Source of the DNA: Bacteroidales bacterium
Lineage (GTDB): Bacteria; Bacteroidota; Bacteroidia; Bacteroidales; Muribaculaceae
NCBI GenBank assembly: GCA_014800735.1
Contig: JAAVFP010000012.1
Location: forward strand, 2,998-40,433
Length of the DNA: 37,436 bases
Reading direction: 5' to 3'
Each line of letters opens with the position of its first letter. Positions within the stretch are counted from its first letter, which is position 1. The position numbers were made by a program, and so were the translations under genes. This document shows, in pieces, positions 1-37,436 of the stretch. The notes under the pieces are model-generated. The model was not told the DNA's origin. It did not search any database and saw only the letters and a list, made by a program, of their open reading frames with translations.

Positions 1-1590
1 CCGGGGCCTATGGAGAACATCCCCAGCTTCATTGCCCGCAAGCATGGCAAGGAGCCTATCATATACGACATCCCCGAGATGGAGGTGTACCTCAAGGACA
101 CCTACGGCATCACGGTGTACCAGGAGCAGGTCATGCTCCTGTCGCGCCAGCTTGCCAACTTCACCCGCGGCCAGAGCGACACCCTGCGCAAGGCCATGGG
201 TAAGAAGCTTATCGAAAAGATGAACGAGCTCAAAGGCAAGTTCTTGGAGGGTGGCCAAGCCAACGGTCATGACAAGGCCGTGCTGGAAAAAATATGGAGC
301 GAGTGGGAAAAATTCGCCTCCTATGCCTTCAACAAGAGCCACGCCACCTGCTACTCCTGGGTTGCATACCAGACCGGCTACCTCAAGGCCAATTACCCGG
401 CCGAGTTCATGGCCGCCGTGCTGAGCCGAAACCTCGACGATATCACAAAGCTCAGTTTCTACATGGGCGAGTGCAAATCCATGGGTCTGGAAGTTAAAGG
501 CCCGGACATCAACGAGTCGTTCAGCACCTTCAGCGTGAGCGGCGAGAACATCATCCGCTTCGGTCTTTCGGCCATCAAGGGTATCGGAGCCGACGTGGTC
601 CGCACTATCCTTGAAACCCGCGAGGCGGGTGGTCCCTTCCGCGACATCTACGACTTTGTGGAGCGTGTGCCCGCAGGCAGCATCAACCGCCGTGTGTTCG
701 ACAACCTTGTGCTGGCCGGAGCCTTCGACTGCTTCGGACTGAAGCGCGAGGACCTCAGTGCCGAGGTTGGCAAAAAGGGTGAAACCATCTCCGAGCAGCT
801 CATCCGCTACGGTGCCCAGCACCAGAACGAGGAAAAGATGGCTGCCACATCGCTCTTCGGTTTCGACGACGAGGAAATCAAGGAGCAGAGCCGCCCCAAA
901 ATCCCCACTGCCCTGCCCTGGGACCCGCTCACGCGCCTCAACAAAGAGCGCGACCTGGTGGGCATGTACCTTTCGGGCCATCCCCTGGATGCCTATTGGA
1001 TGGACGTGAAGTACGGCGTGGAATATACCACTGTCGATAAGAACGAAATGGCCGACAGCGCCGGCGCCACCATTGCATTTGCAGGCATGGTGATGGGCGT
1101 GGAGAACAGGCAGATGCAGTCAGGCTCCGTCATGAACATCATCAAGGTGGAGGATTTTGACGGCACCACGGATTTCGCGCTGTTCGACAAGCAGATGGCC
1201 GAGTTCGGCGCCATTTGCCAGCCAGGCAAGGCCATCCATGTGACCGGCACCTTCAAGAGCTCGCGCAACCGCGCCACCGGCGCCACCAATGTGCGTTTCA
1301 TGGTGGACCGTATCTTGCCGCTCGACAATCTGCGCGGCAAGCTTGTGACCGACATCACCATCGACCTCTCCACCAGCAACTACAAGGTGATTGAAAGCAT
1401 TATCGACGACGAACTACAGGCCGACAAGCCCGACGGTTCGCTGCCGCTCAACCTATCGGTCACCTCGCCTGAACTGGGGCGCAAGCTCCACTTCACTACC
1501 GGCGTGGCCATCCGCCCCTCGCGCAAGCTGTTCGAGACTCTGCGCGAAATGAATGTGGATTTTACTCTCGGACGCCAACAACTGAATTAA
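1..1590 (+). CDS. dnaE: DNA polymerase III subunit alpha, C-terminal part (5' end outside window)
   Basis: Replicative polymerase catalytic subunit; the open frame runs in from the window edge, so only about the last 530 residues are visible. Seen in order: the end of the polymerase core (PGPMENIP, then the stretch with YGITVYQEQVM and FNKSHATCYSWVAYQTGYLK, typical of the fingers region), a helix-hairpin-helix region (IRFGLSAIKGIGADVV, then RRVFDNLVLAGAFD), and a C-terminal OB-fold (IAFAGMVMGVENRQ through DFALFDKQM). The catalytic aspartates lie upstream and cannot be checked. Stop TAA; the thioredoxin gene follows 30 bp later with no terminator between, so co-transcription is likely. Family assignment is very secure. 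Confidence 0.97.
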   Translation, partial: PGPMENIPSFIARKHGKEPIIYDIPEMEVYLKDTYGITVYQEQVMLLSRQLANFTRGQSDTLRKAMGKKLIEKMNELKGKFLEGGQANGHDKAVLEKIWSEWEKFASYAFNKSHATCYSWVAYQTGYLKANYPAEFMAAVLSRNLDDITKLSFYMGECKSMGLEVKGPDINESFSTFSVSGENIIRFGLSAIKGIGADVVRTILETREAGGPFRDIYDFVERVPAGSINRRVFDNLVLAGAFDCFGLKREDLSAEVGKKGETISEQLIRYGAQHQNEEKMAATSLFGFDDEEIKEQSRPKIPTALPWDPLTRLNKERDLVGMYLSGHPLDAYWMDVKYGVEYTTVDKNEMADSAGATIAFAGMVMGVENRQMQSGSVMNIIKVEDFDGTTDFALFDKQMAEFGAICQPGKAIHVTGTFKSSRNRATGATNVRFMVDRILPLDNLRGKLVTDITIDLSTSNYKVIESIIDDELQADKPDGSLPLNLSVTSPELGRKLHFTTGVAIRPSRKLFETLREMNVDFTLGRQQLN

Positions 1591-1620
1591 TCACTAACAC
1601 ATTATATAATACATAGAGAT

Positions 1621-1944
1621 ATGGCAACAGTATTCACCGACGAAAACGTAAAAGAGATAATCGCAAGCGGCCAGCCCGTAGTTGTTGACTTCTGGGCAAC
1701 CTGGTGCGGCCCCTGCATGGCCATGGCTCCCGTCATCGACCAGGTGGCACAGGAGTACGAAGGCCGTGCCGTAATCGGCAAGTACAACATCGAGGAACAG
1801 AGCACTTTCTGCGACGAGAACCGAGTGATGAGCATTCCTCTGATTCTCTTCTTCAAGAACGGCCAGAAGACCTCTATCCGCCTCACCGGCAAGCAGTCGA
1901 TTGAGACCATGCGTCAGAAAATCGACGAGCTCCTTGCCCTCTAA
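1621..1944 (+). CDS. trxA: thioredoxin
   Basis: Small cytoplasmic dithiol-disulfide oxidoreductase of 107 residues, the normal thioredoxin length. The active site WATWCGPC is at residues 25-32 (redox cysteines C29 and C32), and the cis-proline loop appears as MSIPLILF around residue 75. There is no signal peptide, which separates it from the periplasmic thioredoxin-like proteins common in this phylum. It sits 30 bp after dnaE and 46 bp before the NAD(P)HX repair gene, in the same direction. I see no TAnnTTTG promoter in the gap, so it is probably read from the dnaE transcript. An extra cysteine in STFCDEN is unusual but outside the active site. Confidence 0.95.
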   Translation: MATVFTDENVKEIIASGQPVVVDFWATWCGPCMAMAPVIDQVAQEYEGRAVIGKYNIEEQSTFCDENRVMSIPLILFFKNGQKTSIRLTGKQSIETMRQKIDELLAL

Positions 1945-1990
1945 CCACAAAGCATAACATCCGTTATATCAGGAACAACAGGACAGAACA

Positions 1991-3598
1991 ATGAAAAACA
2001 TCTACACCCCGGCTGATATCGACCGCATCATGGAGGCTACCCTGGGGCGAACGGAGGACGTGAAGCTCCTGCCGCCGGTGATGCACGACAAGTGCCTTGC
2101 CGACAGGGCCAAGTTCATTTGCCAGGTGGGCGCCTTCGTGGCACGCGAAGTGGCTGCCATGGCTGGCAACACCAAGACCAGGGTGATTGTATTCGCCGGC
2201 GACGACCTCTGCGGCGCTTTCGCTCTGGAGGCTTGCTCGGCTCTGTTCCAGTCAGGCTACAGGCCTGAGATTTGCCTGTTCAACCTCGGTGGCGACCTCC
2301 TTATCGACGACACCGTCGCTGCCCGCGACCGCTTCATTGCCAAGGCCGACCCTGCGCTACTGCACGAACTCATCAACCCGAACGTGAACTTCCAGATGCC
2401 CGACATGGATAGCCAAACCATAGTGGTGGACGGCATGTTCGGCAGTGAGTACAAAAAGCCTCTGCGCGGTGGTTATCAGGCCGTTGCACGCGAAATCAAC
2501 GAAAGTGGCGCACGGGTGGTGGCCATCGACCTACCCTCGGGCATGACCCCAGAGCTGTCGGTGGGCATGATCAACCGCAACATTGTGCACGCCACTCTCA
2601 CGCTCACACTTGTCGGGCCGACCCTGGCATTCTATATGCCCGAGAACGCCGACCTGATAGGCCGCTGGAAAACCATCGTGGCCGACTACGACCCCGATGC
2701 CATGCGCGCCACACGATGCACATCGCGCGTGGTGGATGCCAAAACCGTGCGTATGGTCATCCCCAAACGCGACCCCTTCGCATCCAAAGCCGACCTGGGC
2801 GACGTGACCCTCTATGCCGGTTCCTACGGCATGCTCGGAGCTGCCGTGCTGGCCACCCGCGCCGCCACCCGCTCGGGTTGCGGCCGTGTCACATGCTGCG
2901 GTCCACGCTGCGCCTTCTATGTGATGCAGTCAGTGGTTCCCTCGGCAATGTTCACCACCGATGGCTCGGAGTTTGAGCTCCAGCGCTTCGACATGCCCGA
3001 GCGCCCCGACACCACCATTGCCGTCGGTCCAGGCATTGGCCACACCGACGCCACCGTGCGCGGCCTGGACCTGTTCCTGAAAGCCTGCCACGCCGCCGGC
3101 AAGCCCATCATCCTGGATGCCGACGCCCTCAACTGCATGGCACTGCAACCCTCGATGCTCGACTTCGTGCCTCCGCGAAGCATCCTCACGCCCCACGCAG
3201 GCGAGTTCGACCGTCTGTTCGGTGCCCAGAGCAGCCACTCCACGCGCCTGCTCAAAGCTCTCGAAGTGGCTGCTCGCTATAAAATCGTGATTATCCTCAA
3301 GGGGCATTACACCTTCACGGTGTGGCCCGACGGTTCGGTGCTGGTCAATGCCAACGCCGAGGAATCACTGGCAACTGCCGGCAGCGGCGACGTGCTGTGC
3401 GGCTTGCTCGCAGGATTTCTGGCCCAGGGTATGGTGCCCGAAATCGCCTCGGTTGCAGCAGTCTATATCCACGGCATCGCCGGCAAAATCGCTGCTCGCA
3501 GCATGGGCGTGCGCGGCACCACGGCCGAAGATGTTGCCGATGCTGTCGGCCCCGCCATCGAATCAGTCACCACTCCTCCACGAAAAGATAAAGTATAG
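1991..3598 (+). CDS. nnrD/nnrE: bifunctional NAD(P)H-hydrate epimerase / ADP-dependent NAD(P)H-hydrate dehydratase
   Basis: Metabolite repair enzyme of 535 residues: the N-terminal YjeF_N domain (about 1-220) epimerises S/R-NAD(P)HX, and the C-terminal ribokinase-like domain (about 245-530) dehydrates it back to NAD(P)H using ADP. Seen: the N-domain motif VVDGMFGSEYKKPLRG and IDLPSGM; in the C-domain AGSYGMLGAAVLATRAATRSGCG, the glycine-rich VGPGIGHTDATV, LTPHAGEFDRL and the catalytic loop ATAGSGDVLCG with its aspartate near residue 466. The two-domain fusion is the common bacterial form. The next gene starts 3 bp after the stop, so the two are translationally close and co-transcribed. Confidence 0.95.
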   Translation: MKNIYTPADIDRIMEATLGRTEDVKLLPPVMHDKCLADRAKFICQVGAFVAREVAAMAGNTKTRVIVFAGDDLCGAFALEACSALFQSGYRPEICLFNLGGDLLIDDTVAARDRFIAKADPALLHELINPNVNFQMPDMDSQTIVVDGMFGSEYKKPLRGGYQAVAREINESGARVVAIDLPSGMTPELSVGMINRNIVHATLTLTLVGPTLAFYMPENADLIGRWKTIVADYDPDAMRATRCTSRVVDAKTVRMVIPKRDPFASKADLGDVTLYAGSYGMLGAAVLATRAATRSGCGRVTCCGPRCAFYVMQSVVPSAMFTTDGSEFELQRFDMPERPDTTIAVGPGIGHTDATVRGLDLFLKACHAAGKPIILDADALNCMALQPSMLDFVPPRSILTPHAGEFDRLFGAQSSHSTRLLKALEVAARYKIVIILKGHYTFTVWPDGSVLVNANAEESLATAGSGDVLCGLLAGFLAQGMVPEIASVAAVYIHGIAGKIAARSMGVRGTTAEDVADAVGPAIESVTTPPRKDKV

Positions 3599-3601
3599 AG
3601 T

Positions 3602-4690
3602 ATGAAACACAAAGTCATTGCCGCGCTTGCCCTGGCAGCATTGCTGCCCGCCGGCGCATTAGCCCAGACTTCGCAGCGCATAACCGCAGGCAAGGCCCAG
3701 GACTATGGCCTGGTGTACTCGCTGCCCCTCACCGCGCTCGACATCTACATCGAAGCCGAGCTCACCACCGAGAAGCCCGGCGATTTCCACAATTACGCCA
3801 AGCGCTATCTGGGCATCACCGACGCCGTGACCAAGGAAAAGCGGTCGGCCAATGTGAAAAGTGTGACTATCGTGCCTCGTGGCGTGGCTGACCCTGACGA
3901 GCGTTGGGTGGCACAATTCAAATCCGGTTCTACGCCCTTCATGATTCTATCGCCCGAGGGTGTACCCCTGGCAATCAACACCGAAACACCTGCGGAGATT
4001 ATCGAGCCCGATATCCCCGAAGCTGTTCCGGCCGGGCCAACAGCCCTTGAAACACCCGAGGCTGCCCAGGCCGTGACGGCCGACATGGCCCGCAGTTCGT
4101 CCACCGGCAAAAAAGCCGAACTGGCCTCGCAGCGAATTTTCGAACTCCGCGAAATGCGCTCCGACATCCTCAGCGGCCAGGCCGACAACATGCCCACCGA
4201 TGGGGCCGCCATGCAGCTGGCGCTCAGCAATCTCGCAGCCCAGGAAGCGGCCCTGACAGCCATGTTCACCGGCACACGGGCCACGAGCACCGTAGTGGAG
4301 AAATTCACATTTATGCCTGACAGTACCGGTGTGACCGACCGTGTCATCGCACGCCTTTCGGCAGTCGACGGTCTGGTGGATGCCGACAATCTTGCCGGTG
4401 CTCCCATTACCCTCACCCTCAAGATTATCGAGGGAGGCAAGGTGCCCGTCAACGAAAAAGGCGAGGAAAAATCCTTCCCCAAGGGCGGGGTTGCTTATTG
4501 CGTCCCCGGCACTGCCGAGGTGAGCATCGACTACGCCGGCCGTCGACTGGCAAAAAAGACTGTGGAACTCGCTCAGCTGGGCATTGTCTTCGGCCTCAAC
4601 CCGGCACTGTTCACCGATAAAAAAGAACCGTCAAAAGTACTTTTCGACCCCGCCACCGGCGCAATCCTCACCCTGGGGCCGGCCAACTGA
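3602..4690 (+). CDS. DUF4831 family exported protein
   Basis: A 362-residue protein with an N-terminal signal peptide (basic MKHK, hydrophobic IAALALAALLPAGALA, then AQ), so it is exported to the periplasm or outer membrane. The body matches the Bacteroidetes-restricted family DUF4831 as I recognise it: YGLVYSLPLTALDIYIEAE near the start, a YAKRYLGI segment, and a late GGVAYCVPGTAEVSIDYAGR region. Function of the family is unknown. There is no lipobox cysteine. It starts 3 bp after the NAD(P)HX repair gene and ends 10 bp before the acetyltransferase gene, so it sits inside one operon. Confidence 0.8.
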   Translation: MKHKVIAALALAALLPAGALAQTSQRITAGKAQDYGLVYSLPLTALDIYIEAELTTEKPGDFHNYAKRYLGITDAVTKEKRSANVKSVTIVPRGVADPDERWVAQFKSGSTPFMILSPEGVPLAINTETPAEIIEPDIPEAVPAGPTALETPEAAQAVTADMARSSSTGKKAELASQRIFELREMRSDILSGQADNMPTDGAAMQLALSNLAAQEAALTAMFTGTRATSTVVEKFTFMPDSTGVTDRVIARLSAVDGLVDADNLAGAPITLTLKIIEGGKVPVNEKGEEKSFPKGGVAYCVPGTAEVSIDYAGRRLAKKTVELAQLGIVFGLNPALFTDKKEPSKVLFDPATGAILTLGPAN

Positions 4691-4700
4691 AAAATCGACA

Positions 4701-5543
4701 ATGGAATTTAAGACTTTGACATCGATGAGTGCCGGCGCGCTCATCGATGTTTTTATGCAAGCGTTCGCCGACTACGCCGTCACCTTCGACCCGGCCCGGC
4801 TTCAGGACCTTTTCACCCGCCGCGGCTTCGTGGCCGACCTTTCAATGGGCGCTTTCGACGGCGACCGCCTATGTGCCTTCACCTTCAACGGCATCGGCAC
4901 CTTCCGAGGTGTCCGCACAGCCTACGACACCGGCACTGGCACTCTGCCCGAATATCGTGGCCGAAAACTGGCCCCGCAGATTTTTGAAGCCTCCTTACCC
5001 CTGCTACACCAGGCCGGTGTGGAACAATACGTGCTCGAAGTGCTTCAGGACAACGAACCCGCCATACGGGTGTACCGCAATCAGGGCTTCGAGATAACCC
5101 GCAGTTTCAACTGCTACTCCGCCCCGGTCACGGACCTGCGCACCGACGGCGCCACTGAAATCACAATCAGCCCTATCGGTCAGGGGCAGATTGAGGCTTG
5201 CAGCGTCTTCCTTGACTTCGAACCCTCGTGGCAAAACAGCTTTGAGTCGCTGCGCCGTGGTGCCGCATCCCTGCTTCGCTTCGGAGCCTTCCATGGCGAC
5301 CGCTGTGTGGGCTACGTGGTTTCCGACCCGCTCACCGGCGACGTCAGCCAGATAGCCGTCGCGCCCGATTGCCGCCGCCGCGGTATCGGCACTGCCCTTC
5401 TGCGCCATGCCGCCCGGGCCAACCGCATCCCCACAATGAAAATTCTCAACCTGGAACCGGAATCAACCGCCGACCTCTTTGCCCGGGCGGCAGGCTTCAC
5501 ACCCGGAGCCAAGCAGTTCGAAATGCTCCGTCCTCTTTCATAA
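4701..5543 (+). CDS. GNAT family N-acetyltransferase with two GNAT-like halves
   Basis: Cytoplasmic acyl-CoA-dependent acetyltransferase of 280 residues; substrate unknown. The N-terminal half (about 1-140) has a GNAT-like core with GTGTLPEYRGRKLAPQIFEA and DNEPAIRVYRNQGFE; the C-terminal half (about 150-280) has the clearer acetyl-CoA loop VAPDCRRRGIGTALLRHA. So it is a tandem or internally duplicated GNAT. I chose the ATG at 4701, ten bases after the DUF4831 stop. The open frame continues upstream inside DUF4831, but that extension (from 4584) has no GNAT-like sequence and would overlap the previous gene by over 100 bp. Last gene of the dnaE-led run; the next gene has its own promoter. Confidence 0.88.
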   Translation: MEFKTLTSMSAGALIDVFMQAFADYAVTFDPARLQDLFTRRGFVADLSMGAFDGDRLCAFTFNGIGTFRGVRTAYDTGTGTLPEYRGRKLAPQIFEASLPLLHQAGVEQYVLEVLQDNEPAIRVYRNQGFEITRSFNCYSAPVTDLRTDGATEITISPIGQGQIEACSVFLDFEPSWQNSFESLRRGAASLLRFGAFHGDRCVGYVVSDPLTGDVSQIAVAPDCRRRGIGTALLRHAARANRIPTMKILNLEPESTADLFARAAGFTPGAKQFEMLRPLS

Positions 5544-5570
5544 GATTTTTCAAAATATCCTATTAAAGAT

Positions 5571-5601
5571 TTTGTCATATGGCGAATTTATGATATATTT
5601 G
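5571..5601 (+). promoter_or_regulatory. Bacteroidetes-type promoter for the outer membrane protein gene
   Basis: TTTG at 5571-5574, a 19-bp spacer and TATATTTG at 5594-5601 match the Bacteroides sigma-70 consensus TTTG/TAnnTTTG. The start codon is at 5631, leaving a leader of about 25 nt. Confidence 0.8.
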
Positions 5602-5630
5602 CGCCGTATAACAATCTCTACCATAATCTT

Positions 5631-8528
5631 ATGAAAAAGCTTCTTATCTTCGTAATCGCTTTCGCAGCGGCAGCCGCGTCGCTATGGGCCGACAACGATC
5701 TCCATCTCAGCGGCCGCGTGAAAGACGCCATCACCAAGCGCGATCTCACCAACGCCTACGTTCTCCTCTACGATTCCGTCGGGAATGTCCGCGATTCGAT
5801 TCAGTGCAACAAAGGCTTCGCCTACCGCAACGGCGAATTCGACACACTTTCGACGTTCTTCTTCGCGGTTCCACGCGTCGACTCGCTCCATGTGTTCGAC
5901 GTGGTGTGCCCGGGCTACAAGGACCAGACCATATCCTACATGCTCACCAAGGTCGGCAAGCGCGAAACCTACCGCGAAATGCCGCCGATATTCATGGAGC
6001 GCGCCCCGAATCAGCTGAAAGAGCTCACCGTGACCTCGACAAAAATCAAGTTCTACAACAAAGGCGACACAATGGTTTACAACGCCGACGCCTTCCAGCT
6101 GGCCGAAGGTTCGATGCTCGACGCTCTCGTGGCGCAGCTGCCCGGCGCCGAACTGAGCGACGACGGACAGATAAAAGTCAACGGCGAGTTTGTGGAATCA
6201 CTGCTACTCAACGGCAAGGAGTTCATGGACGGCAATAACAACCTGATGCTCGAAAATATCGCAGCCTATACCGTGAAGGACATCCAGGTGTACGAAGGCC
6301 AGACCAAACGCGACAAGCAGATGCAGGACAAAACGGCCCCCAAAGTGCTCACCATGGACGTAAGGCTCAAAAAAGAGTACAACTTCGGCTGGCTGGGAAA
6401 TGCTCAGGGCGGCTACGGTTCGGAGGACCGCTACATGGGGCGCCTGTTCGCGTCGTGGTTCAACGCCACCACCAGTGTGAGCGTCATTGGCAATGTCAAT
6501 AACCTCAACGACAACCGCAAGCCGGGTAAGAACGACAGCTGGACACCCGAGCAGATGCCCAACGGAACCAAGGAGTTCCGCCAGGCCGGTGTTGACTATA
6601 ATTACGAGGCAGCCGACGAAAGCAAGAGTGCCCGCGGCTCGGCTCTGTTCGAGCAGAGTATAAACAACACCAACCGTGTGACGGACCGAACCAACTTCCT
6701 GCCCGGGGGCGACACCTACGACTATTCACGCTCCAACGCTCGAAACCGCGAAACCGCCGTTCGCACATGGCACTCGCTCTCCGCCCGCTTGGGCAAGTTC
6801 GACACGGGCTTATACCTGAGAGGTGGTTACAATCACAGCAAGAACGTGAACTCAAGCCTTTCCGGCACCTTTAATGAAGAACAGCAGGGCGCTACCACTG
6901 AAATTCTCGATGCTCTCTACTCCGACGGCTCAGCCGAACGGCTTGAAGCGCTCGTGAACCGTTCGCTCACACGCGCCGATGGATGGAACGAAACTCTGAA
7001 CGGCTCGGCCGACATCTTCACAAGCATCACTCTCCCCGGCTCGGGCGACCGTGTGAGCCTTGATCTTACCGCCTCCTATTCTTCGACCAAGAACGAACTC
7101 TGGGATGACTACGACGTGACTTTCGGCAATCAGGCCGTACCTGGAATCAGGCGCCGCAACTACACTGACAACACACCCAACCACACCTTCAGCATAAACG
7201 GCCGCACGGGGTATTCCATGAACCTGAGCAACGGTCTTTATATGAGTCTGTACTACGGTTACACATTCTCCGACCGTACCAAGGACAGCTACATGTACGC
7301 ACTGGACAGGCTCAACGACATGGGCATCTACGGCGTTGTGCCCGCGGACTACCTCCAGGCCTTCGACCCCGCCAACAGCTACAATTCGCGCCTGATGGAA
7401 AACAAGCACTCCCTGATGCCATCCCTGTATTACTGGGGTGCCTTTGAAACTTCGGCTTTGAACATCCGTCTGATGCCGGAGATAAACCTCACACACCGCC
7501 ATCTGAACTATTTCCGCAACAGCCGCGACTACCGCTACTCCCACACCAACACAACTGTGAATATAGGCAGCATCTGGTCGGGCATGGTTGAATATCGGTT
7601 CCGAAAACGGGAACAGGGTGGCCGCTCGACATTCGAGCACTCTGTCCGCTATAGCTACCGCATCAATCCCACCCTGCCCGAGGTGGAGGACATGCTCGAC
7701 ATCGTGAACGATGCCGACCCCATGAACATATACTACGGCAATCCCGACCTCAAACCGCAGGTGCTCCACGCCCACCTGGTGCGCTGGAGCTACACCCCGG
7801 TGGCACATACCCTTAACAATGTGCTTTATCTCGGGTACAATCACACTTCCAACAACCTTACCCGCGGCTACACCTACGACACCGCCACCGGCGTGCGCTA
7901 CAACCGCATGTACAACGTGAGCGGCAACAACCGTCTGGCCGTGACAAACGAACTCAGCTGGCAGTTCGGCGCTAAGAAGCAATTCACACTCAGCAGCAAC
8001 ACCGATGCCGTATCGGCCAACTACACCGATATGATAGGCACCGGTGCCGACGCTCCCGAGTTCACGAAAGTGCACCAGAACTCATTCACCGAAAACGTGA
8101 AATTAGGCTGGCAGATAGGCCGACAGACCATCCAGGCACGCTGCGACTACACCGTGCGACACACCACCTCCAGCCAGCCGGGCTTCCAGACCCTAAATGC
8201 CACGCATGTGAACTATGGCGTGTCGGGCATCTTCGCCCTGCCGGCCGGATTTGGCGTAAGCACCGACTTCATGTGCTACACCCGTCGTGGCTATGGCTCC
8301 GAACAGCTCGATACCACCGACCCGATCTGGAACGCCCGCATCACGTTCAGCCCCGTGCGCAACAAGAGCTGGGTGTTCACCCTGGACGGTTTCGACCTGC
8401 TCCACCGCCTGTCCAACGTCACCTACGCCGTCACCGCCACCGGCCGCACCGTGGCCTACACCAACGCCCTGCCCCGCTACATCCTGGGCACAATCCAGTA
8501 CCGCTTCAGTATCCAGCCACGGAAGTAG
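5631..8528 (+). CDS. TonB-dependent-receptor-like outer membrane beta-barrel protein
   Basis: A 965-residue outer membrane protein. After a signal peptide (MKKLLIFVIAFAAAAASLWA) comes a carboxypeptidase-regulatory-like beta sandwich (LHLSGRVKDAITKRDLTNAYVLLYDS, about 24-110), then a plug-like segment (about 130-230: LKELTVTSTKIKFYNKGDTMVYNADAF, LDALVAQLPGAELSDDGQIKVNGE), and a long barrel rich in alternating aromatic strands to the C-terminus. This order fits the outer-membrane-beta-barrel (PF14905-like) family related to SusC/TonB receptors. No SusD lipoprotein gene lies beside it, so it is not a normal glycan-uptake SusC/D pair; its ligand is unknown. It has its own promoter and is followed by a large palindrome. 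Confidence 0.85.
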   Translation: MKKLLIFVIAFAAAAASLWADNDLHLSGRVKDAITKRDLTNAYVLLYDSVGNVRDSIQCNKGFAYRNGEFDTLSTFFFAVPRVDSLHVFDVVCPGYKDQTISYMLTKVGKRETYREMPPIFMERAPNQLKELTVTSTKIKFYNKGDTMVYNADAFQLAEGSMLDALVAQLPGAELSDDGQIKVNGEFVESLLLNGKEFMDGNNNLMLENIAAYTVKDIQVYEGQTKRDKQMQDKTAPKVLTMDVRLKKEYNFGWLGNAQGGYGSEDRYMGRLFASWFNATTSVSVIGNVNNLNDNRKPGKNDSWTPEQMPNGTKEFRQAGVDYNYEAADESKSARGSALFEQSINNTNRVTDRTNFLPGGDTYDYSRSNARNRETAVRTWHSLSARLGKFDTGLYLRGGYNHSKNVNSSLSGTFNEEQQGATTEILDALYSDGSAERLEALVNRSLTRADGWNETLNGSADIFTSITLPGSGDRVSLDLTASYSSTKNELWDDYDVTFGNQAVPGIRRRNYTDNTPNHTFSINGRTGYSMNLSNGLYMSLYYGYTFSDRTKDSYMYALDRLNDMGIYGVVPADYLQAFDPANSYNSRLMENKHSLMPSLYYWGAFETSALNIRLMPEINLTHRHLNYFRNSRDYRYSHTNTTVNIGSIWSGMVEYRFRKREQGGRSTFEHSVRYSYRINPTLPEVEDMLDIVNDADPMNIYYGNPDLKPQVLHAHLVRWSYTPVAHTLNNVLYLGYNHTSNNLTRGYTYDTATGVRYNRMYNVSGNNRLAVTNELSWQFGAKKQFTLSSNTDAVSANYTDMIGTGADAPEFTKVHQNSFTENVKLGWQIGRQTIQARCDYTVRHTTSSQPGFQTLNATHVNYGVSGIFALPAGFGVSTDFMCYTRRGYGSEQLDTTDPIWNARITFSPVRNKSWVFTLDGFDLLHRLSNVTYAVTATGRTVAYTNALPRYILGTIQYRFSIQPRK

Positions 8529-8544
8529 GCCCCGGATTTTTTGG

Positions 8545-8582
8545 GATTAATCAGGTTTAATCATGATAAAACCCGATTAATC
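8545..8582. repeat. 38-bp imperfect palindrome between the OMP gene and rplS
   Basis: Symmetric about 8563/8564: outer arms GATTAATC at 8545-8552 and 8575-8582, inner arms GGTTT (8554-8558) and AAACC (8569-8573), centre ATCATGAT (8560-8567). 17 of 19 opposed positions pair; the mismatches are 8553/8574 and 8559/8568. A second perfect palindrome CCCGATTAATCGGG is nested at 8572-8585. It may end the OMP transcript or act as an operator 15-55 bp upstream of the rplS promoter; there is no long U tract. Confidence 0.7.
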
Positions 8583-8599
8583 GGGAAAATCAAAAAATA

Positions 8600-8631
8600 T
8601 TTGCCCGGGTCGAAAAAAATTAGTACCTTTG
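8600..8631 (+). promoter_or_regulatory. Bacteroidetes-type promoter for rplS
   Basis: TTTG at 8600-8603, a 20-bp spacer, TACCTTTG at 8624-8631. The rplS start codon is at 8714, giving a leader of roughly 75 nt. Confidence 0.82.
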
Positions 8632-8713
8632 CGGTCGATTTCGTAATCTCTGGCAGCGCATGTGGCCTGCGAATATTGCGAGTAATGTTAACACTATAAT
8701 AAATAATTCAGCA

Positions 8714-9070
8714 ATGGATTTAATCAAAGTAGCCGAGGAAGCATTTGCATCCGGCAAGCAGCATCCCGACTTCGGCCCGGGCGATACCATCACCGTTTCC
8801 TATCGTATCAAAGAAGGTAACAAGGAGCGTATCCAGCAGTACCGTGGCGTTGTTATCCGCATCTCGGGCGAAGGTGCCAAGAAGCGTTTCACCGTTCGCA
8901 AAATGAGCGACAACATCGGTGTTGAACGTATCTTCCCCATCGAATCGCCCTTCATCGACTCCATCACCGTCAACAAGTACGGTAAGGTACGTCGTGCAAA
9001 ACTCTACTATCTTCGCGGTCTTACCGGCAAGAAAGCTCGCATCAAAGAGCGCCGCGTAGTGAAGAAGTAA
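8714..9070 (+). CDS. rplS: 50S ribosomal protein L19
   Basis: Large-subunit protein at the 30S-50S interface. From the ATG at 8714 it has 118 residues, normal for L19. Seen: [48 protein letters not shown], then the typical [23 protein letters not shown] and the basic end [12 protein letters not shown]. The frame is open upstream to 8660, but that stretch (MWPANIASN...) is not part of L19 and lies in the leader behind the promoter, so the internal ATG is preferred. Single-gene unit with promoter upstream and hairpin terminator downstream. Confidence 0.96.
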
Positions 9071-9094
9071 GTAAAAGCTTGTATTCTACACAGC

Positions 9095-9141
9095 ACAACA
9101 GCGCTGTTTCAGCCTTCGCTGGCCGGAACAGCGCTCGTTGT
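9095..9141 (+). terminator. stem-loop terminator after rplS
   Basis: Left arm ACAACAGCGCTGTT (9095-9108) pairs with AACAGCGCTCGTTGT (9127-9141) with one bulge; a smaller CAGC/GCTG hairpin sits in the loop. An A/T-rich stretch follows, without a pure U run. Confidence 0.6.
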
Positions 9142-9189
9142 ATAATAAAATTTAAGTTTACTTATCCTTATATATACGGAAATTTTTCG

Positions 9190-9197
9190 TAAATTTG
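9190..9197 (+). promoter_or_regulatory. probable -7 element of the eno promoter
   Basis: TAAATTTG at 9190-9197 fits TAnnTTTG, 44 bp before the eno ATG. No good TTTG is seen 19-21 bp upstream; the region there is CCTTATA. Confidence 0.55.
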
Positions 9198-9211
9198 TGG
9201 CCGGAAAATAA

Positions 9212-10534
<1,323 letters not shown>

Positions 10535-10572
10535 TTTCTTTACCGGCCTGAAAGGCTGATATAGACCAACAT

Positions 10573-10616
10573 CAAAGCGCAAGCGCCCACGGGCTGTTTG
10601 CGCTTTGCTTTTTTTT
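10573..10616 (+). terminator. strong intrinsic terminator after eno
   Basis: Perfect 10-bp arms CAAAGCGCAA (10573-10582) and TTGCGCTTTG (10598-10607) with an inner GCCC/GGGC pairing, followed by eight T (10609-10616). Its right arm contains most of the -33 box of the next promoter. Confidence 0.88.
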
Positions 10617-10627
10617 GTGTACTTTTG
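10597..10627 (+). promoter_or_regulatory. promoter for DUF3822-rsmD, overlapping the eno terminator
   Basis: TTTG at 10597-10600, 19-bp spacer, TACTTTTG at 10620-10627. Only four bases separate the -7 element from the ATG at 10632, so the transcript would be leaderless or nearly so. Confidence 0.78.
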
Positions 10628-10631
10628 CGCA

Positions 10632-11468
10632 ATGATTTCCGCCGATGCAATAGAAAATCCGCTCGTATGGCGCCTGACACTCATGGTGGACGGGTGCGAG
10701 GCGCTGCGCGCCGTTGTCAGCTCAACTGTCGAGGACTCCTCGCTGATGCACTTCACACTGCCACTTGACCCCACGGTGCCGCTGCTGCGCAGCCTTGAGG
10801 AGGCCATCTACGCCACACCCGTGCTGCTATCCGACTTCGGCAAGGTGGATGTGCTCATCCGCACCGATGCCTACACTCTGGTTCCATCCGCCCTCGATGC
10901 CGAGGGCTGCCGTGCTGCCGCAAGCATTGCCGCTCTGACAGCCGATGCCGGAGGCTCTACTTGCGTTATGACCGATGACACCGGCACGGCCATGGCACGG
11001 GTTGTATGGACCGTGGCCGATGATGTCGTGGCGTTCCTCCGCCGCACATTCCGCAACCCGGATATCATGTGCCACATCACTCCCCTGCTGCGCTACTTCA
11101 GCCGCAAAACTTTGCTGGGCAACAGCGCCAAGCTCTACGTGCACTTCAACCCCGGCGGCGCACGCACTGCCGACCTCATCGTTTTCAACCCCGAGGGCTC
11201 GCTGGAGTGCGCCGCCTCGCATCCCTGCCCCACCGACACGGATGCGGCATACTTCATCCTGGCCACCGCGCGCGCTTGCGGCTTTTCTATGACCGCTGAT
11301 GAAATCCTGATTTGCGGCGACGGCTCCATGCGCGACGCCATCATGCCGCTGCTGCGCCGCTATGCCGCGTATGTGATGCCAGTAATCTTCCCCTCAATCG
11401 CTTTCCGTGCCGGACGCGAGGCGCTGAAAGCTCCCTTCCCACTGATAATATTGCCACTATGCGAATAA
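10632..11468 (+). CDS. DUF3822 family protein
   Basis: A 278-residue cytoplasmic protein of the Bacteroidetes family DUF3822, which has an actin/RNase-H-like fold by family description; function unknown. Seen: two similar halves with short beta-rich stretches, LYVHFNPGGARTADLIVFNPEGSLECA followed by DAAYFILATARACGFSMTADEILICGDGS, the typical family core. The ATG at 10632 is used because it directly follows a good promoter; upstream in-frame sequence lies in the terminator. It overlaps rsmD by 10 bp, the gene order commonly seen in this phylum, which suggests a link to ribosome maturation, but that is inference. Confidence 0.82.
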   Translation: MISADAIENPLVWRLTLMVDGCEALRAVVSSTVEDSSLMHFTLPLDPTVPLLRSLEEAIYATPVLLSDFGKVDVLIRTDAYTLVPSALDAEGCRAAASIAALTADAGGSTCVMTDDTGTAMARVVWTVADDVVAFLRRTFRNPDIMCHITPLLRYFSRKTLLGNSAKLYVHFNPGGARTADLIVFNPEGSLECAASHPCPTDTDAAYFILATARACGFSMTADEILICGDGSMRDAIMPLLRRYAAYVMPVIFPSIAFRAGREALKAPFPLIILPLCE

Positions 11469-11998
11469 TCCGAGGAAAATTCGGCCGCCGACGCTTCGAC
11501 GTGCCCACCAATATCACTGCACGTCCCACAACCGATTTCGCACGCGAAAACATTTTCAACGTGCTCGAAAATCTGGTGGATTTCGAGGACAAGGACGCGC
11601 TCGATCTCTTTGCCGGCACCGGCGCCATAAGTTTCGAGTTTCTTTCGCGCGAATGCCGCACCGTGACCGCTGTCGAGAAAACAGCCACCCAGCAGCGCTT
11701 CATCGAAAAAGTTGCGCGCGAACTGGGTGTGGACAATTTCCTGCTGGTGCGCGGCGATGCCCTGCGCTACATTGCCGCGGCCCCGCGGAAATTCGACATC
11801 ATCTTTGCCGATCCCCCCTACAACATGGACGGCTTCGCCGAAATTCCCGGCAAAATCCTCGGCTCGGCCCTCGTGAAACCGGGCACCATAGTGATAATCG
11901 AACACTCCAAGAAGCACGATTTCTCAGCCCTGCCGTATTTCCGCGAACATCGCGCCTACGGCTCGGTGAACTTCTCCATCTTCGAAATCGGGGAATAA
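11459..11998 (+). CDS. rsmD: 16S rRNA (guanine(966)-N(2))-methyltransferase RsmD
   Basis: SAM-dependent methyltransferase that modifies 16S rRNA G966 in 30S subunits. 179 residues from the ATG at 11459. Seen: MRIIRGKFGRRRFDVP, the conserved ARPTTDFARENIFNVLEN, motif I DLFAGTGAISFEFLSR (SAM binding) and the catalytic motif IV FADPPYN. The start overlaps the DUF3822 stop by 10 bp, indicating translational coupling. An upstream extension of the frame inside DUF3822 does not resemble RsmD and was not used. Confidence 0.95.
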   Translation: MRIIRGKFGRRRFDVPTNITARPTTDFARENIFNVLENLVDFEDKDALDLFAGTGAISFEFLSRECRTVTAVEKTATQQRFIEKVARELGVDNFLLVRGDALRYIAAAPRKFDIIFADPPYNMDGFAEIPGKILGSALVKPGTIVIIEHSKKHDFSALPYFREHRAYGSVNFSIFEIGE

Positions 11999-12010
11999 CC
12001 TCAGGTTATT
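11994..12010. terminator. small bidirectional hairpin between convergent rsmD and xerD
   Basis: AATAACC (11994-12000), loop TCA, GGTTATT (12004-12010). It includes the rsmD stop codon and lies 25 bp from the xerD stop. With A/T flanks on both sides it could end both transcripts. Confidence 0.5.
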
Positions 12011-12035
12011 TCATTCATACTTCAAAATTTGCGAC

Positions 12036-12959
12036 TCACTTGCGGATATTTCGCGGATGGTGAGTGAGGATTTCTTCGCGTAGGCGCGAAGTGTCCACGT
12101 GCAGGTAGATTTCTGTAGTGGCAATGGATTCATGGCCGAGCATTTCCTGGATGGCGCGCAGGTTGGCACCACCTTCAAGCAGGTGTGTGGCAAAGGAATG
12201 ACGCAAGGTGTGAGGCGATATTGTTTTGCGCACCCCGGCAGCTTCGGCCGTGTTACGCACGATCGTAAAAATCATCTGGCGAGTCAGGTGTGCACCGCGG
12301 CGGTTCAGGAACAGATAATCCTCCTCGCCGGGTTTTATGGGGTCGCCGCGCTCTTCGCGCTCAGCCAGATAAAGCAAAGTCTGCTCAACAGCATCGGCAC
12401 TCATGGGCACCATGCGCTCCTTGCTGCCCTTACCTGTGACGGTGAGGAAAGCATCGTCGAACGACACCCGGCGCCGCTCAAGCGTGCACAGTTCGCTCAC
12501 ACGCAAGCCCGAGCCGTAGAGCAGCTCAAGCATCGCACGGTTGCGCCGCCCGGTGGGCTCGGCCAAGTCCACGGCATCCATCATGGCATCAATTTCTTCA
12601 ATAGTCAGCACCTCGGGCAGATGGCGTCCAACCACGGGTGCGTCCAACAGCTCCGTGGGGTTTGTTGCCATGACACCCTCAAGCAACAGAAATCCGTAGA
12701 ACGACCGCATCCCGGACAGCATACGCGCCTGCGAGCGCGGCGCTATTCCGGCTTCGTGGAGCGCCGACAGGAAAGCCGATAGGTCGGCCGGCGTGGCATC
12801 GTCCGGCTGCACGCCGAACTCAATGAGCCACGAGGCCACTCGGTCCACATCCATCAGATAATTAATGCGCGTGTTCTCCGACAGACCGCGCTCCAGCAAC
12901 AGGTAAGCCTCGTAGTGGCGGCGGAGAATATCGTAGGGGGTGCCGTGGGGAAGTGCCAT
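12036..12959 (-). CDS. xerD: site-specific tyrosine recombinase XerD
   Basis: Chromosome-dimer resolution recombinase; 307 residues. The N-terminal SAM-like DNA-binding domain is about 10-95, the catalytic domain 110-300. Catalytic set seen: R153 in GSGLRVSEL, K177 in TGKGSKERMVP, H250 and R253 in HTLRHSFATHLL, H276 in MLGHESI and nucleophile Y285 in TTEIYLHV. I use the ATG at 12959, whose A overlaps the stop of the upstream DUF4294 gene (TGATG, translational coupling); a GTG one codon upstream is the alternative. The length and the housekeeping neighbours favour XerD over a mobile-element integrase. Confidence 0.92.
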   Translation of the reverse strand: MALPHGTPYDILRRHYEAYLLLERGLSENTRINYLMDVDRVASWLIEFGVQPDDATPADLSAFLSALHEAGIAPRSQARMLSGMRSFYGFLLLEGVMATNPTELLDAPVVGRHLPEVLTIEEIDAMMDAVDLAEPTGRRNRAMLELLYGSGLRVSELCTLERRRVSFDDAFLTVTGKGSKERMVPMSADAVEQTLLYLAEREERGDPIKPGEEDYLFLNRRGAHLTRQMIFTIVRNTAEAAGVRKTISPHTLRHSFATHLLEGGANLRAIQEMLGHESIATTEIYLHVDTSRLREEILTHHPRNIRK

Positions 12960-13588
12960 CACAATGTGCCCATTTCCACGCCGTGGGCTATGCGGTCCAG
13001 CAGCGCGTCGTTTTTGTCCGTTTCCGGTTTATAACTGCTTTTCAGGCTCACGCCGAACAGCTTGCCGAAGCCCTGCCAGAACGTGGCGCGGAACGAGCCC
13101 AGGAAAGCCTTCACAATCTCGTAGCTCGATTGGTGTGTTTCGCGCTGGATGAGCTTGATAAGCACCTTGGCCTGGCGCTTGGAAAACCGCCTGAGCACCG
13201 GTTTATACTGCTCGAAGAGCGATTTCTCCATCTTCTTCAGATAATCCTCGCGCTCCTTCTGCGTGGGAAACGTTTCGATATATTCGTAAGTTTCTATAAG
13301 CGTTTCTGCTATCAGCTTGGCATACGGCAGCGTAAGCTTCACATCCCGCACGGTGCGCCAGTAGTATTCCTCGTCCTTCTTATTCTTGAACCGGAGCTGG
13401 GGATATACATACAGGTCGCGCAGATGGACAACGAACATCGAATCGCCTGCCTCGTCCGTGCGCCACGAATATCCGCGGTAAGGGCTCCGGCGCACCGAGG
13501 GCACATCGGCATCCGGCTCCTGCGCCACCGCTCCCTGCGGCCACACAAGAACCGAAACAAACACTACGATGATCGATAAGACTTTCAT
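12959..13588 (-). CDS. DUF4294 family exported protein
   Basis: A 209-residue protein with a signal peptide (MKVLSIIVVFVSVLVWPQGAVAQ), so probably periplasmic. The core RYVYP-like segment (LRDLYVYPQLRFKNKKDEEYYWRTVRDVKLTLPYAKLIAETL) and the later FSKRQAKVLIKLIQRETHQSSYEIVKAFLGSFRATFWQGFGKLFG match the Bacteroidetes family DUF4294, of unknown function. First gene of a two-gene operon with xerD, whose start overlaps its stop by one base. This pairing is recurrent in Bacteroidales, as far as I know. No clear TAnnTTTG element is seen in the 60 bp upstream. Confidence 0.82.
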   Translation of the reverse strand: MKVLSIIVVFVSVLVWPQGAVAQEPDADVPSVRRSPYRGYSWRTDEAGDSMFVVHLRDLYVYPQLRFKNKKDEEYYWRTVRDVKLTLPYAKLIAETLIETYEYIETFPTQKEREDYLKKMEKSLFEQYKPVLRRFSKRQAKVLIKLIQRETHQSSYEIVKAFLGSFRATFWQGFGKLFGVSLKSSYKPETDKNDALLDRIAHGVEMGTL

Positions 13589-13765
13589 AATATATTATAA
13601 CGCCCAAACTCCAAAAAATATTGCCGAACAACAGCTTGCTCCTCACAAATAATTAAGCCTTCGCCAACCCACTAAAAAAATGATAATTTTATTACCAATC
13701 ACATCTTCTCATCTCCAAGGTTATATGATAAAATTAGACGCCTCCAAAAAATTAACATTATTTAA

Positions 13766-13796
13766 TTTGATTTACGTTTTAAATTTTATATATTTG
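13766..13796 (+). promoter_or_regulatory. Bacteroidetes-type promoter for the C10 protease operon
   Basis: TTTG at 13766-13769, 19-bp spacer, TATATTTG at 13789-13796; the start codon is at 13849, giving a leader of about 45 nt. The remaining 180 bp back to 13589 are AT-rich and hold no gene that I can see. Confidence 0.82.
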
Positions 13797-13848
13797 TGGC
13801 GTGATGTTTCATAGCCATTGCTAACTAATCCTAACAATCTTAGTATCC

Positions 13849-15291
13849 ATGAACAAATCTTTCTTTCTACCCTTACTGATTGCCACTCTCGCAGCCTCCT
13901 GCAGCCAGTATGATGAGAGTGCGCTTAAAGAAGTCGATGAAGGTGATTTTCCTTCGGCAGATCAGCTACAAATCGTTCAGATCACTGAAGATGTCAACAA
14001 TGTTGAAGTTAACAACATTTTGTCTTCTCTGTTCGGGAATCAAAAATCTTCTCGTTCAAACGATCTTGATATTAAAGTCATCAAGGATGATGACGGCAAG
14101 GATTGCATTATCCGGGTCAATTACACTGACGGAAATGGTTTTGCACTAATAAGTGCGACTAAGACCCACGAACCCATTCTCGCATATAGTTCTGAAAACA
14201 GCTTCGGGGATCAGATAGACTTACCCTTTCCTCTAAATGATTGGTTTGCTTCTACGATCGAAGACATCTCTGAATCTTACAATCTGCCTGAAGATTCTCT
14301 TGTGCAAGTAACTAATGCCTGGCGCCTATATGAAGCTAAAGGCAGTAATGTACTGTCGCGCGATGGCTACGATAGCGATCACTCATATCTACGTCGACTT
14401 TCGCAGCAGGATGTCGATAGACTCACGGCAATAGCTATGGATTCTATAAGCTATTGGCGAAAACAAGGTTACCGGGTTTATCCGATTGACAATCTCGAAT
14501 CGCTTCAAGACTTCCCCGACCGCGAAAGCATTGCTCAATTTATGATGGGCATCCTCTATCCCGATTATGCAGAAGATTATTTTGCAATCTCGTATGTGGT
14601 TGAAAAGGATATAAAGAAAACTTACGGTGCCGGCCACTGCATGAAGACAACATGGGATCAAGAATCGGGATATAATCAGGCTTTCCCGATGAAAACTGAT
14701 GGTTCAGGCCAACGAATTCCGGTGGGTTGCGCACCTGTAGCATTGGGGCAAATTATGTACTTTTACAAGTATCCGACTTTCTTTAATTGGACTGCGATGG
14801 GCGCTATCTATGCTACGGCAACTACATCCAATTTTCTCCTGGATGTTTTTACTAAGTGTAAAACAAAATATAACGCAACAGACGATTCATCAGGAACGAC
14901 TTACGACAATCTAGAGGCCGCGATAAAAAGTTACGGTTACAATTATAACCGTGTTAAAGCGAGCGAAATAGATTTTGCGTCTTTAATGTATGGCTCCCCA
15001 GCAATCCTTTGCAGCGAATGGGAAAACGGAAAGCTCCATGCTTGGGTTGTTGAAGGTGTAACTTATACAGAAGAATACACTGAAACTCAAGTTTTCAGCT
15101 TCGTACAAAAAGACAAATTCCAGTCCGTGTATTTCCAAACGACTATTCCTCCCACTACTTCATCCAGAATATACATCAACTGGGGATGGAACGGAACCTA
15201 TAACGGTTTCTACTCAATAAATCGGATGATTCCTGGAAATCATTCAAAAAGCACATTAAAGTGCGGATTTATTAACTTTAAAAAGCAATAG
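13849..15291 (+). CDS. C10 family (streptopain-like) cysteine protease, secreted lipoprotein
   Basis: A 480-residue exported cysteine protease. Lipoprotein signal: MNKSFFLPLLIATLAASC with C18 as the lipidated cysteine. Residues about 40-115 resemble the Spi-like inhibitory propeptide (DCIIRVNYTDGNGFALISATKTHEPILAYS). The mature catalytic domain starts near 260: TTWDQESGYNQAFP, then VGCAPVALGQIMYFYKYP with nucleophile C294, LHAWVVEGV with catalytic H398, and INWGWNGTYNGFYSI, the conserved C10 ending. Compared with the usual GCVA motif it has GCAP, a small deviation. Codon third positions are clearly more AT-rich than in neighbouring genes, which suggests recent transfer. The next gene starts 2 bp after its stop. 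Confidence 0.88.
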   Translation: MNKSFFLPLLIATLAASCSQYDESALKEVDEGDFPSADQLQIVQITEDVNNVEVNNILSSLFGNQKSSRSNDLDIKVIKDDDGKDCIIRVNYTDGNGFALISATKTHEPILAYSSENSFGDQIDLPFPLNDWFASTIEDISESYNLPEDSLVQVTNAWRLYEAKGSNVLSRDGYDSDHSYLRRLSQQDVDRLTAIAMDSISYWRKQGYRVYPIDNLESLQDFPDRESIAQFMMGILYPDYAEDYFAISYVVEKDIKKTYGAGHCMKTTWDQESGYNQAFPMKTDGSGQRIPVGCAPVALGQIMYFYKYPTFFNWTAMGAIYATATTSNFLLDVFTKCKTKYNATDDSSGTTYDNLEAAIKSYGYNYNRVKASEIDFASLMYGSPAILCSEWENGKLHAWVVEGVTYTEEYTETQVFSFVQKDKFQSVYFQTTIPPTTSSRIYINWGWNGTYNGFYSINRMIPGNHSKSTLKCGFINFKKQ

Positions 15292-15293
15292 TT

Positions 15294-15863
15294 ATGAAGC
15301 GACTAATGAGCCTGTTTTTTTTGGTCTTGATTTCATACACCGGAATCAGCGCCCAAGGGCTTTATGTTGGCGTGGAAGGAAAGAGAATGTATGAAAATGA
15401 ACTGGCTAATTCGTTTTGGGAATTTGGTGCCTATGCTTCATATTCCCGTCACCTCGCCCTGCGCCTGGGCTTCGATATAGAAGCAGGTCTTAACACAAAG
15501 TATTATCCAGATGGTACAGTACTATGGCTTGCCAGTCCTCCGGATCCAAACGGCCACTATGAAAAGGCCGACCAGCACGCCGCAACCTTCGGAGGTAAAT
15601 TAGCAACTGATTTAACGCTGAAGGTAGCTGGTCCGATATCTCTTTTCGGCGGACTTGTGGGAAACTGTAATTTTTTCCAGAAGGACTATGTTAATGGTCG
15701 CGCAGTAAATTTCTCCCTTCCTCGCGCCGGGCTGCAATGGAGAGTCGGATTGACGGGTGACATAATGCGCTTCAGAATACGCGCTGCGTTCATACGCGAC
15801 ATAACCACTCAGGACGGTTCTCGTCAAAACGGATTCTCAGTGTCGTTGACTTATCGACTTTAA
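15294..15863 (+). CDS. small outer-membrane beta-barrel-like protein
   Basis: A 189-residue exported protein: signal peptide MKRLMSLFFLVLISYTGISA, then repeated amphipathic strands with aromatic belts (GLYVGVEGKRMYEN, FWEFGAYASYSRHLALRLGFDIEAGL, GPISLFGGLVGNCNFF, LQWRVGLTGDIMRFRIRAAFIRDI) and a strand-like end FSVSLTYRL. This pattern suggests an eight-strand barrel in the outer membrane; I do not recognise a named family. It begins 2 bp after the protease stop, so the two are one operon and may function together (anchor, export partner or immunity are all possible, none shown). The AT-richer composition of the first part matches the protease gene. A strong terminator follows. Confidence 0.72.
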   Translation: MKRLMSLFFLVLISYTGISAQGLYVGVEGKRMYENELANSFWEFGAYASYSRHLALRLGFDIEAGLNTKYYPDGTVLWLASPPDPNGHYEKADQHAATFGGKLATDLTLKVAGPISLFGGLVGNCNFFQKDYVNGRAVNFSLPRAGLQWRVGLTGDIMRFRIRAAFIRDITTQDGSRQNGFSVSLTYRL

Positions 15864-15880
15864 AGCAGACTTAAACAAAT

Positions 15881-15920
15881 AAAAGACGGGATATGCACAA
15901 AGTGTATACCCCGTCTTTTT
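15881..15920 (+). terminator. intrinsic terminator after the C10 protease operon
   Basis: AAAAGACGGGATATGCAC (15881-15898) pairs with GTGTATACCCCGTCTTTT (15902-15919) through GU pairs in the middle, with a T run at the end. Confidence 0.85.
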
Positions 15921-15958
15921 CGTTTCTTTATTCGCGTAATATCCGCAGTAATGAATAT

Positions 15959-15988
15959 AAAAAAAGGCCTCCCTGACGGGAGACCTTT
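15959..15988 (-). terminator. intrinsic terminator of tRNA-Cys
   Basis: On the minus strand, AAAGGTCTCCC (15988-15978), loop GTCA, GGGAGGCCTTT (15973-15963), then seven T in total down to 15959. One internal mismatch. It starts 5 bp after the tRNA 3' end. Confidence 0.85.
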
Positions 15989-15992
15989 GCTG

Positions 15993-16063
15993 AGGTACCA
16001 AGCAGAATCGAACTGCTGTGCTCGGTTTTGCAGACCGATGCCTAACCACTCGGCCATGGTACC
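15993..16063 (-). tRNA. tRNA-Cys (anticodon GCA)
   Basis: 71-nt cloverleaf on the minus strand. Acceptor stem GGTACCA (1-7) pairs perfectly with TGGTACC, followed by discriminator T73, which is the cysteine identity base. D-arm GCCGAGTGGTTAGGC, anticodon arm TCGGT-CTGCAAA-ACCGA giving anticodon GCA, T-loop TTCGATT. The CCA end is not encoded. It decodes UGC/UGU. It has its own promoter and terminator, so it is a single-tRNA transcription unit. Confidence 0.96.
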
Positions 16064-16082
16064 AATTCGTGGTTTTGCGGTG

Positions 16083-16114
16083 CAAAGTTAAAGAGTTTTT
16101 TTGAAGCAAGCAAA
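16083..16114 (-). promoter_or_regulatory. promoter for tRNA-Cys
   Basis: Minus strand TTTG (16114-16111), 20-bp spacer, TAACTTTG (16090-16083), then about 19 bp to the tRNA 5' end. Confidence 0.82.
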
Positions 16115-16155
16115 TTTTTCGACAAGAAAAAATCGGTTATGTGGAAAAATCTGTG

Positions 16156-16163
16156 TAATTTTG
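16156..16163 (+). promoter_or_regulatory. possible -7 element for the M3 peptidase gene
   Basis: TAATTTTG fits TAnnTTTG, but no TTTG is found 19-21 bp upstream. The remaining 118 bp to the start codon at 16282 hold no gene that I can see. Confidence 0.42.
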
Positions 16164-16281
16164 TAGCTGAATCATTCGCAAACCGACCGCCAAGCGGCTC
16201 CGAGAATCCGGCCAATGCGCAAGGCTTCCAGCGAGTTGCTTGAAAAATCTAAATATGAATTAAATTTTTAAGAGATACTTA

Positions 16282-18435
16282 ATGAAAAGGATACCCATTA
16301 TCGCAGCAGCTGCGCTGATGCTTGCGTCGTGCGGCGGCAACAAAGCAAAAGAAATGCACGAGAACCCATTCCTCTCGGAGTACACCACTCCCTACGAGAT
16401 TCCGCCGTTCGACCAGATTGAGTACGACGACTATCTGCCTGCCCTTGAAGCGGGCATCGAACAGAAGAATGCCGAAATCGCGGCTATCATCGCCAACCCT
16501 GCCGAGGCCACTTTCGAGAACACCATCATGCCTCTGGAAAACAGCGGCGAGATTCTCGACAAGGTTTGCGCTGTGTTCTTCGCTCTGGATGAATCCAACT
16601 CGTCGCCCGAGATGGTGGAAATTTCCGAAAAATTCTATCCCACCTACTCGCAGTTCTCCGATGAGATGATGATGAACGACTCGCTCTTCGCACGCATCAA
16701 GACCGTCTACGACAACCGCGAGGCAGCCGGCCTGGCTCCCGACCAGCTCCGCGCTGTGGAGGAATACTACAAGCAGTTCGTGCGCAACGGTGCCCTCCTC
16801 ACCCCCGAGCAGAAGGAGCAGCTCAAGGCTGTCAACACCGAGCTCACTGAACTTTACCTCACCTTCAACAAGAACCTGCTCAACGCCACCAACGCTTTCA
16901 CCATCGTGGTTGAGAACGAGGACGAGCTGGCCGGCCTGCCCGCTTCCAGCATTGCCCAGGCAGCCGACGAGGCCAAGGAGCGCGGCATGGAAGGCAAGTG
17001 GGTGTTCACCCTGCACGCTCCCAGCCGTCTGCCCCTGCTGCAGTATGCCGACAACCGCGACCTGCGCAAGAAAATGTACGAAGGCTACACCAGCCTGGCT
17101 TCCGACGGCGAGTACAACAACCTGCCCGTTATCAACAAAATCCTCCAGGCGCGCGCCAAGAAGGCCGCTCTGCTGGGCTACGATAACTTCGGCGAGTACA
17201 TGACCGCCAACGTAATGGCCAAGAACGTAAAGAACGCCGAGGACCTGCTGATGCAGATCTGGACTCCCGCCGTTGCCAAGGTTAAAGAGGAAGTGGCCGA
17301 AATGCAGGCTGTGGCCGATGCCGAGGGCAATAACTTCAAAATCGCTCCCTACGACTATTACTACTACGCCGAGAAAGTGCGCCAGCAGAAATACGACCTC
17401 GATGAATCCAAGGTGCGCGAATACTTCGCCCTGGATTCCGTGCGCAACGGCATCTTCACCATGGCCGAGCGCCTCTACGGTGTGAAGTTCACCGAAATGC
17501 CCGATGCTCCCAAGTACTACGACGAGGTAACCGTCTACGACGTGACCGACGCCACCACCGGCGAGCACATCGCAGTGTTCATGACCGACTACTTCCCCCG
17601 CGCCTCCAAGCGCCAGGGTGCATGGATGAGCGAATTCAAGGGCTCCTGGCAGAACGCCGACAGCACTTCGAGCCGTCCTATCATCTTCAACATCGGCAAC
17701 TTCAGCCGTCCTACCGCCGACGCTCCCGCACTGCTCACCCTGGACGAGGTTGAAACCATGTTCCACGAGTTCGGCCACGGCCTCCACGGCATGCTCACCC
17801 GCGCCCGCCTCAAAAGCCAGGCCGGCACCAATGTTGACCGCGACTTCGTGGAGCTCCCCTCGCAGATTCACGAGCACTGGGCTATGGAACCCGAACTGCT
17901 CCGCACCTATGCCAAGCACTACAAGACCGGCGAGGTTATCCCCGACGAACTGATTGAGAAACTCGAGGCTTCCGCCACCCACAACCAGGGCTTTGCCACC
18001 GCCGAACTTGCCGGTGCCGCCCTGCTCGACCTCCAGTACGGAAAGCTCAACCCCGAGGGCGACACCGATGTGGCAGCTTTCGAAGCAAACGTTGCCCAGC
18101 AGCTGGGCATGCCCGCCGAACTCACCTTCCGCTACCGCTCGCCCTACTTCAAGCACATCTTCGGCAGCGACGGCTATGCTTCGGGCTACTACACCTACCT
18201 CTGGGCCGAGGTGCTTGACACCGACGGCTTCGAGCTCTTCAAGGAGAAAGGCGTGTTCGACCCCGAAACCGCACGCAAGTTCAAAGAAAACGTTCTGGAA
18301 AAGGGTGGTTCCGAGGACCCGATGGAACTCTACGTCAAGTTCCGCGGCCACGAACCCTCGGTGGACGCTCTGCTGCGCAACCGCGGCCTGAAGCCCGCCG
18401 GAAAGGTCAACCTCAGCTCCAAGAGCGGCAAATAA
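16282..18435 (+). CDS. dcp: M3 family zinc metallopeptidase (dipeptidyl carboxypeptidase-like) lipoprotein
   Basis: A 717-residue peptidase of the thimet oligopeptidase family. The signal MKRIPIIAAAALMLASC places a lipobox cysteine at residue 17, so it is membrane-anchored outside the cytoplasm rather than cytosolic like E. coli Dcp. Zinc motif HEFGHGLHG with HEFGH at 495-499; the third ligand lies downstream in the VELPSQIHEHWAMEPELL region. The late motif YRSPYFKHIFGSDGYASGYYTYLWAEVLDTDGFE is typical of the Dcp branch and its substrate-binding tyrosines. It likely removes dipeptides or cleaves short peptides in the periplasm. Followed by a hairpin terminator before aspS. The dcp symbol rests on similarity only. 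Confidence 0.9.
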   Translation: MKRIPIIAAAALMLASCGGNKAKEMHENPFLSEYTTPYEIPPFDQIEYDDYLPALEAGIEQKNAEIAAIIANPAEATFENTIMPLENSGEILDKVCAVFFALDESNSSPEMVEISEKFYPTYSQFSDEMMMNDSLFARIKTVYDNREAAGLAPDQLRAVEEYYKQFVRNGALLTPEQKEQLKAVNTELTELYLTFNKNLLNATNAFTIVVENEDELAGLPASSIAQAADEAKERGMEGKWVFTLHAPSRLPLLQYADNRDLRKKMYEGYTSLASDGEYNNLPVINKILQARAKKAALLGYDNFGEYMTANVMAKNVKNAEDLLMQIWTPAVAKVKEEVAEMQAVADAEGNNFKIAPYDYYYYAEKVRQQKYDLDESKVREYFALDSVRNGIFTMAERLYGVKFTEMPDAPKYYDEVTVYDVTDATTGEHIAVFMTDYFPRASKRQGAWMSEFKGSWQNADSTSSRPIIFNIGNFSRPTADAPALLTLDEVETMFHEFGHGLHGMLTRARLKSQAGTNVDRDFVELPSQIHEHWAMEPELLRTYAKHYKTGEVIPDELIEKLEASATHNQGFATAELAGAALLDLQYGKLNPEGDTDVAAFEANVAQQLGMPAELTFRYRSPYFKHIFGSDGYASGYYTYLWAEVLDTDGFELFKEKGVFDPETARKFKENVLEKGGSEDPMELYVKFRGHEPSVDALLRNRGLKPAGKVNLSSKSGK

Positions 18436-18449
18436 ATTGTAGAACCAAC

Positions 18450-18486
18450 GAAATCAGAAGCCGGGCCGTGCCGGGTTTCTGATTTC
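18450..18486 (+). terminator. stem-loop between the M3 peptidase gene and aspS
   Basis: GAAATCAGAAGCC (18450-18462) pairs with GGTTTCTGATTTC (18474-18486) with one GU pair. T-rich right arm, short T run after it. Confidence 0.62.
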
Positions 18487-18508
18487 TTACAAATAAAAAA
18501 GGATAAAA

Positions 18509-20272
18509 ATGTATCGTAGCAATACCTGTGGCGAGCTCCGCCTCGCCGATGCCGGCCGCAAGGTGACTCTTGCCGGATGGGTGCAGCGCGCACGCAAAAT
18601 GGGCGGTATGACTTTCGTTGACCTCCGCGACCGTTACGGCATCACTCAGATAGTATTCGTGGATGAGAATGACAGCGCCCTCAACGAGGCTTCGCACCAC
18701 CTGGGCCGTGAGTATGTGATTCAGGTGACCGGCACCGTGGCCGAGCGCACATCCAAGAACCCCAACATTCCCACCGGCGATATCGAAATTATTGCCGACA
18801 GCCTCAAGGTGCTCAACCCCAGCGAGGTGCCCCCCTTCACCATCGAGGACGAGAGCGACGGCGGCGACGACCTCCGCATGCGCTACCGCTATCTGGACCT
18901 GCGCCGCAACCCCGTGCGCCGCAATCTTGAGCTCCGCCACAAAATGACAATGGAAGTCCGCCGCTATCTGGACTCCAAGGGCTTCCTGGAAATTGAAACC
19001 CCCATGCTGGTGGGCTCCACCCCCGAAGGCGCCCGCGACTTCGTGGTGCCCTCGCGCATGAATCCCGGTCAGTTCTACGCCCTGCCCCAGTCGCCCCAGA
19101 CCCTGAAGCAGCTGCTGATGGTGAGCGGCATGGACCGCTACTTCCAGATTGTGAAGTGCTTCCGCGACGAGGACCTGCGCGCCGACCGACAGCCCGAGTT
19201 CACCCAGATTGACTGCGAGATGAGCTTCGTGGAGCAGGAGGACGTAATCGAACTTTTCGAAGGTATGGCCAAGCACCTGTTCAAGACAATCCGCGGCGTT
19301 GAGCTCACCGAGCCCTTCATCCGCATGCCATGGGCCGATGCTATGAAATACTATGGATCGGATAAACCCGACCTGCGTTTCGACATGAAGTTCGTCGAAC
19401 TCATGGACGTGCTCAAAGGCAAAGGCTTCAGCGTGTTCGATAATGCCGCATACATCGGCGGTATCTGCGCTAAGGGTGCAGCCCACTACACCCGCAAGCA
19501 GCTCGACGCGCTCACCGACTTTGTGAAGCGTCCGCAGATCGGCGCCAAAGGCATGGTCTATGCCCGCGTCGAGGCCGACGGCAACGTGAAATCCAGCGTC
19601 GACAAATTCTATAGCCAGGACGACCTGCAGGAGCTCAAGAAAGCCATGAACGCCGAGCCCGGCGACCTCATCCTGATTCTGAGCGGCGACGATGCAATGC
19701 GCACCCGCAAACAGCTGTGCGAGCTCCGCCTGGAGATGGGCCGTCAGCTTGGCCTGCGCGACAAGAACAAATTCGCCTGCCTCTGGGTGGTTGACTTCCC
19801 CATGTTCGAGTGGAGCGACGAGGAGCAGCGCCTGATGGCAATGCACCACCCCTTCACCCATCCCAAGGACGAGGATATCCCCATGCTGGACACCAACCCC
19901 GCAGCCGTGCGCGCCGATGCCTACGACATGGTTATCAACGGCGTCGAGGTGGGCGGTGGCTCAATCCGTATCCACGACTCCGAACTGCAGGCCAAGATGT
20001 TCGAAATCCTCGGCTTCACCAAGGAAAAAGCTCAGGAGCAGTTCGGCTTCCTGATGAACGCCTTCAAGTTCGGCGCACCCCCTCACGGTGGCCTGGCTTA
20101 CGGTCTGGACCGTTGGGTAAGCCTCTTTGCCGGTCTGGACTCCATCCGCGACTGCATCGCCTTCCCCAAGAACAACAGCGGTCGCGACGTGATGCTGGAT
20201 GCACCCGCTCGCCTGGACCAGAAGCAGCTCGACGAGCTTGACCTTGCCATCGTGGAGAAACCCGCCGAATGA
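18509..20272 (+). CDS. aspS: aspartyl-tRNA synthetase
   Basis: Class IIb synthetase charging tRNA-Asp; 587 residues, the usual bacterial length with the GAD insertion. Seen: N-terminal OB-fold anticodon-binding domain (about 1-105, [26 protein letters not shown]), motif 1 around [20 protein letters not shown], flipping-loop region [27 protein letters not shown], motif 2 [24 protein letters not shown], and motif 3 [16 protein letters not shown] near the end. The stop overlaps the ATG of the following Nif3-family gene (ATGA), so the two are translationally coupled. A hairpin terminator precedes it; I see no canonical promoter in the remaining 22 bp. Confidence 0.97.
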
Positions 20273-21312
20273 GCCCCGACAAAGTAATAAACGCAATCGA
20301 AGAATTTGCCCCCCGCTATCTGCAGGAGAGCTGGGACAACACCGGACTGCAGGTCGGCTTCCCCGAGGGAGCCGACTGCACCGGAGTGTTGCTGTGCGTG
20401 GATGTGACCGAGGATATTATCGCCGAGGCTGCCGAGCGCGGTTGCAACCTGGTTGTGTCGCACCATCCGCTGATATTCAAGGGACTCAAAAGCCTCACCG
20501 GCCGCACTATCGCTGAGCGTGCCGTGTTGGCCGCCGTGCGTAGCGGTGTGGCAGTCTACTCAAGCCACACGGCGCTTGACAGCACCCGTGGCGGAGTGTC
20601 CTACGCCCTGGCCTCCGAACTCGGAGCCGAGGTGGTGCGTGCACTCGCTCCGGCCGAAATTCGCCGCTACAGCGTCAACGTGATTTGCCCGCGCGAGTTC
20701 TCCGCCGCAGTCCGTGCCATCCTTGCCGGTGAGCAGGCTGAAGTGCCGCCACCGGCTCCCTTGGCCAACCCGCTTGAACACCGCGCCCTCACCTCCGAGC
20801 AGGCAGTGGTATCCTCGCAGCAACTGGCCCGGTGCACTGCCGCGCTTGATGCTCTCGGCTCCAATGTGAGCTACACAGCCACGCCGGTGGAAAGCAACAA
20901 CACCGCCCTGGGCCTGGGTGTGGTGGCCGAGTTCCCCGAAGCCCTCAGCCCCGCAGTCTTCCTGGCGCGCGTCAAGGAAGTGTGCGGCACTCCGGCTGTG
21001 CGTTGCAATCTGGCGTTCGGGCAGATGATGTCCGACGACTCTCCTGCAATCCGCCGAATTGCCCTGTGCGGTGGTTCGGGCGGTGAATTTATCGGTGCCG
21101 CACGTGCTGCCGGAGCCGACGTCTACGTAACCGCCGACGTGCGCTACCACGACTTTGCCGACAACCGCACCGGCATGGCAATCCTCGATGTGGGCCATTT
21201 TGAAAGTGAAAAATGCGCAAAACACATTTTTCATCACGTTCTAACGAAAAAATTTCCTAACTTTGCAGTCTATTATTCAAAGATAGAACAAAATCCGGTT
21301 CAATACCTCTGA
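20269..21312 (+). CDS. Nif3-like dinuclear metal center family protein
   Basis: A 347-residue protein of the NIF3/YbgI family, often misnamed GTP cyclohydrolase 1 type 2; these form hexamer rings with a two-metal site, and the role is not settled. Seen: [30 protein letters not shown], metal ligands in [19 protein letters not shown] and [19 protein letters not shown], and the late metal-site motif [10 protein letters not shown] followed by [10 protein letters not shown]. The middle (about 130-230) is the PII-like insertion found in longer family members. Its ATG overlaps the aspS stop by four bases. The end of the gene contains a -7-like TAACTTTG for the next gene. Confidence 0.9.
21258..21265 (+). 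promoter_or_regulatory. possible -7 element inside the 3' end of the Nif3-family gene
   Basis: TAACTTTG fits TAnnTTTG and lies 52 bp before the next start codon; the -33 region is not convincing. Confidence 0.42.
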
Positions 21313-21317
21313 GATAT

Positions 21318-22082
21318 ATGGCAACAGAAAATAAACCCGAAGCACCCCGCAGCGTGGAGGACCGCCTCAAAACCCTCTACGAACTGCAGACAATACACAA
21401 CGAAATCCGCCGCATCCGCGACATCCGCGGTAAGCTCCCCGAGGAGGTCAAGGAACTCGAAGTGACTATCCAGGGCCTGCACACCCGCATCGAGAAATTC
21501 AAGCACGAAATCGAGGAGCTCAAGAACAAGAGCATGATAGAGTCTGGCAAAATCGAGACTAAGAAACTGCTCATAGAGCGCTACCGTCAGCAGCTGGACA
21601 ACGTGCGCAACAACCACGAGTTCGACAGCCTCACCAAGGAAATCGAGTACGAAACCCTCGACATCCAGCTGGCCGAAAAGAACATCAGCGACATTGAGCG
21701 CGCTATCGCCAACCGCGAGAACGACATCGAGAACACCCTCCAGGAAATCGAGGACCATTCCAACATCCTTGAAGAAAAGAAAGCCGACCTGGACCGCATC
21801 ATCGGCGAGACCCGCAGCGAGGAGGAAAACCTCTACGCACGTGCCAAGTCGCTTGAGCCGGGTGTCGACGAGCGCACCCTCACGGCCTTCAAGCGCATCC
21901 GCTCCAAGGCCCACAACGGCCTCGGCATCGTGGTGGTTGACCGCAACGCTTGTGGTGGCTGCTTCAACCGCATCCCCCCGCAGAAGCAGATTGAAATCAA
22001 GACACACAAAAAGATTATTGTGTGCGAGTACTGCGGCCGCATCATGATTGACCCGGCCCTCGTTGCCGAGATGCAGCACTAA
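21318..22082 (+). CDS. coiled-coil protein with C4-type zinc ribbon
   Basis: A 254-residue cytoplasmic protein. Residues about 15-190 are a long charged coiled coil (heptad-like EVKELEVTIQGLHTRIEKFKHEIEELK, later IANRENDIENTLQEIEDHSNILEEKKADLDRI); the C-terminal 60 residues hold two CxxC pairs (ACGGC and VCEYCG) that form a zinc ribbon. This is the zf-RING_7 / YbgI-neighbour family common in bacteria; the molecular role is unclear, with nucleic acid binding or secretion-related roles proposed for relatives. It follows the Nif3-family gene by 5 bp, a pairing widely conserved in bacteria. A perfect hairpin terminator follows. Confidence 0.88.
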   Translation: MATENKPEAPRSVEDRLKTLYELQTIHNEIRRIRDIRGKLPEEVKELEVTIQGLHTRIEKFKHEIEELKNKSMIESGKIETKKLLIERYRQQLDNVRNNHEFDSLTKEIEYETLDIQLAEKNISDIERAIANRENDIENTLQEIEDHSNILEEKKADLDRIIGETRSEEENLYARAKSLEPGVDERTLTAFKRIRSKAHNGLGIVVVDRNACGGCFNRIPPQKQIEIKTHKKIIVCEYCGRIMIDPALVAEMQH

Positions 22083-22105
22083 TCCGCCTGCAACCCTGAA
22101 ACACA

Positions 22106-22139
22106 GCACCCGCTGTGCGCATTGCCGCACAGCGGGTGC
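22106..22139 (+). terminator. perfect 14-bp hairpin after the zinc-ribbon gene
   Basis: GCACCCGCTGTGCG (22106-22119), loop of six, CGCACAGCGGGTGC (22126-22139). The downstream sequence is CTTCGTTATC, so the U tract is poor. Confidence 0.7.
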
Positions 22140-22160
22140 CTTCGTTATCATACTTTATAT

Positions 22161-22187
22161 CCCACAAATCCCACAAATCCCATAAAT
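22161..22187. repeat. three tandem 9-bp units CCCACAAAT
   Basis: CCCACAAAT at 22161-22169 and 22170-22178, then CCCATAAAT at 22179-22187, in the gap before rplM. A short minisatellite; no coding role seen. Confidence 0.85.
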
Positions 22188-22245
22188 TCCAGCCCTGACA
22201 CAAAAATAAAGTAGTGATAAAAAATACAAAACTTAGCCTGCGCCA

Positions 22246-22277
22246 TTTGGTCACGTCAGAAAAAAGTTGTAATTTTG
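22246..22277 (+). promoter_or_regulatory. Bacteroidetes-type promoter for rplM-rpsI-rpsB-tsf
   Basis: TTTG at 22246-22249, 20-bp spacer, TAATTTTG at 22270-22277. It leaves a leader of about 105 nt before the rplM start. Confidence 0.82.
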
Positions 22278-22283
22278 CGCTAC

Positions 22284-22387
22284 CGATTATGTCCAACTAA
22301 TTAACTGACAGTTGCTGAAGTGATGCTTTTGGCCAAGCAAGCGGAGGCAGCCGTCGAATTATGTAATTATTAATCAACAAATTAACA
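22284..22387 (+). promoter_or_regulatory. structured rplM leader, candidate L13 autoregulatory element
   Basis: The leader can fold: GCTG (22314-22317) with CAGC (22348-22351) enclosing a TGCTT / AAGCA hairpin (22324-22328 and 22335-22339). An L13 leader family has been described for Bacteroidia; I cannot confirm a match without a covariance search. Confidence 0.4.
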
Positions 22388-22867
22388 GTGGATACCATTA
22401 GCTATCGCACCGAATTTCCCAACGCTCAGGAAGTAGAGCACCAGTGGGTTGTTATCGATGCCACCGACCAGGTTCTCGGTCGCCTCTGCGCAAAAGTTGC
22501 AAAACTTCTCCGCGGCAAATACAAACCCAGCTACTCGCCCAACATGGAATGTGGCGACAACGTAATCATCATCAACGCCGACAAGATTGTTCTCACCGGC
22601 AAAAAGATGACCGACCGCATCTATCTGAACTACACCGGCTATCCCGGCGGCCAGCGCAAGGCTACCCCCGAAGTTCTGATGAAGAAGGCCCTCAACAAGC
22701 ACCTCAAGCCCGGCATCAACCCCCTGTTCAACCGTGTGATGAAAGGCATGCTCCCCAAGAACCGTCTTGGCCGCAAACTCATCGAGAACATGCACGTCTA
22801 CAACGGTCCCAACCATCCCCACGAGGCTCAGAACCCCGTTGTCATTGATATCAACAAACTGAAATAA
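22388..22867 (+). CDS. rplM: 50S ribosomal protein L13
   Basis: Early-assembly large-subunit protein; 159 residues. The start is a GTG at 22388: from there the protein reads (V/M)DTISYRTEFPNAQEVEHQWVVIDA, which fits the typical Bacteroidales L13 N-terminus DTLSYKT, so the non-ATG start is well supported. Core motifs seen: DQVLGRLCAKVAKLLRGKYKPSY, GDNVIIINADKIVLTGKKMTDRIYLNYTGYPGG, and the signature region FNRVMKGMLPKNRLGRKLIENMHVYNGPNHPHEAQ. First gene of the ribosomal operon; rpsI follows 5 bp after the stop. Confidence 0.97.
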   Translation: MDTISYRTEFPNAQEVEHQWVVIDATDQVLGRLCAKVAKLLRGKYKPSYSPNMECGDNVIIINADKIVLTGKKMTDRIYLNYTGYPGGQRKATPEVLMKKALNKHLKPGINPLFNRVMKGMLPKNRLGRKLIENMHVYNGPNHPHEAQNPVVIDINKLK

Positions 22868-22872
22868 GAAGA

Positions 22873-23263
<391 letters not shown>

Positions 23264-23277
23264 CTGAAATCTCTCAC

Positions 23278-23370
23278 GGCCTTGCGGCCACTTGTGGCGG
23301 CATAGCCGATATAAACCCGTGTTTAGTATCTAAACCGCGCCGATGGACCTGCGTTCCCTACCCCGCGGTT
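23278..23370 (+). promoter_or_regulatory. structured rpsI-rpsB intergenic region, candidate S2 leader
   Basis: Helices that can be drawn: TGCGGCCAC (23283-23291) against GTGGCGGCA (23294-23302), 8 of 9 pairs; GTTTAG (23321-23326) with CTAAAC (23330-23335); AACCGCG (23333-23339) with CGCGGTT (23364-23370). The last two share bases 23333-23335 and exclude each other, which would suit a regulatory switch. No promoter is seen here. Confidence 0.4.
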
Positions 23371-23408
23371 GCAATCATTCTCAAAGAACGTAAACCAAAC
23401 CCAAAATT

Positions 23409-24224
23409 ATGGCAACACCCACTTTTGATCAGCTCCTTGAAGCCGGATGCCACTTCGGCCACCTCAAACGCAAATGGAACCCCGCAATGGCACCCTACAT
23501 TTTCATGGAGCGCAACGGTATCCACATAATCGACCTCTACAAGACCGAGGCTAAGCTTCAGGAAGCTGCCAACGTTCTTCGCGGCATGGCTAAGAGCGGC
23601 AAGAAGATTCTCTTCGTGGCCACCAAGAAGCAAGCCAAGCAGGTTATCGCCGACCTGGCCAACTCTGTCGGCATGCCTTACGTCATCGAGCGCTGGCCCG
23701 GTGGTATGCTCACCAACTTCCCCACCATCCGCAAGGCCGTTCGCAAAATGACCACCATCGACAAGATGAGCAAGGACGGCACTTTCGACAACCTCTCCAA
23801 GCGCGAAAAACTCCAAATCACCCGTCAGCGCGCCAAGCTCGAAAAGACCCTCGGCTCCATCGCCGACCTCAACCGTCTTCCCTCGGCTCTCTTCGTAGTT
23901 GACGTTCTCAAAGAGCGCATCGCCGTTGCGGAAGCAAACCGCCTCGGTATCCCCGTATTCGCTATGGTCGACACCAACTCCGACCCCTCCACCGTTGACT
24001 ACGTAATCCCCGCCAACGACGACGCTTCCAAGAGCATCGAACTCATCGCCGGCTCTCTCGTTTCGGCTATCGCCGAAGGCCTCGAAGAGCGCAAAGCCGA
24101 GAAGCTCGACGCACCCGAAGCTGAGGAAGCTGCCGCAGCTCCCCGCCGCGAACGTCGCCGCGTGCGCAAGAACGACGCCGAAGCTCCCGCAGCTGCCGAG
24201 GCTGAAGCTCCTGCCGCCGAATAA
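23409..24224 (+). CDS. rpsB: 30S ribosomal protein S2
   Basis: Small-subunit protein; 271 residues. Seen: the signature FDQLLEAGCHFGHLKRKWNPAMAPYIFMERNGIHIIDLYKTEAKL, the middle TNFPTIRKAVRKM, and the family motif PSALFVVDVLKERIAVAEANRLGIPVFAMVDTNSDPSTVDYVIPANDDASKSIELI. The last 35 residues are a low-complexity tail rich in Ala, Glu and Arg, longer than in E. coli S2 but common in Bacteroidetes. tsf follows 41 bp later, the standard rpsB-tsf pair. Confidence 0.97.
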   Translation: MATPTFDQLLEAGCHFGHLKRKWNPAMAPYIFMERNGIHIIDLYKTEAKLQEAANVLRGMAKSGKKILFVATKKQAKQVIADLANSVGMPYVIERWPGGMLTNFPTIRKAVRKMTTIDKMSKDGTFDNLSKREKLQITRQRAKLEKTLGSIADLNRLPSALFVVDVLKERIAVAEANRLGIPVFAMVDTNSDPSTVDYVIPANDDASKSIELIAGSLVSAIAEGLEERKAEKLDAPEAEEAAAAPRRERRRVRKNDAEAPAAAEAEAPAAE

Positions 24225-24265
24225 TTAACCCATTTCTACCCACACAAAAACACCAACCTAAAGAT

Positions 24266-25258
24266 ATGGCAGTAACAATCGCTGAAATCAATCAGCTCCG
24301 CCAGCTCACCAGCGCCGGCATGATGGACTGCAAGAAGGCCCTCACCGAAACCAACGGTGACATGGATGCCGCCGTTGAGCTCCTCCGCAAGAAGGGCCAG
24401 GCCGTGGCAGCCAAGCGCGAGGACCGTCAGGCAGCCGAGGGCTGCGTGCTCGCCAAGAACGAAGGCGACTTCGCAGCCATCGTGGCTCTCTGCTGCGAAA
24501 CCGACTTCGTAGCTAAGAACGCCGGCTTCGTTGCTCTCACCCAGAAGCTCCTCGATGCAGCCGTTGCAAACCGCATCGCCACCCTCGACGACCTCAAGAA
24601 CCTCGAAATCGACGGTCTCAAGGTTGCCGACCTCATCACCGAGGAAAGCGGCAAAACCGGCGAGAAAATCGAAATCGGTCGCTACGAGTCCCTCTCCGCT
24701 CCCTCCACCACTTCCTACAACCACCTTGGCAACCACCTGTCCACCATCGCCGGTTTCAACCAGGAGAACGTGGACTACCAGGTTGGCCGCGACATCGCCA
24801 TGCAGATTGCATCGATGAACCCCGTGGCTATCGACCGCGACAGCGTGGCCGAAGAAACCAAGAAGCAGGAATTCGACATCGCTGTTGAAAAGACCAAGCA
24901 GGAACTCGTGAAGAAGGACGTTGAACACGCCCTCAAGCAGGCCGGCATCAACCCCAACCTCGTTGACAGCGACGACCACATCGCTTCCAACATCACCAAG
25001 GGCTGGCTCACCGAGGACGAAGCTGCCAAGGCTCGCGAAATCATCGCTACCGTTTCGGCTGCTTCCGCCGCCAAGCTTCCCGAGGCCAAAATCAACGCTA
25101 TCGCCAACGGTCGCCTCAACAAGTACTTCAAGGAAAACTGCCTCATGGAGCAGGAATTCGTGAAGGACGGCAAGCTCACCATTGGCCAGTACCTCGAGCA
25201 GAGCTCCAAGGGTCTCCTCGTGGTATCGTTCAAGCGTGTGAACCTCAACCAGGACTAA
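24266..25258 (+). CDS. tsf: translation elongation factor Ts
   Basis: Nucleotide exchange factor for EF-Tu; 330 residues. Seen: N-terminal UBA-like module with LRQLTSAGMMDCKKALTETNGDMDAAVELLRKKG, the EF-Tu contact motif CETDFVAKNAGFVALTQKLLDAAV (TDFV), and the C-terminal core with DIAMQIASMNPVAIDRDSV and LMEQEFVKDGKLTIGQYLEQ. It is somewhat longer than E. coli EF-Ts (283), as usual in this phylum. Last gene of the ribosomal operon; a perfect palindromic terminator begins 19 bp after the stop. Confidence 0.97.
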   Translation: MAVTIAEINQLRQLTSAGMMDCKKALTETNGDMDAAVELLRKKGQAVAAKREDRQAAEGCVLAKNEGDFAAIVALCCETDFVAKNAGFVALTQKLLDAAVANRIATLDDLKNLEIDGLKVADLITEESGKTGEKIEIGRYESLSAPSTTSYNHLGNHLSTIAGFNQENVDYQVGRDIAMQIASMNPVAIDRDSVAEETKKQEFDIAVEKTKQELVKKDVEHALKQAGINPNLVDSDDHIASNITKGWLTEDEAAKAREIIATVSAASAAKLPEAKINAIANGRLNKYFKENCLMEQEFVKDGKLTIGQYLEQSSKGLLVVSFKRVNLNQD

Positions 25259-25276
25259 TCATCCACACCAAATAAC

Positions 25277-25302
25277 ATCAGGATGCCCGCGGGCATCCTG
25301 AT
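25277..25302 (+). terminator. perfect palindromic terminator after tsf
   Basis: Perfect 26-bp inverted repeat: ATCAGGATGCCCG (25277-25289) and CGGGCATCCTGAT (25290-25302), followed by TT. It ends 4 bp before tRNA-Arg. Confidence 0.82.
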
Positions 25303-25306
25303 TTAA

Positions 25307-25380
25307 GGTCCGGTAGCTCAGCTGGATAGAGCATCTGCCTTCTAAGCAGACGGTCATGCGTTCGAGTCGCATCCGGATCA
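25307..25380 (+). tRNA. tRNA-Arg (anticodon TCT)
   Basis: 74-nt cloverleaf. Acceptor stem GGTCCGG (1-7) pairs with CCGGATC (one G-U pair), discriminator A73. D-arm GCTCAGCTGGATAGAGC, anticodon arm TCTGC-CTTCTAA-GCAGA giving anticodon TCT, T-loop TTCGAGT. CCA is not encoded. It decodes AGA (and AGG). It starts 4 bp after the tsf terminator; I see no separate promoter, so it may be made by read-through of the ribosomal operon. Confidence 0.96.
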
Positions 25381-25392
25381 CTACAATAAAAT

Positions 25393-25429
25393 TAAAGCCA
25401 CGAATCTCCGTTCGATTCGTGGCTTTATT
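25393..25429. terminator. terminator after tRNA-Arg, probably bidirectional
   Basis: AAAGCCACGAAT (25394-25405), nine-base loop, ATTCGTGGCTTT (25415-25426), with A-rich left and T-rich right flanks. It can also end the convergent regulator gene, whose stop is at 25447. Confidence 0.82.
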
Positions 25430-25446
25430 ATTCCTGAAAAGGCTGC

Positions 25447-26508
25447 TTACATCTTACTGGCGAATTCTTCCTTATCGGGCGCCGATGAGTTAAGAATCTT
25501 CGATTTCAAGCGTTGCCGACGCATATAAAAGTTCTTAATCTGAATGTCGGTGAGAATGCAAATCGCTCTGGCTGACAGACCGGAATATAGATATATAAGA
25601 AGTGTGCGTTCTTTATCGGCAAGATCGGGCAACTGTTCACACACTCTTTGCATTATACCGTTGCAATAGCGATTGAGAATTTCTTCCAATCGGCTGATTT
25701 GTGCTGCGTCTTTCAGCTTAAGAATTTCATTTTCAACTTCATTATAAATACTCTTTTTGAGTATTACAGTATCGGCCTTTTCGAAATACTCATAACACAA
25801 GCGATTAATGGTTTCGAAATTCTTTTTGAGCAAATCTGAAACAGCTCCCTGAAGTTCGCGGTTCTTCATCTCGGCCTCCGAAACAAACGAGAGCATTCGC
25901 TCTACTTCCTGCTTCTGCCTGCGTTTCCTCGCGGTTTGTACAGCGACAATAATTCCGAAACAGATGAGAACAACGACGAGAACCGTAATCGCAAGAAACT
26001 TGATCTGCCGCACTTCCATGGCCTTACCCTCTATAATGGGATTATAATGAGCGGCTGCCCGGCGCTCGTCGTTCCAGTAGAGCGTCACATTCCCTCGGTC
26101 AGTTAAAACCACAAGAGAGTCATCGCCCGAAAATGTTGCAGTAAACGGAAACTTATTTTCAACTTTAAGCACATCGATTCTATTATGGTTTGTTGAATCT
26201 CCGACGTGCATGCGATATGGCGAAATTGTGTGCATAGGGCCCTGCGGGTGGCCGGTATAAAGTATGGCCCCTGTAATTTCAAATTCGGTTCCGCGCGAAA
26301 TGAGTTGGTACCCCGCCGTAGTGCAACCATTGAAGTTGTGATAGGTGCCGGGGAGAATCTCGACGGCCGGTAGTGAAGTGTCAAATACAGTATCGGGATA
26401 GGTTACCACCTCGACAATATCAATAGTATCACGAGGGATAGGCCTTATTGCGCTCTTTGCGCCCAACACCACACCGGCAGCCATAAGTAGAAATAGCAGC
26501 TTCTTCAT
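25447..26508 (-). CDS. membrane-anchored regulator with periplasmic domain and C-terminal HTH-like domain
   Basis: A 353-residue protein. Seen: signal-like N-terminus (residues 1-19), a beta-rich periplasmic part with a YHNFNGCTTAGYQL segment (about 40-165), one transmembrane helix (about 168-190, FLAITVLVVVLICFGIIVAV) followed by RKRR, a charged coiled coil (about 195-290), and a C-terminal segment (about 293-340, LADKERTLLIYLYSGLSARAICILTDIQIKNFYMRRQRLKSKI) that looks like a LuxR-type helix-turn-helix. This arrangement resembles Bacteroidetes one-protein membrane regulators; I know no named family. It lies 16 bp after the DUF4932 gene in the same direction, so it probably senses something linked to that secreted protein. 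Confidence 0.68.
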   Translation of the reverse strand: MKKLLFLLMAAGVVLGAKSAIRPIPRDTIDIVEVVTYPDTVFDTSLPAVEILPGTYHNFNGCTTAGYQLISRGTEFEITGAILYTGHPQGPMHTISPYRMHVGDSTNHNRIDVLKVENKFPFTATFSGDDSLVVLTDRGNVTLYWNDERRAAAHYNPIIEGKAMEVRQIKFLAITVLVVVLICFGIIVAVQTARKRRQKQEVERMLSFVSEAEMKNRELQGAVSDLLKKNFETINRLCYEYFEKADTVILKKSIYNEVENEILKLKDAAQISRLEEILNRYCNGIMQRVCEQLPDLADKERTLLIYLYSGLSARAICILTDIQIKNFYMRRQRLKSKILNSSAPDKEEFASKM

Positions 26509-26512
26509 TCTG

Positions 26513-26520
26513 CAAATTTA
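26513..26520 (-). promoter_or_regulatory. possible -7 element directly before the regulator start
   Basis: TAAATTTG on the minus strand (26520-26513), four bases before the ATG at 26508. No TTTG at the -33 distance (TGTT there). If real, the message is leaderless. Confidence 0.38.
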
Positions 26521-26524
26521 CGGA

Positions 26525-27922
26525 TTATTTTGCAGTTCTGAACATCACTTCCACTTTTCCTCGCCCGGGGTAACCGGAGTGACCACGATAGAAACTTCCA
26601 TTCATTGTCATACCATATTCCATATCCGGCAGCACATCTAAATAAATGGTAAGTGTTTTCCTATCATCTGAGTATTCGATGGATGGACGACGAGTGTCGC
26701 TGAGGTCAGGTATCTCCAGGTCGTGCAGTTCTCCCATGCCAAAACTACCGCGCTTTATCGGGCGGGAAAATGTAAAACTTATGGCAAGAGGCTCTCCGGC
26801 ATTTACGGTTGCACCATATGGCAAAGAGCACGCGAGAATTTCAGGCGACTCATTCATCATTTCCTCGTAGCGACCGTTCACGTCCACGTTGTTGATTGAG
26901 TGTATTATCACCGGCATGATACTGTCAATCATGGGGTAATCCCGGCGATTTGCAGTATAGTGGTCAAAAGCCTCCAGAATCTCGGGCATAAACATGAAAC
27001 CGGCCATCATCTCGGATGTCTTGCGGTAGTTGGCCGCGATGCTGTCGCCGTGGGCAAGAGCATATTGAATTTCGACGGCGCGCACCATCGATTCGCACAT
27101 CAGCGACAGGCCACCTCCATAGCTTTTGGCAGCAAGGGGCGCTTCCATCAGTTTCGCTGCTAATGAAAGATTGTCGTTAAAAGAGTCGAAATTATCAATT
27201 ACAAGCGGATTGGTCATCGGGTGCGAACTCTCGTGGATTATCAGACTCTCACGTCCGTCGAACACCGGTATATCATGTTTATCCAGCCTAAAACATCCTA
27301 CTACAATCACTGACTCGTCAGCTCCGCTGGCTCTGTGACGCGACATTCCGTAATTGCCCTTATTAAGGAGCGAAATCACAATCTCGCCATCTTCGGGCTT
27401 CTTACCGAAAAAGTCCCAAAGCCATGCCACATCCGTTTTCTCAAGCAATGCTTCCATATTCTTTGCGGCGGCATCATAGAATTCGCCATTGCTCCGGAAG
27501 AAAACATCGAAGTTCGACTGCCTGTACAAATCATCCAGGAGCACAGCCACGCTATCGGGCTGCCCGCTTTTCCAGCGTGAATCCTCAGCTGGCAGATTAG
27601 CCTCCGGGCGCAGCTGTAAACCGCCCTTATCAGCCGTGAGGTATACGGCGAGAAGGGCGATAGCATCATAACCTACATCCTGATGCTCGCGCACGGCCTG
27701 AAGATACTTGATTGCAGGATGCTCGCCAAAAGGCGTAAACAAACTGTCCACTGCCCATGCATAGGTGGCATTGGCATTATTTACGTACTCAGCAAAACCG
27801 GCCGTACGGCATACCGCCGACACGAACTCTACCGCCGGATCGACACAAATCCGAGGGTTTGCATCATTGCCCCGTGCAATCGAAGCCAACGAAATGAAAA
27901 GAAATAAAAGGAGTTTTCTCAT
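26525..27922 (-). CDS. DUF4932 family secreted protein, probable zinc metallopeptidase
   Basis: A 465-residue exported protein. I use the ATG at 27922, giving the signal peptide MRKLLLFLFISLASIARG; an ATG 30 bp upstream (27952) would put ten residues before it and lies upstream of the -7 element. Residues about 25-330 match DUF4932. They contain HESSH at 230-234 (in ESLIIHESSHPMTNPL), an HExxH zinc motif, with possible third ligands E277 (MCES) or E284. The last 95 residues (from about ATVNAGEPLAISFTFSRPI) look like a bacterial Ig-like beta domain. Peptidase activity is inferred from the motif only. It is co-directional with and directly upstream of the membrane regulator. Confidence 0.75.
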   Translation of the reverse strand: MRKLLLFLFISLASIARGNDANPRICVDPAVEFVSAVCRTAGFAEYVNNANATYAWAVDSLFTPFGEHPAIKYLQAVREHQDVGYDAIALLAVYLTADKGGLQLRPEANLPAEDSRWKSGQPDSVAVLLDDLYRQSNFDVFFRSNGEFYDAAAKNMEALLEKTDVAWLWDFFGKKPEDGEIVISLLNKGNYGMSRHRASGADESVIVVGCFRLDKHDIPVFDGRESLIIHESSHPMTNPLVIDNFDSFNDNLSLAAKLMEAPLAAKSYGGGLSLMCESMVRAVEIQYALAHGDSIAANYRKTSEMMAGFMFMPEILEAFDHYTANRRDYPMIDSIMPVIIHSINNVDVNGRYEEMMNESPEILACSLPYGATVNAGEPLAISFTFSRPIKRGSFGMGELHDLEIPDLSDTRRPSIEYSDDRKTLTIYLDVLPDMEYGMTMNGSFYRGHSGYPGRGKVEVMFRTAK

Positions 27923-27936
27923 AAGATTTTTTATTG

Positions 27937-27944
27937 CAAAATTA
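27937..27944 (-). promoter_or_regulatory. -7 element of the DUF4932-regulator operon
   Basis: TAATTTTG on the minus strand (27944-27937), 14 bases before the start codon. A partial -33 GTTG lies 20 bp upstream (27968-27965). Confidence 0.6.
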
Positions 27945-28059
27945 CGCAACAAAGGCTCCTACGTCAACCCACAGAGCAAGCAATACCGTCTACACGTTCC
28001 GATATATCTCACTGTATTTCAATTCGGTACAGCAAAGTAAAACGAAAATTTGTCAACAA

Positions 28060-28074
28060 ACGCCACCCCGGCGT
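28060..28074 (-). terminator. weak hairpin after the AAA ATPase gene
   Basis: On the minus strand ACGCC, loop GGGGT, GGCGT, then a T-rich stretch (TTGTTGACAAATTTTCG). It lies 11 bp past the ATPase stop. Apart from this hairpin and the DUF4932 promoter, the gap 27923-28084 shows nothing. Confidence 0.4.
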
Positions 28075-28084
28075 CTACACCGCT

Positions 28085-29263
28085 TCAGTACGTCAGTCCG
28101 AATAGGAAAAGAGGCACGATATTGCCCGATCCATATTCGATATCGTCTTTTACAACATAGCCGTTCGGTGCATCTTTTATTTGCTTGCGACTTTTATTCT
28201 TACCACCTACTTCGAAAACGGCGTCACCGATTCTGAAATCTGTGATACGCGACGAAAGCACATCGTGAGTCACACGCATCTGATTGTAAAAGAAAGTTTC
28301 GCGTATGTTGCCGAGGTCGGCAGCCTCGCCGACGAGCACATTCATTAATGTAGGATTGTCGAGATAAACCTTCTCCACCTTACCCAAACCGCGCATGCCA
28401 CCTGTGTCGTCGCGAAGTTGACCAATCATGCCGGCCTTTTCAAGCCAAAGAAGATAATCCGACACATTATTTTTGCTCACCTTTATTTCTTCTGCAAGAT
28501 TTTCTGCACTTGGTTTGTAGGGTGCCGAACGAGATATTACACTGAGTAATTGCTTGAGTTTCCGCGCTGTGGAGGCCTTCATATCTGCATACATCGGTAT
28601 ATCTGTTTCAACGGTCAGGCTGATAATCTGTTGCATACGGCGCACAAAGTCGCCCTCTATGGCAAAGGGGTAGTAACCATCGGCAAGATAGCGCCGGAAA
28701 TAAGGTAAGGGGTGCAACAGCGTGTCAGGCATCGACCATTCACCGCTAAGAATTTGAGCAAAGCTCAATTCAGGGGCGTCTATACCCTCGAATAATTTCA
28801 GATATTCTCTGAACGACAAGCCCTGCATGTGGTACATAACAGCCCGCCGACTCAAATCAGCTTCACCCTTATTTATATCAAGCACTGACGAACCGGTGAA
28901 GGCAATCTTAAGTGACGGATGCCCATCATAGATCTGCTTTAGTTCCCGCGACCAACCTTCGTAGCGATGCGCTTCGTCAATGCACAACCACTCGCCACCT
29001 TCCTTAACGAATTCATCCGCAAGTTCAACAAGAGAGTGACTGGCAAACCAAGTATGGTCCGCAGCAACATAGAGCATCTCCTTATGCGAAGGTTGCGAGA
29101 GCATATATTGTAGCATCATAGTAGATTTTCCCACACCACGCGGGCCAGTGAGACCAACCATACGGTTGCTCCAATTTATTCTGTCAAACATATAACGGCG
29201 AAAGCCCAGCGGAGTAACTCGGAGCCGTTCTTCCATAAATGCTATCAGCGAAGTATCAATCAT
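28085..29263 (-). CDS. AAA_14 family ATPase (COG1373-type) with winged-helix and PD-(D/E)xK-like C-terminal region
   Basis: A 392-residue cytoplasmic protein. Seen: Walker A GPRGVGKST (40-48), Walker B WLCIDEAHRYEGW (92-104), a sensor-like FTGSS (122-126), then FREYLKLFEG, all typical of AAA_14. Residues about 238-285 (LLSVISRSAPYKPSAENLAEEIKVSKNNVSDYLLWLEKAGMI) look like a winged helix. The C-terminal DUF4143-like part has D342...E351-V-G-G-K355, resembling the PD-(D/E)xK nuclease core. Related proteins are common in Bacteroidales and mostly uncharacterised. It is a single gene preceded by a -7 element and three phased palindromes, divergent from blaI. Codon use is more AT-rich than in the housekeeping genes. 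Confidence 0.85.
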   Translation of the reverse strand: MIDTSLIAFMEERLRVTPLGFRRYMFDRINWSNRMVGLTGPRGVGKSTMMLQYMLSQPSHKEMLYVAADHTWFASHSLVELADEFVKEGGEWLCIDEAHRYEGWSRELKQIYDGHPSLKIAFTGSSVLDINKGEADLSRRAVMYHMQGLSFREYLKLFEGIDAPELSFAQILSGEWSMPDTLLHPLPYFRRYLADGYYPFAIEGDFVRRMQQIISLTVETDIPMYADMKASTARKLKQLLSVISRSAPYKPSAENLAEEIKVSKNNVSDYLLWLEKAGMIGQLRDDTGGMRGLGKVEKVYLDNPTLMNVLVGEAADLGNIRETFFYNQMRVTHDVLSSRITDFRIGDAVFEVGGKNKSRKQIKDAPNGYVVKDDIEYGSGNIVPLFLFGLTY

Positions 29264-29278
29264 AATTCATATTTTTCA

Positions 29279-29286
29279 CAAAGTTA
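29279..29286 (-). promoter_or_regulatory. -7 element of the AAA ATPase promoter
   Basis: TAACTTTG on the minus strand (29286-29279), 15 bases before the start codon. The -33 position falls on palindrome unit 1 and has no TTTG, which fits a promoter controlled by a bound factor. Confidence 0.62.
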
Positions 29287-29294
29287 ATAAAAAA

Positions 29295-29375
29295 TCCCTC
29301 ATTGAGGGAGGATTTTCGGCAATTTCCTCCCTCAATGAGGGAACTTTTCAGTCATTTTCCTCCCTCAATGAGGGA
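29295..29375. repeat. three 15-bp palindromes at an exact 33-bp period upstream of the AAA ATPase gene
   Basis: Unit 1 TCCCTCATTGAGGGA at 29295-29309; units 2 and 3 TCCCTCAATGAGGGA at 29328-29342 and 29361-29375. Each has perfect 7-bp arms around one central base; unit 1 is the reverse complement of the others. Starts are 33 bp apart both times. The 18-bp spacers are partly alike (11 of 18 positions, both ending TTTCC). Relative to the expected ATPase start site, unit 1 covers the -33 region. Confidence 0.92.
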
Positions 29376-29433
29376 TTTTTGATGCAAACACGCAATGCCA
29401 TGTGTTAACAATGATTAAAATCAAAACATTGTC

Positions 29434-29464
29434 GTTGCAACTACAAAAATAGTTATTACCTTTG
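29434..29464 (+). promoter_or_regulatory. promoter of blaI-blaR-like operon
   Basis: TACCTTTG at 29457-29464 with a partial -33 GTTG at 29434-29437 and a 19-bp spacer. The -7 element lies exactly between two operator copies. Confidence 0.75.
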
Positions 29465-29489
29465 CGTTAGCAACTACAAAAATAGTTAT
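29437..29489 (+). promoter_or_regulatory. two identical BlaI-type operators around the -7 element
   Basis: The dyad AACTACAAAAATAGTT occurs at 29439-29454 and 29472-29487; the exact direct repeat is 20 bp (29437-29456 and 29470-29489), with a start-to-start distance of 33 bp. The 13-bp gap between them holds the -7 element TACCTTTG. The second copy reaches the first two bases of the blaI start codon. This is typical of BlaI/MecI autorepression. Confidence 0.85.
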
Positions 29490-29865
29490 GAGAAAAGCTT
29501 CCAAAGACCAACTGACTGCCAAAGAGGAGGAACTGATGCAACTCCTGTGGGAACACGGCCCAATACAGATAAGCCGCCTCGTGGAATTCTACCCCGACCC
29601 GAAGCCGCATTTCAATACCGTTTCGACCGTTGTCCGACGCCTGGAGGGCAAGGGCTACGTTGACCACAACGAAGTTGCCGGGGCCTTCCACTACTACGCC
29701 ACCGTGCCGAAGGAACATTTCAGAAACCGCAGCTTCGGTGCGTTCATCAAGAACTATTTCGGCGGAAGCTATTTCGGCGCGGTATCGGCATTGGTTGAAG
29801 AGGAAAAAATTAGTGCCGACGAACTCAAGGAACTGCTCAAGCTGATTGAGCAAAAAGGCAAATAG
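29488..29865 (+). CDS. blaI: BlaI/MecI/CopY family transcriptional repressor
   Basis: A 125-residue winged-helix repressor. Seen: LTAKEEELMQLLWEHGPIQISRLVEFYPDPKPHFNTVSTVVRRLEGKGYVDHNEVAGAFHYYATV, the complete BlaI DNA-binding domain, then a C-terminal dimerisation helix pair with EEEKISADELKELLKLIEQ. Relatives bind dyads as dimers and are cleaved by the partner membrane protease. Two such dyads overlap its own promoter, so it is almost surely autorepressed. Its stop and the ATG of the M56 gene are one base apart. The symbol is by family; its target may not be a beta-lactamase. Confidence 0.93.
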   Translation: MRKASKDQLTAKEEELMQLLWEHGPIQISRLVEFYPDPKPHFNTVSTVVRRLEGKGYVDHNEVAGAFHYYATVPKEHFRNRSFGAFIKNYFGGSYFGAVSALVEEEKISADELKELLKLIEQKGK

Positions 29866-29866
29866 C

Positions 29867-31279
29867 ATGGGCGAACTTTTATCTTACTCAATAACCTGCG
29901 GGTTGATGATGCTCGCCATGTACCTGGCCTACACCGCATGCCTGGCCCGATACAATCAGCACACGTTCAACCGCGGAGTACTGATGATAATCTATGCAGT
30001 GGCGTTTGCAGGGACTCCGGCACTCATGGCAATACTCGGCCGCCACACGCCTGCAACTTATCCGGCCGTCTCGGTCACCGAAATTCAAAACGTGGTGAGC
30101 GCAGGAGTGCCGGTTGCCAAACCGCTGTGGGGTACCATCCTGATTTGGATTTACATGTTCGGCATGGCCGCGGTAGCCCTGAAAACCCTTTCCACATGGC
30201 TACGGCTCATCAAAGTAATACACTCCGGCGAGAAAATCATGCGCGATGGCTTCGTGCTGGTGCTGACCGACGACGAACGCTACGCTCCTTTCAGCTGGCT
30301 GCACTATGTGGTGATTAGCCGTAGCGACTACACCGACCACTGCACCGCAATCCTAACCCACGAGCTTAAGCACATAGCCTCCGGCCACTGGGTGGATTTA
30401 TTGATTGCCCAGGGCGTGTGCATTGTAAACTGGTTCAATCCCGCGGCATGGCTCATGCGCGACGAGCTGATGCTTGTTCATGAATATCAGGCCGACAGGG
30501 TCGTGATGGACCGTGGACTCGACGCCCGCGAATACCAGATGTTATTGATAAAAAAGGCTGTCGGCGCCAGATTCCCGTCCTTGGCCAACAGCCTGAATCA
30601 TAGTAAACTTAAAAAACGTATCACCATGATGTACAAAGAAAAAAGTGGTGTCGGGCGTCGTCTGAACGCCCTCGCACTGGTGCCTGTGCTTGCATTGGCA
30701 CTCGCCGTAGCGTCCGTGCCGGCAGTTCGGGCCGTGGTGTCGACTATCGGCAACAGCCCGGTTACAGTCGACAAAGTTAATGAAAATCCCACATCGGACA
30801 AAAAAGCTATCCAACACTACCAGGTGACCGACGTCGTTCACGATGGTAACAGCACCACCGTCGTAATAGCAGCCGAGGGCTTAGGTAGCAGAGTAACTGT
30901 GAGCGGCGGTACGTTCACCAACGCCAGAAAAATCTACCAGGCCTCCTCGCTTCAAACCCAAATGACCGACGGTGCCGCAACCATAAAGGTCGCCTTCCCC
31001 TTCGCAGGCGAGCTCAAGCAAGCGGGCATGACAATCACCGTGAACGGCGATGAAATTCCGTTCAATCTGGAAGGATACATTGATAAATCTCAGCAGGCAT
31101 CATCATCGCCCGCAAGCTTGTTCAGCATCACGGGCAATCGCGCCGACGACGGCATTGCAATCTACATCAATGGCGAACCCGCCACCGAGGAGCAGGTGAA
31201 GAACCTTAAGACCACCGACATTGCCGAAATGACTGTCAGCAAAGAAAAGGATGCCATACTGATTACTACCCGCAAATAA
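29867..31279 (+). CDS. BlaR1-like M56 family membrane metallopeptidase
   Basis: A 470-residue integral membrane sensor protease. Seen: several N-terminal transmembrane helices (about 8-25, 38-56, 88-108), the cytoplasmic gluzincin domain with HELKH at 165-169 and third ligand E206 in VHEYQAD, another transmembrane helix (about 275-300, LALVPVLALALAVASVPAV), and a C-terminal periplasmic part of about 170 residues. That part is not a penicillin-binding transpeptidase domain (no SxxK-SxN-KTG set seen), so the signal is unknown. The start is the ATG at 29867, one base after the blaI stop; the frame is open 21 bp further up inside blaI. It should inactivate BlaI when triggered. Confidence 0.88.
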   Translation: MGELLSYSITCGLMMLAMYLAYTACLARYNQHTFNRGVLMIIYAVAFAGTPALMAILGRHTPATYPAVSVTEIQNVVSAGVPVAKPLWGTILIWIYMFGMAAVALKTLSTWLRLIKVIHSGEKIMRDGFVLVLTDDERYAPFSWLHYVVISRSDYTDHCTAILTHELKHIASGHWVDLLIAQGVCIVNWFNPAAWLMRDELMLVHEYQADRVVMDRGLDAREYQMLLIKKAVGARFPSLANSLNHSKLKKRITMMYKEKSGVGRRLNALALVPVLALALAVASVPAVRAVVSTIGNSPVTVDKVNENPTSDKKAIQHYQVTDVVHDGNSTTVVIAAEGLGSRVTVSGGTFTNARKIYQASSLQTQMTDGAATIKVAFPFAGELKQAGMTITVNGDEIPFNLEGYIDKSQQASSSPASLFSITGNRADDGIAIYINGEPATEEQVKNLKTTDIAEMTVSKEKDAILITTRK

Positions 31280-31304
31280 GCGCACGGCTCACACAACCGG
31301 CACC

Positions 31305-31343
31305 GAGAGATGCGACCCGACTCGTCGCATCTCTCGCTCTTTT
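31305..31343 (+). terminator. intrinsic terminator after the blaI-blaR-like operon
   Basis: Perfect 12-bp arms GAGAGATGCGAC (31305-31316) and GTCGCATCTCTC (31324-31335) with a seven-base loop, then GCTCTTTT. Confidence 0.88.
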
Positions 31344-31422
31344 CCACCCCTTTGCCATGCCGGGACGGCTGCGCGCCGAAAGCCGATGTGCTCTTAAACA
31401 TACACCGCGCGGAGCAGATTTT

Positions 31423-31454
31423 TTTGGGGATTAGAAAAAATAGTGCTACTTTTG
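31423..31454 (+). promoter_or_regulatory. promoter for the zapB-like/zapA operon
   Basis: TTTG at 31423-31426, 20-bp spacer, TACTTTTG at 31447-31454; start codon at 31472, leader about 12 nt. Confidence 0.82.
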
Positions 31455-31471
31455 TAAAAATTTGGAAAAGT

Positions 31472-31771
31472 ATGGCAAGTGAATTGGCCGAACAATTAAA
31501 CCGTCTGGGTCATAAAGCCGAGTTGCTGACCACACGATATGCAATGCTGCGCGAGCAAAATGCTCAGCTTCGCGAAGAGGTCGAGGACCTCCGAGCCACA
31601 TTGCAGACACGCAACGCCCGAATTGAGCGCCTCGAGATTGAACTCGAAAACATGCGTGTGTCGTCGGTACTGGCCCCGGACAGCGAGAGCGTAGGCCACA
31701 CACGAGCCATGATTTCAGATTTAGTGCGGGAAATCGACGCTTGCGTCGCCGACCTGATGGGAGATATTTAA
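31472..31771 (+). CDS. small coiled-coil protein, ZapB-like
   Basis: A 99-residue cytoplasmic protein that is nearly all coiled coil (residues about 1-65, ELAEQLNRLGHKAELLTTRYAMLREQ, then LREEVEDLRATLQTRNARIERLEIELEN), with a short C-terminal helix. I chose the ATG at 31472 because it sits 17 bp after a good -7 element; upstream in-frame sequence lies before the promoter. It precedes zapA by 26 bp in the same direction, which suggests a cell division role similar to ZapB, which binds ZapA in E. coli. Sequence similarity to E. coli ZapB is not something I can show; coiled coils are easily misassigned. Confidence 0.72.
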   Translation: MASELAEQLNRLGHKAELLTTRYAMLREQNAQLREEVEDLRATLQTRNARIERLEIELENMRVSSVLAPDSESVGHTRAMISDLVREIDACVADLMGDI

Positions 31772-31797
31772 CCCTGCCTGCTGATGGTCCTGCCCCG

Positions 31798-32094
31798 ATG
31801 AACGAACAGAAAGAACATAGAATAACAGTCAAAATAACCGGAGCCGATTCATTCAAACTTCCGGTCGCGGAGAGCGAAGAGTCGTTCTACCGCGGAGTGA
31901 TTGAGAATATCAACCGCAACATCCACAATCTGTGCGTTGGCAATAATGCCGAAGTACCCACAGTTGCACTGGCTAAAGTAGCCCTCTACTACGCCACCAT
32001 TCTCTATCGCCAGACATCGGCCCTGAACAACCAAGCCAAGTTGCTGCGCGACTTCGAGGAGCGCATCGACAAACTCCTTGAGGGCACCGACTGA
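31798..32094 (+). CDS. zapA: cell division protein ZapA
   Basis: FtsZ-ring-associated protein; 98 residues from the ATG at 31798, the normal ZapA size. Seen: an N-terminal beta segment HRITVKITGADSFKLPVAESEESFYRGVIENINRNI (the FtsZ-binding head, with the usual ESEE/YR pattern) and a C-terminal helix that forms the dimer/tetramer coiled coil (VALAKVALYYATILYRQTSALNNQAKLLRDFEERIDKLLE). The frame is open upstream but only rare non-ATG starts exist there. It follows the ZapB-like gene and precedes a structured non-coding stretch, then rny. Confidence 0.87.
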   Translation: MNEQKEHRITVKITGADSFKLPVAESEESFYRGVIENINRNIHNLCVGNNAEVPTVALAKVALYYATILYRQTSALNNQAKLLRDFEERIDKLLEGTD

Positions 32095-32099
32095 ACCCT

Positions 32100-32324
32100 C
32101 GCATAGCTGCCCCTCCCCCCGTTCGCTCGCCGACAGCGACACAACACCATCCGTACACGCGAGAGGGAATTTCTCCTGCCGTAGGCGGCCACCGATGCGC
32201 CGGCTCGCCAGCGAGAGTTATCAACCGCACTTTCACGCCTCCAAGGCGTGGAGCCACTGCTGTCTTCGCTCGCCGAAGGCCGCCGTGCCCCACTGCCCCG
32301 GCATCGAAGGTGCTTTATTTTTTT
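32100..32324 (+). ncRNA. structured non-coding region, candidate 6S-like (SsrS/Bacteroidales-1 type) RNA
   Basis: The 250-bp gap between zapA and rny has no coding frame with family resemblance but many local hairpins: GCCG-TAGG-CGGC (32178-32189), CACGCC / GGCGTG (32234-32239 and 32245-32250), CTTCG / CGAAG (32264-32268 and 32274-32278), and a terminator at the end. A small RNA next to zapA is the 6S location in many bacteria, and I recall the zapA-6S-rny order in Bacteroidales. I could not derive the diagnostic large central bubble by hand, and no TAnnTTTG promoter is seen, so the RNA may be processed from the zapA transcript. The boundaries are approximate. Confidence 0.42.
32301..32324 (+). 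terminator. terminator at the end of the zapA-rny gap
   Basis: GCATC (32301-32305), loop GAA, GGTGC (32309-32313), then TTTA and seven T. Short stem but a strong U tract. Confidence 0.65.
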
Positions 32325-32344
32325 AAGTTACAACAACTAATATA

Positions 32345-33886
32345 ATGATGTTATTGTATTTAATCGCTGTCGCAATCATCTTTTCAGCTGCGAGCGTCGG
32401 CATCACGCTGCTGGTTCAGCGTAATATGGCTCAGACCAGGGCCAAACAGATAATCACCGAAGCCGAACGCGAGGCCGAGGACCTCAAGCGCAACAAGGTG
32501 CTTGAAGGACGCGAGGAAGCCCTCCAGATTACCACCGAGGCTGAGCGACAGGCCTCGCAGAAAATGTCGCGCGTGCAATCGGCCGAAGCCAAGCAGAAGC
32601 AGCGCGAGCTTCAGCTCAACCAGCAGCAGAGCGAAAACCAGCGCACCCGCAACGAGCTCGACGGCATCCGTCAGAACCTTGACGCCCAACAAATTGTAAT
32701 CAACAACCGCCAGCAGGAGCTCGACAACGAGCACCGCAAAGCCCAGGAGCTGCTGGAGCACATCAGCGGCCTTTCATCGGCCGAAGCCAAGGAAAAACTC
32801 ATCGAAAGCCTCAAGGACGAGGCCAAGACCGCCGCAGCATCGTATATCAACGACATCATGGACGATGCCAAGCTCACCGCCAACAAGGAGGCCCGCCGCA
32901 TAGTGGTGCAGTCCATTCAGCGAGTAGCCACCGAAACGGCCATCGAGAACTCCGTGACCGTGTTCCACATTGACTCGGATGAAATCAAGGGCCGCATCAT
33001 CGGCCGCGAAGGCCGCAACATCCGCGCCCTGGAGGCCGCCACCGGCATCGAAATAATTGTGGACGACACCCCCGAAGCCATCGTGCTCTCGGGCTTCGAC
33101 CCCGTGCGCCGCGAAATAGCGCGCCTGGCCCTGCACCAGCTGGTGGCCGACGGCCGCATCCACCCTGCCCGCATTGAGGAAGTGGTGGCCAAAGTGCGCA
33201 AGCAGATCGAGCAGGAAATCATCGAAACCGGCCAGCGCACCGCCATCGACCTCGGCATCCACGGTCTGCACCCCGAGCTCATCCGCCTGGTGGGCAAAAT
33301 GAAATACCGCTCCAGCTACGGCCAGAACCTGCTGCAGCACTCACGCGAAACTGCCAACCTCTGCGCCGTCATGGCCTCCGAGCTCGGCCTTAACCCCAAG
33401 AAAGCCCGCCGCGCCGGCCTGCTGCACGACATCGGCAAAGTGCCCGACGAGGAGCCCGAACTGCCCCACGCACTGCTGGGCATGAAGCTGGCCGAGAAGT
33501 ACAAGGAGAAGCCCGAAATATGCAACGCCATCGGCGCGCACCACGACGAAATAGAGCAGACTTCGCTCCTGGCGCCCATCGTGCAGGTGTGCGACGCCAT
33601 CTCCGGTGCCCGCCCCGGTGCTCGCCGTGAAATCGTGGAGGCATACATCAAGCGCCTTAACGACCTCGAGCAGCTGGCCATGTCCTACCCCGGCGTTATC
33701 AAGACCTACGCCATCCAGGCCGGCCGCGAACTGCGCGTGATTGTCGGCGCCGACAAGATTGACGATGCCGAAACCGAAAAACTATCGAGCGAAATCGCCC
33801 GCCGTATCCAGGACGAAATGACCTACCCCGGCCAGGTGAAAATCACCGTTATCCGCGAGACCCGCTCAGTAAGCTTCGCAAAATAA
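32345..33886 (+). CDS. rny: ribonuclease Y
   Basis: Membrane-anchored endoribonuclease that initiates mRNA decay; 513 residues, normal length. Seen: one N-terminal transmembrane helix (about 3-24, [22 protein letters not shown]), a long coiled coil (about 30-190), the KH RNA-binding domain with [19 protein letters not shown] (about 216-234), and the HD domain with the catalytic pair in AGLLHDIGK near residue 360 plus IGAHHDE. The ATG at 32345 is used; a second ATG follows directly. ricT begins 7 bp after the stop, so the two are one operon. Confidence 0.96.
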
Positions 33887-33893
33887 AAGGCCC

Positions 33894-35336
33894 ATGGCGA
33901 AGAACAAGAAACATCGCCCCGAGGCCGAACAGGAAATGCCCGCGCAGCCCGAAGTGGCCGCTGCCGACAGCCACGAGCAGGCCGAAGCCGAAGCCGCTGT
34001 GGCAGCCGAAGCTCCTGCCAGGAGTTGCTGTGGCGGATGCTTGGATGGCCATGGCAAGTGCCGCGACTGCCGCCGAGGCAAGCTGCACAGCTTCAACTGG
34101 CTGGCCGACATTCCCGGCGGATATGCCGACAGCGAATACGTTGAAGTACAGTTCAAGAACACTCGCAAGGGCTACTACCGCAACTCCACCAATCTGCCGC
34201 TAATCATCGGCGACGTGGTCGCCGTCGAGGCCTCGCCCGGTCACGACATCGGCACAGTCACACTCACCGGCGCCCTTGTGGAGCTCCGCATCAAGAAGGC
34301 CGGCCGTAGCATCGGCGAAATCCGCCGCGTGTTCCGCAAGGCCAAGCCCGCCGACCTCGAGAAATTCGAAGAAGCCAAGGCGCGCGAGAACGACACCATG
34401 ATACGCGCCCGCCAGATTGCCGAGAACCTGAAGCTCAACATGAAAATCGGCGACGTCGAATTTCAGGGCGACGGCAATAAAGCCATATTCTACTATATTG
34501 CCGACGAGCGCGTGGACTTCCGCCAACTCATCAAAGTGCTGGCCGACACCTTCAAAGTGCGCATCGAAATGAAGCAGATCGGCGCCCGCCAGGAAGCCGG
34601 CCGTATCGGCGGAATCGGGCCCTGCGGCCGCCCCTTGTGCTGCTCGCAGTGGATGACCAACTTCGTGAGCGTGGCCACCAGCGCCGCCCGATATCAGGAC
34701 ATATCGCTCAACCCCCAGAAGCTGGCCGGCCAGTGCGCCAAGCTGAAATGCTGCCTCAACTTCGAGGTGGATGCCTACGTGGAAGCGTCCCGCAAGATGC
34801 CTCCGCGCGATGCCCGCCTGGAAACCGCCGATGCCACCTACTTCCACTTCAAGAGCGACATTTTCAACCGCACCGTCACCTACTCCACCGAAAAGAACGT
34901 GGCATCCAACCTCGTAACCATCACAGCCGACCGCGTGTTCGAGGTTATCGCCATGAATAAAGCCGGCGAGAAACCCCTCACCCTGCTGCCCGAAGGCGAG
35001 GAGAAACCCAAGGCCAAGGCTGCCTTCGGCGACATTCTGGGCGACGATGACCTCACCCGCTTCGACAAGAAGAAAAAGAAGAAACGCAAGAAAGGCAACC
35101 GACCCGCCGACTCCGACCAGGGTGCAGGCGCCGAAGCCCCGAAGCGTCCTGACGGTCAGCCTAAGCAGAACCGCCAGCGCCCCGACAGTCAGGGCGAACG
35201 CCCGAACCGCGGCGACGGCAACGGCAACAACGGTGGTGGCGGACAGCGGCAAAACCGCAAACCCAAGAAAAAGCCCAACCCGCAGCAGGGACAGGGACAG
35301 AACCAAAACAAACCGAAAGACCCGCAGAACGGATGA
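33894..35336 (+). CDS. ricT: PSP1 domain protein, RicT (YaaT) homolog
   Basis: A 480-residue cytoplasmic protein. Seen: an acidic N-terminal tail, then a cysteine cluster C45, C46, C49, C56, C59 (SCCGGCLDGHGKCRDC), the PSP1 domain (about 70-300) with VEVQFKNTRKGYY, RIGGIGPCGRPLCCSQWMTNF (cysteines at 244, 249 and 250) and LAGQCAKLKCCLNFE, and a disordered basic tail rich in Lys, Asn, Gln and Gly (about 385-480). In Bacillus subtilis RicT belongs to an iron-sulfur complex that directs RNase Y. Here it sits 7 bp behind rny. Its stop overlaps the gldH start (ATGA). The symbol rests on the domain and context; the long tail is a Bacteroidetes feature. Confidence 0.88.
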   Translation: MAKNKKHRPEAEQEMPAQPEVAAADSHEQAEAEAAVAAEAPARSCCGGCLDGHGKCRDCRRGKLHSFNWLADIPGGYADSEYVEVQFKNTRKGYYRNSTNLPLIIGDVVAVEASPGHDIGTVTLTGALVELRIKKAGRSIGEIRRVFRKAKPADLEKFEEAKARENDTMIRARQIAENLKLNMKIGDVEFQGDGNKAIFYYIADERVDFRQLIKVLADTFKVRIEMKQIGARQEAGRIGGIGPCGRPLCCSQWMTNFVSVATSAARYQDISLNPQKLAGQCAKLKCCLNFEVDAYVEASRKMPPRDARLETADATYFHFKSDIFNRTVTYSTEKNVASNLVTITADRVFEVIAMNKAGEKPLTLLPEGEEKPKAKAAFGDILGDDDLTRFDKKKKKKRKKGNRPADSDQGAGAEAPKRPDGQPKQNRQRPDSQGERPNRGDGNGNNGGGGQRQNRKPKKKPNPQQGQGQNQNKPKDPQNG

Positions 35337-35833
35337 AAAAACCGAACTATAAATCACTTGCGGCGACCGTTATAGCAACGGTCGCCGTAGCTGCTTGTTC
35401 GGTGGACGGTTATCGCGGAAACGGCGACGACAACTACTTCAGCGCTTTCCACACCTTCCGCGACACCAACTGGGACTACGCCGACACGCTTCACTTCCGC
35501 GTGGACACCATCCGCGACAGCATCAGCCACAGCGGCCGTTTTCTGGTGAGCGTGCGCCACACCCACGGCTACGGCTACTCCAACCTGTGGTTGGAACTTT
35601 CAACCCCGCTGACGGACTCTACCCGCCGCGCCGACACACTCAACCTGCGCCTGGCCGATGACTACGGCCGGTGGCTGGGCAGCGGCATGGGTACTTCCAT
35701 GATGGTGACCGACACCCTGCCGGGCCGCTACGACCTGCGCCGCGGTTCCGACATCACCCTGCGCCACATCATGCGCACCGACACTCTTGATGCCATCGAG
35801 CAGGTGGGTGTAGTGTTCATTCCCAACGACTGA
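35333..35833 (+). CDS. gldH: GldH-like lipoprotein
   Basis: A 166-residue lipoprotein: MKKPNYKSLAATVIATVAVAAC with C22 as the lipidated cysteine. The body has the family pattern YFSAFHTFRDTNWDYADTLHFRVDTI, VRHTHGYGYSNLWLEL, and the ending IEQVGVVFI, matching gliding motility lipoprotein GldH. Many non-gliding Bacteroidales carry this gene without the rest of the gliding set, so motility should not be inferred. The ATG overlaps the ricT stop by four bases, and the HAD gene follows after 18 bp. Confidence 0.85.
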   Translation: MKKPNYKSLAATVIATVAVAACSVDGYRGNGDDNYFSAFHTFRDTNWDYADTLHFRVDTIRDSISHSGRFLVSVRHTHGYGYSNLWLELSTPLTDSTRRADTLNLRLADDYGRWLGSGMGTSMMVTDTLPGRYDLRRGSDITLRHIMRTDTLDAIEQVGVVFIPND

Positions 35834-35851
35834 CAAGCATAAAGCAAGACA

Positions 35852-36484
35852 ATGGCAAAATTCGACAGCTTTATTTTCGATATGGACGGCACCCTGTGGG
35901 ATGCCGTACCTTCCTACGCCGAAATCTGGAACCGTACAATCGCCGAATTCGGCCTGCCCGTACCTCCGGTAACGTATCAGGAGCTGTGCGACCAAATGGG
36001 CAGGCCGCTCGAGGTTATCTACAACAATCTCATAGGTAATCCCGAAGTGGAGGGCAAATTCACAGCGCGCCTTGAGGAACTCAGCCGCGAGCTCATGCCG
36101 AAGCTCGGCGGTGTGCTCTACCCCGGTGTCCGCCAAACCCTCACCGCACTGCGCGATGGCGGTGCGCGCCTGTTCCTGGTGAGCAACTGCGAGGCCAACG
36201 GCCTGCCCGACTTTCTCGCCTTTACCGGACTGACGACCCTGTTCACGGACCACCGTTCGCTTGGCCAGACAGGCCTGGACAAGGACGTCAATATGCGCAA
36301 CCTCATTGACCAATACGGTCTGCAATCACCCATCTACGTGGGCGATACAATGGGCGACCTCAACTACACCCACAAGGCCGGGCTGCCCTTTGCCTGGGCA
36401 TCCTACGGCTTCGGCAAGGACGTCCACGGCCAGGAATACACTCTCAATACAATCTCCGACCTGATTAAAATCCAGGATAATTAA
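35852..36484 (+). CDS. HAD family hydrolase, phosphoglycolate-phosphatase-like
   Basis: A 210-residue cytoplasmic phosphatase of the haloacid dehalogenase superfamily, subclass I. Seen: motif I FIFDMDGTLWD (nucleophile D10, acid D12), a helical cap (about 17-85), motif II FLVSNCE, the lysine region around LGQTGLDKDVNM, and motif IV PIYVGDTMGDLNYTHKAGLPFAWASYGFG. The substrate cannot be told from sequence. It lies in the ricT-gldH run; its stop TAA shares one base with the ATG of the M24 peptidase gene (TAATG). Confidence 0.88.
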   Translation: MAKFDSFIFDMDGTLWDAVPSYAEIWNRTIAEFGLPVPPVTYQELCDQMGRPLEVIYNNLIGNPEVEGKFTARLEELSRELMPKLGGVLYPGVRQTLTALRDGGARLFLVSNCEANGLPDFLAFTGLTTLFTDHRSLGQTGLDKDVNMRNLIDQYGLQSPIYVGDTMGDLNYTHKAGLPFAWASYGFGKDVHGQEYTLNTISDLIKIQDN

Positions 36485-37436
36485 TGTCAGCTCACGAAAA
36501 TATCAACATAAATCTTCTGCCCGCGGGCGAACTCGCCCTGCGTCTTGGCCGCGTGGTTGATGCCATGCGCGCCGGCGGTATTCAGGCAGCACTTATCCGC
36601 GACAACGCCAACATCTACTATCTCACCGGCCGCGTGTTCCGTGGCTACGTCTACATCGATGCAGCCACATCCGCCATCCGCTACTTTGTGCGCCAGCCAA
36701 ACAACCTCCACGGCCCCGGCACTTTCCGCATCCACAAGCCCGAGCAAATCAAGGAAATGCTCGTGGCCGATGGGATTGAAGTGCCCGCTCAGGTGGCTTT
36801 CGACCTCGACGCCGTGAGCGCTTCGGAGGCCCTACGCCTTGCCGCGGCTTTCGGCATGCCGACCCCCGGGCCAAATGCCAGCACTGCCCTGCGCATTGCC
36901 CGCTCTGTCAAAACGCCTTTCGAGCAGGAAAAACTCCGTGCAAGCGGTGTGAAGCATACCGAGGTCTACCGACGCATCCCCGGCCTCTATGCCGAGGGCA
37001 TGACCGACATCGAGCTCCAGATTGAGATTGAGCGCGCACTGCGCCGCGAAGGTTGCCTGGGATTGTTCCGCATGGCCGGAAACGACATGGAACTATTCAT
37101 GGCCAACGTGCTCACCGGCGAGAACGCCGACACCCCGTCGCCCTACGATTTCGCCATGGGCGGAGCCGGTACCGACCCCTCCCTGCCTATCGGTGCCAAC
37201 GGCACGCTCATCCGCCCCGGATTCCCGGTGATGGTGGACGCCAACGGCAACTTCAACGGCTACATGACCGACATGACCCGCTGCTACGCCCCCGGCGACA
37301 TCAATCCCCACGCGGCCGAAGTCAATGCGCTCTCCGTGCGCATCTGCGATACCCTGGCAGACATGATGCGCCCAGGCGCCGAAGCCAAAGCACTCTACGA
37401 CAAAGCCCTTGAAATCGCCACCGAAGCCGGCATGGC
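36484..37436 (+). CDS. M24 family metallopeptidase (Xaa-Pro aminopeptidase-like), 3' end outside window
   Basis: 317 codons are visible; the gene runs off the window. The N-terminal creatinase-like domain (about 1-145) includes LGRVVDAMRAGGIQAALIRDNANIYYLTGR, the usual opening of Xaa-Pro peptidases. The pita-bread catalytic domain starts near 150 (SVKTPFEQEKLRASGVKHTEVYRRIPG). The first two metal ligands are present at the normal spacing: D252 in VMVDANG and D263 in MTDMTRCY. The remaining His and Glu ligands lie outside the window. The start is the ATG at 36484, overlapping the HAD stop by one base. Confidence 0.9.
   Translation, partial: MSAHENININLLPAGELALRLGRVVDAMRAGGIQAALIRDNANIYYLTGRVFRGYVYIDAATSAIRYFVRQPNNLHGPGTFRIHKPEQIKEMLVADGIEVPAQVAFDLDAVSASEALRLAAAFGMPTPGPNASTALRIARSVKTPFEQEKLRASGVKHTEVYRRIPGLYAEGMTDIELQIEIERALRREGCLGLFRMAGNDMELFMANVLTGENADTPSPYDFAMGGAGTDPSLPIGANGTLIRPGFPVMVDANGNFNGYMTDMTRCYAPGDINPHAAEVNALSVRICDTLADMMRPGAEAKALYDKALEIATEAGM

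Follow-up and report, generated by a model that had tools for sequence, protein, structure and literature searches.

Type IV toxin-antitoxin systems of the AbiE kind have autoregulated operators, in which a winged helix-turn-helix (wHTH) protein acts on its own promoter through inverted repeats. In plasmid iterons and in centromere arrays of the ParB/parS type, evenly spaced repeats adjoin the gene for their own binding protein. The proteins closest to the one considered here are the AAA_14-DUF4143 ATPases, which we take to be the family designated COG1373, and to which PADLOC's PDC-S01 candidates for phage defence belong. Two papers from 2026 deal with PDC-S01. One reports that no other individual locus is as frequent in rumen genomes (PMC13356809); the other ranks it fourth among the defences of all prokaryotes, describes it as an ATPase to which a PD-(D/E)-X-K member is fused, and notes that most candidates of this kind still await experimental validation (PMC12988326). 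The ATPase described here, P0001, is a remote member of this same family, and its gene has an upstream array. No upstream array, operator or autoregulation was found described for DUF4143, COG1373 or PDC-S01 ATPases in the accessible text of the literature searched, which lay mostly outside subscription journals and preprints.

The window, by which we mean the whole stretch of 37,436 nucleotides that was analysed, carries the array in the intergenic region between the AAA_14 ATPase gene and a divergent blaI/mecI-type gene. Its relevant features, in window coordinates, are these:

28085-29263, minus strand: AAA_14 ATPase gene with a DUF4143 match, encoding P0001 (392 aa); also matches PADLOC PDC-S01 models
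28187-28240, minus strand: putative nuclease-like C-terminal motif, D342...E351-V-G-G-K, PD-(D/E)xK-like by inspection
28409-28531, minus strand: predicted winged HTH segment, residues ~245-285 (sub-threshold HTH_5/HTH_24, weak Csa3)
28454-28477, minus strand: presumed recognition helix, residues 263-270 (SKNNVSDY), which covaries with the word of the array
28799-29167, minus strand: AAA_14 P-loop ATPase domain, residues 33-155 (PF13173, E 5.2e-27)
29279-29286, minus strand: -7 box TAACTTTG of the ATPase gene, assigned by sequence, TAnnTTTG type
29295-29309, no strand: palindrome unit 1 (promoter-proximal), TCCCTCA-T-TGAGGGA, exact match, placed over the -33 region of the ATPase promoter
29310-29327, no strand: 18-bp spacer 1
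29328-29342, no strand: palindrome unit 2, TCCCTCA-A-TGAGGGA, exact match
29343-29360, no strand: 18-bp spacer 2
29361-29375, no strand: palindrome unit 3, TCCCTCA-A-TGAGGGA, exact match
29488-29865, plus strand: blaI/mecI-type repressor gene, followed by an M56 peptidase gene

The three TCCCTCA-N-TGAGGGA palindromes reported in the earlier note are present with zero mismatches, starting at 29295, 29328 and 29361 with a pitch of 33 and 33 bp, and the 18-bp spacers between them are, as it had stated, conserved in part. Its description of unit 1 as flipped is true relative to units 2 and 3, but the difference lies solely in the central base (T against A on the plus strand), a base that varies among relatives too. 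The -7 box TAACTTTG is read here, on our own assumption, as a Bacteroidales-type promoter element of consensus TAnnTTTG. Unit 1 ends 8 bp upstream of this box and would thus span the -33 region, as had been proposed, so that operator and promoter overlap, as judged from the letters, at the ATPase's own gene. These are the only exact copies in the window, and throughout the source genome (2,597,325 bases, 86% complete) the 15-mer has three exact sites, all at the ATPase promoter, rather than the dispersed copies of a REP or MITE sequence.

The setting can be compared with the systems described above. No AbiEi/AbiEii pair adjoins the window array, whose neighbours are the ATPase and blaI. The likeness to AbiE would be that of a wHTH protein, here predicted, controlling its own promoter through inverted repeats; the presumed DNA-binding part lies, however, inside a single-gene ATPase. 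Iterons and parS arrays likewise consist of even repeats adjoining the gene of a binding protein (here a presumed one), but a scan of eight neighbourhood proteins turned up no gene for replication or partition, and the present family can occur as many differently worded copies within one genome.

Does the array belong to the divergent blaI/mecI-type gene and not to the ATPase? It does lie in an intergenic region shared by both, yet we give this reading almost no weight. None of 13 blaI orthologs in the genus (~1.5 kb compared) has the ATPase array upstream or the ATPase beside it; in 12 of the 13 the similarity begins at blaI's own two operators, near window position 29435, and homologous ATPases retain the array beside other neighbours. 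Since the neighbours of blaI differ between genomes, no precise empty site can be defined. The likely operators of the blaI/mecI-type gene are two identical 20-mers, GCAACTACAAAAATAGTTAT, at 29437-29456 and 29470-29489, and similar pairs were seen by eye upstream of 12 of the 13 orthologs. These two sites share the 33-bp pitch of the ATPase array in this window, but they have a different word and form no part of it.

P0001 scores 94.8 bits against AAA_14 (PF13173), above the curated cut-off of 27, and 27.0 bits (E 4.2e-6) against DUF4143 (PF13635), just below the curated cut-off of 28.1; all 43 close homologs match DUF4143 at E<=0.1. Its matches to HTH_5 (residues 256-280, E 0.017) and HTH_24 (residues 255-280, E 0.03) fall below the Pfam cut-offs, and that to Csa3 (residues 230-288, E 0.0044) is weak. 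In the alignment of the 43 homologs, residues D342, G353 and G354 of the putative nuclease motif are invariant and E351 is nearly so. NCBIfam and PHROGs gave no family for the ATPase, and its sequence matches in the PDB are P-loop matches to RecA only. P0001 hits six PDC-S01 models remotely and over part of the model length (best E 5.7e-25), a filing that is loose because PADLOC's own thresholds were not used. All six array-bearing plasmid homologs tested match PDC-S01 models at E 1e-104 or better, so the array is present on genes that PADLOC would clearly name.

The exact TCCCTCA palindrome occurs in 19 of 297 genomes of the family, compared with 1 for a reversed-pattern control. In nine of the 19 it stands directly 5' of an AAA_14 gene, these nine being the window and eight homologs of 58-77% identity; the palindrome is thus tied to AAA_14 genes, as the earlier note had it, and not placed at random. 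Two further loci carry gene remains and are for that reason regarded as decayed ATPase loci: at L113 the array is followed by the first codons of such an ATPase gene and then a stop, and at L112 an internal piece of an AAA_14 gene remains with the array. L019 and L031 have TCCCTCA arrays and no explained gene. A single site each is present in L018, L024, L028, L030 and L032; as judged by eye, two of these five sites fall within coding sequence.

Several of these loci have further repeats. L017 has a three-unit array 5' of its ATPase gene and one extra perfect palindrome at 1501-1515, just past the 3' end. At L113 (1780-1880, 2635-2740) a repeated non-coding block flanks the decayed ATPase array, and there are tandem-like repeats besides. 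At L111 (1490-1740, 2295-3745) a two-unit TCCCTCA array stands in front of an operon made up of an AbiEii gene (PF08843) and an upstream gene with no Pfam match, and a piece of about 250 bases, with the array and the start of the first gene, is repeated some 2 kb away.

This array 5' of an AbiEii-type operon, together with the arrays of L019 and L031 that lack an explained gene, could be taken to mean that a host regulator serving a regulon binds such arrays in place of the ATPase. We consider this very improbable. The array of L111 may be followed, tentatively, by a decayed ATPase start; the word is confined in the source genome to the one site; and the word varies among ATPases in step with the helix of the ATPase itself, as discussed below. 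AbiE-related loci, which are common among defence genes, are moreover as a class without such arrays: with L111 excluded, none of 42 (30 from a search with the AbiEii family and 12, mostly weak relatives, from one with the L111 upstream protein) has an array at 31-34 bp by the self-match test. This count sets the present arrays further apart from AbiE, and it speaks against a general feature of toxin-antitoxin operons, an idea that L111 had raised.

The array is not peculiar to the TCCCTCA word. A protein scan of 84,980 species genomes gave 50 loci, from which 47 usable genes were obtained (46 loci and the window). A paired-palindrome score of at least 20 was found upstream of 35 of these 47, compared with 0.85% of dinucleotide shuffles, so that close homologs do carry upstream arrays, and all 35 scoring arrays have a pitch of 32 or 33 bp where 28-38 was allowed. 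Among other genes of the same loci 7 of 237 reached a score of 20, and three of the four that reached 21 are AAA_14 genes themselves. When 395 genomes of the class were searched with a profile, 62 had relatives at E 1e-60 (three cut-off matches, in G454, G521 and G612, and the two of the source genome being left out), and 79 of 89 clade loci passed the filters. With lags of 24-43 bp allowed, 84 of 122 clade genes score at least 20, and 76 of these 84 do so at exactly 32 bp (38 genes) or 33 bp (38 genes).

A fixed test was then defined as a 14-base self-match of at least 12, or a palindrome-pair score of at least 21, at 32/33 bp. By this test an array lies upstream of 114 of 203 AAA_14 genes, as against 1 among 165 control genes drawn from those loci (Fisher 4e-37, the genes not being independent of one another). 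By set the tally is 35/47, 40/79, 2/8 in the source genome, 7/18, 18/24 in genome G168, 5/14 in G307 and 7/13 in G176, and the same test at shifted lags of 26/27, 29/30, 36/37, 38/39 and 42/43 bp gives 0-3 per set. The family matches taken were the best by E-value among those listed, namely the best 24 of 45 in G168, 14 of 29 in G307 and 14 of 62 in G176; from the 45 of G303, L088 and L106 were taken. Left out of the tally were L008 (the window gene itself), L013 and L014 (weak family hits, the latter of which appears to us to resemble DnaA), five duplicates, and loci in which no ORF was found or the upstream DNA was too short, such as L091, L094, L098, L100, L102 and L157. Four of 169 control genes were removed to give the 165, three sharing an array with a divergent ATPase and one being an ATPase. 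With start codons chosen automatically, the fixed test finds no array at 89 of the 203 AAA_14 genes, including six of the other eight in the source genome; some genes that lack the 32/33-bp lattice show repeats of another pitch or just one palindrome. The idea of an array belonging to the ATPase therefore survived the attempt to refute it and generalises, but the earlier note had missed that the design is a general one, with a word for each gene or clade.

The same geometry is seen well outside the Bacteroidota. Another 17 homologs were picked among protein matches on plasmids and faecal phage contigs. All exceed the AAA_14 and DUF4143 cut-offs, and 14 have the array: those of Glaesserella, Vibrio, Acinetobacter, Fusobacterium animalis, Agathobacter, Vescimonas and Collinsella, two of Segatella, and five from contigs labelled phage, a label marked unverified in the records. 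The three without it are from Ruminococcus, F. vincentii and a B. fragilis plasmid. The 17 are not fully independent, because the second round of searching used the array-bearing Agathobacter protein as query. With the Pseudomonadota, Fusobacteriota, Bacillota and Actinomycetota that this set adds, the array now spans five phyla. The plasmid copy of the Segatella copri type strain DSM 18205 (L348) has a three-unit array at 33 bp.

Family matches to AAA_14 were found in all 21 genomes searched (the source and 20 relatives), four of which have 62, 45, 45 and 29. Two of the expanded sets are in one genus, in G168 (45 matches in 4.5 Mb; for example L118-L141) and G176 (62 in 4.1 Mb; for example L156-L169); the other 11 searched genomes of the genus, the source included, have 1-11 each.

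Such numbers, 45 and 62 in two genomes of one genus, would also fit a mobile element, in which the palindromes were ends or targets of REP/RAYT or MITE type and the ATPase the mobilising gene. Some homolog pairs do share a stretch bounded roughly by the array and the stop codon, with differing flanks, arrays occur without an intact gene (L019, L111-L113), and L017 has its additional palindrome 3' of the gene. When the edges of 10 homolog pairs were examined, five (L033/L036, L046/L049, L047/L050, L048/L050 and L151/L152) were found to share a segment with one edge inside or close to the array region and the other at the stop codon or some ten bases from it at most; L046/L049 and L047/L050 have additional blocks in common in the vicinity. 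In the other five pairs, however, the shared DNA extends further on one side or on both, and no transposon ends, whether terminal inverted repeats or target duplications, were seen by eye at the edges of the 10. In addition, L112 and L113 are decayed loci with gene remains, the word has not spread in the source genome, and copies within one genome differ in word. Mobilisation of this kind is thus a distinctly poor explanation of the arrays, while array and gene seem, from these comparisons, to travel together. A published table of genes for which horizontal sharing between gut genera has been inferred includes COG1373 (PMC10782964). A 3.2-kb duplication in a Bacteroides ilei record (L051, 2294-5503 and 6846-10055; 99.9% identical) comprises the whole ATPase gene and its array.

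The words vary by clade, TCCCTCA, TGCACT and TGCTCA being among them, and the AAA_14 copies of a single genome mostly bear words of their own, either palindromes or direct repeats such as ACATTTTTCGTGGGAAAAG. For each of four words taken as exact matches, genome-wide search gave 3, 3, 3 and 2 sites, all at the promoter of the owner, and these four words are thus private. Nineteen words of G168 are about as dissimilar as shuffled words, the largest match being 11/16 in both, and orthologous copies in two genomes (L122/L159, L133/L168) have a near-identical word. A different palindrome, GAATCGCGATTC or similar, is repeated just 3' of the orthologous ATPase genes L133 and L168.

Placement relative to the promoter is also regular. 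Seventy-five genes were examined and 71 had a recognisable -7 box; when the downstream unit of each best pair is taken and its centre measured from this box, the offset is -16 in 23 genes, +15 in 11, -14 in eight, -48 in eight and another value in 21. A protein bound at such offsets would in many cases overlie the core promoter. A transcribed hairpin was considered and rejected, the unit lying upstream of the -7 box in 56 of the 71 genes and several words being direct repeats.

What, then, reads the word? The earlier note had suggested that the winged-helix region of the ATPase might do so, and residues of the presumed recognition helix do covary with the word. In the 43 aligned homologs, whose word classes were set by eye with TGCAC as the default class, SKN(N/S) goes with TCCCTC in 9/9, SRN(N/V) with TGCAC in 27/27 and SRNS with TGCTC in 5/5, and the remaining two bear other words. 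Thus K264 is present in all nine TCCCTC genes and S266 in all five TGCTC genes, while the 27 TGCAC genes have N266 (25) or V266 (2). Between the TGCAC and TGCTC classes, columns 266 and 253, both within the HTH stretch, hold all the information. A partial-distance scan over many words, made with 75 of 76 genes (L038 was dropped, its best pair lying between units), places windows 247-257 and 264-269 among the highest, and of all 347 columns residue 264 scores highest by itself (partial r 0.505); Walker A (45-50) and residues 300-309, outside the HTH, are also high.

GC words are associated with asparagine at 265 and GT words with other residues there (37 + 15 against 5 + 2; Fisher 4e-8, uncorrected for kinship, with 16 of the 75 genes not classifiable and L042 misclassed by register). 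On the tree few word-residue contrasts are independent. The TCCCTC word, with K264, forms one clade (support 100/99), and TGCTC requires two changes, one of them forced by well-supported branches. For N265 there are just three tree-independent pairs, of which on average 2.1 go the expected way and none the opposite way, which is not significant. The covariation supports the suggestion that the recognition helix reads the word, but the tree-independent evidence for it is thin.

We propose, with a probability of roughly 0.7, that the array is a private phased operator to which the AAA_14 ATPase would bind cooperatively, repressing its own gene. Units repeated every 32/33 bp, or nearly three turns of DNA, lie on one face, and it is this, combined with offsets that cover the promoter, that leads us to this reading of the array. 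One dimer of the AAA_14 protein would sit on each palindrome and read it through the recognition helix of its winged HTH, and neighbouring dimers, three helical turns apart, would touch on the one DNA face. Together they would occupy the promoter and keep the gene repressed until the protein is titrated away or its state is changed. Some arrays may depart from one dimer per unit, since their words are direct repeats and not palindromes. Array and gene would travel and decay as a pair, and word and helix would diverge together, allowing many copies in one genome without cross-talk. The array, its near-invariant pitch, the preferred promoter phasing, the AAA_14 link and the privacy of the four words are observed directly; we infer the dimers, their cooperativity, repression, the release signal and any role in defence.

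A different function for the array follows if the ATPase is a defence nuclease. The array might then be a licensing or self-recognition site at which the AAA+ protein is kept inactive, to be freed or assembled from there upon disturbance by foreign DNA or a phage product, with autorepression as a side effect. The PDC-S01 matches of P0001 and of its array-bearing homologs, and the published description of PDC-S01, point in this direction, as do words that are private and repeated, by eye up to four units in some genes, which is perhaps beyond the needs of repression. PADLOC candidates are, however, predictions, as the published caution over their validation acknowledges, and the units prefer fixed promoter positions, as plain regulation predicts. 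We regard a licensing site as rather unlikely, and prefer the autorepressor operator.

More tentatively, and at odds that we would put clearly below even, a large part of the AAA_14/PDC-S01 ATPases of bacteria may be one-gene systems, each with a private array, phased at the fixed pitch of 32/33 bp, whose word co-evolves with the helix. The array might then both silence the gene and serve as a platform for the assembly or release of an ATPase-nuclease, and diversification of the words might insulate dozens of copies per genome. A conserved, private and phased operator would in any case give a handle, from sequence alone, on the control of PDC-S01 genes and on the target of the protein. Pairs of protein and word that share one geometry would lend themselves to the derivation of a recognition code and to the building of insulated regulators, and what wakes such ATPase genes would become directly testable by reporter.
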